A stretch of DNA of 35,216 nucleotides, taken from positions 1-35,216 of the IMG/VR virus record IMGVR_UViG_3300027996_000096; one strand, 5' to 3'. This stretch comes from a virus. Of this stretch, positions 1 to 35,216 are shown one piece after another. Made by a program: the position numbers and the translations under genes. How positions within the stretch are numbered: position 1 is the first letter of the stretch; each line of letters starts with the position of its first letter. Below the pieces are notes generated by a model. That model searched no databases. It saw only the letters and a list, made by a program, of their open reading frames with translations, and was not told the origin of the DNA.

Positions 1-197
1 ACATCAGTTTAAATAAGCATGATTTAAGTCAATTAATTAAACAAATTGACCCAAGTTTGACACAAAAGCACAACAGATTACGTAATAAGTTCATATCATT
101 GCTACAAATGTTAATTGATTTTCCTATCTTGGTCAACACAATAACAACAGTAGACAAATACGAACATAATATTATACATAATCCTAAATACTTATAA
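1..197 (+). CDS. C-terminal fragment of an unrecognised protein
   Basis: The frame beginning at base 3 is open from the window edge to a TAA at 195-197, giving about 64 residues; the start lies outside. The fragment is hydrophilic apart from a short leucine/isoleucine-rich stretch and ends H-N-P-K-Y-L. No motif is recognised. Its stop shares base 197 with the next start (TAATG), which suggests coupled translation with the following gene. Confidence 0.6.
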   Translation, partial: ISLNKHDLSQLIKQIDPSLTQKHNRLRNKFISLLQMLIDFPILVNTITTVDKYEHNIIHNPKYL

Positions 198-481
198 TGA
201 TGAGCTTATTCGACCAAACAATACTAATATCATATACATTTGACGATGAAATGCTAAACCTATTTGGTATAGACAACAAAGAAAGATTAACAGATACATT
301 AACAATGGTATTCAACGATAACAATAAGGATATTAATGTTAACCTCGCATTCATTAAAGAATTAATGGATGAGACGACAATCTCTAGAGATGAAGCAATA
401 ATCTTAGCTTATCAAGCTGGTAAAATATATTCTGAAATAGAATATCTAAGACAAACAATACAAAGCTTCAACGACAATTAA
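197..481 (+). CDS. Small acidic protein of unknown function
   Basis: Predicted protein of 94 residues, acidic and rich in Asn/Asp/Ile, mostly helical in character, without a signal peptide, membrane segment or cysteines. I do not recognise a family. The start codon overlaps the stop of the upstream gene by one base (TAATG); a second ATG follows directly, so the start is uncertain by one codon. It is the last gene before the 2.5 kb gene-free structured region. No obvious terminator separates it from that region, so it could share a promoter with it. Confidence 0.65.
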   Translation: MMSLFDQTILISYTFDDEMLNLFGIDNKERLTDTLTMVFNDNNKDINVNLAFIKELMDETTISRDEAIILAYQAGKIYSEIEYLRQTIQSFNDN

Positions 482-590
482 AATTACATTCTTATCCCAT
501 AAACCGACCCACCGAAGGTAGCGGATAGAAATGACAATGTCAAGTATTTAATCATTAAATATGATTAAATGACAAAAGAATGACAAAACT

Positions 591-738
591 ACTTACTTAT
601 GCCAACAGGAATAGCTTTATGCTATTCTATGAGACATATATAATTGCCTTGACGTCGAGTCTTCAAGGTTACTACTAAATATCTGGGTAGTACTTGAAAT
701 TATATAGGAGCTGGAATGTACGCCAGTGATAAGTAAGT
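591..738 (+). ncRNA. 5' multibranched domain of the giant RNA
   Basis: A 10 bp perfect helix (591-600 with 729-738) encloses three branches: a hairpin at 609-627 with a 5-base loop, an arm closed by 638-645/698-705 that splits into two hairpins (647-668 and 671-691), and a hairpin with ends CTGG at 711-714 and CCAG at 723-726. This is a complete, self-contained fold, so the RNA probably begins upstream of 591. It lacks tRNA hallmarks. Confidence 0.7.
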
Positions 739-782
739 ATGATACTAGGGGCAACTGTGATAAGAGCAGTTAGCCCGTTCAA

Positions 783-893
783 ATTACTCTCATCCAATTT
801 GCAGGCAGTGGTATGCGTAGAAATACTCATATGTTAACTCCGTTGTAGGCGGACCAACGCAGGACAAGGATTGCAACCTTGTGAGAGTATAAT
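783..893 (+). repeat. Repeated RNA module, copy A
   Basis: Conserved 5' arm (783-805) and 3' arm (872-893) flank about 65 variable bases. The arms pair as TACTCTCA/TGAGAGTA (785-792/882-889), CAA/TTG and TTGCA/TGCAA, separated by internal loops whose sequence (TC on one side, CC on the other) is also conserved. The variable interior carries its own hairpin (CGTTG 841-845 with CAACG 855-859). Copy A has one extra T in the 5' arm compared with copies B and C. Confidence 0.85.
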
Positions 894-1056
894 ATTGTCT
901 TTGTACTATCTGAGTATAGCATTAACTATACAATAAGCGCGGGCTTAAATTACTTCAAGGAGTAATAGATAGATAGCATAACATTTAATGGGTTATGTGA
1001 GTGAGGTTCAACTCCTCTACAAAGATAAAGAGATTAAGAGTGGATTTGGAGATTTG

Positions 1057-1142
1057 CTAGTCATCATAACCCTTAATTAGGTACGTATGCAACCGCGCAG
1101 CCAGTATCAGCTTTTATAATATTACTCTCATCCAATTGCAGG
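1057..1142 (+). repeat. Direct repeat block, copy 1 (leads into module B)
   Basis: About 86 bases almost identical to 1426-1512, differing by three G/A or C/T substitutions in the central part, one short indel and small changes at the upstream edge. It includes CATAACCCTTAATTAGGTAC, a GC-rich centre, CAGTATCAGCTTTTATAAT and the complete 5' arm of module B. The similarity thins out upstream towards an AAGAGTGGA / AAAAGTGGA pair, pointing to tandem duplication of a unit of about 360-370 bases. Confidence 0.9.
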
Positions 1143-1243
1143 ATATAACAGTAATGCCAAGATTGATTTCCTCTGGTTTGTTAATATTAGGTGATGTCTC
1201 TGAACAGTTAAGCAAGACTATTAAAGCAACCTTGTGAGAGTAT
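1121..1243 (+). repeat. Repeated RNA module, copy B
   Basis: 5' arm 1121-1142 (identical to copy C) and 3' arm GCAACCTTGTGAGAGTAT at 1226-1243. The variable interior (about 83 bases) is unrelated in sequence to the interiors of A and C, while the paired arms and internal-loop bases are kept. That pattern is typical of a structured RNA domain with a variable hairpin insertion. Confidence 0.85.
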
Positions 1244-1425
1244 GATAAACTAGTCCACGGATAATTTGAGTGATTTCTTATTATCAAGGACAGGGAGGTT
1301 CCCCATGACGGCCCAGTAGCTAGTAATACTACGAATGTGGAGCAAGTAGGTAAATAGGCTGATTTAATCACAGTCTATTTGCTTGCTATACATTAAAATA
1401 TTAAAAGTGGAGTCCTGGTGACATA

Positions 1426-1512
1426 CTAGTTAGTCATAACCCTTAATTAGGTACATATGCAATCGCGCAACCAGTATCAGCTTTTATAATATTACTCTCA
1501 TCCAATTGCAGG
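1426..1512 (+). repeat. Direct repeat block, copy 2 (leads into module C)
   Basis: Second copy of the block at 1057-1142, starting about 370 bases further on. The substitutions relative to copy 1 are G to A, C to T and G to A in the segment GTACATATGCAATCGCGCAA. It runs directly into the 5' arm of module C. Confidence 0.9.
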
Positions 1513-1589
1513 TAAATTAACAAATGGACACAGTATTCCTTATGCATAAGGATACAAACCTTCAAGGTGCAACCTTGTGAGAGTATAAT
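1491..1589 (+). repeat. Repeated RNA module, copy C
   Basis: 5' arm 1491-1512 and 3' arm 1568-1589, the latter identical to the 3' arm of copy A over 22 bases (TGCAACCTTGTGAGAG then TATAAT). The interior is about 55 bases and includes TCCTTATGCATAAGGA, which can form its own hairpin. Copies A, B and C start 338 and 370 bases apart, so the spacing is not that of a CRISPR array. Confidence 0.85.
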
Positions 1590-2982
1590 TACTAATCCTT
1601 TACTCTTTTAGAATAGAAGTATTCTATTAGATGGAAAGTAAAGGTAGAACCATAACTCACAACGCACGTTGTTATGGTATCTTAAGAGTGCAAATTATAT
1701 ATACAAAGTTACTGAAAGACCCAGAGTGGTGCAGTAACAAGTGTTGGTATATATTCTGAAAACAAACGGCTATTAAACAAGAGATAAGGTTAGCAAAGGA
1801 ATAATAGAGGGCGGCAATCCTCTACCTTTAGCACTTATCTCTTGTTTTATACAAAGACTACCAACTTTTAGCTAGGGTTGGATAGTTTCAGCAGGCGTGA
1901 TATATCTAAAGGAGTAATTACCTGATTAGATATACCTGTTTCTGGGAAGGAGTTGGAAGCCATGCCCACTATTAGCTAAGACTTTAAAATCCTCATTAAA
2001 TCCAAGAGGTAGACAGTTGCAAATGTCTTTGGTGCTGATAAAAGTAATCTAAAATCGTATCGCAAATCGACTAGGAAAGAAATCTTCAGCTTATTTAGAA
2101 TGGTGAGAATCCATACAACGCTTAATATATGCCGTGGCTTATGTCTACCCTTGAGGTAGCATTAGTGTCCTACAGAATATATTCGTCAGCCTTCATGACG
2201 TTAGAATAAACCAGTAATGGTATAAACTGAAATTACTCTATGGATGAGTAATTTTGGGATGTGTAAGCATTTCATAGAAAGGTAATATAATATCTATAAT
2301 TTGGTAAGCTAGTGCTTTAACGAGTGATGCTTAGAATTATAGACAACTGAACAGGTCGGTTGTTGAGATAGAAATATCAATAAGAATTATATTAGGTAAT
2401 GGTAGTATAGTGTTGTCACACTTGAAGCTGTTATTAACTGACATTTTGATTTGGTTGTAGAAATACACTGATGTTGAATGTATCGTAGTAAGTAGCTTTG
2501 ACAAGCAAAAGCAGAACGAAGTTTAATCTAAACTCCCCAAAAGGTAGCACGATTATAAACTTCTAAGCGTCTTCGTTTAGTTCCCTGAATCCTTTAACTA
2601 AAATCTATGATTATAGAAAAAGCAAAATTAGTTTAGAAACTATTGAGTTACCATTAAGTTGGTTAACAATATTCTTATCCTGTTGTAATATACAGGTACA
2701 TGTAGACCGCAAGTCTTATTGTAAGAGGAATGAGTATTATTTAACTAGTAGCACGCAAGCTATTTACCTCGCAAGGGAGTTAGTAAGAAAAGGAATCTAT
2801 GTCCTCAATAGTAGTACCAGCAAATGGTTAAATTTGTGAATATGTTAAGAACTAAGTAGTAATACTTAGTGTGTGTAATGTCTAGAAATGGATTAAATAC
2901 TTAACGTAAAAGACGAACACTCAGTCTATTAATTTATTACAGCCGTGGGCGTGCTCGAAATTCATCGTACGTAGTGGCTTGA

Positions 2983-3011
2983 GTCATGTGAAAGCATGAC
3001 CTAATTTTTTA
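2983..3011 (+). terminator. Intrinsic terminator of the giant RNA
   Basis: A perfect 6 bp stem GTCATG (2983-2988) / CATGAC (2995-3000) with loop TGAAAG is followed by CTAATTTTTTA. It closes the structured region a few bases before the leader of the next gene. Confidence 0.7.
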
Positions 3012-3014
3012 TTT

Positions 3015-3030
3015 ATTAACCTTAAAACTA
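3015..3030 (+). promoter_or_regulatory. Conserved gene leader, copy 1 (ATTAACCTTAAAACTA)
   Basis: ATTAACCTTAAAACTA ends 7 bases before the ATG at 3038. The same element occurs before three further genes (3495-3510, 3797-3814 and 4386-4402), each time directly after a terminator-like hairpin or structured spacer and 5-7 bases before ATG. It may combine a phage promoter with the A-rich ribosome-binding leader usual in Bacteroidota. Confidence 0.65.
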
Positions 3031-3037
3031 TTGCGTT

Positions 3038-3430
3038 ATGTACAAAATTATAAACTTAAATGCCTTTTGTAAATACGAAGGTAAAACTCCTGAAATAGGA
3101 ATAGCTGTTGACGGATGCTTTGCATCAAAAGCATGGATCGAATCAGATGAAAAATTCAATGATATACTTGGAGAAAAATTCTCTTGGTATTCTCCAAATG
3201 ATGATAACTATTACTGTAACAGTAAATATTCATTCAGTAGACCTACTGAAGAAGAAGTAATTGATGAACTATGGGCTAATGATAATCTTGAAATATTAGC
3301 ATTAGAAAAAGGATTTGTACTTTGGGTAGATGAAAAACCTACTAAAGAAAATCCTCAAAAACATAATCATATTGATGAATCACATTGGCTCACAGAAGAT
3401 GTAGTCATGCCTGATTTAGGCAGTAAATAA
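3038..3430 (+). CDS. Acidic protein of unknown function, 130 aa
   Basis: Predicted 130-residue soluble protein, acidic and rich in aromatic residues, with a Y-Y-C-N segment near residue 60 and many Trp (W-Y, L-W-V, H-W-L). No signal peptide or membrane segment and no family recognised. The start follows the conserved leader ATTAACCTTAAAACTA by 7 bases. It is the first gene after the giant RNA and has its own unit: spacer and a new leader follow it. Confidence 0.75.
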   Translation: MYKIINLNAFCKYEGKTPEIGIAVDGCFASKAWIESDEKFNDILGEKFSWYSPNDDNYYCNSKYSFSRPTEEEVIDELWANDNLEILALEKGFVLWVDEKPTKENPQKHNHIDESHWLTEDVVMPDLGSK

Positions 3431-3494
3431 AACTAGAAAAGACGTGATATTCGTCGTATACCTAAGCAAGTAGACAAACTGCTATTTTATAAAT

Positions 3495-3510
3495 ATTAAC
3501 CTTAAAACTA
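3495..3510 (+). promoter_or_regulatory. Conserved gene leader, copy 2
   Basis: Exact copy of the 16-base leader at 3015-3030, placed 6 bases before the ATG at 3517. The spacer before it (3431-3494) holds a small hairpin GACG/CGTC near 3442-3456. Confidence 0.65.
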
Positions 3511-3516
3511 TATATT

Positions 3517-3735
3517 ATGCAAAGATTAACAATCCACTTAAGACAAGTTACTCCAGTAATGGAAGAAAGACTTGTAACTGTAATGAAAAATGATAAAAAG
3601 ACTAAAGAAATAAAGTCTATGACTGTCATTAAAAACACTATCGCTATTGAAGTAAAAACTCAAAACGATATTGACGCTCAACTAAAAAAATATGAACGTA
3701 ATATTAAGAAATTTTATTTATCTAATATTATGTAA
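3517..3735 (+). CDS. Small basic protein of unknown function, 72 aa
   Basis: Predicted 72-residue protein, lysine-rich, with alternating beta-like and helical character. The C-terminal half (about residues 40-65) is a charged helix with A-Q-L-K-K-Y-E-R. No cysteines, signal or membrane segment. The pattern would suit a small nucleic-acid or protein binding domain, but I do not recognise the family. A terminator follows immediately. Confidence 0.7.
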   Translation: MQRLTIHLRQVTPVMEERLVTVMKNDKKTKEIKSMTVIKNTIAIEVKTQNDIDAQLKKYERNIKKFYLSNIM

Positions 3736-3736
3736 A

Positions 3737-3795
3737 AAAGTAAGACCTTAACTAAACCAAAAGGGAAGAGATGAAACCTTCCCTCTTACTTTATT
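3737..3795 (+). terminator. Two-step hairpin terminator
   Basis: Outer stem AAAGTAAG (3737-3744) / CTTACTTT (3785-3792) and inner stem AGGGAAG (3762-3768) / CTTCCCT (3778-3784) form one coaxial hairpin directly after the stop at 3733-3735. The T tract after it is short (TTTATT), so it may be a processing hairpin rather than a strong terminator. Confidence 0.6.
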
Positions 3796-3796
3796 C

Positions 3797-3814
3797 ATTA
3801 ACCTTTTAAAACTA
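3797..3814 (+). promoter_or_regulatory. Conserved gene leader, copy 3
   Basis: ATTAACCTTTTAAAACTA, the same element with two extra T, 5 bases before the ATG at 3820. Confidence 0.6.
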
Positions 3815-3819
3815 CAACT

Positions 3820-4152
3820 ATGAAAAATATAATAATAATACTATTACTATTAAGTTCAACTCAAGTAGTAGGTCAATATAGTAAAGAAAAACCTAACTAT
3901 ACTGTAGGTATAGTAGGACTATCAGGATTACCTATTTCTTTTATTATTACTGAAATAAATTACAGTAATTTTGTAAGTAAATTTGGTCAAGGAACTCCTT
4001 ATATGGGAGATAACAAAGCATCTGCATATAATAGTATGATGAATAGAAATGACAGCATATTAATAACAGGAGCACTTGTAACAGTTGCAGGTCTTGTAAT
4101 ACAACATTTCATTACTAATAAAAAAAACAACAAGAAAACTTGTTTGAGATAA
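3820..4152 (+). CDS. Exported or membrane-anchored small protein, 110 aa
   Basis: Residues 1-18 form a classic short signal peptide (M-K-N, a run of Ile/Leu, then S-S-T-Q-V-V-G-Q). A Gly-rich hydrophobic patch lies at about 28-45 (V-G-I-V-G-L-S-G-L-P) and a transmembrane helix at about 85-100 (I-L-I-T-G-A-L-V-T-V-A-G-L-V-I), followed by a basic tail. The product should sit in the host envelope. Phage proteins of this kind can act in superinfection exclusion or lysis, but nothing here decides that. The start follows the conserved leader. Confidence 0.75.
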   Translation: MKNIIIILLLLSSTQVVGQYSKEKPNYTVGIVGLSGLPISFIITEINYSNFVSKFGQGTPYMGDNKASAYNSMMNRNDSILITGALVTVAGLVIQHFITNKKNNKKTCLR

Positions 4153-4168
4153 CCAAATGACATTATTA

Positions 4169-4206
4169 TGACATTTCTATCTAATAGATTTGTCACAGAA
4201 ATGTCA
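4169..4206 (+). other. Perfect 10 bp inverted repeat before the tRNA-like element
   Basis: TGACATTTCT (4169-4178) pairs perfectly with AGAAATGTCA (4197-4206), leaving an 18-base loop. No T tract follows, so this is a structural hairpin rather than a terminator. It lies 5 bases upstream of the tRNA-like acceptor stem. Confidence 0.65.
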
Positions 4207-4211
4207 CAAAT

Positions 4212-4292
4212 GCATATCAGCTCCACTTGTAGGACTAGTTGGTACGACTAAATAATATGTCAGAGAAGGTTCAAATCCTTCGATATGCACCA
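4212..4292 (+). tRNA. tRNA-like element with encoded CCA, anticodon not resolvable
   Basis: GCATATC (4212-4218) and GATATGC (4282-4288) form a perfect 7 bp acceptor stem, followed by A (4289) and an encoded CCA (4290-4292). The T arm is perfect: GAAGG (4265-4269), loop TTCAAAT, CCTTC (4277-4281). The D-loop signature AGTTGGTA is present at 4237-4244 but lies about a dozen bases too far from the acceptor stem, and only 46 bases separate acceptor and T arm without a proper 5 bp anticodon stem carrying a U33-type loop. The nearest candidate loop (TGGTACG, GTA in the centre) breaks the rules. It could be an unusual tRNA, a decayed one, or a tRNA mimic. Confidence 0.5.
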
Positions 4293-4316
4293 ACTTTTCT
4301 ACGCAATAGAAAGTTT

Positions 4317-4377
4317 AAATCAGAGTTCCTCATTGATATGTTTGTTTTAGGATTAATGTAGAGGAGCTCTGATTTTT
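4317..4377 (+). terminator. Long-stem terminator after the tRNA-like element
   Basis: A 15 bp stem with one G-T pair, 4317-4331 against 4361-4375, sits on a 29-base loop and ends in GATTTTTAAT. Just before it, ACTTTTCTA and TAGAAAGT (4293-4313) make another hairpin. Together with the tRNA-like element this may be one transcript. Confidence 0.7.
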
Positions 4378-4385
4378 AATTGAAT

Positions 4386-4402
4386 ATTAACCTTTAAAAC
4401 TA
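4386..4402 (+). promoter_or_regulatory. Conserved gene leader, copy 4
   Basis: ATTAACCTTTAAAACTA, 6 bases before the ATG at 4409, directly after the long-stem terminator. Fourth copy of the element also seen at 3015, 3495 and 3797. Confidence 0.65.
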
Positions 4403-4408
4403 TATATT

Positions 4409-4585
4409 ATGATAACTGAACACTATTACACCAAAATTAATAACAAGATGAAATCACATACTTTAGATAAAACAATGTCTAAAACCAAAGAAAAATCAGT
4501 ATCGAAAGATGCTTTTATCAGTGCAATAATAGCTATTAGTGGATTAACACTTATAGCCATTATTGGTATTTTGATACATCATTAA
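4409..4585 (+). CDS. Small single-span membrane protein, 58 aa
   Basis: ATG at 4409 to TAA at 4583-4585 encodes 58 residues: a basic hydrophilic N-terminal part (about 1-34, many Lys/Ser/Thr) followed by one transmembrane helix (about 36-56, I-S-A-I-I-A-I-S-G-L-T-L-I-A-I-I-G) and a His-His end. It is supported by the conserved leader just upstream and the terminator downstream. Its function is unknown; candidates are an exclusion or holin-like peptide. Confidence 0.7.
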   Translation: MITEHYYTKINNKMKSHTLDKTMSKTKEKSVSKDAFISAIIAISGLTLIAIIGILIHH

Positions 4586-4586
4586 G

Positions 4587-4613
4587 ATGCTCGTAGAGTT
4601 CTGCTCTATGGGC
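4587..4613 (+). other. Compact hairpin after the small membrane gene
   Basis: TGCTC pairs with GGGCA and, inside it, TAGAG with CTCTA around a TTCTG loop. It starts a base or two after the stop codon and is more GC-rich than its surroundings. It is a small structured 3' element between gene and terminator. Confidence 0.5.
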
Positions 4614-4625
4614 AGGCGATACGTT

Positions 4626-4656
4626 AAGAGCTCTCTTTAATTAGAGAGCTCTTTCT
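4626..4656 (+). terminator. Intrinsic terminator
   Basis: An 11 bp perfect stem AAGAGCTCTCT (4626-4636) / AGAGAGCTCTT (4643-4653) with loop TTAATT, followed by TCTATTT. It ends the unit of the 58-residue membrane protein. The 160 bases from here to the next start show no gene and no strong structure and may hold a promoter. Confidence 0.75.
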
Positions 4657-4818
4657 ATTTAGTATATTCACATCATTCATAAATCTTTATCCTTCAAAGC
4701 GAGTAATAGAACTCAACAACTAAATCAAGGATTAGAAGACGAAGAAAGATACAAATATAAAAGCGAAGGACAGACGCTATTCTCTGTTCATAAAAACACA
4801 AATTAACACACAATTATC

Positions 4819-5382
4819 ATGGAAAACAATTCAGGAATTAAAAAAGAATACGGAAAAATCTCTGTAGACAAAGTAGAAGCTCACCAATTTAAAGCTGGTG
4901 TAGACCAAGCTCAAATTAGACAAATCGTTACTAAAATCTATCCAGGTTCTTCTGTTGGAAACAACAAATCTGATAGCTTATTTGGAATAGATGAATTCGA
5001 ATTAGAAGGAGGAAAAGAATACACAAGCACTCGTGTAACATGGATTGACGTTCCAAAAGGAACTGCTCAAGCTAAAGTTGAATCTATGTTGGCTAACTTG
5101 CCAGATGCTTGTATTTATCAAGAAGTATCTGACTCTCCTATCCTTACGGATAACCAAGAGAGTGCTCTTGAATCAGGTTTAACTACATTAGACGTGTTCG
5201 AGAAAGCTCAATTAGTTAGAGATGAAAAAGGAAATGAAATCCTTGACGATGCAGGTGACTTAATATACACTGCAAAATTCTTTAGTAAAACTGCTAGAGA
5301 AGATGTTGACCACAGAAGTCCTGCAAAGGATTCTGCTATTAGTCTTTCAGCATTAGCTGCTGATGAAGACGATATGTCATAA
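4819..5382 (+). CDS. Probably abundant early protein, 187 aa, acidic C-terminus
   Basis: Predicted 187-residue soluble acidic protein ending A-D-E-D-D-M-S. Its codon choice differs from its neighbours: many ATC, GAC, AAC, TTC and CTT codons where adjacent genes use the A/T-ending synonyms, which points to strong translation. No known domain recognised. An acidic tail is a feature of ssDNA-binding proteins, but this one lacks a final Pro-Phe, and a better SSB candidate lies at 13877. It stands alone between two terminators, so it has its own transcript. Confidence 0.8.
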   Translation: MENNSGIKKEYGKISVDKVEAHQFKAGVDQAQIRQIVTKIYPGSSVGNNKSDSLFGIDEFELEGGKEYTSTRVTWIDVPKGTAQAKVESMLANLPDACIYQEVSDSPILTDNQESALESGLTTLDVFEKAQLVRDEKGNEILDDAGDLIYTAKFFSKTAREDVDHRSPAKDSAISLSALAADEDDMS

Positions 5383-5390
5383 TCATATTA

Positions 5391-5426
5391 AATGTAGGCT
5401 CTCTTATGAGAGTCTGCATTTTTTTT
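5391..5426 (+). terminator. Intrinsic terminator
   Basis: Stem AATGTAGGCTCTC / GAGAGTCTGCATT with two G-T type pairs, loop TTAT, and a run of eight T. It follows the stop of the 187-residue protein by 8 bases. Confidence 0.85.
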
Positions 5427-5447
5427 AATAATTAAAACTAAATAAAT

Positions 5448-5732
5448 ATGAATAACAATGGAATACCTCCTATAGGAGTAGATAGATACGGTAATAATAT
5501 TTATTTAGGAGATGAAGTCGTACTCGTTGACTATGGAGTACCTTGCATAATGATACTATCAAGACACTCAACAGGACAAGAAGGAAACTATATAGCTACA
5601 CCAAGAAATGAAGAATTACAAGCTAAAACCAACTATGACTGCTGGAATCCAGATAATTGCAACAAAACAGTATCTAGAGAAAGAATAAGAAACAGATGTA
5701 TTAAAATACTAAAAGATGACGAAAGAAAATAA
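5448..5732 (+). CDS. Small protein with SH3/KOW-like N-terminus, 94 aa
   Basis: Predicted 94 residues. The N-terminal half reads Y-G-N-N-I-Y-L-G-D-E-V-V-L-V-D-Y-G, the pattern of a small beta-barrel in which a glycine-turn strand is followed by 'G-D-x-V'. The C-terminal half has three Cys and a basic R-E-R-I-R-N-R stretch. The family was not recognised. The leader AATTAAAACTAAATAA precedes the ATG, and the gene overlaps the next by 17 bases, so the two are translated together. Confidence 0.7.
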   Translation: MNNNGIPPIGVDRYGNNIYLGDEVVLVDYGVPCIMILSRHSTGQEGNYIATPRNEELQAKTNYDCWNPDNCNKTVSRERIRNRCIKILKDDERK

Positions 5733-5916
5733 GAGACTTATGGATGAGTACACAAAAACTCTTACCAAAGAAGAGCTACAAGAACTCTCTTATTATTTAC
5801 TTACTGATGAAATAGAGAGAATATTATTAGCTGTTGAATTAACAGGTAATAAAATAAAAGCAAGCAAACTAATTGGTATGCCTCAAAGAACTATATACAG
5901 AAGATTAAAACATTAA
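5716..5916 (+). CDS. Fis-type helix-turn-helix protein, 66 aa
   Basis: Predicted 66 residues. The last 32 (about 35-66) match a Fis/HTH_8 helix-turn-helix: G-N-K-I-K-A-S-K-L-I-G-M-P-Q-R-T-I-Y-R-R followed by L-K. Residues 1-34 form an acidic helix that could dimerise. As in Fis-family domains, the second helix of the motif would bind the DNA major groove. The start overlaps the upstream gene by 17 bases. It is probably a small regulator of phage transcription; the targets are unknown. Its stop codon is inside the 5' strand of the structured element that follows. Confidence 0.75.
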   Translation: MTKENKRLMDEYTKTLTKEELQELSYYLLTDEIERILLAVELTGNKIKASKLIGMPQRTIYRRLKH

Positions 5917-5995
5917 CAATCGCATGTAGGTACAAATAAACAAAACCTAATGGTTCAATCGACACACACGTAAGTGGGAGATGTCGGGATTGTTA
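5914..5995 (+). ncRNA. Structured intergenic RNA element
   Basis: Outer helix TAACAATC (5914-5921) / GATTGTTA (5988-5995), 8 bp and perfect, encloses AGGT/ACCT (5928-5931/5945-5948) and an arm GACA/TGTC (5961-5964/5982-5985) topped by CAC-GTAA-GTG, a GNRA-type tetraloop. CAATC at 5956-5960 can compete for the same 3' strand, so two exclusive folds exist. It overlaps the stop codon of the HTH gene. Confidence 0.6.
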
Positions 5996-6002
5996 ACATT
6001 AT

Positions 6003-6074
6003 AGAGAGGAGCACTTTTGTCCGTACCTAGCCACCACTAGACAGTACGGGGAGCAAGTTTAAATGCTCCTCTCT
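6003..6074 (+). ncRNA. Long hairpin with inner stem-loop before the exported protein gene
   Basis: An 11 bp perfect helix (6003-6013 with 6064-6074) encloses CCGTAC/GTACGG (6021-6026/6044-6049), which holds a CTAG/CTAG pair in its loop. There is only TATATATTATT after the stem, not a T run, so a terminator role is doubtful. With 5914-5995 it makes a 160-base structured leader. Confidence 0.6.
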
Positions 6075-6106
6075 TATATATTATTAACTATAAAAACTAA
6101 ACCACT

Positions 6107-6559
6107 ATGAAAAAGATAATAATGATTATAGCACTACTAACAAGCTTTGTTAGTTATGCTCAAACAAATGAAATACTTAAAGTAGATTATTATATGACAG
6201 CATCTTATGTAGATGACCCTTATAGTGAATCTACATTATATTTAAATGAATCTAATTATGAAGAAGGAATAATATTAGCTGATTTAAACTTTAAAGTAGA
6301 CTCACTAAATAGAGATATTAAAGGAGTATTTACTTTTATAAATACTGACGAAAATACAAAACTAGTATGTAAAGCAGCTGAAATGCGTAATGAAAACATT
6401 GGTAGAGAAAAAGAAAAAGACTATCATATAGATTATTATGCAAGAGATTACTCATGGAAAATAAAAGTATTTACTAATACAGGTATAATTGAACTATTTT
6501 ATAGTTTAATTCCAGAAGAAAAAGAATACGAAAATTTAAAAGTTTATTACTTAAAATAA
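6107..6559 (+). CDS. Secreted protein of unknown function, 150 aa
   Basis: Residues 1-19 form a signal peptide (M-K-K-I-I-M-I-I-A-L-L-T-S-F-V-S-Y-A-Q) with an A-x-A-like cleavage site just before Q19. The mature part is about 130 residues, acidic, Tyr-rich and beta-strand-like, without cysteines near the cleavage site, so it is not a lipoprotein. The product should enter the host periplasm. Cargo of this type in phages is often linked to envelope modification or exclusion, but no family is recognised. A terminator follows. Confidence 0.8.
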   Translation: MKKIIMIIALLTSFVSYAQTNEILKVDYYMTASYVDDPYSESTLYLNESNYEEGIILADLNFKVDSLNRDIKGVFTFINTDENTKLVCKAAEMRNENIGREKEKDYHIDYYARDYSWKIKVFTNTGIIELFYSLIPEEKEYENLKVYYLK

Positions 6560-6562
6560 AAC

Positions 6563-6592
6563 AAGCTGTCCTTAAAATAGGACAGCTTTTAT
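6563..6592 (+). terminator. Intrinsic terminator
   Basis: A 10 bp perfect stem AAGCTGTCCT (6563-6572) / AGGACAGCTT (6579-6588) followed by TTATA. It separates the small-gene region from the replication cluster. Confidence 0.8.
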
Positions 6593-6604
6593 AGATTATA
6601 AGAT

Positions 6605-7096
6605 ATGGAAGATACAACAAAAGAATTATTTCTACTTAATAAATTATCAGAAAATAGTAGACAATTAGGGCAAGCTTATTATTTATTAGAATTAATAACA
6701 GAAGAAAAAGCAATAAAGAAAACAAGCAAAGAAAGAATAGAAAAATTCTTACTAGACGCTAAAAAAGTTAAAAAAGTTAAAAATACATCACACATAGAAT
6801 TAAGTGAAATGCTAATAAGAATAGTATTTGACTATTATAATATTCCTTTAATGGTTAGATATATAAAATCTAGAAAAAGACAATATGTAAAAACTAGACA
6901 CGTATCTATGTTTCTATTACATGAACATTTTAAAGGAAAAGTAACCCTTAAAGAAATAGGAGAATTATTTATGAAAGATCATACAACTGTTTTACACAGT
7001 GTAAAAAGTATTCAAAACTTTTTAGATATTAAAGACCCCGAAATAACAAATGAAATAGAAAGTTTAAGACAATTAGTAAATAAAATATATGACTAA
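6605..7096 (+). CDS. DnaA domain IV-like DNA-binding protein
   Basis: Predicted 163 residues. The C-terminal part (about 95-160) has the layout of DnaA domain IV, which binds DnaA boxes: R-H-V-S-M-F-L-L-H-E-H-F, then L-K-E-I-G-E-L-F, then the signature K-D-H-T-T-V-L-H-S-V (D125, H126, T127, T128, V129). In DnaA this signature contacts bases in the major groove. The N-terminal part is a lysine-rich helical region. There is no AAA+ ATPase domain, so it is not a full initiator. It opens the replication cluster and overlaps the next gene by 8 bases. It could mark the phage origin or recruit or compete with host DnaA. Confidence 0.82.
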   Translation: MEDTTKELFLLNKLSENSRQLGQAYYLLELITEEKAIKKTSKERIEKFLLDAKKVKKVKNTSHIELSEMLIRIVFDYYNIPLMVRYIKSRKRQYVKTRHVSMFLLHEHFKGKVTLKEIGELFMKDHTTVLHSVKSIQNFLDIKDPEITNEIESLRQLVNKIYD

Positions 7097-7436
7097 AGAA
7101 GAAATACAAAATGTAACAGAACATTTAGTTAATGTAATTACTAGTTCTGAAATACTTATCTATGAAATAGACGAGTTAAAAAAACATCCTGAAATATATT
7201 CAGGAGGATTAAAAGTAAGTTTAAAACAATCTTATCTTCAACTAATCAAATACACTAAAAAAGTATATGATTTAGTAGACTCAGAAGAAGGAGCAAATAG
7301 ACAATTTAGTAACTTATGTTCTAATTATTCAGAACTACTTCATAAATTAGCAAAGATGTCTGTTGATGATAGAATAGACATAAGCGCTTACATTAAAGAA
7401 AATTATGAAAACAGAGAAAAAAGTATGGATACATGA
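7089..7436 (+). CDS. Helical protein of unknown function, 115 aa
   Basis: Predicted 115 residues, all-helical in character and acidic, with no cysteines near the ends, no signal and no membrane segment. It overlaps the DnaA-like gene by 8 bases at its start and the DNA polymerase gene by 32 bases at its end, so it is part of one translational unit with them. A role as polymerase or initiator accessory is possible from context only. Confidence 0.75.
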   Translation: MTKEEIQNVTEHLVNVITSSEILIYEIDELKKHPEIYSGGLKVSLKQSYLQLIKYTKKVYDLVDSEEGANRQFSNLCSNYSELLHKLAKMSVDDRIDISAYIKENYENREKSMDT

Positions 7437-9321
7437 CCACGAAGTCTTCCCTAATTTCTTTAGTAGCATATTGATAGATAAAGATTCCGATGAAGAATAC
7501 AAGTTTATCATTAACAGAAAAAGAAATGATTTGATTTCTTTTGTTGACCATATACTTAATAAATCTAGTTATCTAATAGGGTACAATAGTACTAAATATG
7601 ACAACATAATAACTAATTATTTAGTTGAAAATGTAAACAAATTTGGATACTTAACAACGAATGAAATAACTGATAAAATATATAATTTAAGTTGTGAAAT
7701 AATAAATTCACAAAAGAATAATCAAAGCATTTATTGGAACGTTGCTCTTAAACCTTATTTATGGACTAAACACTATAAAACTGTAGATTTAATGTCTCTT
7801 ATGGCATTCGATAAAAATAGAGTAAGTCTTAAGCAAGCTTGTATTGCTATGAGATGGTATAAAGTTCAAGATTTACCTAAACCTTTTGATAGTTGGGTTG
7901 AAACTGAAGAAATTGTTGAGATAATGAAATACAACAGAAATGATGTATTAGCAACAAAAAGACTTCAACAAATAGTAAATTCAGAGATTAAGATTAGAGG
8001 AGAAATAGGTAGAAACTATGGAATTAAACTATGGAGTTCTAGTAGGTCATCTATGGCTGATAAATTAATGGGTAAGTTCTGGGAACAAGCTACAGGTAAA
8101 AAATATAAAGATTTTAAAGATATAAAAACAGAAAGAGATTTTGTTAATCTAAAAGATTGTTTATCTGACTTAATTAAATTTGATGCTCCTATATTAAAAG
8201 AACTACATCAAAGCATTAAGGATACTAAGTGGGAAAAAGGAAACAAGTTCAAACGTAATATTATATTTGGTAATAGTAGATATGATATTCTTTTAGGAGG
8301 ACTTCATTCTTATAACAATCCAATGATCGTCGAAGAGACTGATGAATATTATATAAAGGATGTGGATTTCGGTTCATACTATCCTAATTTAATGATTAAC
8401 CTCAAACTTTATCCTGAACATCTATCAGATAAATTCTTAGTTTTATTTACAACACTAGTAACACAAAGACTTAAAGCAAAAGCAATAGGTAATAAATTAG
8501 TAGCTGACGCATTAAAGATTGTAATTAACTCTGTTTATGGTAAACTTAATTTTGACTACGGTTGGCTTAAGGACTGTAAAGCTAGTTATTCTGTAACTCT
8601 TAATGGACAGATGTTTTTATTAATGCTTATTGAAAAATATGAAAAAATTGGATGTAAAGTATTTTATGCTAATACTGATGGTCTTACTGTTAAAGTACTT
8701 AAAGACAAAGTAGAAGAATTTGAACAAATATCTAAAGACTTTGCTGAATATGTAAATATTCCTTTAGAGTTTGCTGATTATAAAAAATGTATAATTAGAG
8801 ACGTTAACAACTTCTCCATAATAACTTCTACAGGAGAGCTTAAAGAGAAAGGAGTTTTCGTAAGAGATTTAGATAGAATATCTACTTTCCTTACTCAAAA
8901 TTATACTTGTTCTTATAACAAACCAATAGTAGCATTAGCACTATATGAATATTTTCATAATGGAATTAGTCCAGAAGAATTTATTCCTACTCATAAAGAC
9001 ATTCATGACTTTTGTGCAGCTCAGAAAATTGGTAGTCAATTTACAGCAGAACTTCATACGTTAAAAAATGGAAAGCATGTAATTACAGAATGTCAAAAAA
9101 CTAATCGATATTATATAACAACAATAAATAGTAAATTCTTTAAGAAAAGAAAAGAAAATGGAAGACTTAATGATCTTGCAGCAGGACACAATGTATCTAT
9201 CATTAATAATATAGATGATAATATGTCCATTGAAGATTATAAAATTAACTATAATTATTACATAGCTATAATCAATAAGATAATAGATAAGCTAGAACCA
9301 AAACAATTAACATTATTTTAA
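7405..9321 (+). CDS. Family B DNA polymerase with 3'-5' exonuclease
   Basis: 638 residues. Exonuclease motifs: Exo I D11-x-E13 (H-D-H-E), Exo II G-Y-N61...D66, Exo III Y-N-R-N-D. Polymerase motif A is D321-F-G-S-Y-Y-P, motif B K371-x3-N375-S-V-Y378-G, motif C Y421-A-N423-T-D425-G. In most family B enzymes motif C is D-T-D; here the first Asp is Asn, while the second Asp and the motif A Asp that bind metal are kept. The Exo I acids sit at residues 11-13, which supports the early ATG at 7405 despite a 32-base overlap with the upstream gene. The chain is shorter than most replicative B polymerases (about 800-900 residues), so thumb and palm insertions are probably reduced. It replicates the phage genome with the helicase, primase and SSB encoded downstream. 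Confidence 0.93.
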   Translation: MKTEKKVWIHDHEVFPNFFSSILIDKDSDEEYKFIINRKRNDLISFVDHILNKSSYLIGYNSTKYDNIITNYLVENVNKFGYLTTNEITDKIYNLSCEIINSQKNNQSIYWNVALKPYLWTKHYKTVDLMSLMAFDKNRVSLKQACIAMRWYKVQDLPKPFDSWVETEEIVEIMKYNRNDVLATKRLQQIVNSEIKIRGEIGRNYGIKLWSSSRSSMADKLMGKFWEQATGKKYKDFKDIKTERDFVNLKDCLSDLIKFDAPILKELHQSIKDTKWEKGNKFKRNIIFGNSRYDILLGGLHSYNNPMIVEETDEYYIKDVDFGSYYPNLMINLKLYPEHLSDKFLVLFTTLVTQRLKAKAIGNKLVADALKIVINSVYGKLNFDYGWLKDCKASYSVTLNGQMFLLMLIEKYEKIGCKVFYANTDGLTVKVLKDKVEEFEQISKDFAEYVNIPLEFADYKKCIIRDVNNFSIITSTGELKEKGVFVRDLDRISTFLTQNYTCSYNKPIVALALYEYFHNGISPEEFIPTHKDIHDFCAAQKIGSQFTAELHTLKNGKHVITECQKTNRYYITTINSKFFKKRKENGRLNDLAAGHNVSIINNIDDNMSIEDYKINYNYYIAIINKIIDKLEPKQLTLF

Positions 9322-9322
9322 T

Positions 9323-9595
9323 ATGGAAAACTTAAAAAGAGAAAACGAAATACTAAAAAGGTTACTTAAAGATGGACACATACTAATGAACTTTGACTCT
9401 AGAGATTGTGACGGATGCTCCACAAGTAAAGTAGTTAAATTTAATAGTTTAGAAGAACTATATAAAGAAGAAGAAAATTGTGCAGAATGGGCAGATGGGC
9501 CATTTAACTTTTCAATACCTCGTATAAATGAAGATGGAAGTCTAGACCTAAACGACGAGTATTGTGGGGGACAATGGGACGGTTACTACAACTAA
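9323..9595 (+). CDS. Small acidic protein of unknown function, 90 aa
   Basis: Predicted 90 residues, strongly acidic, with a C-D-G-C-S motif near residue 30 and a W-A-D-G-P-F-N-F segment. The two close cysteines could bind metal. It starts 1 base after the polymerase stop, so translation is probably coupled. No family recognised. Confidence 0.7.
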   Translation: MENLKRENEILKRLLKDGHILMNFDSRDCDGCSTSKVVKFNSLEELYKEEENCAEWADGPFNFSIPRINEDGSLDLNDEYCGGQWDGYYN

Positions 9596-9606
9596 AAACT
9601 AAAGAT

Positions 9607-9867
9607 ATGAATTTTAAAATAGGAGAAGACATAGTATGTATAAATAATAAATTTAAGCAAGTATATGGTACACCATCAGACTTTGCTTATCCTAATAAGG
9701 ATGAAATAGTAACAATCAAAGCTTTTAAAGAAGCTTGGATACAATTAGAACAATATCCTTTAAGTGCTCAAAATATTCCTTTATTCTTTTCTCAAGATAG
9801 ATTTAGAAAGCTTACTGCAGAAGATTTAGAGTTAACTGAACAATATGAACTAAAAAAAACAATATGA
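9607..9867 (+). CDS. Small beta-type protein of unknown function, 86 aa
   Basis: The ATG at 9607 gives M-N-F-K-I-G-E-D-I-V-C-I-N, the usual opening of a small SH3-like barrel. An in-frame ATG at 9562 would sit inside the previous gene and adds a sequence that does not look protein-like, so I reject it. AAAAACTAAAGAT before 9607 resembles the A-rich leaders elsewhere. The end overlaps the helicase start by 4 bases. Confidence 0.7.
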   Translation: MNFKIGEDIVCINNKFKQVYGTPSDFAYPNKDEIVTIKAFKEAWIQLEQYPLSAQNIPLFFSQDRFRKLTAEDLELTEQYELKKTI

Positions 9868-11126
9868 CAAGACATGAAGCAAAAGACACAATGCAAAAAA
9901 AAGCTCTTAACTCATGGTTTAGAAGAGGTTGCAAAGGAGTCTTACAATTAGCAACAGGTGCTGGTAAGACTTATGCTGCAATTAAAGCTATTAAATGGGT
10001 AATGGGTCAGAAGTCTGATGCTAAAATCTTGATAATAGTTCCTACTACCGTGATACGAGATGATGTATTTCCTGATGAATTCAAGAAATGGAACTTTGAA
10101 GAAGCATTGGATAAAGTCACAATAGAATGTATTCAAACAGTATATAAATGGAAAGATAAACATTTTGACCTTATTATAGGAGATGAATGGCATAACTATA
10201 TTCCCGAAGAAGATGACTACGACTCTAAGTTGTATGAATATCATAAATTCTTTGAGAACAATACTTATGATAGACTTCTTGGTTTAACTGCTTGGATACC
10301 TGAAAAGAAACGTAAAATCTCTAGAAAGATAGTTCCAGTAGCTTATACTCTTACTACAGATGATGCAGTAGAATTAGGTATTATTTCTCCTTATGTAGAA
10401 TTTAATATGCCTATAGAAATGGATAAAGAAGAGCTGACTGCTTACAATAAAATACAAGGAAACTATCGAAGATTAGAAAATAAACTTGGAGGTTATATTG
10501 CATTTAGTAGAGCAGGTCAATATATGAAAGATATTGGAAAGATTAAACCTAACGATAGAACAAGTCAAGAGAAAGAACAAATTGGAGACGCATCTATGTT
10601 TTGGAAGATAATGCAAAAAAGAAAGAAATTTCTTTATGAATGTCCTTCTAAAGTAAAGATAGTTCACCAAGTAATTGATGAGTTAAATCTTAGTGGTTCA
10701 GTTATATTTTCTCAGGCTACAATATTTGCAGATTTAATATGTGTAGGTAGAAATGATATTCTACCATTTCATTCTAAATTAAAAAAGAAAGATAGTTTTC
10801 TTACAGCATTTAAAAATAACAATAATGGATTTAATCATTTATCTACTTGTATAGCAGTTAATGAAGGTATGGATATACCTAAACTTCCTAATATTATTAT
10901 TGCCTCTAGGACAAGTGGAGCTAAGGCTCATATTCAGAGAAGAGGTAGATGTTTGAGATTTCAAGAAGGTAAAACTAGCTATGTATTTAACTTATATTTA
11001 CCTGGAACTCAAGATGAAAAATGGTTAAGAAGTTCTCAGAAAACTACTAATGCAAATAGAATCAAATGGGTAAAGAACCTAAATGAAACAAAAGAAATTA
11101 TAAAATTACTCGAATTAAAGAAATAA
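9864..11126 (+). CDS. Superfamily 2 DNA helicase (UvsW/RecG/RAD25-like)
   Basis: 420 residues with both RecA-like lobes of an SF2 helicase. Walker A is A-T-G-A-G-K35-T36; motif II is D107-E-W-H110, the DExH form; motif VI is H-I-Q358-R-R-G-R-C-L-R. Such phage helicases remodel branched DNA in recombination and replication restart (T4 UvsW is the model). The ATG overlaps the stop of the upstream gene (ATGA), and a 115-base structured spacer follows. There is no accessory domain before Walker A, so this is a minimal helicase. The exact substrate (R-loops, forks, Holliday junctions) cannot be told from the sequence. Confidence 0.88.
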   Translation: MTRHEAKDTMQKKALNSWFRRGCKGVLQLATGAGKTYAAIKAIKWVMGQKSDAKILIIVPTTVIRDDVFPDEFKKWNFEEALDKVTIECIQTVYKWKDKHFDLIIGDEWHNYIPEEDDYDSKLYEYHKFFENNTYDRLLGLTAWIPEKKRKISRKIVPVAYTLTTDDAVELGIISPYVEFNMPIEMDKEELTAYNKIQGNYRRLENKLGGYIAFSRAGQYMKDIGKIKPNDRTSQEKEQIGDASMFWKIMQKRKKFLYECPSKVKIVHQVIDELNLSGSVIFSQATIFADLICVGRNDILPFHSKLKKKDSFLTAFKNNNNGFNHLSTCIAVNEGMDIPKLPNIIIASRTSGAKAHIQRRGRCLRFQEGKTSYVFNLYLPGTQDEKWLRSSQKTTNANRIKWVKNLNETKEIIKLLELKK

Positions 11127-11136
11127 AATGAGCAGT

Positions 11137-11212
11137 GACGAGGCTAGGGCGAATACGATATATCTCTGGGAGCCAGGCAGTAAAAGGCTTAATGCCCTCT
11201 GGTAAGATCGTC
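11137..11212 (+). ncRNA. Structured spacer RNA between helicase and next gene
   Basis: GACGA (11137-11141) / TCGTC (11208-11212) close the element; inside, AGGGC (11146-11150) pairs with GCCCT (11194-11198). CCAG (11173-11176) with CTGG (11199-11202) and GGCA with TGCC (11176-11179/11193-11196) offer alternative folds that exclude each other. It is GC-rich against a very AT-rich background, with no T tract after it. It could be a cis-regulatory leader for the gene at 11242 or a small RNA. Confidence 0.55.
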
Positions 11213-11241
11213 CTTTAATTCGATATTAAATTAAATAAATT

Positions 11242-11799
11242 ATGACAATACAATTAGATTTAGAACTTCTTAAATCTGTAAATATATCTGTTGCTGAATG
11301 GGTAGCAATGATGCTTATTCATAAAAATCAAACTTCTTATATATTTGATGTATGTGATGAAGTAGACTTTGATGAACTACAAGAAAACGGTTGGTTGAGG
11401 ATGATTGGAGATGATCCTAATGAATGGGTAGCGAGAGGTAAATTTACAGATTTAATAGAAGATAAAATAGGAAAATCATGGTATGAGTTATGTTCTCATT
11501 TACCTTTTAAAGTTGCAGGACCATCAGGTCCTAGGGCCCTAAGAGCTAAAGACCCTGATGCAAAAAGTAATGATAAAGCAAGAAAAATGTATCTAAATAT
11601 TGTGAAGAACAATAAACCTCTTCATGATAAAATTATTAAATGTGTAGATATTCAAGTAAGAACTACAGATATAGGATATTTGCAAAATCTTGAAACTTGG
11701 ATTAGAAATAGAACATGGGAAAAATATGAAGATTTAATAATAACCTCTACAGATGTAGAAAATAAAACAAAAGAAACTTATGGACAAAAGCTCATATAA
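11242..11799 (+). CDS. Unrecognised protein in the replication cluster, 185 aa
   Basis: Predicted 185 residues. The N-terminal 100 residues look like a small winged-helix-type domain (S-V-A-E-W-V-A-M-M-L-I, then D-E-L-Q-E-N-G-W-L), followed by a P-S-G-P-R loop and a basic helical C-terminus (about 120-185). It overlaps the DnaB-like helicase gene by 20 bases. From position and size, a helicase loader or adaptor is a reasonable guess, but no motif proves it. Confidence 0.75.
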   Translation: MTIQLDLELLKSVNISVAEWVAMMLIHKNQTSYIFDVCDEVDFDELQENGWLRMIGDDPNEWVARGKFTDLIEDKIGKSWYELCSHLPFKVAGPSGPRALRAKDPDAKSNDKARKMYLNIVKNNKPLHDKIIKCVDIQVRTTDIGYLQNLETWIRNRTWEKYEDLIITSTDVENKTKETYGQKLI

Positions 11800-12772
11800 T
11801 TCATTATTAAAAATTAAAACATTTGAAGAAGCTGCTAAAGAAGAGATGCGATATATCAAAGGTCGAATGGATGGGAGCATTAAATCATTAAGAACAGGAT
11901 GGAAGAAATTTAATCAGGTTTCTATGAATGGTATAGAATGGGGTAATATTATAACTATAGCAGGTTTATCTGGTTCAGGTAAAACTACTATGTTAAATGA
12001 GCTTGAGACTATGTTATTTGAATATAACCCTGAAGAAGAATTTGTTGTGCTCTCATTTAATTTTGAGATGTTAGCCAGAAGATTAATAGGTAGAAAATTA
12101 TCTAAACATTTAGAAAAACCTGTAAAAGATTTATATTCTGCTAATATAGAAAATTTAAAAGGTAACATTAACAAAGAAGAATTTAAAAGCGCCCAAGAAT
12201 ATTTTCGAACTATATCTAAAACTACACCTGTTTACTATGTAGATATGCCAGGTACAGCTAATGAAATAGAAAAAACTATTTTTGAATTTAGTCAACGACC
12301 TGACATTAAAGGTAAAGGAATACTTATTACTTTAGATCATAGTATCTTAGTAAAAAAGACTCCAAAAAAAAATCAACAGGAAAGTTTATATGATTTAGCA
12401 TTTACATTTAATAAATTAAAGAAGCAAATAAAATCAGCTTTTATTATTGTGTCTCAATTAAACAGATCTATAGAAGATAAAGAAAGAAAACTTAATCCTG
12501 AACTTCACTTTCCATGTAAGGCAGATATATTTGGTGCAGATGCACTATATCAATATTCAGATATGGTAATAGTTCCTCATCGACCTGAAATGTTAGGAAT
12601 AAGTCAATATGGTCCTTATGGACTACCAGTAAAAGATGTTATATATATGCATTATCTTAAAGTTAGAGACGGAGAACCGTGTTTCACTAAAATGATAAAT
12701 GACCTTAAACATAACAGAATATTAGAAGAGCCTCCAACTAATAAAATAGGCTGGGGAACAGGAGGATTTTAA
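11780..12772 (+). CDS. DnaB-type replicative helicase (RecA-like ATPase domain)
   Basis: 330 residues. The region from about 36 is a DnaB C-terminal RecA-like domain: L-R-T-G-W then Walker A G62-L-S-G-S-G-K68-T69, Walker B ending in L-D186-H187, and a later S-Q-L-N-R motif like the DnaB H3 element. The N-terminal primase-binding domain of bacterial DnaB is missing (usual length about 450), as in other phage DnaB-like helicases. It should unwind the fork ahead of the family B polymerase. It overlaps the preceding gene by 20 bases. Confidence 0.88.
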   Translation: MDKSSYNSLLKIKTFEEAAKEEMRYIKGRMDGSIKSLRTGWKKFNQVSMNGIEWGNIITIAGLSGSGKTTMLNELETMLFEYNPEEEFVVLSFNFEMLARRLIGRKLSKHLEKPVKDLYSANIENLKGNINKEEFKSAQEYFRTISKTTPVYYVDMPGTANEIEKTIFEFSQRPDIKGKGILITLDHSILVKKTPKKNQQESLYDLAFTFNKLKKQIKSAFIIVSQLNRSIEDKERKLNPELHFPCKADIFGADALYQYSDMVIVPHRPEMLGISQYGPYGLPVKDVIYMHYLKVRDGEPCFTKMINDLKHNRILEEPPTNKIGWGTGGF

Positions 12773-12789
12773 TTAAAAACAATTAGGAA

Positions 12790-13122
12790 ATGTCAGAAAA
12801 AATAACTAATTTTAATACAATAGTTAGAGAATTACTACATGAATATCCAGAGACAAGAGACAGCGATTATGCACTTTACTTCCACTTAATTCAAAGGGAC
12901 GATCCACTAGAAAATAAGATGACAATGACTTTAGCCAATGCTTTACAAGCGATGGCTGCAGGAAAGTTACCCTCTATTTTTAGTGTAGGACGTTCAAGAA
13001 GAATTGTGCAAGAAGAAGCATCCAAAGACGAGTCTACTCTATATTTATGCGGGAATCGAAAACGAAAAGAAGAACTTCAAGAAGAAGTTAAAAAAGAAAT
13101 TATTAACCATAATAAATTTTAA
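12790..13122 (+). CDS. Unrecognised protein, 110 aa
   Basis: Predicted 110 residues: an acidic N-terminal half (P-E-T-R-D-S-D-Y), a middle helix L-A-N-A-L-Q-A-M-A, then a basic stretch V-G-R-S-R-R-I-V-Q and a charged helical tail. The R-x-R-R-x-V-Q-E pattern recurs in small proteins of phage replication clusters, but I cannot name the family. It sits 17 bases after the helicase and 3 bases before the Sak4-like gene. Confidence 0.72.
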   Translation: MSEKITNFNTIVRELLHEYPETRDSDYALYFHLIQRDDPLENKMTMTLANALQAMAAGKLPSIFSVGRSRRIVQEEASKDESTLYLCGNRKRKEELQEEVKKEIINHNKF

Positions 13123-13125
13123 ACT

Positions 13126-13839
13126 ATGAGAATGATAGGAGTAGCAGGGCCTTCCTCTACTGGTAAGACTACCAGTTTTAGGAACATGCTTCCAAAAGAA
13201 ACATTTATGTTGTTACCAAACAACAAAACGCAACTCCCTTTTCCTGGGAGTAAAAAAAATTATATTAAGTATGATAAGGAAACAAATAAAGGAAACTTAG
13301 TAATTAACAATCAAATCTCTGCTATTTCTGCAGTAGTAAAAAAAGTGAATGATGAACTTCCTCATATTAAATACCTCTTAGTTGATGATATGACTCATTT
13401 CTTTAATGCTGAAACTCAATCTGCAAAATTTAGAGCAAGAAATAGTGGAGGAGAAGCATTTGCTAGATGGGCTGATTTTGCAGCTAAAACTTATCAAACA
13501 ATATTTGATAAAACTGATATTTATAGAGATGATTTGACTGTAATCATGCATTTTCACACTGAACTAATAGAAACTTTTGAAGGTTCTAGAATGCAGTTAA
13601 AAACACCTGGAAAAATGTTAGATAGAGACATTGATATTCCTTCTTACTTTACTTATATGTTTTATAGTAAAGTTCTACCCCCAGAAAAGGATAGAAAACA
13701 AGAAGATAGATATGTCTATGTTACAAACGATGACGGTTCTAGACCCGCAAAAACTCCAATGGGATGTTTTAAAGATTTAGAAATTAAAAATGATATGTAC
13801 GAGATTGTAAAGACAATCGACAAGTACGAACAAGGATAA
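13126..13839 (+). CDS. Sak4-like RecA-fold ATPase, recombination mediator
   Basis: 237 residues. Walker A is G8-P-S-S-T-G-K14-T15 and Walker B Y-L-L-V-D87-D88. The remaining layout (a short lysine-rich segment, then a helical region with R-W-A-D-F, and a late I-M-H-F-H-T-E motif) matches the compact phage RecA-fold ATPases (Sak4/AAA_24 type) that work with a phage SSB in single-strand annealing. The neighbour downstream (13877) is an SSB-like protein, which fits that pairing exactly. Alternative: a DNA-packaging or maturation ATPase, less likely at this position. Confidence 0.8.
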   Translation: MRMIGVAGPSSTGKTTSFRNMLPKETFMLLPNNKTQLPFPGSKKNYIKYDKETNKGNLVINNQISAISAVVKKVNDELPHIKYLLVDDMTHFFNAETQSAKFRARNSGGEAFARWADFAAKTYQTIFDKTDIYRDDLTVIMHFHTELIETFEGSRMQLKTPGKMLDRDIDIPSYFTYMFYSKVLPPEKDRKQEDRYVYVTNDDGSRPAKTPMGCFKDLEIKNDMYEIVKTIDKYEQG

Positions 13840-13876
13840 GTAATTATTAATAATAAACAAATAAAAATTAAATTTT

Positions 13877-14455
13877 ATGTACAGTACAAAAGGAACTGAA
13901 GAAAAAGTATTCGTGAGCAAGTATGTGTCTCCAGGAATACAAGTAGTAAAGATTGTTGAAATAAGAGGTGAAGAACCTGAAGGATTTTCTCCTAGACTTA
14001 TTTTTAAATTTGTAAATGCAGAACAAAAAGAAGTAGAAACTAACTTTTATATGAGTACTGCAGCTCAACCTAAATCAATGGAAAAATTACTTCACATTGC
14101 AACAAAATGTGTAACTCGTGATGCTATAGATAATGTGGGTGGAGAAAATTTAATAGATTGGGGTAAAAACCTTAATCAATTATTAGCAGGTCATAAACTA
14201 AGAATGAAATTTATCGGTAATGAAATTGCAGGTAAAGAAGGAAAAGGAAATTGGTTTAAAGCTGATTTAGGACTTCCTTCATTTGCAGAAGCTGTTGAAG
14301 CAGGAGCTGAACACGCACCTCTTGGAGAAGGAGAATCTAAACTTACGTTTGACGAAAATAATAAATGGGATATGAAAAGACTTCCTGTTGCGGATACTGA
14401 AACTTCTGGTTCAGTAGCTCTTGACATGGGAGAAGCAGATGATGACCCATTTTAG
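13877..14455 (+). CDS. Single-stranded DNA-binding protein with D-D-D-P-F tail
   Basis: 192 residues. The last residues are G-E-A-D-D-D-P-F; an acidic tail ending in Pro-Phe is the protein-protein docking tip of SSB proteins. The N-terminal 120 residues are beta-rich and basic in places, consistent with an OB-fold core, though sequence alone does not prove the fold. It directly follows the Sak4-like ATPase and precedes the primase. A hairpin (14460-14481) and a terminator close the transcript after it. Confidence 0.8.
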   Translation: MYSTKGTEEKVFVSKYVSPGIQVVKIVEIRGEEPEGFSPRLIFKFVNAEQKEVETNFYMSTAAQPKSMEKLLHIATKCVTRDAIDNVGGENLIDWGKNLNQLLAGHKLRMKFIGNEIAGKEGKGNWFKADLGLPSFAEAVEAGAEHAPLGEGESKLTFDENNKWDMKRLPVADTETSGSVALDMGEADDDPF

Positions 14456-14498
14456 TCGCATTTTCATGTAGTGGTGAAAATATATAGTTACAAATAAG

Positions 14499-14527
14499 GA
14501 GAGGCGTGTAATACGTCTCTCTTTTTT
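14499..14527 (+). terminator. Intrinsic terminator after the SSB gene
   Basis: A 9 bp stem with one G-T pair (14499-14507 / 14513-14521), loop GTAAT, then six T. Just upstream ATTTTCA (14460-14466) / TGAAAAT (14475-14481) forms a second small hairpin. After the terminator, TAATTTTG at 14531-14538 fits the Bacteroidota -7 element TAnnTTTG, so a new promoter may begin the primase unit. Confidence 0.8.
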
Positions 14528-14546
14528 ATTTAATTTTGAAAATTCT

Positions 14547-15545
14547 ATGAATGACAATTTCTCAACTAAAAATGTAACTGAACTCACAATTAAAGAAATC
14601 CTTAAACGAATATCTGAATATGATATATTTAAATATTATGTCGGAAAGGATTTTAAAATGGGATCGATATCATCCCCATTTAGAAAAGATCGTAATCCTT
14701 CTTTCGATATCTATCCTTCTAGAGGGACAGTAAGAAAAATTATGTATAAAGATCATACAACAGGAGATACAGGTAGCTGTTTCGACTTAGTTATGATTAT
14801 GCATGCTGTAGGATTTGGAAAAGCACTAGATATAATCAATCATGATTTTAATCTTGAGCTAGGAAGTAATTATAAATCGATTTCTCCATCAAAGGGATTT
14901 GTAGGAAAAGTCAATAATGTTGACATTAGTAAGTTAGAAGTAGAAACCAAAATAAGGGTTGTTAGAAGAGATTGGAATAGTTCAATCGATAAAGAATATT
15001 GGTCTCAATATGGAATAACATGTAAAACATTAAAATTGTTTAACGTAGCTCCATTAGAGGCATATTTTATTAACAACAGATGTTTTAGATTAAGTAAGCG
15101 CTCATGTGTTTATTGTTATTATTTCGGAAATTATAAGTATAAAATATTACAACCTACTTCTAATTTAAAATGGTTATCTAATGCGTCCTTTGATATTATT
15201 CAAGGTTGGCATATGTTACCTGAAAAAGGAGACTTATTAATAATTACTAAAAGTTTAAAAGATGTTATGGTTTTTTATGAACTTGGCATTTCAGCAATAG
15301 CTCCTCAAGGAGAAGGTGTAATACCTTCAGAGAAGGTTATTAACGAACTCAAAAAAAGATTTGATACAATCGTATCAAATTATGATTTTGATCGTGTTGG
15401 AATAAAAGGAGCATTGAAAATGAGACGACTTTATAATATTCCTGCTTATATGTTTAACGCATCTTATGATGTAAAAGATGTAAGCGATTTTGTTAAGAAC
15501 TATAGTTTAACCCAATTAAAACAAACAATCAATGATTTACACTGA
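14547..15545 (+). CDS. DnaG-type primase, zinc ligands degenerate
   Basis: 332 residues. Residues 43-53 read S-P-F-R-K-D-R-N-P-S-F, the conserved stretch of the DnaG zinc-binding domain, and the following G-D-T-G-S-C-F-D-L-V-M-I-M matches the region after the second zinc pair. The four metal ligands (Cys/His) of the family are not in place, so this domain probably lacks zinc. The Toprim domain is in the second half: T-K-S-L-K-D-V-M in the acidic-residue strand and the D280-F-D282 motif (N-Y-D-F-D-R-V-G). It should make RNA primers for lagging-strand synthesis. It overlaps the next gene by 14 bases. Confidence 0.83.
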   Translation: MNDNFSTKNVTELTIKEILKRISEYDIFKYYVGKDFKMGSISSPFRKDRNPSFDIYPSRGTVRKIMYKDHTTGDTGSCFDLVMIMHAVGFGKALDIINHDFNLELGSNYKSISPSKGFVGKVNNVDISKLEVETKIRVVRRDWNSSIDKEYWSQYGITCKTLKLFNVAPLEAYFINNRCFRLSKRSCVYCYYFGNYKYKILQPTSNLKWLSNASFDIIQGWHMLPEKGDLLIITKSLKDVMVFYELGISAIAPQGEGVIPSEKVINELKKRFDTIVSNYDFDRVGIKGALKMRRLYNIPAYMFNASYDVKDVSDFVKNYSLTQLKQTINDLH

Positions 15546-15765
15546 AGAATTTAAAAACAAAGTTAGAGAACATCATCAAACAAATCCTTTTGGATTATTT
15601 GATATGTTAGAAAGGAATGATTACATAGTCGGAACAATGCTTAGAGAACTTGATTACGATTCTGGACTATACGAGTTATGGTTAGAACAAAACGTAAAAA
15701 AAGAAGATGATGAAGAATACAAAAGGAACAGAGTTTCAAGTGATAATACCGAAATGGGAGAGTAA
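15532..15765 (+). CDS. Small acidic protein of unknown function, 77 aa
   Basis: Predicted 77 residues, helical, acidic towards the end (K-K-E-D-D-E-E-Y). It overlaps the primase by 14 bases upstream and the RusA-like gene by up to 59 bases downstream. The long downstream overlap suggests that the true start of the next gene may be internal. No family recognised. Confidence 0.6.
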   Translation: MIYTEEFKNKVREHHQTNPFGLFDMLERNDYIVGTMLRELDYDSGLYELWLEQNVKKEDDEEYKRNRVSSDNTEMGE

Positions 15766-16327
15766 ATATGAAAAGTCTAAAAAGACTATGGCTAAGTATT
15801 GGCTATGGAAAGACAGATCAAAACTTCCTAAGAAATATTTAGAAAACTTAGCTTCGAAATCAAGAAAATATGGCGTAAAGTTTTATTGTGTTGATAAAAG
15901 CGGGAATAGATTTCTAAAGAATAGTAAAAAAGCAGGAACTCCTAACACATGGACATTAAATGGTCAGGACTTATATAATGGTGTAATGCATCATACAGTT
16001 CGAACCAAAATGGCTAAGTATTATCACGCTTATTTCAAAAGATTTATTATCTCACAATTACCAAGTAGAATCCCTATAATATTAGGGCATAAATTTGGTA
16101 TTTCATGTGACATCTATGAAATAAAACGTGGAATCATGCCTGATGTTTCTAATATGTGGCTTTTAGAAAAGTTTTTTGAAGATGCTCTACAAGAGGCTGG
16201 TAGAATACCAGACGATAATCCAGACTACGTAATAGAAAGTGGTAGAAAAAGATATCATTGGGTAGAAAAAGAAGACGAAAGACATTTAATATTTACTATT
16301 TACTATTTAAAAGATGACGTTCAGTAA
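15707..16327 (+). CDS. RusA-like Holliday junction resolvase
   Basis: 206 residues. The C-terminal third has the RusA pattern: P-D146-V-S-N149 (metal-binding Asp with the usual Asn), L-L-E-K-F-F-E-D-A-L as the conserved helix, then I-P-D169-D170-N. RusA-family dimers cut Holliday junctions with these acidic residues. The N-terminal 90 residues are basic and longer than in E. coli RusA (about 120 residues in all). The start is uncertain: ATG at 15707 overlaps the previous gene by 59 bases; the next in-frame ATG is at 15788. It would work with the SF2 helicase and the Sak4/SSB pair. Confidence 0.68.
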   Translation: MMKNTKGTEFQVIIPKWESKYEKSKKTMAKYWLWKDRSKLPKKYLENLASKSRKYGVKFYCVDKSGNRFLKNSKKAGTPNTWTLNGQDLYNGVMHHTVRTKMAKYYHAYFKRFIISQLPSRIPIILGHKFGISCDIYEIKRGIMPDVSNMWLLEKFFEDALQEAGRIPDDNPDYVIESGRKRYHWVEKEDERHLIFTIYYLKDDVQ

Positions 16328-16511
16328 TAAATTTAAACAAAAATTTAATACCATAACTGATCTCAACATAAAATACCTAACAATTCTTGAAGCAATTCAA
16401 ACCTTAGAAGATCATAAGTCTTCTGAAGCTAAAGAACTATTGGATATAATGGAGAGAGATTATGGTGTTTATATAGACATAAAAAAAGATGGCAATACAA
16501 GAAATAGATAG
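16314..16511 (+). CDS. Small helical protein of unknown function, 65 aa
   Basis: Predicted 65 residues, charged and helical (L-E-A-I-Q-T-L-E-D-H-K). It overlaps the resolvase by 14 bases and the rIIA-like gene by 23 bases, so it lies in a tightly packed translational unit. No motif recognised. Confidence 0.6.
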   Translation: MTFSNKFKQKFNTITDLNIKYLTILEAIQTLEDHKSSEAKELLDIMERDYGVYIDIKKDGNTRNR

Positions 16512-19161
16512 AGAATTAATAGGTTCTGTAGGTTTTGAAAAAAAGATTGATGATGGAGCTAAGAATATGGTTTTCGATATTCTTCAATCTACTCAATATC
16601 AAAAACCAGAAGAGAGTACTATTAGAGAGTTAACTTCCAATGCGGTTGATTCTCAAAAAGAAAAAGAAATAGCATTGAAAATTCTACAAGGAGAAGCAAA
16701 AGTAGAAGATTATTATATAGAGAGAACAGGAGATAAATATAAAGACAGTAATTTTGATGCTGATTATTATGATATTAATCATTTAGACCTTGTTAATAAT
16801 CAAGTACAATTAACTTACAATGAACATCAGGGTACAGGATATTGTGACAGATTCACAATAAAAGATTATGGTGTTGGTATTGGAGATTCAAGATTAGAAG
16901 GAGTTCTTTCATTAGGATATTCTACTAAGAGAAACTCTAAGGCTGCTCTAGGTGCTTGGGGATTAGGCGCTAAAGTTGCTCTTTCCTTAAGAGGTGATTA
17001 CTATGCAATAACCACTGTACATAATGGTAGAAAGTTTAAAGCTCATTGTTATGCATATAAAACTGATTTCTTAGTTTCTAAATTTAATATGGAAACAGAA
17101 GAAGAAAATCAGTTTATTGAATTTAGCGATGGTACAAAAGTTTACTATGAAGAAACAAACGAAAAGAATTTTACAGAAGTTACAGTATTAGCGAAGAGAC
17201 ATCACAGAAACAAGTTTATGCAAGGTGTTAAATCTCAGTTATTATACTTTGATAATGTAGAATTTAATTATGTTTATGAAGATGGAACAGTAAATGATAT
17301 TGAGTTTTTAGCTGATGTAATGTACAATTCTAAAAATATCATTATTTCAGATAATAATCAATTTTCAAAACCTCATATTGTAATAGTAAAAGAAGATTCT
17401 GCAGATTCATCTGTAGGAGTTTGTTATGGTTACATTGATTTTACAGAGTTGGAGTTAGAGAATCTTAATGGTAATATTGGAGTTAAATGTCCTATTCGTT
17501 CTATAATTAGAGATAAAGAAGGAAATGAAACCGTGTTACAAGAAGGAGTATCTGTTACACCAAGTCGAGAAGCTGTTATTTGGGATGAGAATACAAGACA
17601 CTTTATTAAGAGTAGATTTAATGCAGTAGTTGAAGAAGCTACTAGTATTGTAAATAAAGAGTTACTTGAAGATGATTTTTTGTTATGGATTGAGAAATGT
17701 CAAAACGTATTAAGAAATTATGGACAAGGTAGTATTCTAGGTAGAATGGCTAAAGTTGTAGATACATCTAAAATTAAGCCTAAATTTCCTAAAAATGAAC
17801 TTATCAAATATGAGCGCCCTATGTCATTATTCTTTGGGTTTAATCCAAGAATAGTTTCATCTAGTTATAATTCTTCTAAAAAGAAAGATTTAGTTTCTAG
17901 AGATGATATCAATAGTTGGCATAACTTCAGTAGTAAAAATGTTTGGCTTAAGTCAGGTTCTACTATAAGAAGTAAAGATGTATTTATTGCTCAGAATTAT
18001 GGACCTTTTGTTTTATTAGAAGATAAAGATATAGATAGCTATATTCAATCTATGATGGATAAAGAAGATAAAGATGATGGATTAATGTCTTTGTTTGATA
18101 AAGTTAAACCAGGAGAACTACAAGCTAAATATAATATTATAAAAGAAGCTTTACTTAAATCTGATTTACTTAAAAATTATGATGACTTAGAAGTTTCAGC
18201 TGAATGGAAGAAAAGATTTGAAGAGAGTGAAGAATTAGCTAATGAGTTTGAAGAAGAAAGAGAAAGAAGTAATAAAGATCGTAGAGCTTTAGAAGGCAAA
18301 GTGGTTGCTCATCAATTATATTTTAATATGGATAGAGCAGGTAGAGCATATTCAGGTTATCATGACGAAGATAAAATATTTAGTTTTACATCAGTTGAAC
18401 CCAAGATTAATGAAATCGAAGAATGGGAAGAAAATGATGCTACTATTTATTATGGTTTTAGTGATGATGCTGAAAAAATTCATACTTATCATCATTTTAC
18501 TAGATTATTTGATAGTCATATATATGATAATAATTATTATTGTGAGAATAATTTTAATTCTTCTGACCATAAAGTCTTTAAAATTAGTAAGGCTAATAAA
18601 CGTCACTTTGAGAATTTTAATCATATTAATCAAGCATTTAAACGATTAGATGGTAATACTATAACAATGGATAATAAATTAATAAAATGGAATACTGCTA
18701 GATTAATTCATGAACAATTAGACAAATTAAGTTTCTTTTTCAATTTTACATTAAATGTAGAATTACAAGAACTATATCAAGGTCTTGTTAAGTATAGAGA
18801 TAGATATTATACTGAAATGAATACTAATATATGGGGAGCTCATGGAGAATGGTTTGATTCTATTGTAGACCATATGAATAAAGTAGAAGAATTTCAGTTA
18901 TTTGTAATTGACCATGAAGATAATTCAGAAGCTATTCAAAAGAAAGCAACACAAATGTTCAGTCTGCCTATGTTGACTGACGGATGCGCCATAGAAATGG
19001 AGCAATATAATATTCTCCAAGAGTTGTTGGAGTATGCAGAACCTATACATTCTCTATTTAATAATATAGATATCTTGACTAATAATATTAAAACTATTAC
19101 TCAAGAACAAGAAGTATTATTGAAGGAAATATTAGACCTGAAACATAGGAAATACAACTAA
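16489..19161 (+). CDS. rIIA-like GHKL ATPase
   Basis: 890 residues. The N-terminal GHKL (Bergerat-fold) ATPase domain is clear: N box E47-x3-N51 (R-E-L-T-S-N-A-V-D), G1 box D126-x-G-V-G, G2 box G-A-W-G158-L-G-A-K. The rest contains a long charged, partly coiled-coil region near the middle (about 560-600, E-E-S-E-E-L-A-N-E-F-E-E-E-R-E-R) and no recognised C-terminal domain. Size, fold and the rIIB-like gene two genes downstream support the T4 rIIA family, associated with the host envelope and protection from prophage exclusion. Codon choice in 17.8-18.7 kb is very AT-rich. Confidence 0.82.
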   Translation: MAIQEIDRELIGSVGFEKKIDDGAKNMVFDILQSTQYQKPEESTIRELTSNAVDSQKEKEIALKILQGEAKVEDYYIERTGDKYKDSNFDADYYDINHLDLVNNQVQLTYNEHQGTGYCDRFTIKDYGVGIGDSRLEGVLSLGYSTKRNSKAALGAWGLGAKVALSLRGDYYAITTVHNGRKFKAHCYAYKTDFLVSKFNMETEEENQFIEFSDGTKVYYEETNEKNFTEVTVLAKRHHRNKFMQGVKSQLLYFDNVEFNYVYEDGTVNDIEFLADVMYNSKNIIISDNNQFSKPHIVIVKEDSADSSVGVCYGYIDFTELELENLNGNIGVKCPIRSIIRDKEGNETVLQEGVSVTPSREAVIWDENTRHFIKSRFNAVVEEATSIVNKELLEDDFLLWIEKCQNVLRNYGQGSILGRMAKVVDTSKIKPKFPKNELIKYERPMSLFFGFNPRIVSSSYNSSKKKDLVSRDDINSWHNFSSKNVWLKSGSTIRSKDVFIAQNYGPFVLLEDKDIDSYIQSMMDKEDKDDGLMSLFDKVKPGELQAKYNIIKEALLKSDLLKNYDDLEVSAEWKKRFEESEELANEFEEERERSNKDRRALEGKVVAHQLYFNMDRAGRAYSGYHDEDKIFSFTSVEPKINEIEEWEENDATIYYGFSDDAEKIHTYHHFTRLFDSHIYDNNYYCENNFNSSDHKVFKISKANKRHFENFNHINQAFKRLDGNTITMDNKLIKWNTARLIHEQLDKLSFFFNFTLNVELQELYQGLVKYRDRYYTEMNTNIWGAHGEWFDSIVDHMNKVEEFQLFVIDHEDNSEAIQKKATQMFSLPMLTDGCAIEMEQYNILQELLEYAEPIHSLFNNIDILTNNIKTITQEQEVLLKEILDLKHRKYN

Positions 19162-19198
19162 AAAATCGTAAATTTATAATAATAAAAAAAGAAAAAGT

Positions 19199-19543
19199 AT
19201 GTTAGAAATTAAAACAATTACTCTTAAAAAGAGTGTATTAGGATCGTTAAAAGCGATGGGAGAATCAAACAAAGTTATAGCAGATCGTTTTGCTATTACT
19301 TCTACAGAAGTAAATGATGCAATGATAGAATTTGGATTTACAAAATCTAGAAAAGCACCAGCAAATAAAAAAGGTTATATAGTATTAACTGAAGATGATG
19401 TAACAATTCAAGAACCTATAAGTCAAACTAATCTATTAGATTCTATTGATGAAGCTGTAACTTTATCTAATTCGACGAACGAAGATGAAGAAATGGCAGA
19501 TGTTATAGCTGAAGAAGTAGAGACTACAGAAGGATTTGAATAA
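19199..19543 (+). CDS. Small HTH-like protein between the rIIA- and rIIB-like genes, 114 aa
   Basis: Predicted 114 residues. Residues about 10-50 (L-G-S-L-K-A-M-G-E-S-N-K-V-I-A-D-R-F-A-I, then T-S-T-E-V-N-D-A-M) have the spacing of a homeodomain-like helix-turn-helix. The C-terminal half is acidic and disordered (D-E-E-M-A-D-V-I-A-E-E-V-E). T4 rIIB carries an HTH-like segment at its N-terminus, so this protein may be a detached rIIB N-terminal domain. The 37-base AT-rich gap before it has no structure. Confidence 0.68.
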   Translation: MLEIKTITLKKSVLGSLKAMGESNKVIADRFAITSTEVNDAMIEFGFTKSRKAPANKKGYIVLTEDDVTIQEPISQTNLLDSIDEAVTLSNSTNEDEEMADVIAEEVETTEGFE

Positions 19544-19572
19544 ATATTAATTAAATTTTATAAAAAAAAAAT

Positions 19573-20760
19573 ATGATTTTAATAAATCGAATTGGATCCT
19601 CCATAACAGGTAGTTATGGAGAAGTTTCATTTGGTATCCCTTTCTCGAAAGAGAAATGGGATACTTTAAATGAAATTGTAGAGCAATCTACAAAAGTAAA
19701 AAAAATAGCTGATCTTAAAGAACTTTACGAGCAAATGAAAGAACTTACCACGATTAATTATAAAGAATCTATCGAGACAGAATGTCCAGATGTGTTCGTT
19801 AATCAAGCAACTGGTAAATTTTATTTAAAAGTAGGAGCAAAAGTATCGTCTGTTGAAATGCCTAAAGCTTTAGTTGATAGATTATTGACATCTTTAGAAA
19901 AAGGAATTGACATTGAACCATTAATTAAATTATGGACTAGATGGTTAAGAAATCCTATTCTTAGAAAGCTTAATAAAAATGAACAAATTATAAAAAGTTC
20001 TAATATGTTTCAATATATTAATGCTATTTGGGCAGACCCTAAAGTTATTGAGAACTTAATAACTGAAAACGGATTAAGTGAGGAAGTTGCTGAAGAAAGA
20101 GCTACTCTTTATCAAGTAAAAATTACTCAGGAAGGACTTCTTTGTACGTATAAAGTATCTACAGAAATTACTAAAAAATATACACTTGATGATGAAGGAA
20201 ATCAAATTATTGTTCCTCGTTATAGTAAAACAATCGATGAAGATACAGGAATTGTATCTTATGATGAACCTGAACATGTTGAAGATAGATTATTTCAACC
20301 TGTAATGATGGGAACTGGTGGAGATCCTTTTTATTGTGAAGGCGAAAATGGTTATATTAAACCAGAACACTTTATTAAAGTTGGTTGTAATCACAGATTA
20401 GAAAATTGGTCTCAAGTAAATACTAATGATAATCAAAGTTGTGTTAAAGGACTTCATGTTGGAGGACTTAAATATATTAATGGTTATCAACATGATGGAA
20501 CTGTTACTCATAATGTATTTGTAGATCCGATGCATGTAGGAGCTATTCCAGATATTTATTCTGGTGATGGAGCAATTAGATGCTTACAATATTTTGTTCA
20601 TTCATCATTTGGTGGAGTTAATGGTTCAATCTATCACTCTTCTGAATATGCATCTAAAACAGATGGTCAATGGAACGATTTAAGAAAAGATATTATTAAA
20701 GATTTTGGAGAAATTAACGATTCTTTTAGAGAAGAAGTTGGAGAACTGAATGAATTGTAA
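19573..20760 (+). CDS. rIIB-like protein
   Basis: 395 residues. Two features of the rIIB family are visible: a helical region around residues 85-140 (V-D-R-L-L-T-S-L-E-K-G-I-D-I-E-P-L-I-K-L-W, matching the rIIB 'G-x-x-I-x-P' segment) and the C-terminal core C-V-K-G-L-H-V-G-G-L-K-Y with its G-L-H motif. rIIB partners rIIA at the host membrane in T4. The gene is in a unit with the rIIA-like and HTH-like genes and is followed by a terminator. Confidence 0.8.
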   Translation: MILINRIGSSITGSYGEVSFGIPFSKEKWDTLNEIVEQSTKVKKIADLKELYEQMKELTTINYKESIETECPDVFVNQATGKFYLKVGAKVSSVEMPKALVDRLLTSLEKGIDIEPLIKLWTRWLRNPILRKLNKNEQIIKSSNMFQYINAIWADPKVIENLITENGLSEEVAEERATLYQVKITQEGLLCTYKVSTEITKKYTLDDEGNQIIVPRYSKTIDEDTGIVSYDEPEHVEDRLFQPVMMGTGGDPFYCEGENGYIKPEHFIKVGCNHRLENWSQVNTNDNQSCVKGLHVGGLKYINGYQHDGTVTHNVFVDPMHVGAIPDIYSGDGAIRCLQYFVHSSFGGVNGSIYHSSEYASKTDGQWNDLRKDIIKDFGEINDSFREEVGELNEL

Positions 20761-20778
20761 TAATACATTTATTAATTG

Positions 20779-20809
20779 AAGGGGTAGTCATATGATTAGC
20801 CCCTTTTTA
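20779..20809 (+). terminator. Intrinsic terminator after the rIIB-like gene
   Basis: AAGGGG (20779-20784) pairs with CCCCTT (20100-series spelling: 20800-20805), with an inner AT-rich extension and five T at the end. It lies 19 bases after the stop. Confidence 0.8.
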
Positions 20810-20820
20810 ACTTTAAAAAT

Positions 20821-21186
20821 ATGAACCCGTATAACTATTTAAACGAAGAAGAAAAAGCTCACGATTATGTTGTTAACTCAGAAAGAAAAACTTATTTATC
20901 TGACTTAGATATAGAATATGATTTTATGGATTATGTTGCAGAAGATATACCAAAACACTTAACTGATTTTGCTATTTCAATACTTATGACTTCTGAAGAA
21001 GTAGAGTATATAGCAATAAATGATAAAGAAGTATATGAATCTGTTTTATTTGATTCTATAGAAGAACATAATCGCGAGGTAATGTCAGATTTTGTAGAAG
21101 ATTATCCTATCTATGCTAAACAATTAGTTGCTAAAATAAAGAGCGAATTTTCTGATGTTTCTGAAGTTATGATAATAAGATTATAA
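20821..21186 (+). CDS. Acidic protein of unknown function, 121 aa
   Basis: Predicted 121 residues, very acidic and Tyr-rich (E-E-E-K-A-H-D-Y; Y-D-F-M-D-Y-V-A-E-D-I), helical, with no basic clusters. Such DNA-mimic-like composition is seen in phage anti-restriction proteins, but that is composition only. It ends 1 base before the nuclease start, so translation is likely coupled. Confidence 0.7.
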   Translation: MNPYNYLNEEEKAHDYVVNSERKTYLSDLDIEYDFMDYVAEDIPKHLTDFAISILMTSEEVEYIAINDKEVYESVLFDSIEEHNREVMSDFVEDYPIYAKQLVAKIKSEFSDVSEVMIIRL

Positions 21187-21187
21187 T

Positions 21188-22240
21188 ATGATTTTAAAAT
21201 ATAATAATGACAAAGAATACAGGGATTACCCTGCTACATCTCAGAGCGAACTATCTAATTTAGATTACTCACCTGTAATGTATAAAACAAGAAAAGAAGA
21301 ACAATCTAAAGGAAGTAATCCTGCGTTTGTTTTTGGTAGTGCAGTAGATTGTCTACTTACAAGACCAACTCACTTTTGGAAAGAATTTGTAGTTCTTACT
21401 GAAAAAGATCCTTCTGAAAATATTAAAGCAATTTGCGACAGTGTATTTCAAGGAGTTATAGCAAGAGATGAAATAGCAATAGATGATTTGAATAACTATG
21501 AAGACCAAATTCTTAAAGTAGCAAATGCTATTGGTTACGGCAGTAAATGGAAACCTGAAACCGTAATATCAAAAATTGTAGAAGGAGGAACAGAATACTT
21601 TAAAGTTCTAATCTCTTCTATAGGGAAAGATGTCTTATCATCTGACGATTATCAAAGAGCTAGAGATTCAGTAGAAGCTTTAAAAACAAGTAAGTACACA
21701 AAGAAATACTTTGAAGAAAGAACCTCGATACAAATTATGTTTCAAGTAGCTTTATTATTCGAAGCTGAAGGTGTAAAATGTAAATCTTTATTAGATATGC
21801 TATACATAGACCATATAAATAGAAGAATAAGAGTAATTGATATTAAGACTACTGGAACAAGCGTTTATGCTTTTCGTTCTAGTTATATGAAGTTTAGATA
21901 TTATTTACAAGGAGCATTTTATACTCAAGCTGTAAGACAGTATATATTAAATGATCCTGAACTTATTGACTATGAAATATTGTCTCCATTATTTTTAGTA
22001 GCAGAGAAAGCTAATATCAATCCTCCATTCATTTATGAGATGACTTGGGCAGATGTTAATATTGCTACAGAAAGTGGGGTCTATAGAGATAGGAGAATTA
22101 AAGGCTACAAAGAATTACTCAGAGATCTTAAATGGCATGAAGAAAAAGGACTTTGGGATTATCCTAAAGAAGTTTATCTCAATAAAGGAGTAATCCAATT
22201 AAATGAATTAAGTACCTCTAAAGATATGATAATGATATGA
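21188..22240 (+). CDS. PD-(D/E)XK exonuclease (RecE/YqaJ-like)
   Basis: 350 residues. The catalytic core is D203 in L-L-D-M-L-Y-I-D, then V-I-D218-I-K220-T-T-G; the second acid is Asp rather than Glu, as often found. Upstream F-G-S-A-V-D-C-L-L is the conserved helix with a small-residue turn typical of RecE/Cas4-type phage exonucleases. It should degrade one strand of duplex DNA to give 3' tails for annealing by the Sak4/SSB pair at 13.1-14.5 kb. The ATG follows the preceding stop within a base, and the stop overlaps the next start (ATGA). Confidence 0.83.
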   Translation: MILKYNNDKEYRDYPATSQSELSNLDYSPVMYKTRKEEQSKGSNPAFVFGSAVDCLLTRPTHFWKEFVVLTEKDPSENIKAICDSVFQGVIARDEIAIDDLNNYEDQILKVANAIGYGSKWKPETVISKIVEGGTEYFKVLISSIGKDVLSSDDYQRARDSVEALKTSKYTKKYFEERTSIQIMFQVALLFEAEGVKCKSLLDMLYIDHINRRIRVIDIKTTGTSVYAFRSSYMKFRYYLQGAFYTQAVRQYILNDPELIDYEILSPLFLVAEKANINPPFIYEMTWADVNIATESGVYRDRRIKGYKELLRDLKWHEEKGLWDYPKEVYLNKGVIQLNELSTSKDMIMI

Positions 22241-23040
22241 GAACGACAGCGATAAAAATAGGAAATGGAAAAACAATCCAATTTGTTCCTATTAATTCAA
22301 GAAACATCGCTCTCAAATCTAATACTATTGCCGAGGAAATTTTTGATAAAGAAGATAATTTAATTGAATTAATATATCCTGATTATATTCTGACTATAGG
22401 ATCTCAAATATTATTAGGAAAAGAACATTTTAAGATTTTAGAATTAAAAAAAAAAGAAAATAATATTTATTTACTTACTAGTGGAGAGTTATCAAAAGCT
22501 AGTAAATTTCTAATGCCTATTCTTGGATATGACAAAAATTATTTTCTCTGGAATAAACAATTTGTTAATTGTTATATAGATGTAGAAGACATAAAGTACA
22601 AATTTGGAGCTAATAGTCTATATTTGCTTTATAGATACTCTAAGTCTAAGGCATTTACAGAATTCGAAGAGAAAATAATAAAACATAATGATTTTATTAA
22701 ATATTTCGATATTGATAAATATCATGTGTTATATGTATTTAATTTTCCTGATTTTATGGATAATCATTTTAATTTATTTTATAATGGTAAGTATTCTAAA
22801 TTTAGAGATGAATTTAAAAATCAAATTATGGACTTTCATAAAGTTGGGAGAACATCTAATTTAGAATTAGTTTTTTCAAAATCTGAAAAGAAGAGAACGA
22901 AAATGGAAAAGGAACTTTTAACAACGATTCCAAAAGGAAGTGAATTATATAGTAAACCTAAAATGCAAATAGAAACATTTTGGAGTAAATATAAAATTTC
23001 AAATCCTCTTGCTCCATTTGAAAAAAGTGAACAAGACTAA
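22237..23040 (+). CDS. Unrecognised protein coupled to the exonuclease, 267 aa
   Basis: Predicted 267 residues, basic, with a beta-rich N-terminal 90 residues and a long helical, Lys- and aromatic-rich C-terminal part. It overlaps the exonuclease gene by 4 bases. Frequent Phe/Tyr next to Lys would suit a nucleic-acid binding role, but no family is recognised. A strong hairpin terminator follows. Confidence 0.75.
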   Translation: MRTTAIKIGNGKTIQFVPINSRNIALKSNTIAEEIFDKEDNLIELIYPDYILTIGSQILLGKEHFKILELKKKENNIYLLTSGELSKASKFLMPILGYDKNYFLWNKQFVNCYIDVEDIKYKFGANSLYLLYRYSKSKAFTEFEEKIIKHNDFIKYFDIDKYHVLYVFNFPDFMDNHFNLFYNGKYSKFRDEFKNQIMDFHKVGRTSNLELVFSKSEKKRTKMEKELLTTIPKGSELYSKPKMQIETFWSKYKISNPLAPFEKSEQD

Positions 23041-23048
23041 ATATTATT

Positions 23049-23080
23049 AAAAGAGACTAACTAATAGTTAGTCTCTTTTA
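23049..23080 (+). terminator. Strong intrinsic terminator
   Basis: A 14 bp perfect stem (23049-23062 / 23066-23079) with a 3-base loop AAT. The 3' arm ends in four T and the 5' arm begins with four A, so it could act on both strands. It ends the replication/recombination part and starts the small-gene cassette region. Confidence 0.88.
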
Positions 23081-23096
23081 TAAAAAAATAAATGAT

Positions 23097-23255
23097 ATGG
23101 AAAAAGAATATAATAACCTAGACTGGTCAAAAGAGTACACATATAAAGAACAAAAGATATACATTAGTTATGAAACTAAATATTACATTCTATGTTCTTT
23201 TAGTGAGAATGGTAAAGGAGTGTTTAAATTAAATAAAACAGAGTTCTATGGCTGA
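23097..23255 (+). CDS. Small protein of unknown function, 52 aa
   Basis: ATG at 23097 to TGA at 23253-23255 encodes 52 residues, Tyr- and Lys-rich (Y-N-N-L-D-W-S-K-E-Y; Y-K-E-Q-K-I-Y-I-S-Y). An earlier ATG at 23092 is in another frame and stops within ten codons. The end overlaps the next start by 8 bases. No family recognised. Confidence 0.65.
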   Translation: MEKEYNNLDWSKEYTYKEQKIYISYETKYYILCSFSENGKGVFKLNKTEFYG

Positions 23256-23340
23256 TGTAGTGGCGTTTAGTTGGGCTTTAGCTGGAGTAGTAATAATATA
23301 TATTTTTATTACAAATCATAAAAATAATCAAAACAAATAG
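23248..23340 (+). CDS. Single-span membrane peptide, 30 aa
   Basis: ATG at 23248 to TAG at 23338-23340 encodes 30 residues: M-A-D-V-V-A-F-S-W-A-L-A-G-V-V-I-I-Y-I-F and a basic tail N-H-K-N-N-Q-N-K. Residues 4-21 form one transmembrane helix. It overlaps the upstream gene by 8 bases, and its N-Q-N-K end is the same junction peptide found at the ends of other genes in this region. It could be a spanin- or holin-like helper. Confidence 0.5.
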   Translation: MADVVAFSWALAGVVIIYIFITNHKNNQNK

Positions 23341-23342
23341 TT

Positions 23343-23411
23343 ATGCCTGATATAAGTATGTTGGAAAATTATGTTTTCTGGCATTTTTATTATATATTTG
23401 GAGATGGATAA
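23343..23411 (+). pseudogene. Truncated 5' end of the gene at 23814, cut off by the HNH gene
   Basis: ATG at 23343 reads M-P-D-I-S-M, then unrelated L-E-N-Y-V-F-W-H-F and a stop at 23409-23411. The gene at 23814 begins M-C-P-D-I-S-M-C. DNA around both starts agrees in CCTGATATAAGTATGT (23345-23360) versus CCAGATATAAGTATGT (23819-23834). This looks like the original start left behind when the HNH gene entered. Confidence 0.6.
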
Positions 23412-23829
23412 AATAGAAAAGAAAAGGCTCTATGATATAGAGTACAGAAAAAAAAATAAGGATAAAATAAAGAAACAACAATTTAAAGATTATAGTGCAA
23501 GAAAAAAAAGATTTACAGCTGATCCTGCTAAATATTTACATTCTGTTGCAAAAGTCAGAGCTAAGAAATATAACATTCCATTTGATATAGAGGTAGAAGA
23601 TATAGAGATTCCATTAAATTGTCCTATAGGCGGTAATCTACTAGTTAAGGGTGATGGTTATAATCCTGACGCAATGTCATTAGATAAGTTGAATCCAAGT
23701 AAAGGATATGTAAAAGGAAATGTTTTTGTAATATCAAGAAAGTGGAATTTAAAAAAATCAGACATGTCTATTGAAGATATGAATAAAATTATAAACTATA
23801 TAAAATCAAAATTATGTGTCCAGATATAA
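23404..23829 (+). CDS. Free-standing HNH-type endonuclease (homing)
   Basis: The ATG at 23404 has GGAG just before it and gives 141 residues; the longer frame from 23371 adds residues that belong to the truncated upstream remnant. The N-terminal 45 residues are strongly basic. The C-terminal part carries the phage HNH signature: L-N-C-P-I-G-G, S-L-D-K-L-N-P-S-K-G-Y-V-K-G-N-V-F-V-I-S and a K-S-D-M-S-I-E-D-M helix. Proteins of this type nick or cut DNA and often spread as mobile genes in phages. It lies exactly between two near-identical copies of the start of another gene. Confidence 0.85.
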   Translation: MDKIEKKRLYDIEYRKKNKDKIKKQQFKDYSARKKRFTADPAKYLHSVAKVRAKKYNIPFDIEVEDIEIPLNCPIGGNLLVKGDGYNPDAMSLDKLNPSKGYVKGNVFVISRKWNLKKSDMSIEDMNKIINYIKSKLCVQI

Positions 23830-24008
23830 GTATGTGCAGCAATAAAGACTGCAAGTTTAAAGAAGACTGCTACAGGTTCACAGCGAAACCTAGTGAGTTT
23901 ATGCAGGCTTATGGAGAGTTTAATTGCAAAGATAAGGATGGAATAGATACATTCTTTTGGAAGAACGGTAAACCAAGTGTTAACCCTAAAAATAAAGAAG
24001 ATGGGTGA
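23814..24008 (+). CDS. Small cysteine-rich zinc-binding-type protein, 64 aa
   Basis: Predicted 64 residues with C-x5-C-x4-C-x5-C spacing in M-C-P-D-I-S-M-C-S-N-K-D-C-K-F-K-E-D-C-Y, an arrangement like a small metal-binding module. It overlaps the HNH gene by 16 bases. The start region is duplicated at 23343, which makes it the likely target gene of the HNH insertion. It ends P-K-N-K-E-D-G, a variant of the cassette junction. Confidence 0.7.
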   Translation: MCPDISMCSNKDCKFKEDCYRFTAKPSEFMQAYGEFNCKDKDGIDTFFWKNGKPSVNPKNKEDG

Positions 24009-24126
24009 AATTAAAATATGTAAAGCTTACAAAAAAAGCAAACATGATAACATTTGTATAAATTGTAATTCAAATAAAAGTTATTGTGAATATACAAGAA
24101 CTATTAAAAACAAAGAAGATGAATAA
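24001..24126 (+). CDS. Tiny cysteine-rich protein, 41 aa
   Basis: ATG at 24001 overlaps the previous stop (ATGGGTGA). The 41 residues contain C7, C21-x2-C24 and C31, a possible zinc site. The end I-K-N-K-E-D-E lies on a cassette junction, with the next ATG inside it. Confidence 0.6.
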   Translation: MGEIKICKAYKKSKHDNICINCNSNKSYCEYTRTIKNKEDE

Positions 24127-24289
24127 CCCATTTAGAAAAGATGAATTAGAACAAATGTTAGAGTTCATTAAAGAGAATCCCCAAGTATTGAATCCAATAG
24201 GTGCAGGAGGTAAGATTACATCAAGTCCATTAGTGCAATACATATTAGAAAGATTGCATGGATTAAACCAAAACAAAGATGATGAGTAA
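24119..24289 (+). CDS. Small protein of unknown function, 56 aa
   Basis: I place the start at the ATG at 24119, which overlaps the previous stop (ATGAATAA); an in-frame ATG at 24086 lies inside the upstream gene. The protein is 56 residues, helical (E-L-E-Q-M-L-E-F-I-K), with a Gly-rich turn (I-G-A-G-G-K-I) and an L-N-Q-N-K-D-D-E end encoded by the cassette junction. No family recognised. The 115 bases after it contain only fragments of frames and no clear gene. Confidence 0.6.
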   Translation: MNNPFRKDELEQMLEFIKENPQVLNPIGAGGKITSSPLVQYILERLHGLNQNKDDE

Positions 24290-24404
24290 ACACTCGTAAA
24301 AGTTGGACAAAGAAAACTCTATAAAGCAATTATGTAAAGGAAAGTAGAGTATTCATATAACGGTTTATGTAAGAACTGTTGCGAACCTTTAAAATAAAGA
24401 TAAA

Positions 24405-24611
24405 ATGAATAGATTAAAACGAATTTACGGCAAAATAAAGCAATGGTTTTTACACGTTGTTATGTGCCGTTTTGGGTTTCACGATTGGTTGATGGATAAA
24501 GATACAGTTGTTAAATGCAATAGAACTTGTAGAAAATGCGATAAGTGGCAACACTCAATGTATGATATGTCTTACGGTGATACTTATTGGGTAGATGGTA
24601 AGTATTGGTAA
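24405..24611 (+). CDS. Zinc-ribbon-like small protein (DUF1660-like), 68 aa
   Basis: Predicted 68 residues. C-R-F-G-F-H-D-W followed by K-C-N-R-T-C-R-K-C-D-K-W matches the C-x-F/L-G-H-x-W ... C-x2-C layout of small phage proteins of the DUF1660 type, probably metal binding. The N-terminal 16 residues are basic. It is one of the few genes in this region whose leader (AAAATAAAGATAAA) only partly matches the junction motif. Confidence 0.65.
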   Translation: MNRLKRIYGKIKQWFLHVVMCRFGFHDWLMDKDTVVKCNRTCRKCDKWQHSMYDMSYGDTYWVDGKYW

Positions 24612-24747
24612 ATGGCACATAACACAAAACTATATTTTCGTTTTAATGAAATATAGTAACTGTTAGACCACGTTTTAATGTGGTAGAAAATAGATACTCT
24701 AATAGCAAAAGATACTAAGTAGTTACAGAAATAGCTACTATAGTATT
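24612..24747 (+). other. Gene-free structured spacer
   Basis: The only frame here codes for 14 residues. Two hairpins are visible: CTATATT / AATATAG flanking CGTTTTAATGA, and CCAC / GTGG around GTTTTAAT. A copy of the junction motif follows at 24748-24770 with no coding sequence running into it. It may be the remains of a lost small gene. Confidence 0.5.
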
Positions 24748-24765
24748 AACTAAACAAAAACAAAG

Positions 24766-24939
24766 ATGAATAAGAAATTAACAGCTAGTTGGAAAAACAA
24801 AGATGGAAACACTATAACAGTAGAGGCCCCCGACTTTGATTTTGAAAAGTTAAAAAAGAAAGTAAACTATTATAACATATCAAATAATAAAGTAAAATAT
24901 AATGGAAAACATATTAGAAATAGCCATAGAACAACTTGA
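24766..24939 (+). CDS. Small basic protein of unknown function, 57 aa
   Basis: ATG at 24766 directly follows the junction motif AAAAACAAAG; TGA is at 24937-24939. The 57 residues are Lys/Asn-rich with a beta-like start (K-L-T-A-S-W-K-N-K-D-G-N-T-I-T-V). It overlaps the next gene by 38 bases. Confidence 0.6.
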   Translation: MNKKLTASWKNKDGNTITVEAPDFDFEKLKKKVNYYNISNNKVKYNGKHIRNSHRTT

Positions 24940-25054
24940 AAGAGTAAAGAGGGGAGAGATGCCGACAGAAGAAGGAAAGAAGTTAATAGGTAAAATAAGC
25001 TATTATAAATCTATTATAGAAATTGTAAACCAAAACAAAGATGAAAATAAGTAA
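24902..25054 (+). CDS. Small helical protein, 50 aa
   Basis: ATG at 24902 to TAA at 25052-25054. The 50 residues are a charged helix pair (I-A-I-E-Q-L-E-R-V-K-R-G-E-M) ending N-Q-N-K-D-E-N-K on a cassette junction. It overlaps the next gene by 14 bases. The first 15 codons share DNA with the upstream gene in another frame. Confidence 0.55.
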   Translation: MENILEIAIEQLERVKRGEMPTEEGKKLIGKISYYKSIIEIVNQNKDENK

Positions 25055-25193
25055 ACATAAAATAGCATATCAATTCCATGTGTTACCTTACATTAAGATA
25101 ACCTATGACAGAACTCTTAACGGAGAGTATGAATTTATAGTTGGGTGGATGAGTGTAGGAATATCATTATCATTTAAACCAAAACAAAAATGA
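25041..25193 (+). CDS. Small protein of unknown function, 50 aa
   Basis: ATG at 25041 sits in the junction motif; TGA at 25191-25193 overlaps the next ATG. The 50 residues are beta-like and Tyr-rich with G-W-M-S-V-G-I-S-L-S-F. Its end, K-P-K-Q-K, is the same junction DNA as the N-Q-N-K ends but in another frame. Confidence 0.6.
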   Translation: MKISKHKIAYQFHVLPYIKITYDRTLNGEYEFIVGWMSVGISLSFKPKQK

Positions 25194-25441
25194 CTGAACA
25201 AGAATTAATATCACTAGGCTTTAAAAAGCGCATAGAAGAAGATATGGATATACCATTCTACTATTACACACTAGATATAGTAGATGGATTACATTGTATT
25301 ACACAAGCTGATGATGAAGTTAAGAATGATGATGAGTGGAGTGTAGAACTAAGCTTTGACTGTAACCCAAGAATTAAATTTAAAGATGTTAAGTCATTGA
25401 CTGAGCTAATTAATTTATTAAACCAAAACAAAGATGAGTAG
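25190..25441 (+). CDS. Small acidic protein of unknown function, 83 aa
   Basis: Predicted 83 residues, acidic, alternating beta and helix. It opens M-T-E-Q-E-L-I-S-L-G-F-K-K, a pattern common at the start of small uncharacterised Bacteroidota phage proteins, and ends L-L-N-Q-N-K-D-E on a cassette junction. It overlaps both neighbours by 4-8 bases. Confidence 0.7.
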   Translation: MTEQELISLGFKKRIEEDMDIPFYYYTLDIVDGLHCITQADDEVKNDDEWSVELSFDCNPRIKFKDVKSLTELINLLNQNKDE

Positions 25442-25661
25442 AGAAATTAAAAAATGTTGTATATGTTCATTAGAATATATAGGCTATGGAAATAATGCAA
25501 CGCCTGTTAAAGAAGGTAGGTGTTGTGATGTATGTAATTCATTTAAAGTTGTACCTGCTAGAATGGATAACCTGATGGATATGATGCGTACTACAACTAA
25601 AAATAATACTAAAGAAAAAAAAGATGGGAAGAATGAAAAACATACATATAGATATGATTAA
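25434..25661 (+). CDS. Zinc-finger-like small protein, 75 aa
   Basis: Predicted 75 residues. C-C-I-C-S-L near residue 9 and R-C-C-D-V-C-N near residue 31 form two C-x2-C knuckles about 20 residues apart, as in small treble-clef zinc proteins. The C-terminal third is basic and disordered (K-N-N-T-K-E-K-K-D-G-K-N-E-K). It overlaps the next gene by 38 bases. Confidence 0.65.
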   Translation: MSREIKKCCICSLEYIGYGNNATPVKEGRCCDVCNSFKVVPARMDNLMDMMRTTTKNNTKEKKDGKNEKHTYRYD

Positions 25662-25959
25662 TACAGGTTGGTATGGAGATCCTAATGAATATTTAAAAAA
25701 AGAAATAATGAAAAGAAATGAAATAAAAGTAAAGCATCCAGAGTTTGGACATGTTATATTTCACGGAATAACTCCAAGACAAAGAGACATATTAGAAAAT
25801 TATAATGATAATTGTACATTAACAAATGATGTCGTAGCTCAAAATAAAATGTTAGGAGATATGCTCATAAATCAAAATGAGGAAATAGAAAAACTAAAAG
25901 AAGAAATAAAGAAATTAAAAAATTCAGGAGAAAATCCTTATATTGATTATTTAACTTAA
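25624..25959 (+). CDS. Protein with C-terminal coiled coil, 111 aa
   Basis: Predicted 111 residues. The N-terminal half contains G-H-V-I-F-H-G-I-T-P-R-Q-R-D-I-L, a basic helix. The C-terminal 35 residues form a leucine/isoleucine heptad coiled coil (M-L-I-N-Q-N-E-E-I-E-K-L-K-E-E-I-K-K-L). ATG at 25624 follows AAAAAAAAG like the other cassettes; ATG at 25633 is the alternative. Function unknown. Confidence 0.65.
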   Translation: MGRMKNIHIDMINTGWYGDPNEYLKKEIMKRNEIKVKHPEFGHVIFHGITPRQRDILENYNDNCTLTNDVVAQNKMLGDMLINQNEEIEKLKEEIKKLKNSGENPYIDYLT

Positions 25960-25969
25960 TAAAAATAAT

Positions 25970-26326
25970 ATGAAAAATTTATTAATATTATTATTAATTC
26001 CAATCTTTGGTATTACTCAAACTAAACAAGAAGTATATGACTATTTAGTAGAAATAAAATGTGAATACCCCAAAATAGTAGTAGCTCAAGCTGTATTAGA
26101 AACAGGGCATTTTAAATCTTATAGTTGTAGAGCCAGACATAACTTATTTGGCCTTAGATATGACCACAAGTATCTTATATTTGATAACTGGAAAGAAAGC
26201 TGTGATGCATATATAACTAAAATACAGTATAAATATAAAGGAGGAGATTATTATAAATTCTTAACAGATTTAGGATATGCTAAAGACCCTGAATATATTA
26301 AAAAAATTAAAAATATTAAATTATGA
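25970..26326 (+). CDS. Exported glucosaminidase-type endolysin, 118 aa
   Basis: Residues 1-17 are a signal peptide (M-K-N-L-L-I-L-L-L-I-P-I-F-G). The rest matches the glucosaminidase fold (PF01832 type): A-Q-A-V-L-E44-T-G-H-F with the catalytic glutamate, then N-L-F-G-L, then the F-D-N-W-K-E-S segment and a late L-G-Y-A-K-D-P-E-Y-I motif. The family cleaves peptidoglycan between N-acetylglucosamine and N-acetylmuramic acid. At 118 residues it is a minimal version without a cell-wall binding domain. The next gene starts inside its stop (4-base overlap) and codes for a holin-like protein, so these two probably form the lysis cassette. Confidence 0.82.
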   Translation: MKNLLILLLIPIFGITQTKQEVYDYLVEIKCEYPKIVVAQAVLETGHFKSYSCRARHNLFGLRYDHKYLIFDNWKESCDAYITKIQYKYKGGDYYKFLTDLGYAKDPEYIKKIKNIKL

Positions 26327-26532
26327 TAACATTAGCAGTATTAGTATTTATAATCACGTTTTTACTAAATAGGATTATATATAAAAGATATAAATATAAT
26401 ATTAAACATAATGTTGAAGATGCTTTAGAAAAGGCTGTTGGAGATAATTTCTTACTCTTTAGTTTTGCATTTATCTTTAATTTTATATCATTAATATATA
26501 CAGTAGTGAATATTGTAATTTATTTACCTTAA
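26323..26532 (+). CDS. Holin-like membrane protein, 69 aa
   Basis: Predicted 69 residues with two transmembrane helices (about 2-18 and 45-67) joined by a basic and charged loop (R-I-I-Y-K-R-Y-K-Y-N-I-K). The layout is that of a two-span holin, and the 4-base overlap with the endolysin gene supports it. Small two-span proteins have other roles, so this rests mainly on context. Confidence 0.65.
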   Translation: MITLAVLVFIITFLLNRIIYKRYKYNIKHNVEDALEKAVGDNFLLFSFAFIFNFISLIYTVVNIVIYLP

Positions 26533-26543
26533 AACATTAAATT

Positions 26544-26810
26544 ATGTATATAGATTTTAAAATAACAACTTGGGAAAGAGTAGAAATACCGCCTGAGAGA
26601 GAAAAAGAAGTTTTGACTAAATTAAAGTCAGGCGAAATAGAATGTTCTAATGATTTATGGAGTATGGATATGAATATGGATCTTACTTATGAAACATTAG
26701 ATGATACTTCAGTACAAATGACACCAAAAGAAAATTTATCATCTCCTACAATAGAAGTTTTTAAAGAAAGAGGATCAGATCCTCTTTGGGATAATTGGAT
26801 AAAAAAATAA
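26544..26810 (+). CDS. Acidic protein of unknown function, 88 aa
   Basis: Predicted 88 residues, acidic, opening M-Y-I-D-F-K-I-T-T-W-E-R-V-E-I-P, with a charged helix and an M-D-M-N-M-D-L repeat-like stretch. It follows the holin-like gene by 11 bases. No family recognised. Confidence 0.7.
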   Translation: MYIDFKITTWERVEIPPEREKEVLTKLKSGEIECSNDLWSMDMNMDLTYETLDDTSVQMTPKENLSSPTIEVFKERGSDPLWDNWIKK

Positions 26811-26812
26811 TC

Positions 26813-27073
26813 ATGAAAGTAGACATAGAGAACTTGTTATCACAGATACTAACAGACTGCCAAATGGCATTAGATGATACATGGGATAGGTCAGATGATG
26901 GTTTCATTGCTATACAAGAAAATATATACGATATAGCTAGTAAATATGATTTACAAGTAGATGGTACATATACAGTAGACTGCTCACATTGTGAGAATGG
27001 AACTCAGTACCTCAGCAATTATCTATCGCAAGAATGTGATTATTGTAATGGTACAGGAGAAATAAAGAAATAA
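26813..27073 (+). CDS. Small protein with two CxxC zinc knuckles, 86 aa
   Basis: The ATG at 26813 is 2 bases after the preceding stop and gives 86 residues; the frame could also start at 26795 inside the previous gene. The last 28 residues hold C-S-H-C-E-N-G-T and C-D-Y-C-N-G-T-G, the C-x2-C-x-G-x-G repeat of the DnaJ-type zinc finger. It may be a zinc-binding adaptor; the partner is unknown. Confidence 0.7.
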   Translation: MKVDIENLLSQILTDCQMALDDTWDRSDDGFIAIQENIYDIASKYDLQVDGTYTVDCSHCENGTQYLSNYLSQECDYCNGTGEIKK

Positions 27074-27074
27074 A

Positions 27075-27341
27075 ATGAGTAAGATAGGAAGATATATTCT
27101 TGAAAAACAAATAATAAATATTGAAGCTATGTACGATAAGAAAATTACTAGACGAAGGTCATTAAATGAATTAAGACAAGAAAAAGAATTTGGTTATGAA
27201 CCTCCTTTACCTAAACCTTTAGAATGGACAGATAAAGATATGCTGACATTTGCTAGAATAGCTTCTGAAGGAGCTTATGGTGAATATAAGGGATGTAAAT
27301 CATTAGAATCTAAGTTACTCAGGTATAAACAATTAAAATAA
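27075..27341 (+). CDS. Basic protein of unknown function, 88 aa
   Basis: Predicted 88 residues, basic and helical, with a T-R-R-R-S-L-N-E-L-R stretch near residue 26 and a P-P-L-P-K-P-L linker. It starts 1 base after the preceding stop, so translation is probably coupled. No motif recognised. Confidence 0.68.
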   Translation: MSKIGRYILEKQIINIEAMYDKKITRRRSLNELRQEKEFGYEPPLPKPLEWTDKDMLTFARIASEGAYGEYKGCKSLESKLLRYKQLK

Positions 27342-27382
27342 ACAAAGAGACTAAACGAATCATTTCCGTGATAAGTTAACAC

Positions 27383-27406
27383 ACAAGCAAAAACACAAGC
27401 AAAAAC
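27383..27406 (+). repeat. Tandem 12-base repeat (ACAAGCAAAAAC x2)
   Basis: Two perfect tandem copies of ACAAGCAAAAAC followed by ACAAATGAAAACTTAA, where an ATG opens only a three-codon frame. It resembles the cassette junction AAACCAAAACAAAGATGA and may be a junction whose gene was lost. The 108-base gap 27342-27449 holds no gene. Confidence 0.55.
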
Positions 27407-27449
27407 ACAAATGAAAACTTAATAAAGTGTCTAATTTTTAAAATTTAAG

Positions 27450-27668
27450 ATGATGAAAAGAAGAAAGTTTCCATTTTGTAGTTGGCTTGCTAGTAGTAAG
27501 TCAGCTTTGATTAGCACTATTGCTTTGCACTTAATTATAATATTGGTAGTAATATCTAGTATTAATATTATAGTCGAACAGTGGTTGGCAATCAGTGTAA
27601 TAATTTTTGCGGTAATGATTTTGATGTGGTTCTGGCAAAGAACTATTAGAAATTATTTTAATGATTAA
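27450..27668 (+). CDS. Two-span membrane protein, 72 aa
   Basis: Predicted 72 residues: a basic N-terminus (M-M-K-R-R-K-F), transmembrane helices at about 19-40 (L-I-S-T-I-A-L-H-L-I-I-I-L-V-V-I) and 44-62, and a short basic tail. It is the last plus-strand gene before the convergent terminator, so a lysis (second holin or antiholin) or exclusion role is conceivable. ATG at 27450 or 27453 cannot be told apart. Confidence 0.68.
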   Translation: MMKRRKFPFCSWLASSKSALISTIALHLIIILVVISSINIIVEQWLAISVIIFAVMILMWFWQRTIRNYFND

Positions 27669-27688
27669 GATTAGTCGCTTTGTTAAAG

Positions 27689-27724
27689 AATGCAAGAACC
27701 TTTATGGTTCCTGCATTTTTTTTT
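27689..27724 (+). terminator. Terminator at the convergence of the two strands
   Basis: A 12 bp stem with one A-C mismatch (27689-27700 / 27706-27717), loop TTTAT, and a run of ten T in total. It ends plus-strand transcription 20 bases after the last stop. The minus-strand gene ends 10 bases further on, so the same hairpin meets the opposing transcript, but it lacks a good T tract on that strand. Confidence 0.85.
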
Positions 27725-27733
27725 ACATTCGAT

Positions 27734-29104
27734 TTACTCGTCGAAAGGAAGAAGTCCTGTTTCTACAGTATCGGTAAGTATACTATATATCGAGTATGTT
27801 ATTCCTCCTTTAGAGGTATTAAAGAAGTTGTTTTTCACCCAATCAGATGATGGAGCATTAGTCATACACGCTACCCACTCATAATTCTTTTTAGATTGAA
27901 TTACATGCTGATGAGAATCTCCTTTAAATACAATAGGTTTAAGATGAGAACGTCTATCACAAACTGCATCTATAATAGCTTCTATCTTATAGTCATCTTT
28001 GTCATCAATTTTAGCGGGGAAAGGTCTAGTAGCAAATTGCTTATCTTTACCGTGCATAATCATTATTGGTTTTCTAGTTCCAGGTAAATTATATCCTAGT
28101 GCTAACTTCTCAGATATCACTACAGGAGTATTGAACTCATATTGAGCCATTAGTTGAAACTTTTGAAGTGCGAAATGTTCAAAATCTCCACCATGATTTG
28201 AATTAGAAGTTCCATATACAAAAACAGGAATCTTTTCTTTATGTAATTCTTGTACTATAGTATATAAGAAAAGAACTACTATGTCAGATTGTTCAATATT
28301 TGACATGTTTTGAGGCAACTTATGCCCACCTCTTGTAGTTTCGGCGTTAAATCCATCAACTAAATCTCCTAATAAATTCAATACTGTTGATTGATATGCT
28401 TTTGTAGCGAATTTCTTTTTAATGAAAGCAACTATTTCATATGCTACGTCAATAATGTCTTGCTTTGTCCAAGTAGCTTCCCAAATACTAGAACCTTCAA
28501 AATTTGGGTCCATTCCTACATGAAGATCAGCTATATTCATTATTAGAATATTTTCTCCTTCTTTAACTTCTGTTGGTATTTTAGGATCGATTCTATCTTC
28601 AATCATATCTTTGAAGTTATCAAGCCAGTCGTCAGATGTTCTGTTGTCTTTTTTGTAATCGGGGTGAAAAGCAATATTTAATTTATCTTGACCATTGTGA
28701 TTAACAAATTTATATGAGCTCACCGCAGAAGGGTCGAGACCATATTTTTCACATTCTTCAATTAGTCTATCTTCGATGTTTGCTTTTTCTGGTTTTTTCT
28801 TATCTTCAGGTTTAGGAAAATCAAAATTTATAGATTTAGAATTATCATAGTCTTTTGTATCTGTAGTAGATTCAAAATCAATAAGTCCTATTTCTTCTAT
28901 TGTTTCGACAACCTTATCAATAAGGCCTGCTTTTTTTAAAATATCATATACATGACTTCTACATGTTCTATCTGTAACATCAATATTATATTTATTTTTT
29001 ATAAATTCTCCAATTTTTCCTCTTTTCATTCCTGACTTAAAAGATTTAATAATATAATCTTCATTAGAATAAAAATATCTTTTTATACCAGTTTCTTCTC
29101 CCAT
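27734..29104 (-). CDS. HTH-metallophosphoesterase
   Basis: 456 residues. The N-terminal 60 residues look like a helix-turn-helix region (K-S-G-M-K-R-G-K-I-G-E-F-I-K-N-K-Y), then an acidic linker. The calcineurin-like phosphoesterase core starts at about 185: D193-L-H195, then G-D247-L-V-D250-G, then S-N-H-G-G, M-H-G-K and finally G-D-S-H-Q-H. This is the full metal-binding set of the family, close to phage SbcD/DNA-repair-type phosphoesterases. It probably acts as nuclease or phosphatase on phage or host nucleic acid. As the last gene of the minus-strand unit, 12 bases after the 1188-residue gene, it is expressed with virion genes. Confidence 0.87.
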   Translation of the reverse strand: MGEETGIKRYFYSNEDYIIKSFKSGMKRGKIGEFIKNKYNIDVTDRTCRSHVYDILKKAGLIDKVVETIEEIGLIDFESTTDTKDYDNSKSINFDFPKPEDKKKPEKANIEDRLIEECEKYGLDPSAVSSYKFVNHNGQDKLNIAFHPDYKKDNRTSDDWLDNFKDMIEDRIDPKIPTEVKEGENILIMNIADLHVGMDPNFEGSSIWEATWTKQDIIDVAYEIVAFIKKKFATKAYQSTVLNLLGDLVDGFNAETTRGGHKLPQNMSNIEQSDIVVLFLYTIVQELHKEKIPVFVYGTSNSNHGGDFEHFALQKFQLMAQYEFNTPVVISEKLALGYNLPGTRKPIMIMHGKDKQFATRPFPAKIDDKDDYKIEAIIDAVCDRRSHLKPIVFKGDSHQHVIQSKKNYEWVACMTNAPSSDWVKNNFFNTSKGGITYSIYSILTDTVETGLLPFDE

Positions 29105-29116
29105 AATGTTTTTAAT

Positions 29117-32100
29117 TTACATGAATTTTTTTACGTTTTTGACATATTCTCCATAGTCATACCACGAACTTATTTGTCCATAATAAGGAGTTACATCTCT
29201 CCAATATCTACTTGCTTTTGTTTCTCCTTTATGATATCCACTTTTATATACTGACCAATCTTCCCATGTAACTAATGGTTCTAAAGAATAGCCTATTGCT
29301 TTTGCTATTTTTTCTGTCATACCTAAAGTAGCTGATGGAGATCTTAAAATCTTTGGAACTTCTAAAGGATTTATCCAGAAACCAACTTCAGATTTTAATC
29401 TATACATTTGATATACTGTAGCATTAAGTAATAAACTATCATCGTCATCTCCTCCTATTTCAGCTAATGCATTTACTACTACAGTAAGTAAAGCAAATGT
29501 AGCAAGTTCTGTGACTGTAGATTTAAGTGCAGATTTCTTCCATTCAGGAAGATTATTATATCCATTTTCTCCTCTATATGCTGTTATTAGTGCTATACCT
29601 TCAGTATCTCTAACTAATTGTCTCATGAAGTTATAAGCTATACGATAATTACCTCCGATGTGAGCTCCTAATTGTTGATTAAATGCATATTCTACAGAAG
29701 ACTCTACTATTTTATGTTTTTTAAATTCTTTTCTAGTTTTAGAACTATTAGTAACCTTATTATTTCTTAGAAATTCTTCAAATGTTGTTTCTGTAGGAAT
29801 CCCTGCTTCATTTGGGACCATTCTTTTTTCATTTCCAGAATTAAACTTCTCTGGAGCAAAACGTCTATCAAATCCAGGCTGTAACCAACTTCTAAATAGC
29901 AAAGCAAGTCTATATTGCCATTGTTTATTAGCAGCAGCTTTGGTAAGTTTAGAGTAGTTACCGTGACTTCTTCTATATAATGCTTTAATTCTTTCAGTTA
30001 GTTTAGCCATTTCTTCATTACTAACAGAACTAGTTGTAATGTTATCTTCTTTCTTTAAAGTTTCAAATACTGAAGTAAGAGCTTCAAATTTTTTCTTTTC
30101 TGCTTTATTATTAGCTACTCCTTCTTTTACCATATACTCTTGAAAGCTATAAACTTTTCCATCTATTACTTTATGAGAAAGTAGTATTGCTACAGCTTGT
30201 TCTACTTGAATTTCGTGCTCTCCTCCTTCCTGCATTAATTGACTAGCATTAGACATAAATCTATTTGCTGCTACATGAGAAGGTAAAGGGTTGCCAAAAT
30301 CATCAAATGCTTGAAAAATATTATGCTGATTCATAAAGACATTAATCATATTGTCATTATATCTCTTAGTAGCATCAGATAAAAAACCAGGTAAATTTTT
30401 AGCATATATTGCTTTAGCTTTTCTTAAATGAGTACTAGTATAAAATTGGCCTCCTCTACCTTCAAAGAAGTTTGCCATATTACCCATTACTAAATTATTT
30501 AATGCTGAACGAGGATTAAATCCTAATTGAACTGTTGCTGTAAGTCCTCTTATTGTATCTGCTGTTTTACCAACATTTAAGTTTCCTGCAAATTCTGTAT
30601 TTTTAAATTCTCCATATAACTGCATATCAACATTGTCAATAAGCATTTTATATGCGTTAAATTCTATTGCACTTTTTGTATTTTCTTTAGTTGTTCCCTT
30701 AGTTAAATATTTTTTAGAACCTAATTTTTGTGTAACTTGTCTTTTATCAGATAGTAACATTTTAATTCCTTCTATTTCAGTAACTATGCCATTCATAGTT
30801 TCATAATTATCAGCCATAGTTACAAATCTAGAAAGAGAAGATTCTAAATCTACTGATATATCATTAGGATCAATTTTTTCATGACTTACATATTTAATAG
30901 GAACTACTTTGATAACTTTACCATTTTCATCAGTTAAAGTTTCTATATATTCAGTTTCGTCACTTGTAAATGTAAATTTTTCTTGAGTCGATTTAATAGT
31001 ACTTTTTATAACTCCTGTAGAAGATTTATCTGCTATTCTTTCGTCTAAATTTTTAAGTATAGCAGGAAGTTCAGTTCCTTTTCTAAAGTTTTTATGAATT
31101 TTCTTTTGAGCGTTACTGTACTCTAAATGAAAGAAGTTTAAGAATCTAAGTTGAGGAGCAGGTAAAGCTTTACCTTTTTCTGAATTAGGGTGAATATAAT
31201 GACCAGTTAACTTTCCGTTTCCATCTCTTTCAAGCATAAAATTATACATTGCTTCATGAGATACTTTCTTACCTTGAAACTTTTGAAGAAGTTCTGCCTC
31301 TACTCTTAATTTAGTTTGTTGAAAATATTGTTCTCTTTTAGCTACTTCGTTCTTCTTTCTCTCTATTGCTTTTGCTACTAATGCTAATACTTGATCTCTA
31401 GAATCAGCCATAGCTCCAAACTTAGCAGTAAGATTATGAACATCGTCTGTCATATGGACAAACATACTTTGAAGTTTCTTTTTAGTAAGATTAGGATCAG
31501 AATTAAACTGCATTAGAAAATCAGCTCCTAAGTCATATGTTAATTTTAGATAAGTATCTTTAGCGCTTTGTATATTACTTTTAATTACAGCAATATATTT
31601 ATTTCTAAATTCTCTATCTATTATTTCTTCATCAAATCTAGGATCGCTAATAGCGACACCTTCCATTTCACCAAAAAAGTTTGTAACAACATCAAAACTA
31701 GATAAAGCGTCCATTGCTTTTTCTAATCGTTGAAGTTGTTTTCTTTTATCTTCTTTTGTTGCGCCTTTAGCGTAATATTTTTTTTCTATATCTGTTATAC
31801 TTTTAATATCTATATTATTAGAACGTTCAAATCCATAATAAATAAAATTCAATACTGCAGTACTAAATTCTTTATCTCTAATTTCTCTAGTTATAGAGCT
31901 TATTAGTTTATTCATTTTTGCTACTCCTCCTTTTTGATTCTTAGCTTCATAGATAGTCTTCTTCTTTCTTAGAATATCTATAGAACGTCTAGCTAAAAGT
32001 TCGAGCTTTCTTAATGATTCTGCAGATTTATCCCCTTTTTCAAGAGATTTAGTTTTTTCTTTAATGACTTTTTCCTCTTTCTGTAATTCTCCAAGAGTCA

Positions 32101-32683
32101 TAGTATTAGCTTCATTAGTATGAAAAGTTCCAGCTACTTGTACCTGTGTATGAGTTGCTACTGCTACTGTTCCTACTTTAGAGTCAAAACTAGCTACGTT
32201 AAGAAACATAGGTTTTATTTCTCCTATAGAAGGTACAGGAAAATGACCAGAGTAACCTGAAGAATCGAATTGTCCAGCTTTCTTTTTATCAGAAGTAAAT
32301 GTATCAAAAGAATCTAGATTATACATCAACATTGGTTCGCCTTGCTTATTTACAGCAGCTGATACATTTATAGGACGATTAAGAATAACTTTTTTTGTTC
32401 CGTCTCTTTTTGATATAGCCTGAGCGCTTCCTTTACCGAATCGGTCATTTAATTCTTTAGCGTGAGCTGAAGCAGCCTCTCTAGTTTTATGATTAGGAAT
32501 AAGAATATTATCTTTAATATAATCATAGTTATAATACAATTCCCAGTTACCAAAAAACTGTTTGAAGTCTTCTGAGTGAATCTTTATAAATACAGTGTCT
32601 GCAATATCTTCACCATAAGTATCTATTAACTCTTTATATAGTGTACTTTTTCCTTTACCAAGGGTGTCTAACGAACATGCCAT
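29117..32683 (-). CDS. Giant polyvalent/ejection-type protein with degenerate ART-like region, 1188 aa
   Basis: 1188 residues. Near the N-terminus D-F-K-Q-F-F-G-N-W-E resembles the 'F-x-x-W-F-G-D' tag of phage polyvalent proteins. It is followed by V-N-K-Q-G-E-P-M-L-M-Y and F-D-T-F-T, then I-K-P-M-F-L-N-V, which follow the outline of ART-PolyVal ADP-ribosyltransferase domains (N-x-G-E-P-L-V-x-Y-H-G-T). The H-G-T is replaced by N-L-D, so catalysis is doubtful. The middle is helical and lysine-rich. At about 1065-1085 there is a hydrophobic segment (E-L-A-T-F-A-L-L-T-V-V-V-N-A-L-A), and the C-terminus ends Y-W-R-D-V-T-P-Y-Y-G-Q-I. Its start overlaps the stop of the polymerase-like gene (TAATG). 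I infer a virion protein ejected into the host together with it. Confidence 0.7.
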   Translation of the reverse strand: MACSLDTLGKGKSTLYKELIDTYGEDIADTVFIKIHSEDFKQFFGNWELYYNYDYIKDNILIPNHKTREAASAHAKELNDRFGKGSAQAISKRDGTKKVILNRPINVSAAVNKQGEPMLMYNLDSFDTFTSDKKKAGQFDSSGYSGHFPVPSIGEIKPMFLNVASFDSKVGTVAVATHTQVQVAGTFHTNEANTMTLGELQKEEKVIKEKTKSLEKGDKSAESLRKLELLARRSIDILRKKKTIYEAKNQKGGVAKMNKLISSITREIRDKEFSTAVLNFIYYGFERSNNIDIKSITDIEKKYYAKGATKEDKRKQLQRLEKAMDALSSFDVVTNFFGEMEGVAISDPRFDEEIIDREFRNKYIAVIKSNIQSAKDTYLKLTYDLGADFLMQFNSDPNLTKKKLQSMFVHMTDDVHNLTAKFGAMADSRDQVLALVAKAIERKKNEVAKREQYFQQTKLRVEAELLQKFQGKKVSHEAMYNFMLERDGNGKLTGHYIHPNSEKGKALPAPQLRFLNFFHLEYSNAQKKIHKNFRKGTELPAILKNLDERIADKSSTGVIKSTIKSTQEKFTFTSDETEYIETLTDENGKVIKVVPIKYVSHEKIDPNDISVDLESSLSRFVTMADNYETMNGIVTEIEGIKMLLSDKRQVTQKLGSKKYLTKGTTKENTKSAIEFNAYKMLIDNVDMQLYGEFKNTEFAGNLNVGKTADTIRGLTATVQLGFNPRSALNNLVMGNMANFFEGRGGQFYTSTHLRKAKAIYAKNLPGFLSDATKRYNDNMINVFMNQHNIFQAFDDFGNPLPSHVAANRFMSNASQLMQEGGEHEIQVEQAVAILLSHKVIDGKVYSFQEYMVKEGVANNKAEKKKFEALTSVFETLKKEDNITTSSVSNEEMAKLTERIKALYRRSHGNYSKLTKAAANKQWQYRLALLFRSWLQPGFDRRFAPEKFNSGNEKRMVPNEAGIPTETTFEEFLRNNKVTNSSKTRKEFKKHKIVESSVEYAFNQQLGAHIGGNYRIAYNFMRQLVRDTEGIALITAYRGENGYNNLPEWKKSALKSTVTELATFALLTVVVNALAEIGGDDDDSLLLNATVYQMYRLKSEVGFWINPLEVPKILRSPSATLGMTEKIAKAIGYSLEPLVTWEDWSVYKSGYHKGETKASRYWRDVTPYYGQISSWYDYGEYVKNVKKFM

Positions 32684-35216
32684 TATTTACAATTTTTTCT
32701 ACCGTGTAAGTCATTAATTTTTGCTACTGTAAGAGCATCTGGATAAATGTCTGCAAAATCAGATTTTTGATCAATGTTATACGCCATAAGTTTAAAAGGT
32801 ATCCCTTCTCTTTCTATTACATTGTAAGTTGCTCTATCTCCTTTGTCTCCACTTTCCTTCTTAAATAAAACGTTTTGCTTAACACTTTTATCAAAAGTAA
32901 TGAAATAATCTACAAATCCCATGTCTTTATCAAATAATTGTCTATTGCTATCTGTTGCAGTAAAGGCTTCTCCTTGTATATGTTTCTGATCTATCTTCTT
33001 CATTTTAGGAATAAGATTCCGTGCTTGAGTATTATTTTTTACAAATCCTTCGAAGAATCCTTTAAAGAATTTTCCATTTTCAAATACTGTATAATTATTA
33101 TTAAAAAACTCAATCATTGATTCCTCTTTCCCTGGTTGTAAGGATAATTGTCTATCGCTCCACACTTCTATAGGGATTAAATCTGCATAAGAATTAGGTC
33201 CTGAATCAAATCCTTTAGATAGAACTTGATAGTAAACTAAATTTTTAGCTAAGTCTCGAACTTCTGGTAAAGGATGTTCATATAATTTTTTAAAAGAATG
33301 AGTTATATTATTGATTTCTTTTACGTCGTTATCATATCCAAACTCAAACATTAAAGATTTAACTTCACTAAAAGGAACTTCTTCTCCCCTTCCATTTACA
33401 GTTATTTCTTTATTTTTAAAATTATCAGGATGAGGAAATAATCTATTTAAAAATGCATTTCCTTTAAGACTGAATAAAGCATCCCCTTCTTCTGAATCTT
33501 CAATCTGAGTCTTAATACTTATTAATTGTCTATCTATAGAATTATCTCCTTTCATTAAGTAATTAATAGAAGCGGTTGAGAATAATGGAGAAATAGGACT
33601 TACAATATGTCTTTGACTAAACATATAAAGTAAAGAGTGTTTATTAATTACTTTATAATCTTCAGCTGTAAATCTTCTTTTATTCAATCCTTCTCTCATT
33701 AATTCTTTAGCTTTATTTATTCCACTCTTTTGAAAAGGGAAAAATAAATCAGACAATTCTTTAGCTGTTTCTAATCCACCTCTAAAGGCTTTAGATAATC
33801 TAAAATCATCTCCTCGAACTAGTCCTTCAAATCCAGTAAAGAATCTATTTCTTCCATTAGGATTATCATCGCTTTCTAAATCTTCTACTTCTTTTAAAAT
33901 GGCGAAAAATTCTTCTAATTGAGCAACATTTGAAAATTTAACTCTATCAGCATTAAGAATTTTATTTAAATTATTCATCATTCTACCTGCATCGTGATAA
34001 AGAATAAAATTATTTATAACTTCTTCTTGACTCAATGCATCCTTTACATCTAGACCTATATTATCTTGAAGTTCTTTAGTTGATATATTAACAGTTCCAT
34101 TTAGACCTTCTATTTTTATATTATTATATCCTTTTTCTTTTAAAAACTTATTAGCTAAAGTTCTAATTTGAGAAGGATTACCATTTTCATTAATATAGTA
34201 ATTAGTAAATTCTCTAATGATAGGCTGATTTCTAAAGTACGCTGCAATTTCTCCTGGATCTCCAGTTAATTCATCTTTGCCTTTAACTTGTAATCCATTG
34301 TTGCTAATCCCTGAAGAGATAATTAGGGATGTAACAGGAGATGTAAATGCATTATCATTTAATACTTCCATCATCGGCTCATTAGGATTATCCACAGACA
34401 TATTCAAGTGCTTGTTGAAATGTTCTGTAATTGGATTACCTAATTCGTCGTATTCTTCAGATACATTTTGAATATTTTTGCCGTCAAACTTTACTGAGTA
34501 TTGCTCATTTAATAAAACAGGTTGCTTAGAGTGTTGTCTTATTGCCTGACCATTTAATGCTACAGCATAAATACCAATACCAACTTTACCCATTTTATTT
34601 CTTATCTCAAGGTCTATTTCAGTAGACCAATTAGCAGGATCTAACTCAGAAATATAATCTTTTAACTTTGGAGCCATTATTTCTACTAATTGAGGAAACG
34701 TTTGAGAATCTACAGAAGTAATAAGCTCTTTACCTACTACAGGATTAGTAAGAATGCCTAATGCAATATCTAGAAATGCATTTTCTAATGACTCTCTTTC
34801 AGCGCCGTGGAGATTTTCAAGATCATAAGAAACTTTTTCAGCTACTAATTTAGGTTTAAGTTCTTTAAACTTTTTATTTAAAAATGATAATGTTTTTTTC
34901 CTAGCTTCTATAAGGTCTCCAATGTCTGCAACTCCTGAATCAGAAATTATTGTCATATCTTGGACATAGTCTTCATCTTCCATTAACTTGCTAGCATCTT
35001 TTCTAGAAATGTCAAAACCTCTCTTTTTCATTTGTGAAACAAAAGATCCTTTTTCGTCAAAGATATCTCCATTTTTAGTTTTCCATTTGATATCATAGTT
35101 AGGCATCATTAAGAATAACTTATCAATATCAAAATCCGACCCCATTTGAGTAGTAATTTCTCCAGGTACAATTATTGCTTTTCCTTGTGAGGGAGTTAAA
35201 ATCTTTCTAATTCGTA
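32683..35216 (-). CDS. C-terminal part of a crAss-like virion RNA polymerase (partial)
   Basis: The frame is open to the window edge; about 843 residues are present and the start lies beyond it. Immediately before the first in-window Met, 24 residues (R-I-R-K-I-L-T-P-S-Q-G-K-A-I-I-V-P-G-E-I and on) lead into Q-M-G-S-D-F-D-I-D-K-L-F. The D-F-D-I-D is a DxDxD motif of the double-psi-beta-barrel RNA polymerases, in which the three Asp bind catalytic magnesium; the preceding P...Q...P-G-E-I pattern fits that strand order. crAss-like phages carry such an enzyme in the virion as a very large chain, and about 815 residues after the motif fits the known layout as I remember it. The downstream part is helical, with no other motif I recognise. 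An alternative is another DPBB-fold large phage protein. Confidence 0.65.
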   Translation of the reverse strand, partial: RIRKILTPSQGKAIIVPGEITTQMGSDFDIDKLFLMMPNYDIKWKTKNGDIFDEKGSFVSQMKKRGFDISRKDASKLMEDEDYVQDMTIISDSGVADIGDLIEARKKTLSFLNKKFKELKPKLVAEKVSYDLENLHGAERESLENAFLDIALGILTNPVVGKELITSVDSQTFPQLVEIMAPKLKDYISELDPANWSTEIDLEIRNKMGKVGIGIYAVALNGQAIRQHSKQPVLLNEQYSVKFDGKNIQNVSEEYDELGNPITEHFNKHLNMSVDNPNEPMMEVLNDNAFTSPVTSLIISSGISNNGLQVKGKDELTGDPGEIAAYFRNQPIIREFTNYYINENGNPSQIRTLANKFLKEKGYNNIKIEGLNGTVNISTKELQDNIGLDVKDALSQEEVINNFILYHDAGRMMNNLNKILNADRVKFSNVAQLEEFFAILKEVEDLESDDNPNGRNRFFTGFEGLVRGDDFRLSKAFRGGLETAKELSDLFFPFQKSGINKAKELMREGLNKRRFTAEDYKVINKHSLLYMFSQRHIVSPISPLFSTASINYLMKGDNSIDRQLISIKTQIEDSEEGDALFSLKGNAFLNRLFPHPDNFKNKEITVNGRGEEVPFSEVKSLMFEFGYDNDVKEINNITHSFKKLYEHPLPEVRDLAKNLVYYQVLSKGFDSGPNSYADLIPIEVWSDRQLSLQPGKEESMIEFFNNNYTVFENGKFFKGFFEGFVKNNTQARNLIPKMKKIDQKHIQGEAFTATDSNRQLFDKDMGFVDYFITFDKSVKQNVLFKKESGDKGDRATYNVIEREGIPFKLMAYNIDQKSDFADIYPDALTVAKINDLHGRKNCK

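Follow-up and report, generated by a model that had tools for sequence, protein, structure and literature searches.

The gene-free stretch at positions 482–3011 of the viral contig analysed here (35,216 bases, hereafter the window) probably consists of independent structured RNAs arrayed in tandem, with a GOLLD RNA in its 3′ part and copies of a small element, which we call m1, upstream (Table 1). The GOLLD part (2099–2936, about 840 nt, with a 5′ and a 3′ region) is identified from homology and transferred structure as a divergent member of that family. The first-pass annotation had proposed structured non-coding RNA for this stretch, which is borne out by double changes in 21 of the 24 pairs of the GOLLD 5′ core and in 7 of the 12 pairs of m1. 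It had left two possibilities, a single new giant RNA class or several RNAs in tandem, and had recognised no GOLLD; the tandem arrangement holds, with GOLLD at the 3′ end and m1 and other modules before it, while the single giant class does not survive the identification of 2099–2936 and the reordering of the upstream modules in other loci (L013, L065), and the statement that GOLLD is not present here has to be withdrawn in view of the window-free profiles and the structure transfer described below.

Table 1. Features of the non-coding RNA array and the evidence for each (R1, m1 covariance model; R2, covariance model of the GOLLD 5′ core).
Feature	Position	Strand	Evidence
Whole non-coding RNA array	482–3011	+	Gap between ORFs; GC and helix excess
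Structured module common to L131	577–731	+	E ~3e-8
m1 copy 1	784–890	+	R1 62.0 bits, E 1.6e-11; outside R1's 40 sequences
Module seen only in L065 among fetched loci, other order there	894–1036	+	
79-nt direct repeat, first copy	1064–1142	+	Second copy 1434–1512, 96% identical
m1 copy 2	1122–1243	+	R1 46.7 bits, E 3.7e-8; outside R1's 40 sequences
Module common to L013, partly to L065; long hairpin ~1342–1386	1247–1494	+	
m1 copy 3	1492–1586	+	R1 74.3 bits, E 3.2e-14; inside R1's 40, matches by construction
Module with 14-bp helix 1775–1847	1694–1855	+	Compensatory changes vs L013, L065
Conserved element preceding GOLLD	2099–2181	+	Relatives among fetched loci; without GOLLD in L109
Region assigned to GOLLD 5′, core 2177–2282	2177–2515	+	R2 and HMM, both without window
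Region assigned to GOLLD 3′, part modelled by Rfam RF02032	2516–2936	+	Window-free HMM; transferred pairs
Intrinsic terminator with GAAA tetraloop	2983–3006	+	GUCAUGU-GAAA-GCAUGAC + T run

The array is flanked by plus-strand ORFs, one ending at 481 and the next starting at 3038. Its longest internal plus-strand ORF has 42 aa (85 aa on the minus strand), which lies inside the range of dinucleotide shuffles (n = 300; median 54, 5–95%: 40–82), so that plus-strand ORFs are not scarcer here than expected by chance. The GC content is 0.354 vs. 0.292 in the remainder of the window, and a value of 0.34 is attained by 4 of the 127 downstream 500-nt windows. Perfect Watson–Crick stems of at least 8 bp (loop ≤80 nt) number 18, the longest of 14 bp (1775–1847), whereas 60 shuffles average 5.5 and never exceed 10. 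Folding energies on the plus strand give z-scores of –4.0 (482–1250), –3.3 (1245–2098) and –1.9 (2099–3011), with 20 shuffles each, but the minus strand of 2099–3011 reaches –4.25, which counts against arguing for a strand from energy alone. The lack of genes, the excess of perfect helices and the higher GC content reported in the first-pass annotation are therefore confirmed, as are its GNRA hairpin and its terminal terminator, which turn out to be one and the same element, the sole plus-strand terminator-like site detected in 1–4300. Rfam covariance models, a check proposed along with that earlier reading, returned no family at gathering in the window; three candidates obtained at E ≤ 5 over 400–3520 (mir-155, Pestivirus 3′ UTR and Afu_455) were rejected as far under their cut-offs. 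A search of a phage collection yielded nothing resembling the array at the limits applied.

The attribution to a crAss-like phage, also made from the letters alone, is supported by the encoded proteins: the window carries crAss-like replication genes (DNA polymerase, helicases, primase, Sak4-like annealing protein) and also encodes proteins similar to exonuclease VIII and RusA. A large protein encoded on the minus strand has counterparts in crAss-like phages, and these are partly annotated as RNA-polymerase subunits. No tRNA was found in the window. Beyond the array, similar leaders (ATTAACCTTAAAACTA-like) stand immediately before three start codons (3013–3035, 3496–3517 and 3795–3819), and a short conserved element (m3; 3434–3492), made of a GGACGUGAUAUUCGUC hairpin followed by a GAGCA...UGCUC-like hairpin and common to at least 24 fetched loci, lies past the first gene downstream of the array. 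Among the other loci, that of phi14:2 (L168, 9636–12081) has two DNA polymerase ORFs about 740 nt apart with one small ORF between them, possibly an intron.

Homologues of the last third of the array were found in L015, L053, L091, L118 and L128. A first profile of this block was made of six sequences, and one core string then gathered 69 viral stretches, all of which are matched at E ≤ 1e-3, some in part, by a profile rebuilt from 32 of the 70 sequences (31 loci plus the window). HMMs were computed from 17 loci belonging to records with an Rfam GOLLD match, the window being excluded and the location of the Rfam match inside the block being confirmed directly for L264 only (1646–2044, the whole model 1–416, E 8.2e-32). 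They match the window at 2185–2933 when covering both regions (E 1.1e-68) and at 2516–2933 when covering the 3′ part alone (E 9.5e-36 in the 35-kb window), while R2, also built without the window, matches the 5′ core with an E-value of 1.4e-16 and one non-standard pair. Through L264, 89 of the 98 GOLLD pairs of Rfam were carried to a 40-sequence alignment: 64 out of 87 form in the window (slid controls: 22–33 of 72–82), and 75% of the cells are paired across the 40 sequences (slid controls: 38–47%), some Rfam pairs being rare (L264 1661–1663 in 1–10 of 40, 1997–2002 in 8–24 of 40).

What characterizes GOLLD, i.e., a homologous 3′ region, the 3′ secondary structure and a separate, less conserved 5′ region of about 420 nt, is thus all found in the window. 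The exception is the curated cut-off, which is operational rather than structural: RF02032 gives no match in the window at E ≤ 1. The same model matches 17 of the 24 block-bearing records at E ≤ 3.4e-15 with 55–122 bits, and every match among these 24 records stays under the gathering score of 150 bits; besides the window, five of them are unmatched and one is matched only at E 0.68. The conserved element that precedes GOLLD does so in ten other fetched loci, and was also seen in L109 (3422–3502), where it stands before a gene and GOLLD is absent.

GOLLD is often found in tRNA islands and located in phages or prophages. Of our GOLLD loci, 7 out of 13 in one set and 5 out of 15 in another contain tRNAs. 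In L264 (2050–2111), a Pistol ribozyme starts 5 nt past GOLLD, and in L225 (3451–3512), near-identical to L264, it follows directly, whereas the distance from the GOLLD end is about 270–390 nt in L259 (1979–2040) and L237 (1434–1498). Altogether, Pistol reaches gathering in 4 of the 31 GOLLD loci scanned, some of which end soon past GOLLD, and its position suggests a possible self-cleaving 3′ end. The GOLLD 5′ core was further matched by R2 (E 2.5e-12) at 1924–2031 of L278, i.e., Prevotella phage Lak-B2 (MK250021.1), a 550-kb Lak megaphage.

The m1 element has a near-constant shell, composed of a 7-bp clamp (ACUCUCA/UGAGAGU), a conserved joint (AUCCAAUUGCAGG in the window, AUCCAAGCAGG elsewhere) and a conserved hairpin (CAAGG-RUUGCAA-CCUUG), which together surround a variable arm or interior. 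Two scans of viral contigs with a loose rule (five or more of the six pairs in the clamp, four or more of the five in the hairpin, the first scan fixing the 5′ strand of the clamp) recovered at least 160 instances in at least 144 sources; owing to this rule, the observation that they are 100% paired is partly due to construction, the double changes less so. For the alignment A1, from which R1 was computed, 40 of the 55 listed instances were used. None of 500 shuffles reaches as many pairs with double changes, while further pair types are unremarkable (84 of 500 shuffles as high). On the plus strand, the clamp and hairpin of the 40 aligned sequences show G-U cells and no A-C cells, one C-A cell occurring outside of them in the clamp of L029. 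A putative joint-loop pseudoknot is compatible with nearly all sequences, its pairing positions being invariant. The nearest upstream ORF shares the strand of m1 in 108 out of 120 cases, and the nearest downstream ORF does so in 103 out of 113.

Rfam 15 has no gathering match and no plausible match at E ≤ 5 for m1 in the window, and the sole families found at gathering across 10 m1 sources are tRNA and permuted tmRNA. Permuted tmRNA genes are found near the m1 regions of L013 (5115–5355; Rfam and ARAGORN) and L024 (3463–3817; ARAGORN). One match of R1 (L186, 1605–1714; E 2.1e-12) stands on a contig of 4.5 kb that is assigned to the MAG of an uncultured archaeon; this is a real m1, and the contig is probably misbinned phage DNA. 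The other 29 of the 30 genome-contig matches of the m1 5′ half were put down to chance (R1 E ≥ 0.066 or no match), as were two further R1 matches, one lying antisense within a CDS of crAss001 (E 0.0027) and the other in phi14:2 (E 0.52). Against isolate phages, the m1 query from L022 went unmatched and that from L107 gave weak, chance-like matches only.

Upstream of GOLLD, the array also contains four further modules (577–731, 894–1036, 1247–1494 and 1694–1855) with one or two relatives each among the fetched loci, and several of them are ordered differently in L013 (L206 being the same contig) and L065. In the last one, two helices keep their pairs relative to L013 and L065, some through substitutions on both sides (by eye). 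The interior of m1 copy 1 recurs in L065, in a copy that belongs to R1's 40 sequences, while the two copies of the 79-nt repeat lead into m1 copies 2 and 3. For the tiles 1590–1700, 1855–1985, 1975–2100 and 2930–3011, no relative was found among the fetched loci.

An alternative to the array is one giant RNA, in which GOLLD would bear a 1.6-kb 5′ extension and the modules would be covalently attached cargo, like the tRNAs proposed for the GOLLD linker. Such an RNA would agree with the lack of any plus-strand terminator-like site before 2983, with the proximity of m1 and GOLLD, at most 600 nt apart in L015, L053, L091, L118 and L128, and with the tRNA-like sequences inside the GOLLD linker of L217, L239, L267 and L272 (by eye; L217 also by Rfam). 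We nevertheless regard it as improbable: 24 of the 27 m1 records, which may be fragments, show no GOLLD core (the three that do include the window), GOLLD is preceded by m1 in L053 and L128 but followed by it in L015, and L013 and L065 have the modules in a different arrangement. Conversely, m1 was detected in at least two GOLLD records out of 23, in one of them at E 0.0067. Hence, the two systems are largely separate and come together in this array, and since they mostly occur in different phages, there is no support for a joint function. For the tandem array that we favour, the independent RNAs most likely share one transcript, which would be read toward the downstream genes and end at the terminator, and the GOLLD part is expected, from its homology to env-38 GOLLD, to form a closed RNA shell by self-assembly in the course of infection.

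The most variable part of m1 is its interior. By common 9-mers, the interiors fall into 80 clusters among the instances listed, an over-split figure, and a more sensitive comparison groups 127 distinct interiors into 53 clusters. To follow their exchange, we compared pairs from different single-m1 sources with gene families in common on both sides (n = 105), flank identity being that of the best match upstream or downstream, whichever was lower, over three ORFs on each side. When the flanks are at least 99.5% identical, the interiors are identical in all 13 pairs; below this value, the same family is found in 15 of 92 pairs, i.e., 1/2 (95–99.5%), 0/3 (85–95%), 1/8 (70–85%), 4/29 (50–70%) and 9/50 (<50%). 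With 156 of the at least 160 instances and the sensitive clusters, the corresponding figures are 16/16 identical and 15/111 in the same family, and with 9-mer clusters 16/16 identical and 7/112 in the same cluster. The close range rests on few pairs, since only five single-m1 pairs fall at 80–99.5%, of which one agrees (L067/L055) and four differ (L121/L110, L154/L119, L119/L094 and L149/L051). In L149 and L051, the 25 nt on either side agree and the shells differ by a two-base insertion in the joint, but the interiors are unrelated. Moreover, once identical instances are dropped, there are 95 pairs in which an interior cluster recurs in loci without common neighbours.

One interior family (11 sequences, two of them added by eye) covaries in its own arms, with 18 double-change cells out of 22 and no shuffle out of 500 as high for the whole. 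The interior is shown to switch to other families in place while the flanking genes and the shell stay, and an unused loop drifting freely would not account for conserved families that have unrelated replacements at the same place. Mimicry of the tRNA T-arm by the interiors was considered and rejected, a corresponding hairpin being found in 1 of the 80 clusters (L003, 9034–9150).

A second RNA of the shell type, m2, was observed near m1 in m1-bearing phages, e.g., L009 (minus strand), L034, L048, L081/L099 and L101, with 68 distinct sequences in 65 loci; pattern scans found none in the window. It is composed of UGCACCA, a hairpin (CUCAC-UUCCCAAGG-GUGAG or CCUGA-UUCCCAAGG-UCAGG), CAGUUGUAAUA...UAUUACAACUG and AGUGCAGAGG around a variable interior. 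By eye, changes in its outer stem match (UGCAC/GUGCA to UGUAC/GUACA). Like m1, it thus combines constant ends and a hairpin with a variable interior, but both its sequence and its stem order are different.

These observations lead us to a tentative proposal, to which we would grant a little less than an even chance: m1 and m2 may form a new phage RNA system, in which a constant shell stays in place and the interior is replaced wholesale from a common pool. The exchange of interiors could result from phage recombination acting on the near-identical shell sequences, a suggestion based on the Sak4-like, exonuclease VIII-like and RusA-like proteins of the window. As to function, our guess is that m1 is a putative constant handle with a diversified RNA surface; a phage or host factor would hold the shell and present this surface, as in arms-race decoys. 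If true, crAss-like phages would possess an exchangeable RNA-cassette system drawing on a pool of dozens of RNA families, likely under diversifying selection by hosts or rival phages, and in some cases standing in an array beside a GOLLD cage RNA.

The main rival to the constant handle is a processing element that cuts the array into its separate RNAs, for instance as a self-cleaving ribozyme or a nuclease signal, the interior being a tolerated loop. The small size of m1, its conserved joints and its placement between RNAs would fit such a role, and precedents exist in the Pistol ribozymes right next to GOLLD in L225 and L264 and in the theta ribozymes reported beside phage tRNAs (PMC10879173). 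We deem this explanation unlikely, as a merely tolerated loop sits badly with the interior family that covaries in its own arms, a separator sits badly with the single m1 copy of 21 of the 27 records, and m1 in the window matches no Rfam ribozyme. These records were chosen because a locus brought each of them in, and the copy numbers (two to four in the others) are lower bounds, given that 150 candidates were scored in large records and that records may be fragments. The same single copies speak against a mobile DNA element whose ends are conserved and whose RNA pairing is incidental, even though near-constant ends around exchangeable insides, interior clusters shared without common neighbours (the 95 pairs above) and repeats around m1 copies 2 and 3 are what a mobile element might leave behind. 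For such an element, it would be hard to account for a clamp and a hairpin that covary with G-U but no A-C on the plus strand, for the strand bias of m1 toward its neighbouring ORFs, or for the several pairs in which the interior changes while shell and flanks stay, which is the reverse of an insertion; we thus consider it very unlikely. The constant handle with exchanged interiors remains our preferred, if tentative, reading of m1.

Few RNAs are reported to form a protein-free cage, and GOLLD is among them. Our results would extend its range to a crAss-like phage whose copy the Rfam model misses, and indicate a copy in a Lak megaphage, while the 40-sequence alignment lets the cage interfaces be tested. 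For its part, the m1 shell with its changing interiors would make the purpose of such phage non-coding RNAs testable, because whatever drives the change of interior must act on the RNA or on its DNA. Among the matches listed in the open-access literature, we recognised no paper that places GOLLD in a crAss-like or Lak phage, associates it with Pistol or describes an m1-like RNA, which is weak evidence of novelty, since subscription papers are mostly outside of this scope.

Among known systems, m1 resembles the Pistol and theta ribozymes in being a small conserved RNA of phage RNA arrays, and differs from them by the lack of an Rfam ribozyme match in the window. Another comparison is with ROOL (RF03087), which PMC12286853 presents as a large, ornate phage RNA found near tRNAs; RF03087 matched none of 24 records at E ≤ 1, though the controls likewise gave nothing. 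The closest comparison is with env-38 GOLLD, an RNA of 833 nt with regions 1–420 and 421–833, for which the same paper reports a cryo-EM structure, a homo-oligomeric nanocage (14-mer), and tRNA-like sequences in the GOLLD linker (PMC12286853). The window block differs from known GOLLD RNAs in lying under the Rfam thresholds, where the Rfam model does not see it, in having no tRNA in the window, in being embedded in an array with m1 and, in some relatives, in being followed by a Pistol ribozyme. It shares with them a phage location, homologous sequence and base pairs, and, relative to the figures given for env-38, a similar length (about 838 vs. 833 nt) and a 3′ region beginning at a similar point (from about 418 vs. 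421), while some of its relatives sit in tRNA arrays and carry tRNA-like sequences in their linker.

Follow-up and report, generated by a model that had tools for sequence, protein, structure and literature searches.

A near-invariant leader before four consecutive early genes of a crAss-like phage, probably used for translation initiation without Shine-Dalgarno pairing

The stretch of DNA analysed here, called the window below, is IMG/VR virus record IMGVR_UViG_3300027996_000096 over its 35,216 nt, and represents part of a crAss-like phage genome. A family-B DNA polymerase is encoded, and the layout is that of phage phi14:2, with early genes, then replication genes, then an RNA polymerase on the opposite strand. 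The initial annotation had placed a virion RNA polymerase on that strand, and the polymerase is real, being made up of two minus-strand subunits that resemble gp062 and gp063 of phi14:2; the frame of the catalytic subunit is open to the window edge, and phmmer returned no match for the subunits among PDB sequences. One contig (L005) is 99% identical to the window and ends before the region described here. It was the only close relative found by single-protein searches, and the 4819 protein alone found none. The nearest relatives found apart from it are two IMG/VR contigs, L402 (also L205) and L401 (also L213), whose phrog_16309 family protein is 53-54% identical to that of the window; the L205 terminase is ~43% identical to gut crAss-like phage terminases. 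The features of the early region and the polymerase subunits are as follows.

2983..3000, plus strand: terminator-like stem-loop with T-run, ahead of copy 1
3015..3030, plus strand: leader copy 1, 16 nt, ATTAACCTTAAAACTA; ends 7 nt before ATG 3038
3038..3430, plus strand: early gene, 130 aa, without Pfam or PHROGs match
3495..3510, plus strand: leader copy 2, 16 nt, ATTAACCTTAAAACTA; ends 6 nt before ATG 3517
3517..3735, plus strand: early gene, 72 aa, without PHROGs match
3758..3788, plus strand: stem-loop ahead of copy 3, called on the minus strand; the same stem forms on the plus strand
3797..3814, plus strand: leader copy 3, 18 nt, ATTAACCTTTTAAAACTA; ends 5 nt before ATG 3820
3820..4152, plus strand: early gene, 110 aa, with a hydrophobic, signal-like N-terminus and without family match
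4317..4376, plus strand: long stem-loop with T-run, ahead of copy 4 (-22.9 kcal/mol for a 70-nt segment)
4386..4402, plus strand: leader copy 4, 17 nt, ATTAACCTTTAAAACTA; ends 6 nt before ATG 4409
4409..4585, plus strand: early gene, 58 aa, with a C-terminal hydrophobic stretch and without PHROGs match
5390..5421, plus strand: terminator-like stem-loop ahead of the first weak copy
5430..5440, plus strand: weak copy, AATTAAAACTA, 7 nt before ATG 5448
6048..6071, plus strand: terminator-like stem-loop ahead of the second weak copy
6083..6099, plus strand: weak copy, ATTAACTATAAAAACTA, 7 nt before ATG 6107
29117..32683, minus strand: crAss-like RNA-polymerase-associated subunit, like phi14:2 gp062 (24% identity)
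32683..35216, minus strand: crAss-like catalytic RNA-polymerase subunit, like phi14:2 gp063 (23% identity over 340 aa), with a DFDID motif

The element ATTAACC-T(2-4)-AAAACTA occurs four times in the window, on the plus strand only, and the four copies before ATG 3038, 3517, 3820 and 4409 stand where they had been reported, at spacings of 7, 6, 5 and 6 nt. The reported length of 16 bases applies to copies 1 and 2 and is too short for copies 3 and 4 because the T-run differs between copies, giving a leader of 16-18 nt. The weaker versions noted before 5448 and 6107 are also present. No copy of the full motif arose in 300 dinucleotide shuffles of the window, and the relaxed pattern TTAACC-N1-5-AAAACTA was found four times versus a shuffle mean of 0.04. 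The repeat is therefore non-random and linked to genes, random placement is not borne out, and the claim that it is longer than a Shine-Dalgarno leader holds. Within the window the full motif is found only ahead of early, stand-alone genes. This region is rich in terminator-like sites, with seven between 2900 and 6700 versus 0.9 expected, and a stem-loop adjoins both weak copies and every full one except copy 2. The earlier statement that every copy follows a terminator or structured spacer is thus right for copies 1, 3 and 4 and wrong for copy 2, the spacer of which is weakly structured (-7.7 kcal/mol).

The element recurs well outside the window. Consecutive small early genes of L401 and L402 carry (C)ATTAACCCAAAACTA 5-6 nt before ATG, with TTAACC variants on further genes, and phi14:2 has TTAACCCTAAAAACTA, TTAACAATTAAAACTA and TTAACAACTAAAACTA before ATGs within its first 2.2 kb; leaders fitting the consensus stand there at 1622, 1960 and 2172. 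When 7-mers before genes were ranked unsupervised, AAAACTA-type words came top or near top in phi14:2 and in IMG/VR contig L121, as did TTAACCC-type words in L401. Contigs L012, L121, L218 and G311 each carry the motif on several genes, and the full pattern was not found in crAss001, cr125_1, p-crAssphage, ProJPt-Bp1, phi4:1 or FpV4. A search of 84,980 species genomes for ATTAACCTTTAAAACTA-N4-8-ATG gave 29 matches, nearly all in Bacteroidota (27 of 29), and 23 of all 29 are followed by an ORF of 50 aa or more. Host chromosomes rarely contain the full motif: a scan of 296 genomes gave 21 copies at 4-8 nt versus 10 at 14-18 nt, and reversed-pattern controls were similar in size to the motif counts. 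Nor is AAAACTA a common leader in three sampled Bacteroidota genomes. The strong form of a host-wide leader, with this word on every Bacteroidota gene, was rejected given that AAAACTA is uncommon and the full pattern rare in the 296 genomes.

The motif is locked to the ATG and not to a promoter or other upstream element. Among 60 distinct IMG/VR sites with an A/T insert, collected with no ATG required, 21 are followed by an ORF ATG 4-8 nt further on, and just one has it at 14-18 nt. With an ATG required, an ORF of 50 aa or more follows in 76 of 100 sites at 5-7 nt versus 37 of 112 at 15-17 nt among the matches listed, a comparison of ORF openness only, as the totals (at least 100 and at least 112 sites) are not comparable. 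The motif-to-ATG distance is 5-7 nt in 100 of 113 leader-bearing genes, a figure partly ascertained by the search. The host -7 box TAnnTTTG is found upstream in 18 of these 113 genes versus 4.3 expected, and its distance to the motif varies from 5 to 54 nt. In L218, L012 and L121 the order is host-type promoter (TAHHTTTG), leader motif, ATG; in these contigs the Bacteroidota sigma-ABfr promoter (TTTG / TAHHTTTG) closely precedes the leader and is separate from it. Promoters of F. johnsoniae are defined by a transcription start 4-5 nt past the -7 box, and therefore the motif should lie within the mRNA or at its very start. Nothing of this kind was seen in the window, where the 150 nt ahead of the early genes contain no TAHHTTTG and the motif itself contains no TAnnTTTG. 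Many leader-bearing genes (48 of 107) also lie within 30 nt of an upstream ORF or overlap it, and some leader copies fall partly within upstream ORFs.

These positions bear on the suggestion that the repeat is a phage-specific promoter read by the opposite-strand polymerase. On that view, motif and stem-loop together would direct early initiation by the virion RNA polymerase (vRNAP), or by another RNA polymerase, as a promoter or start-site element, yielding one transcript per small gene past the preceding terminator. The window resembles crAss-like (phi14:2) and N4 vRNAP early transcription in its layout with an opposite-strand polymerase, and the confinement of the full copies to the early region, the stem-loops ahead of three of them and the lack of a host -7 box nearby all agree with this. 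So does phi14:2, the early genes of which are transcribed by its vRNAP (review PMC10136315) and which carries the motif among its first genes. However, a promoter does not readily explain an element fixed relative to the ATG, placed within compact operons and partly inside upstream ORFs, and lying downstream of the promoter in phages with host promoters. Transcripts starting 5-20 nt before the ATG would have hardly any leader, whereas the F. johnsoniae mean is 33 nt. The motif is also not restricted to vRNAP phages, as it stands ahead of some Bacteroidota chromosomal genes and in host-promoter contigs (classed by their promoters, not by absence of a vRNAP), and vRNAP phages such as crAss001 and p-crAssphage lack it, as does cr125_1. 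With the same element 5-7 nt from the ATG in host-promoter contigs, host genes and compact operons, the vRNAP promoter is not supported and we consider it unlikely.

We instead favour the reading that the repeat lies in the 5′ untranslated region and serves there as a non-Shine-Dalgarno leader for translation initiation, which its sequence and position make probable. Ribosomes of Bacteroidota do not use Shine-Dalgarno pairing, and adenines upstream of the start codon count; in F. johnsoniae, A at -12 and -13 is positive for translation and bS1 has been suggested as the contact (Baez 2019, PMC6847099). All four window genes have an AAAA tract at -9 to -14, with A at -12 in every leader and at -13 in three of the four, and A is found at -3 in three of the genes and at -6 in one. 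The sampled host regions and the phages examined have their A-peak at the same place, at about -10 to -14. No Shine-Dalgarno-like sequence was found in the window leaders, and pairing of the leader with 16S rRNA was limited to internal sites, with none at the 3′ tail. The window leaders share with the A-rich initiation regions of Bacteroidota, described in F. johnsoniae (Baez 2019, PMC6847099) and Prevotella (Accetto and Avgustin 2011, PMC3155529), both the lack of a Shine-Dalgarno sequence and an A-tract at -10 to -14. They differ in being a near-invariant 16-18 nt with a TTAACC block on consecutive genes, whereas the host leaders have a base preference only.

On this basis, the A-tract would be placed at the position that the ribosome prefers, with bS1 or the 30S subunit as the contact, and the flanking TTAACC and CTA may extend it into a longer loading site with constant spacing to the AUG. 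The phage would equip its small early genes, separate units mostly behind stem-loops, each with its own leader, and each gene could then be efficiently translated whichever polymerase makes the mRNA. The alternative suggestion of the initial annotation, a shared RNA-binding site, comes near this reading provided that the 30S ribosome or bS1 does the binding. Several observations go against it. The A-tract fits known ribosome preferences, but TTAACC is not explained by them and no receptor for it is known. The early, stand-alone placement in the window is equally predicted by a promoter, and stems directly ahead of the leaders would need transcription to re-initiate near the motif, where there is no host -7 box. 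Host chromosomes rarely use the full motif, and the predicted mRNA accessibility of the leader genes is not clearly higher. The leader matters for what it may offer: Bacteroidota and their phages initiate without Shine-Dalgarno pairing and a strong start site there is poorly defined, making a near-invariant leader on consecutive early genes a natural candidate. Its consensus can be tested by reporter and would aid in finding true start codons in phage genomes.

It is also conceivable, though unlikely, that environmental crAss-like phages use a dual element, a vRNAP start site or context that is at the same time a ribosome-loading leader and is carried on exchangeable cassettes with small early genes. 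To our knowledge no promoter-like sequence has been assigned to a crAss-like vRNAP earlier, and if true the dual element would be the first.

Whether recombination made the copies so alike is a related matter. The early regions of L402 and L401 are 94% identical, and a 108-aa gene that in L402 carries a leader and sits between two further leaders is missing from L401. The break lies inside the leader repeat, and the adjacent gene does not encode a paralogue. Because the break falls in leader repeats, units of leader plus gene may be exchanged as cassettes, and the pair suggests a way for crAss-like phages to swap small early genes; this is a single case, seen in relatives rather than in the window, with gain versus loss not polarised. 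Gain and loss of such units through recombination at the leader could account in part for the near-identity of the copies under the translation-leader reading. For a second indel between L402 and L401 (L402 8300-8800, ~400 nt, two small ORFs), the junction is a short match of ACATTA type rather than a leader.

T4-type phages have comparable units, the PeSL (promoter early stem-loop) cassettes (PMC4503421), reportedly described by Arbiol in 2010 and Comeau in 2014. These combine a stem-loop with a conserved element between small early genes, an arrangement seen here at three of the four full copies, and vary by presence or absence with the break at the element, of which the L402 versus L401 difference is our one case. 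The PeSL element is an early promoter, whereas the element here is locked to the start codon and has no recognised host promoter, and some leaders here are without a stem-loop. Another view is that recent duplication, or recombination in the early region, largely accounts for the copies, which would function no more than any A-rich leader. Copies 2 and 4 do share TATATTATG beyond the motif, and the gene gained or lost at the leader repeats of L402 and L401 points the same way. However, the flanks of the other copies differ, and independent phages have the consensus and the ATG distance in common, which leaves this view quite improbable. About equally improbable is an mRNA site for a phage or host regulator, protein or small RNA, controlling the early genes jointly and apart from ribosome loading: the fixed 16-18-nt word, its fixed position overlapping the initiation region and a TTAACC outside known ribosome preferences would suit one, but the motif occurs in unrelated phages and a few host genes, there is no candidate regulator, and in the window, pairing with the adjacent noncoding RNA is weaker than in shuffles.

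That RNA, a candidate of ~500-700 nt at about 2090-2815 of the window (best part 2125-2600), lies directly upstream of the early genes in an ORF-free stretch ahead of the first leader. It is conserved in four contigs, with ~76% DNA identity between the window and L401:

L401, 4242-4960: RNA homologue
L402, 4207-4935: RNA homologue
L430, ~13640-14145, plus strand: RNA homologue
L432, 6920-7440, minus strand: RNA homologue

The RNA is present in L430 and L432, where the leader pattern is absent. In the structure from four sequences 97.8% of cells pair, and two-sided change is seen in 39 of 113 pairs, whereas shuffles give 14.9 and slid controls 3-6. Scoring on the very alignment that yielded the structure favours it, but the controls are far lower. 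Neither Rfam nor ARAGORN gave a match, and this is a candidate for a new large structured RNA in environmental crAss-like phages.

Other repeats were seen in the window. In the ORF-free stretch 784-1590, ACTCTCATCCAATTGCAGG ... GCAACCTTGTGAGAGTAT forms the basis of three repeats, and another repeat, of 79 nt, is found at 1064-1142 and 1434-1512 (96% identical). A different gene block has a second fixed leader, AAACCAAAACAAA(G/A), at 25027-25040, 25176-25189 and 25420-25433, directly before ATG 25041, 25190 and 25434; a variant precedes 24766. Lastly, in phi14:2 (L154, NC_021806) ARAGORN predicts a tmRNA with the tag GSSVQKLAMVA at 4031-4500, an ORF-poor stretch where several annotated ORFs have been withdrawn, and this is possibly a phage-borne tmRNA adjoining the early genes.
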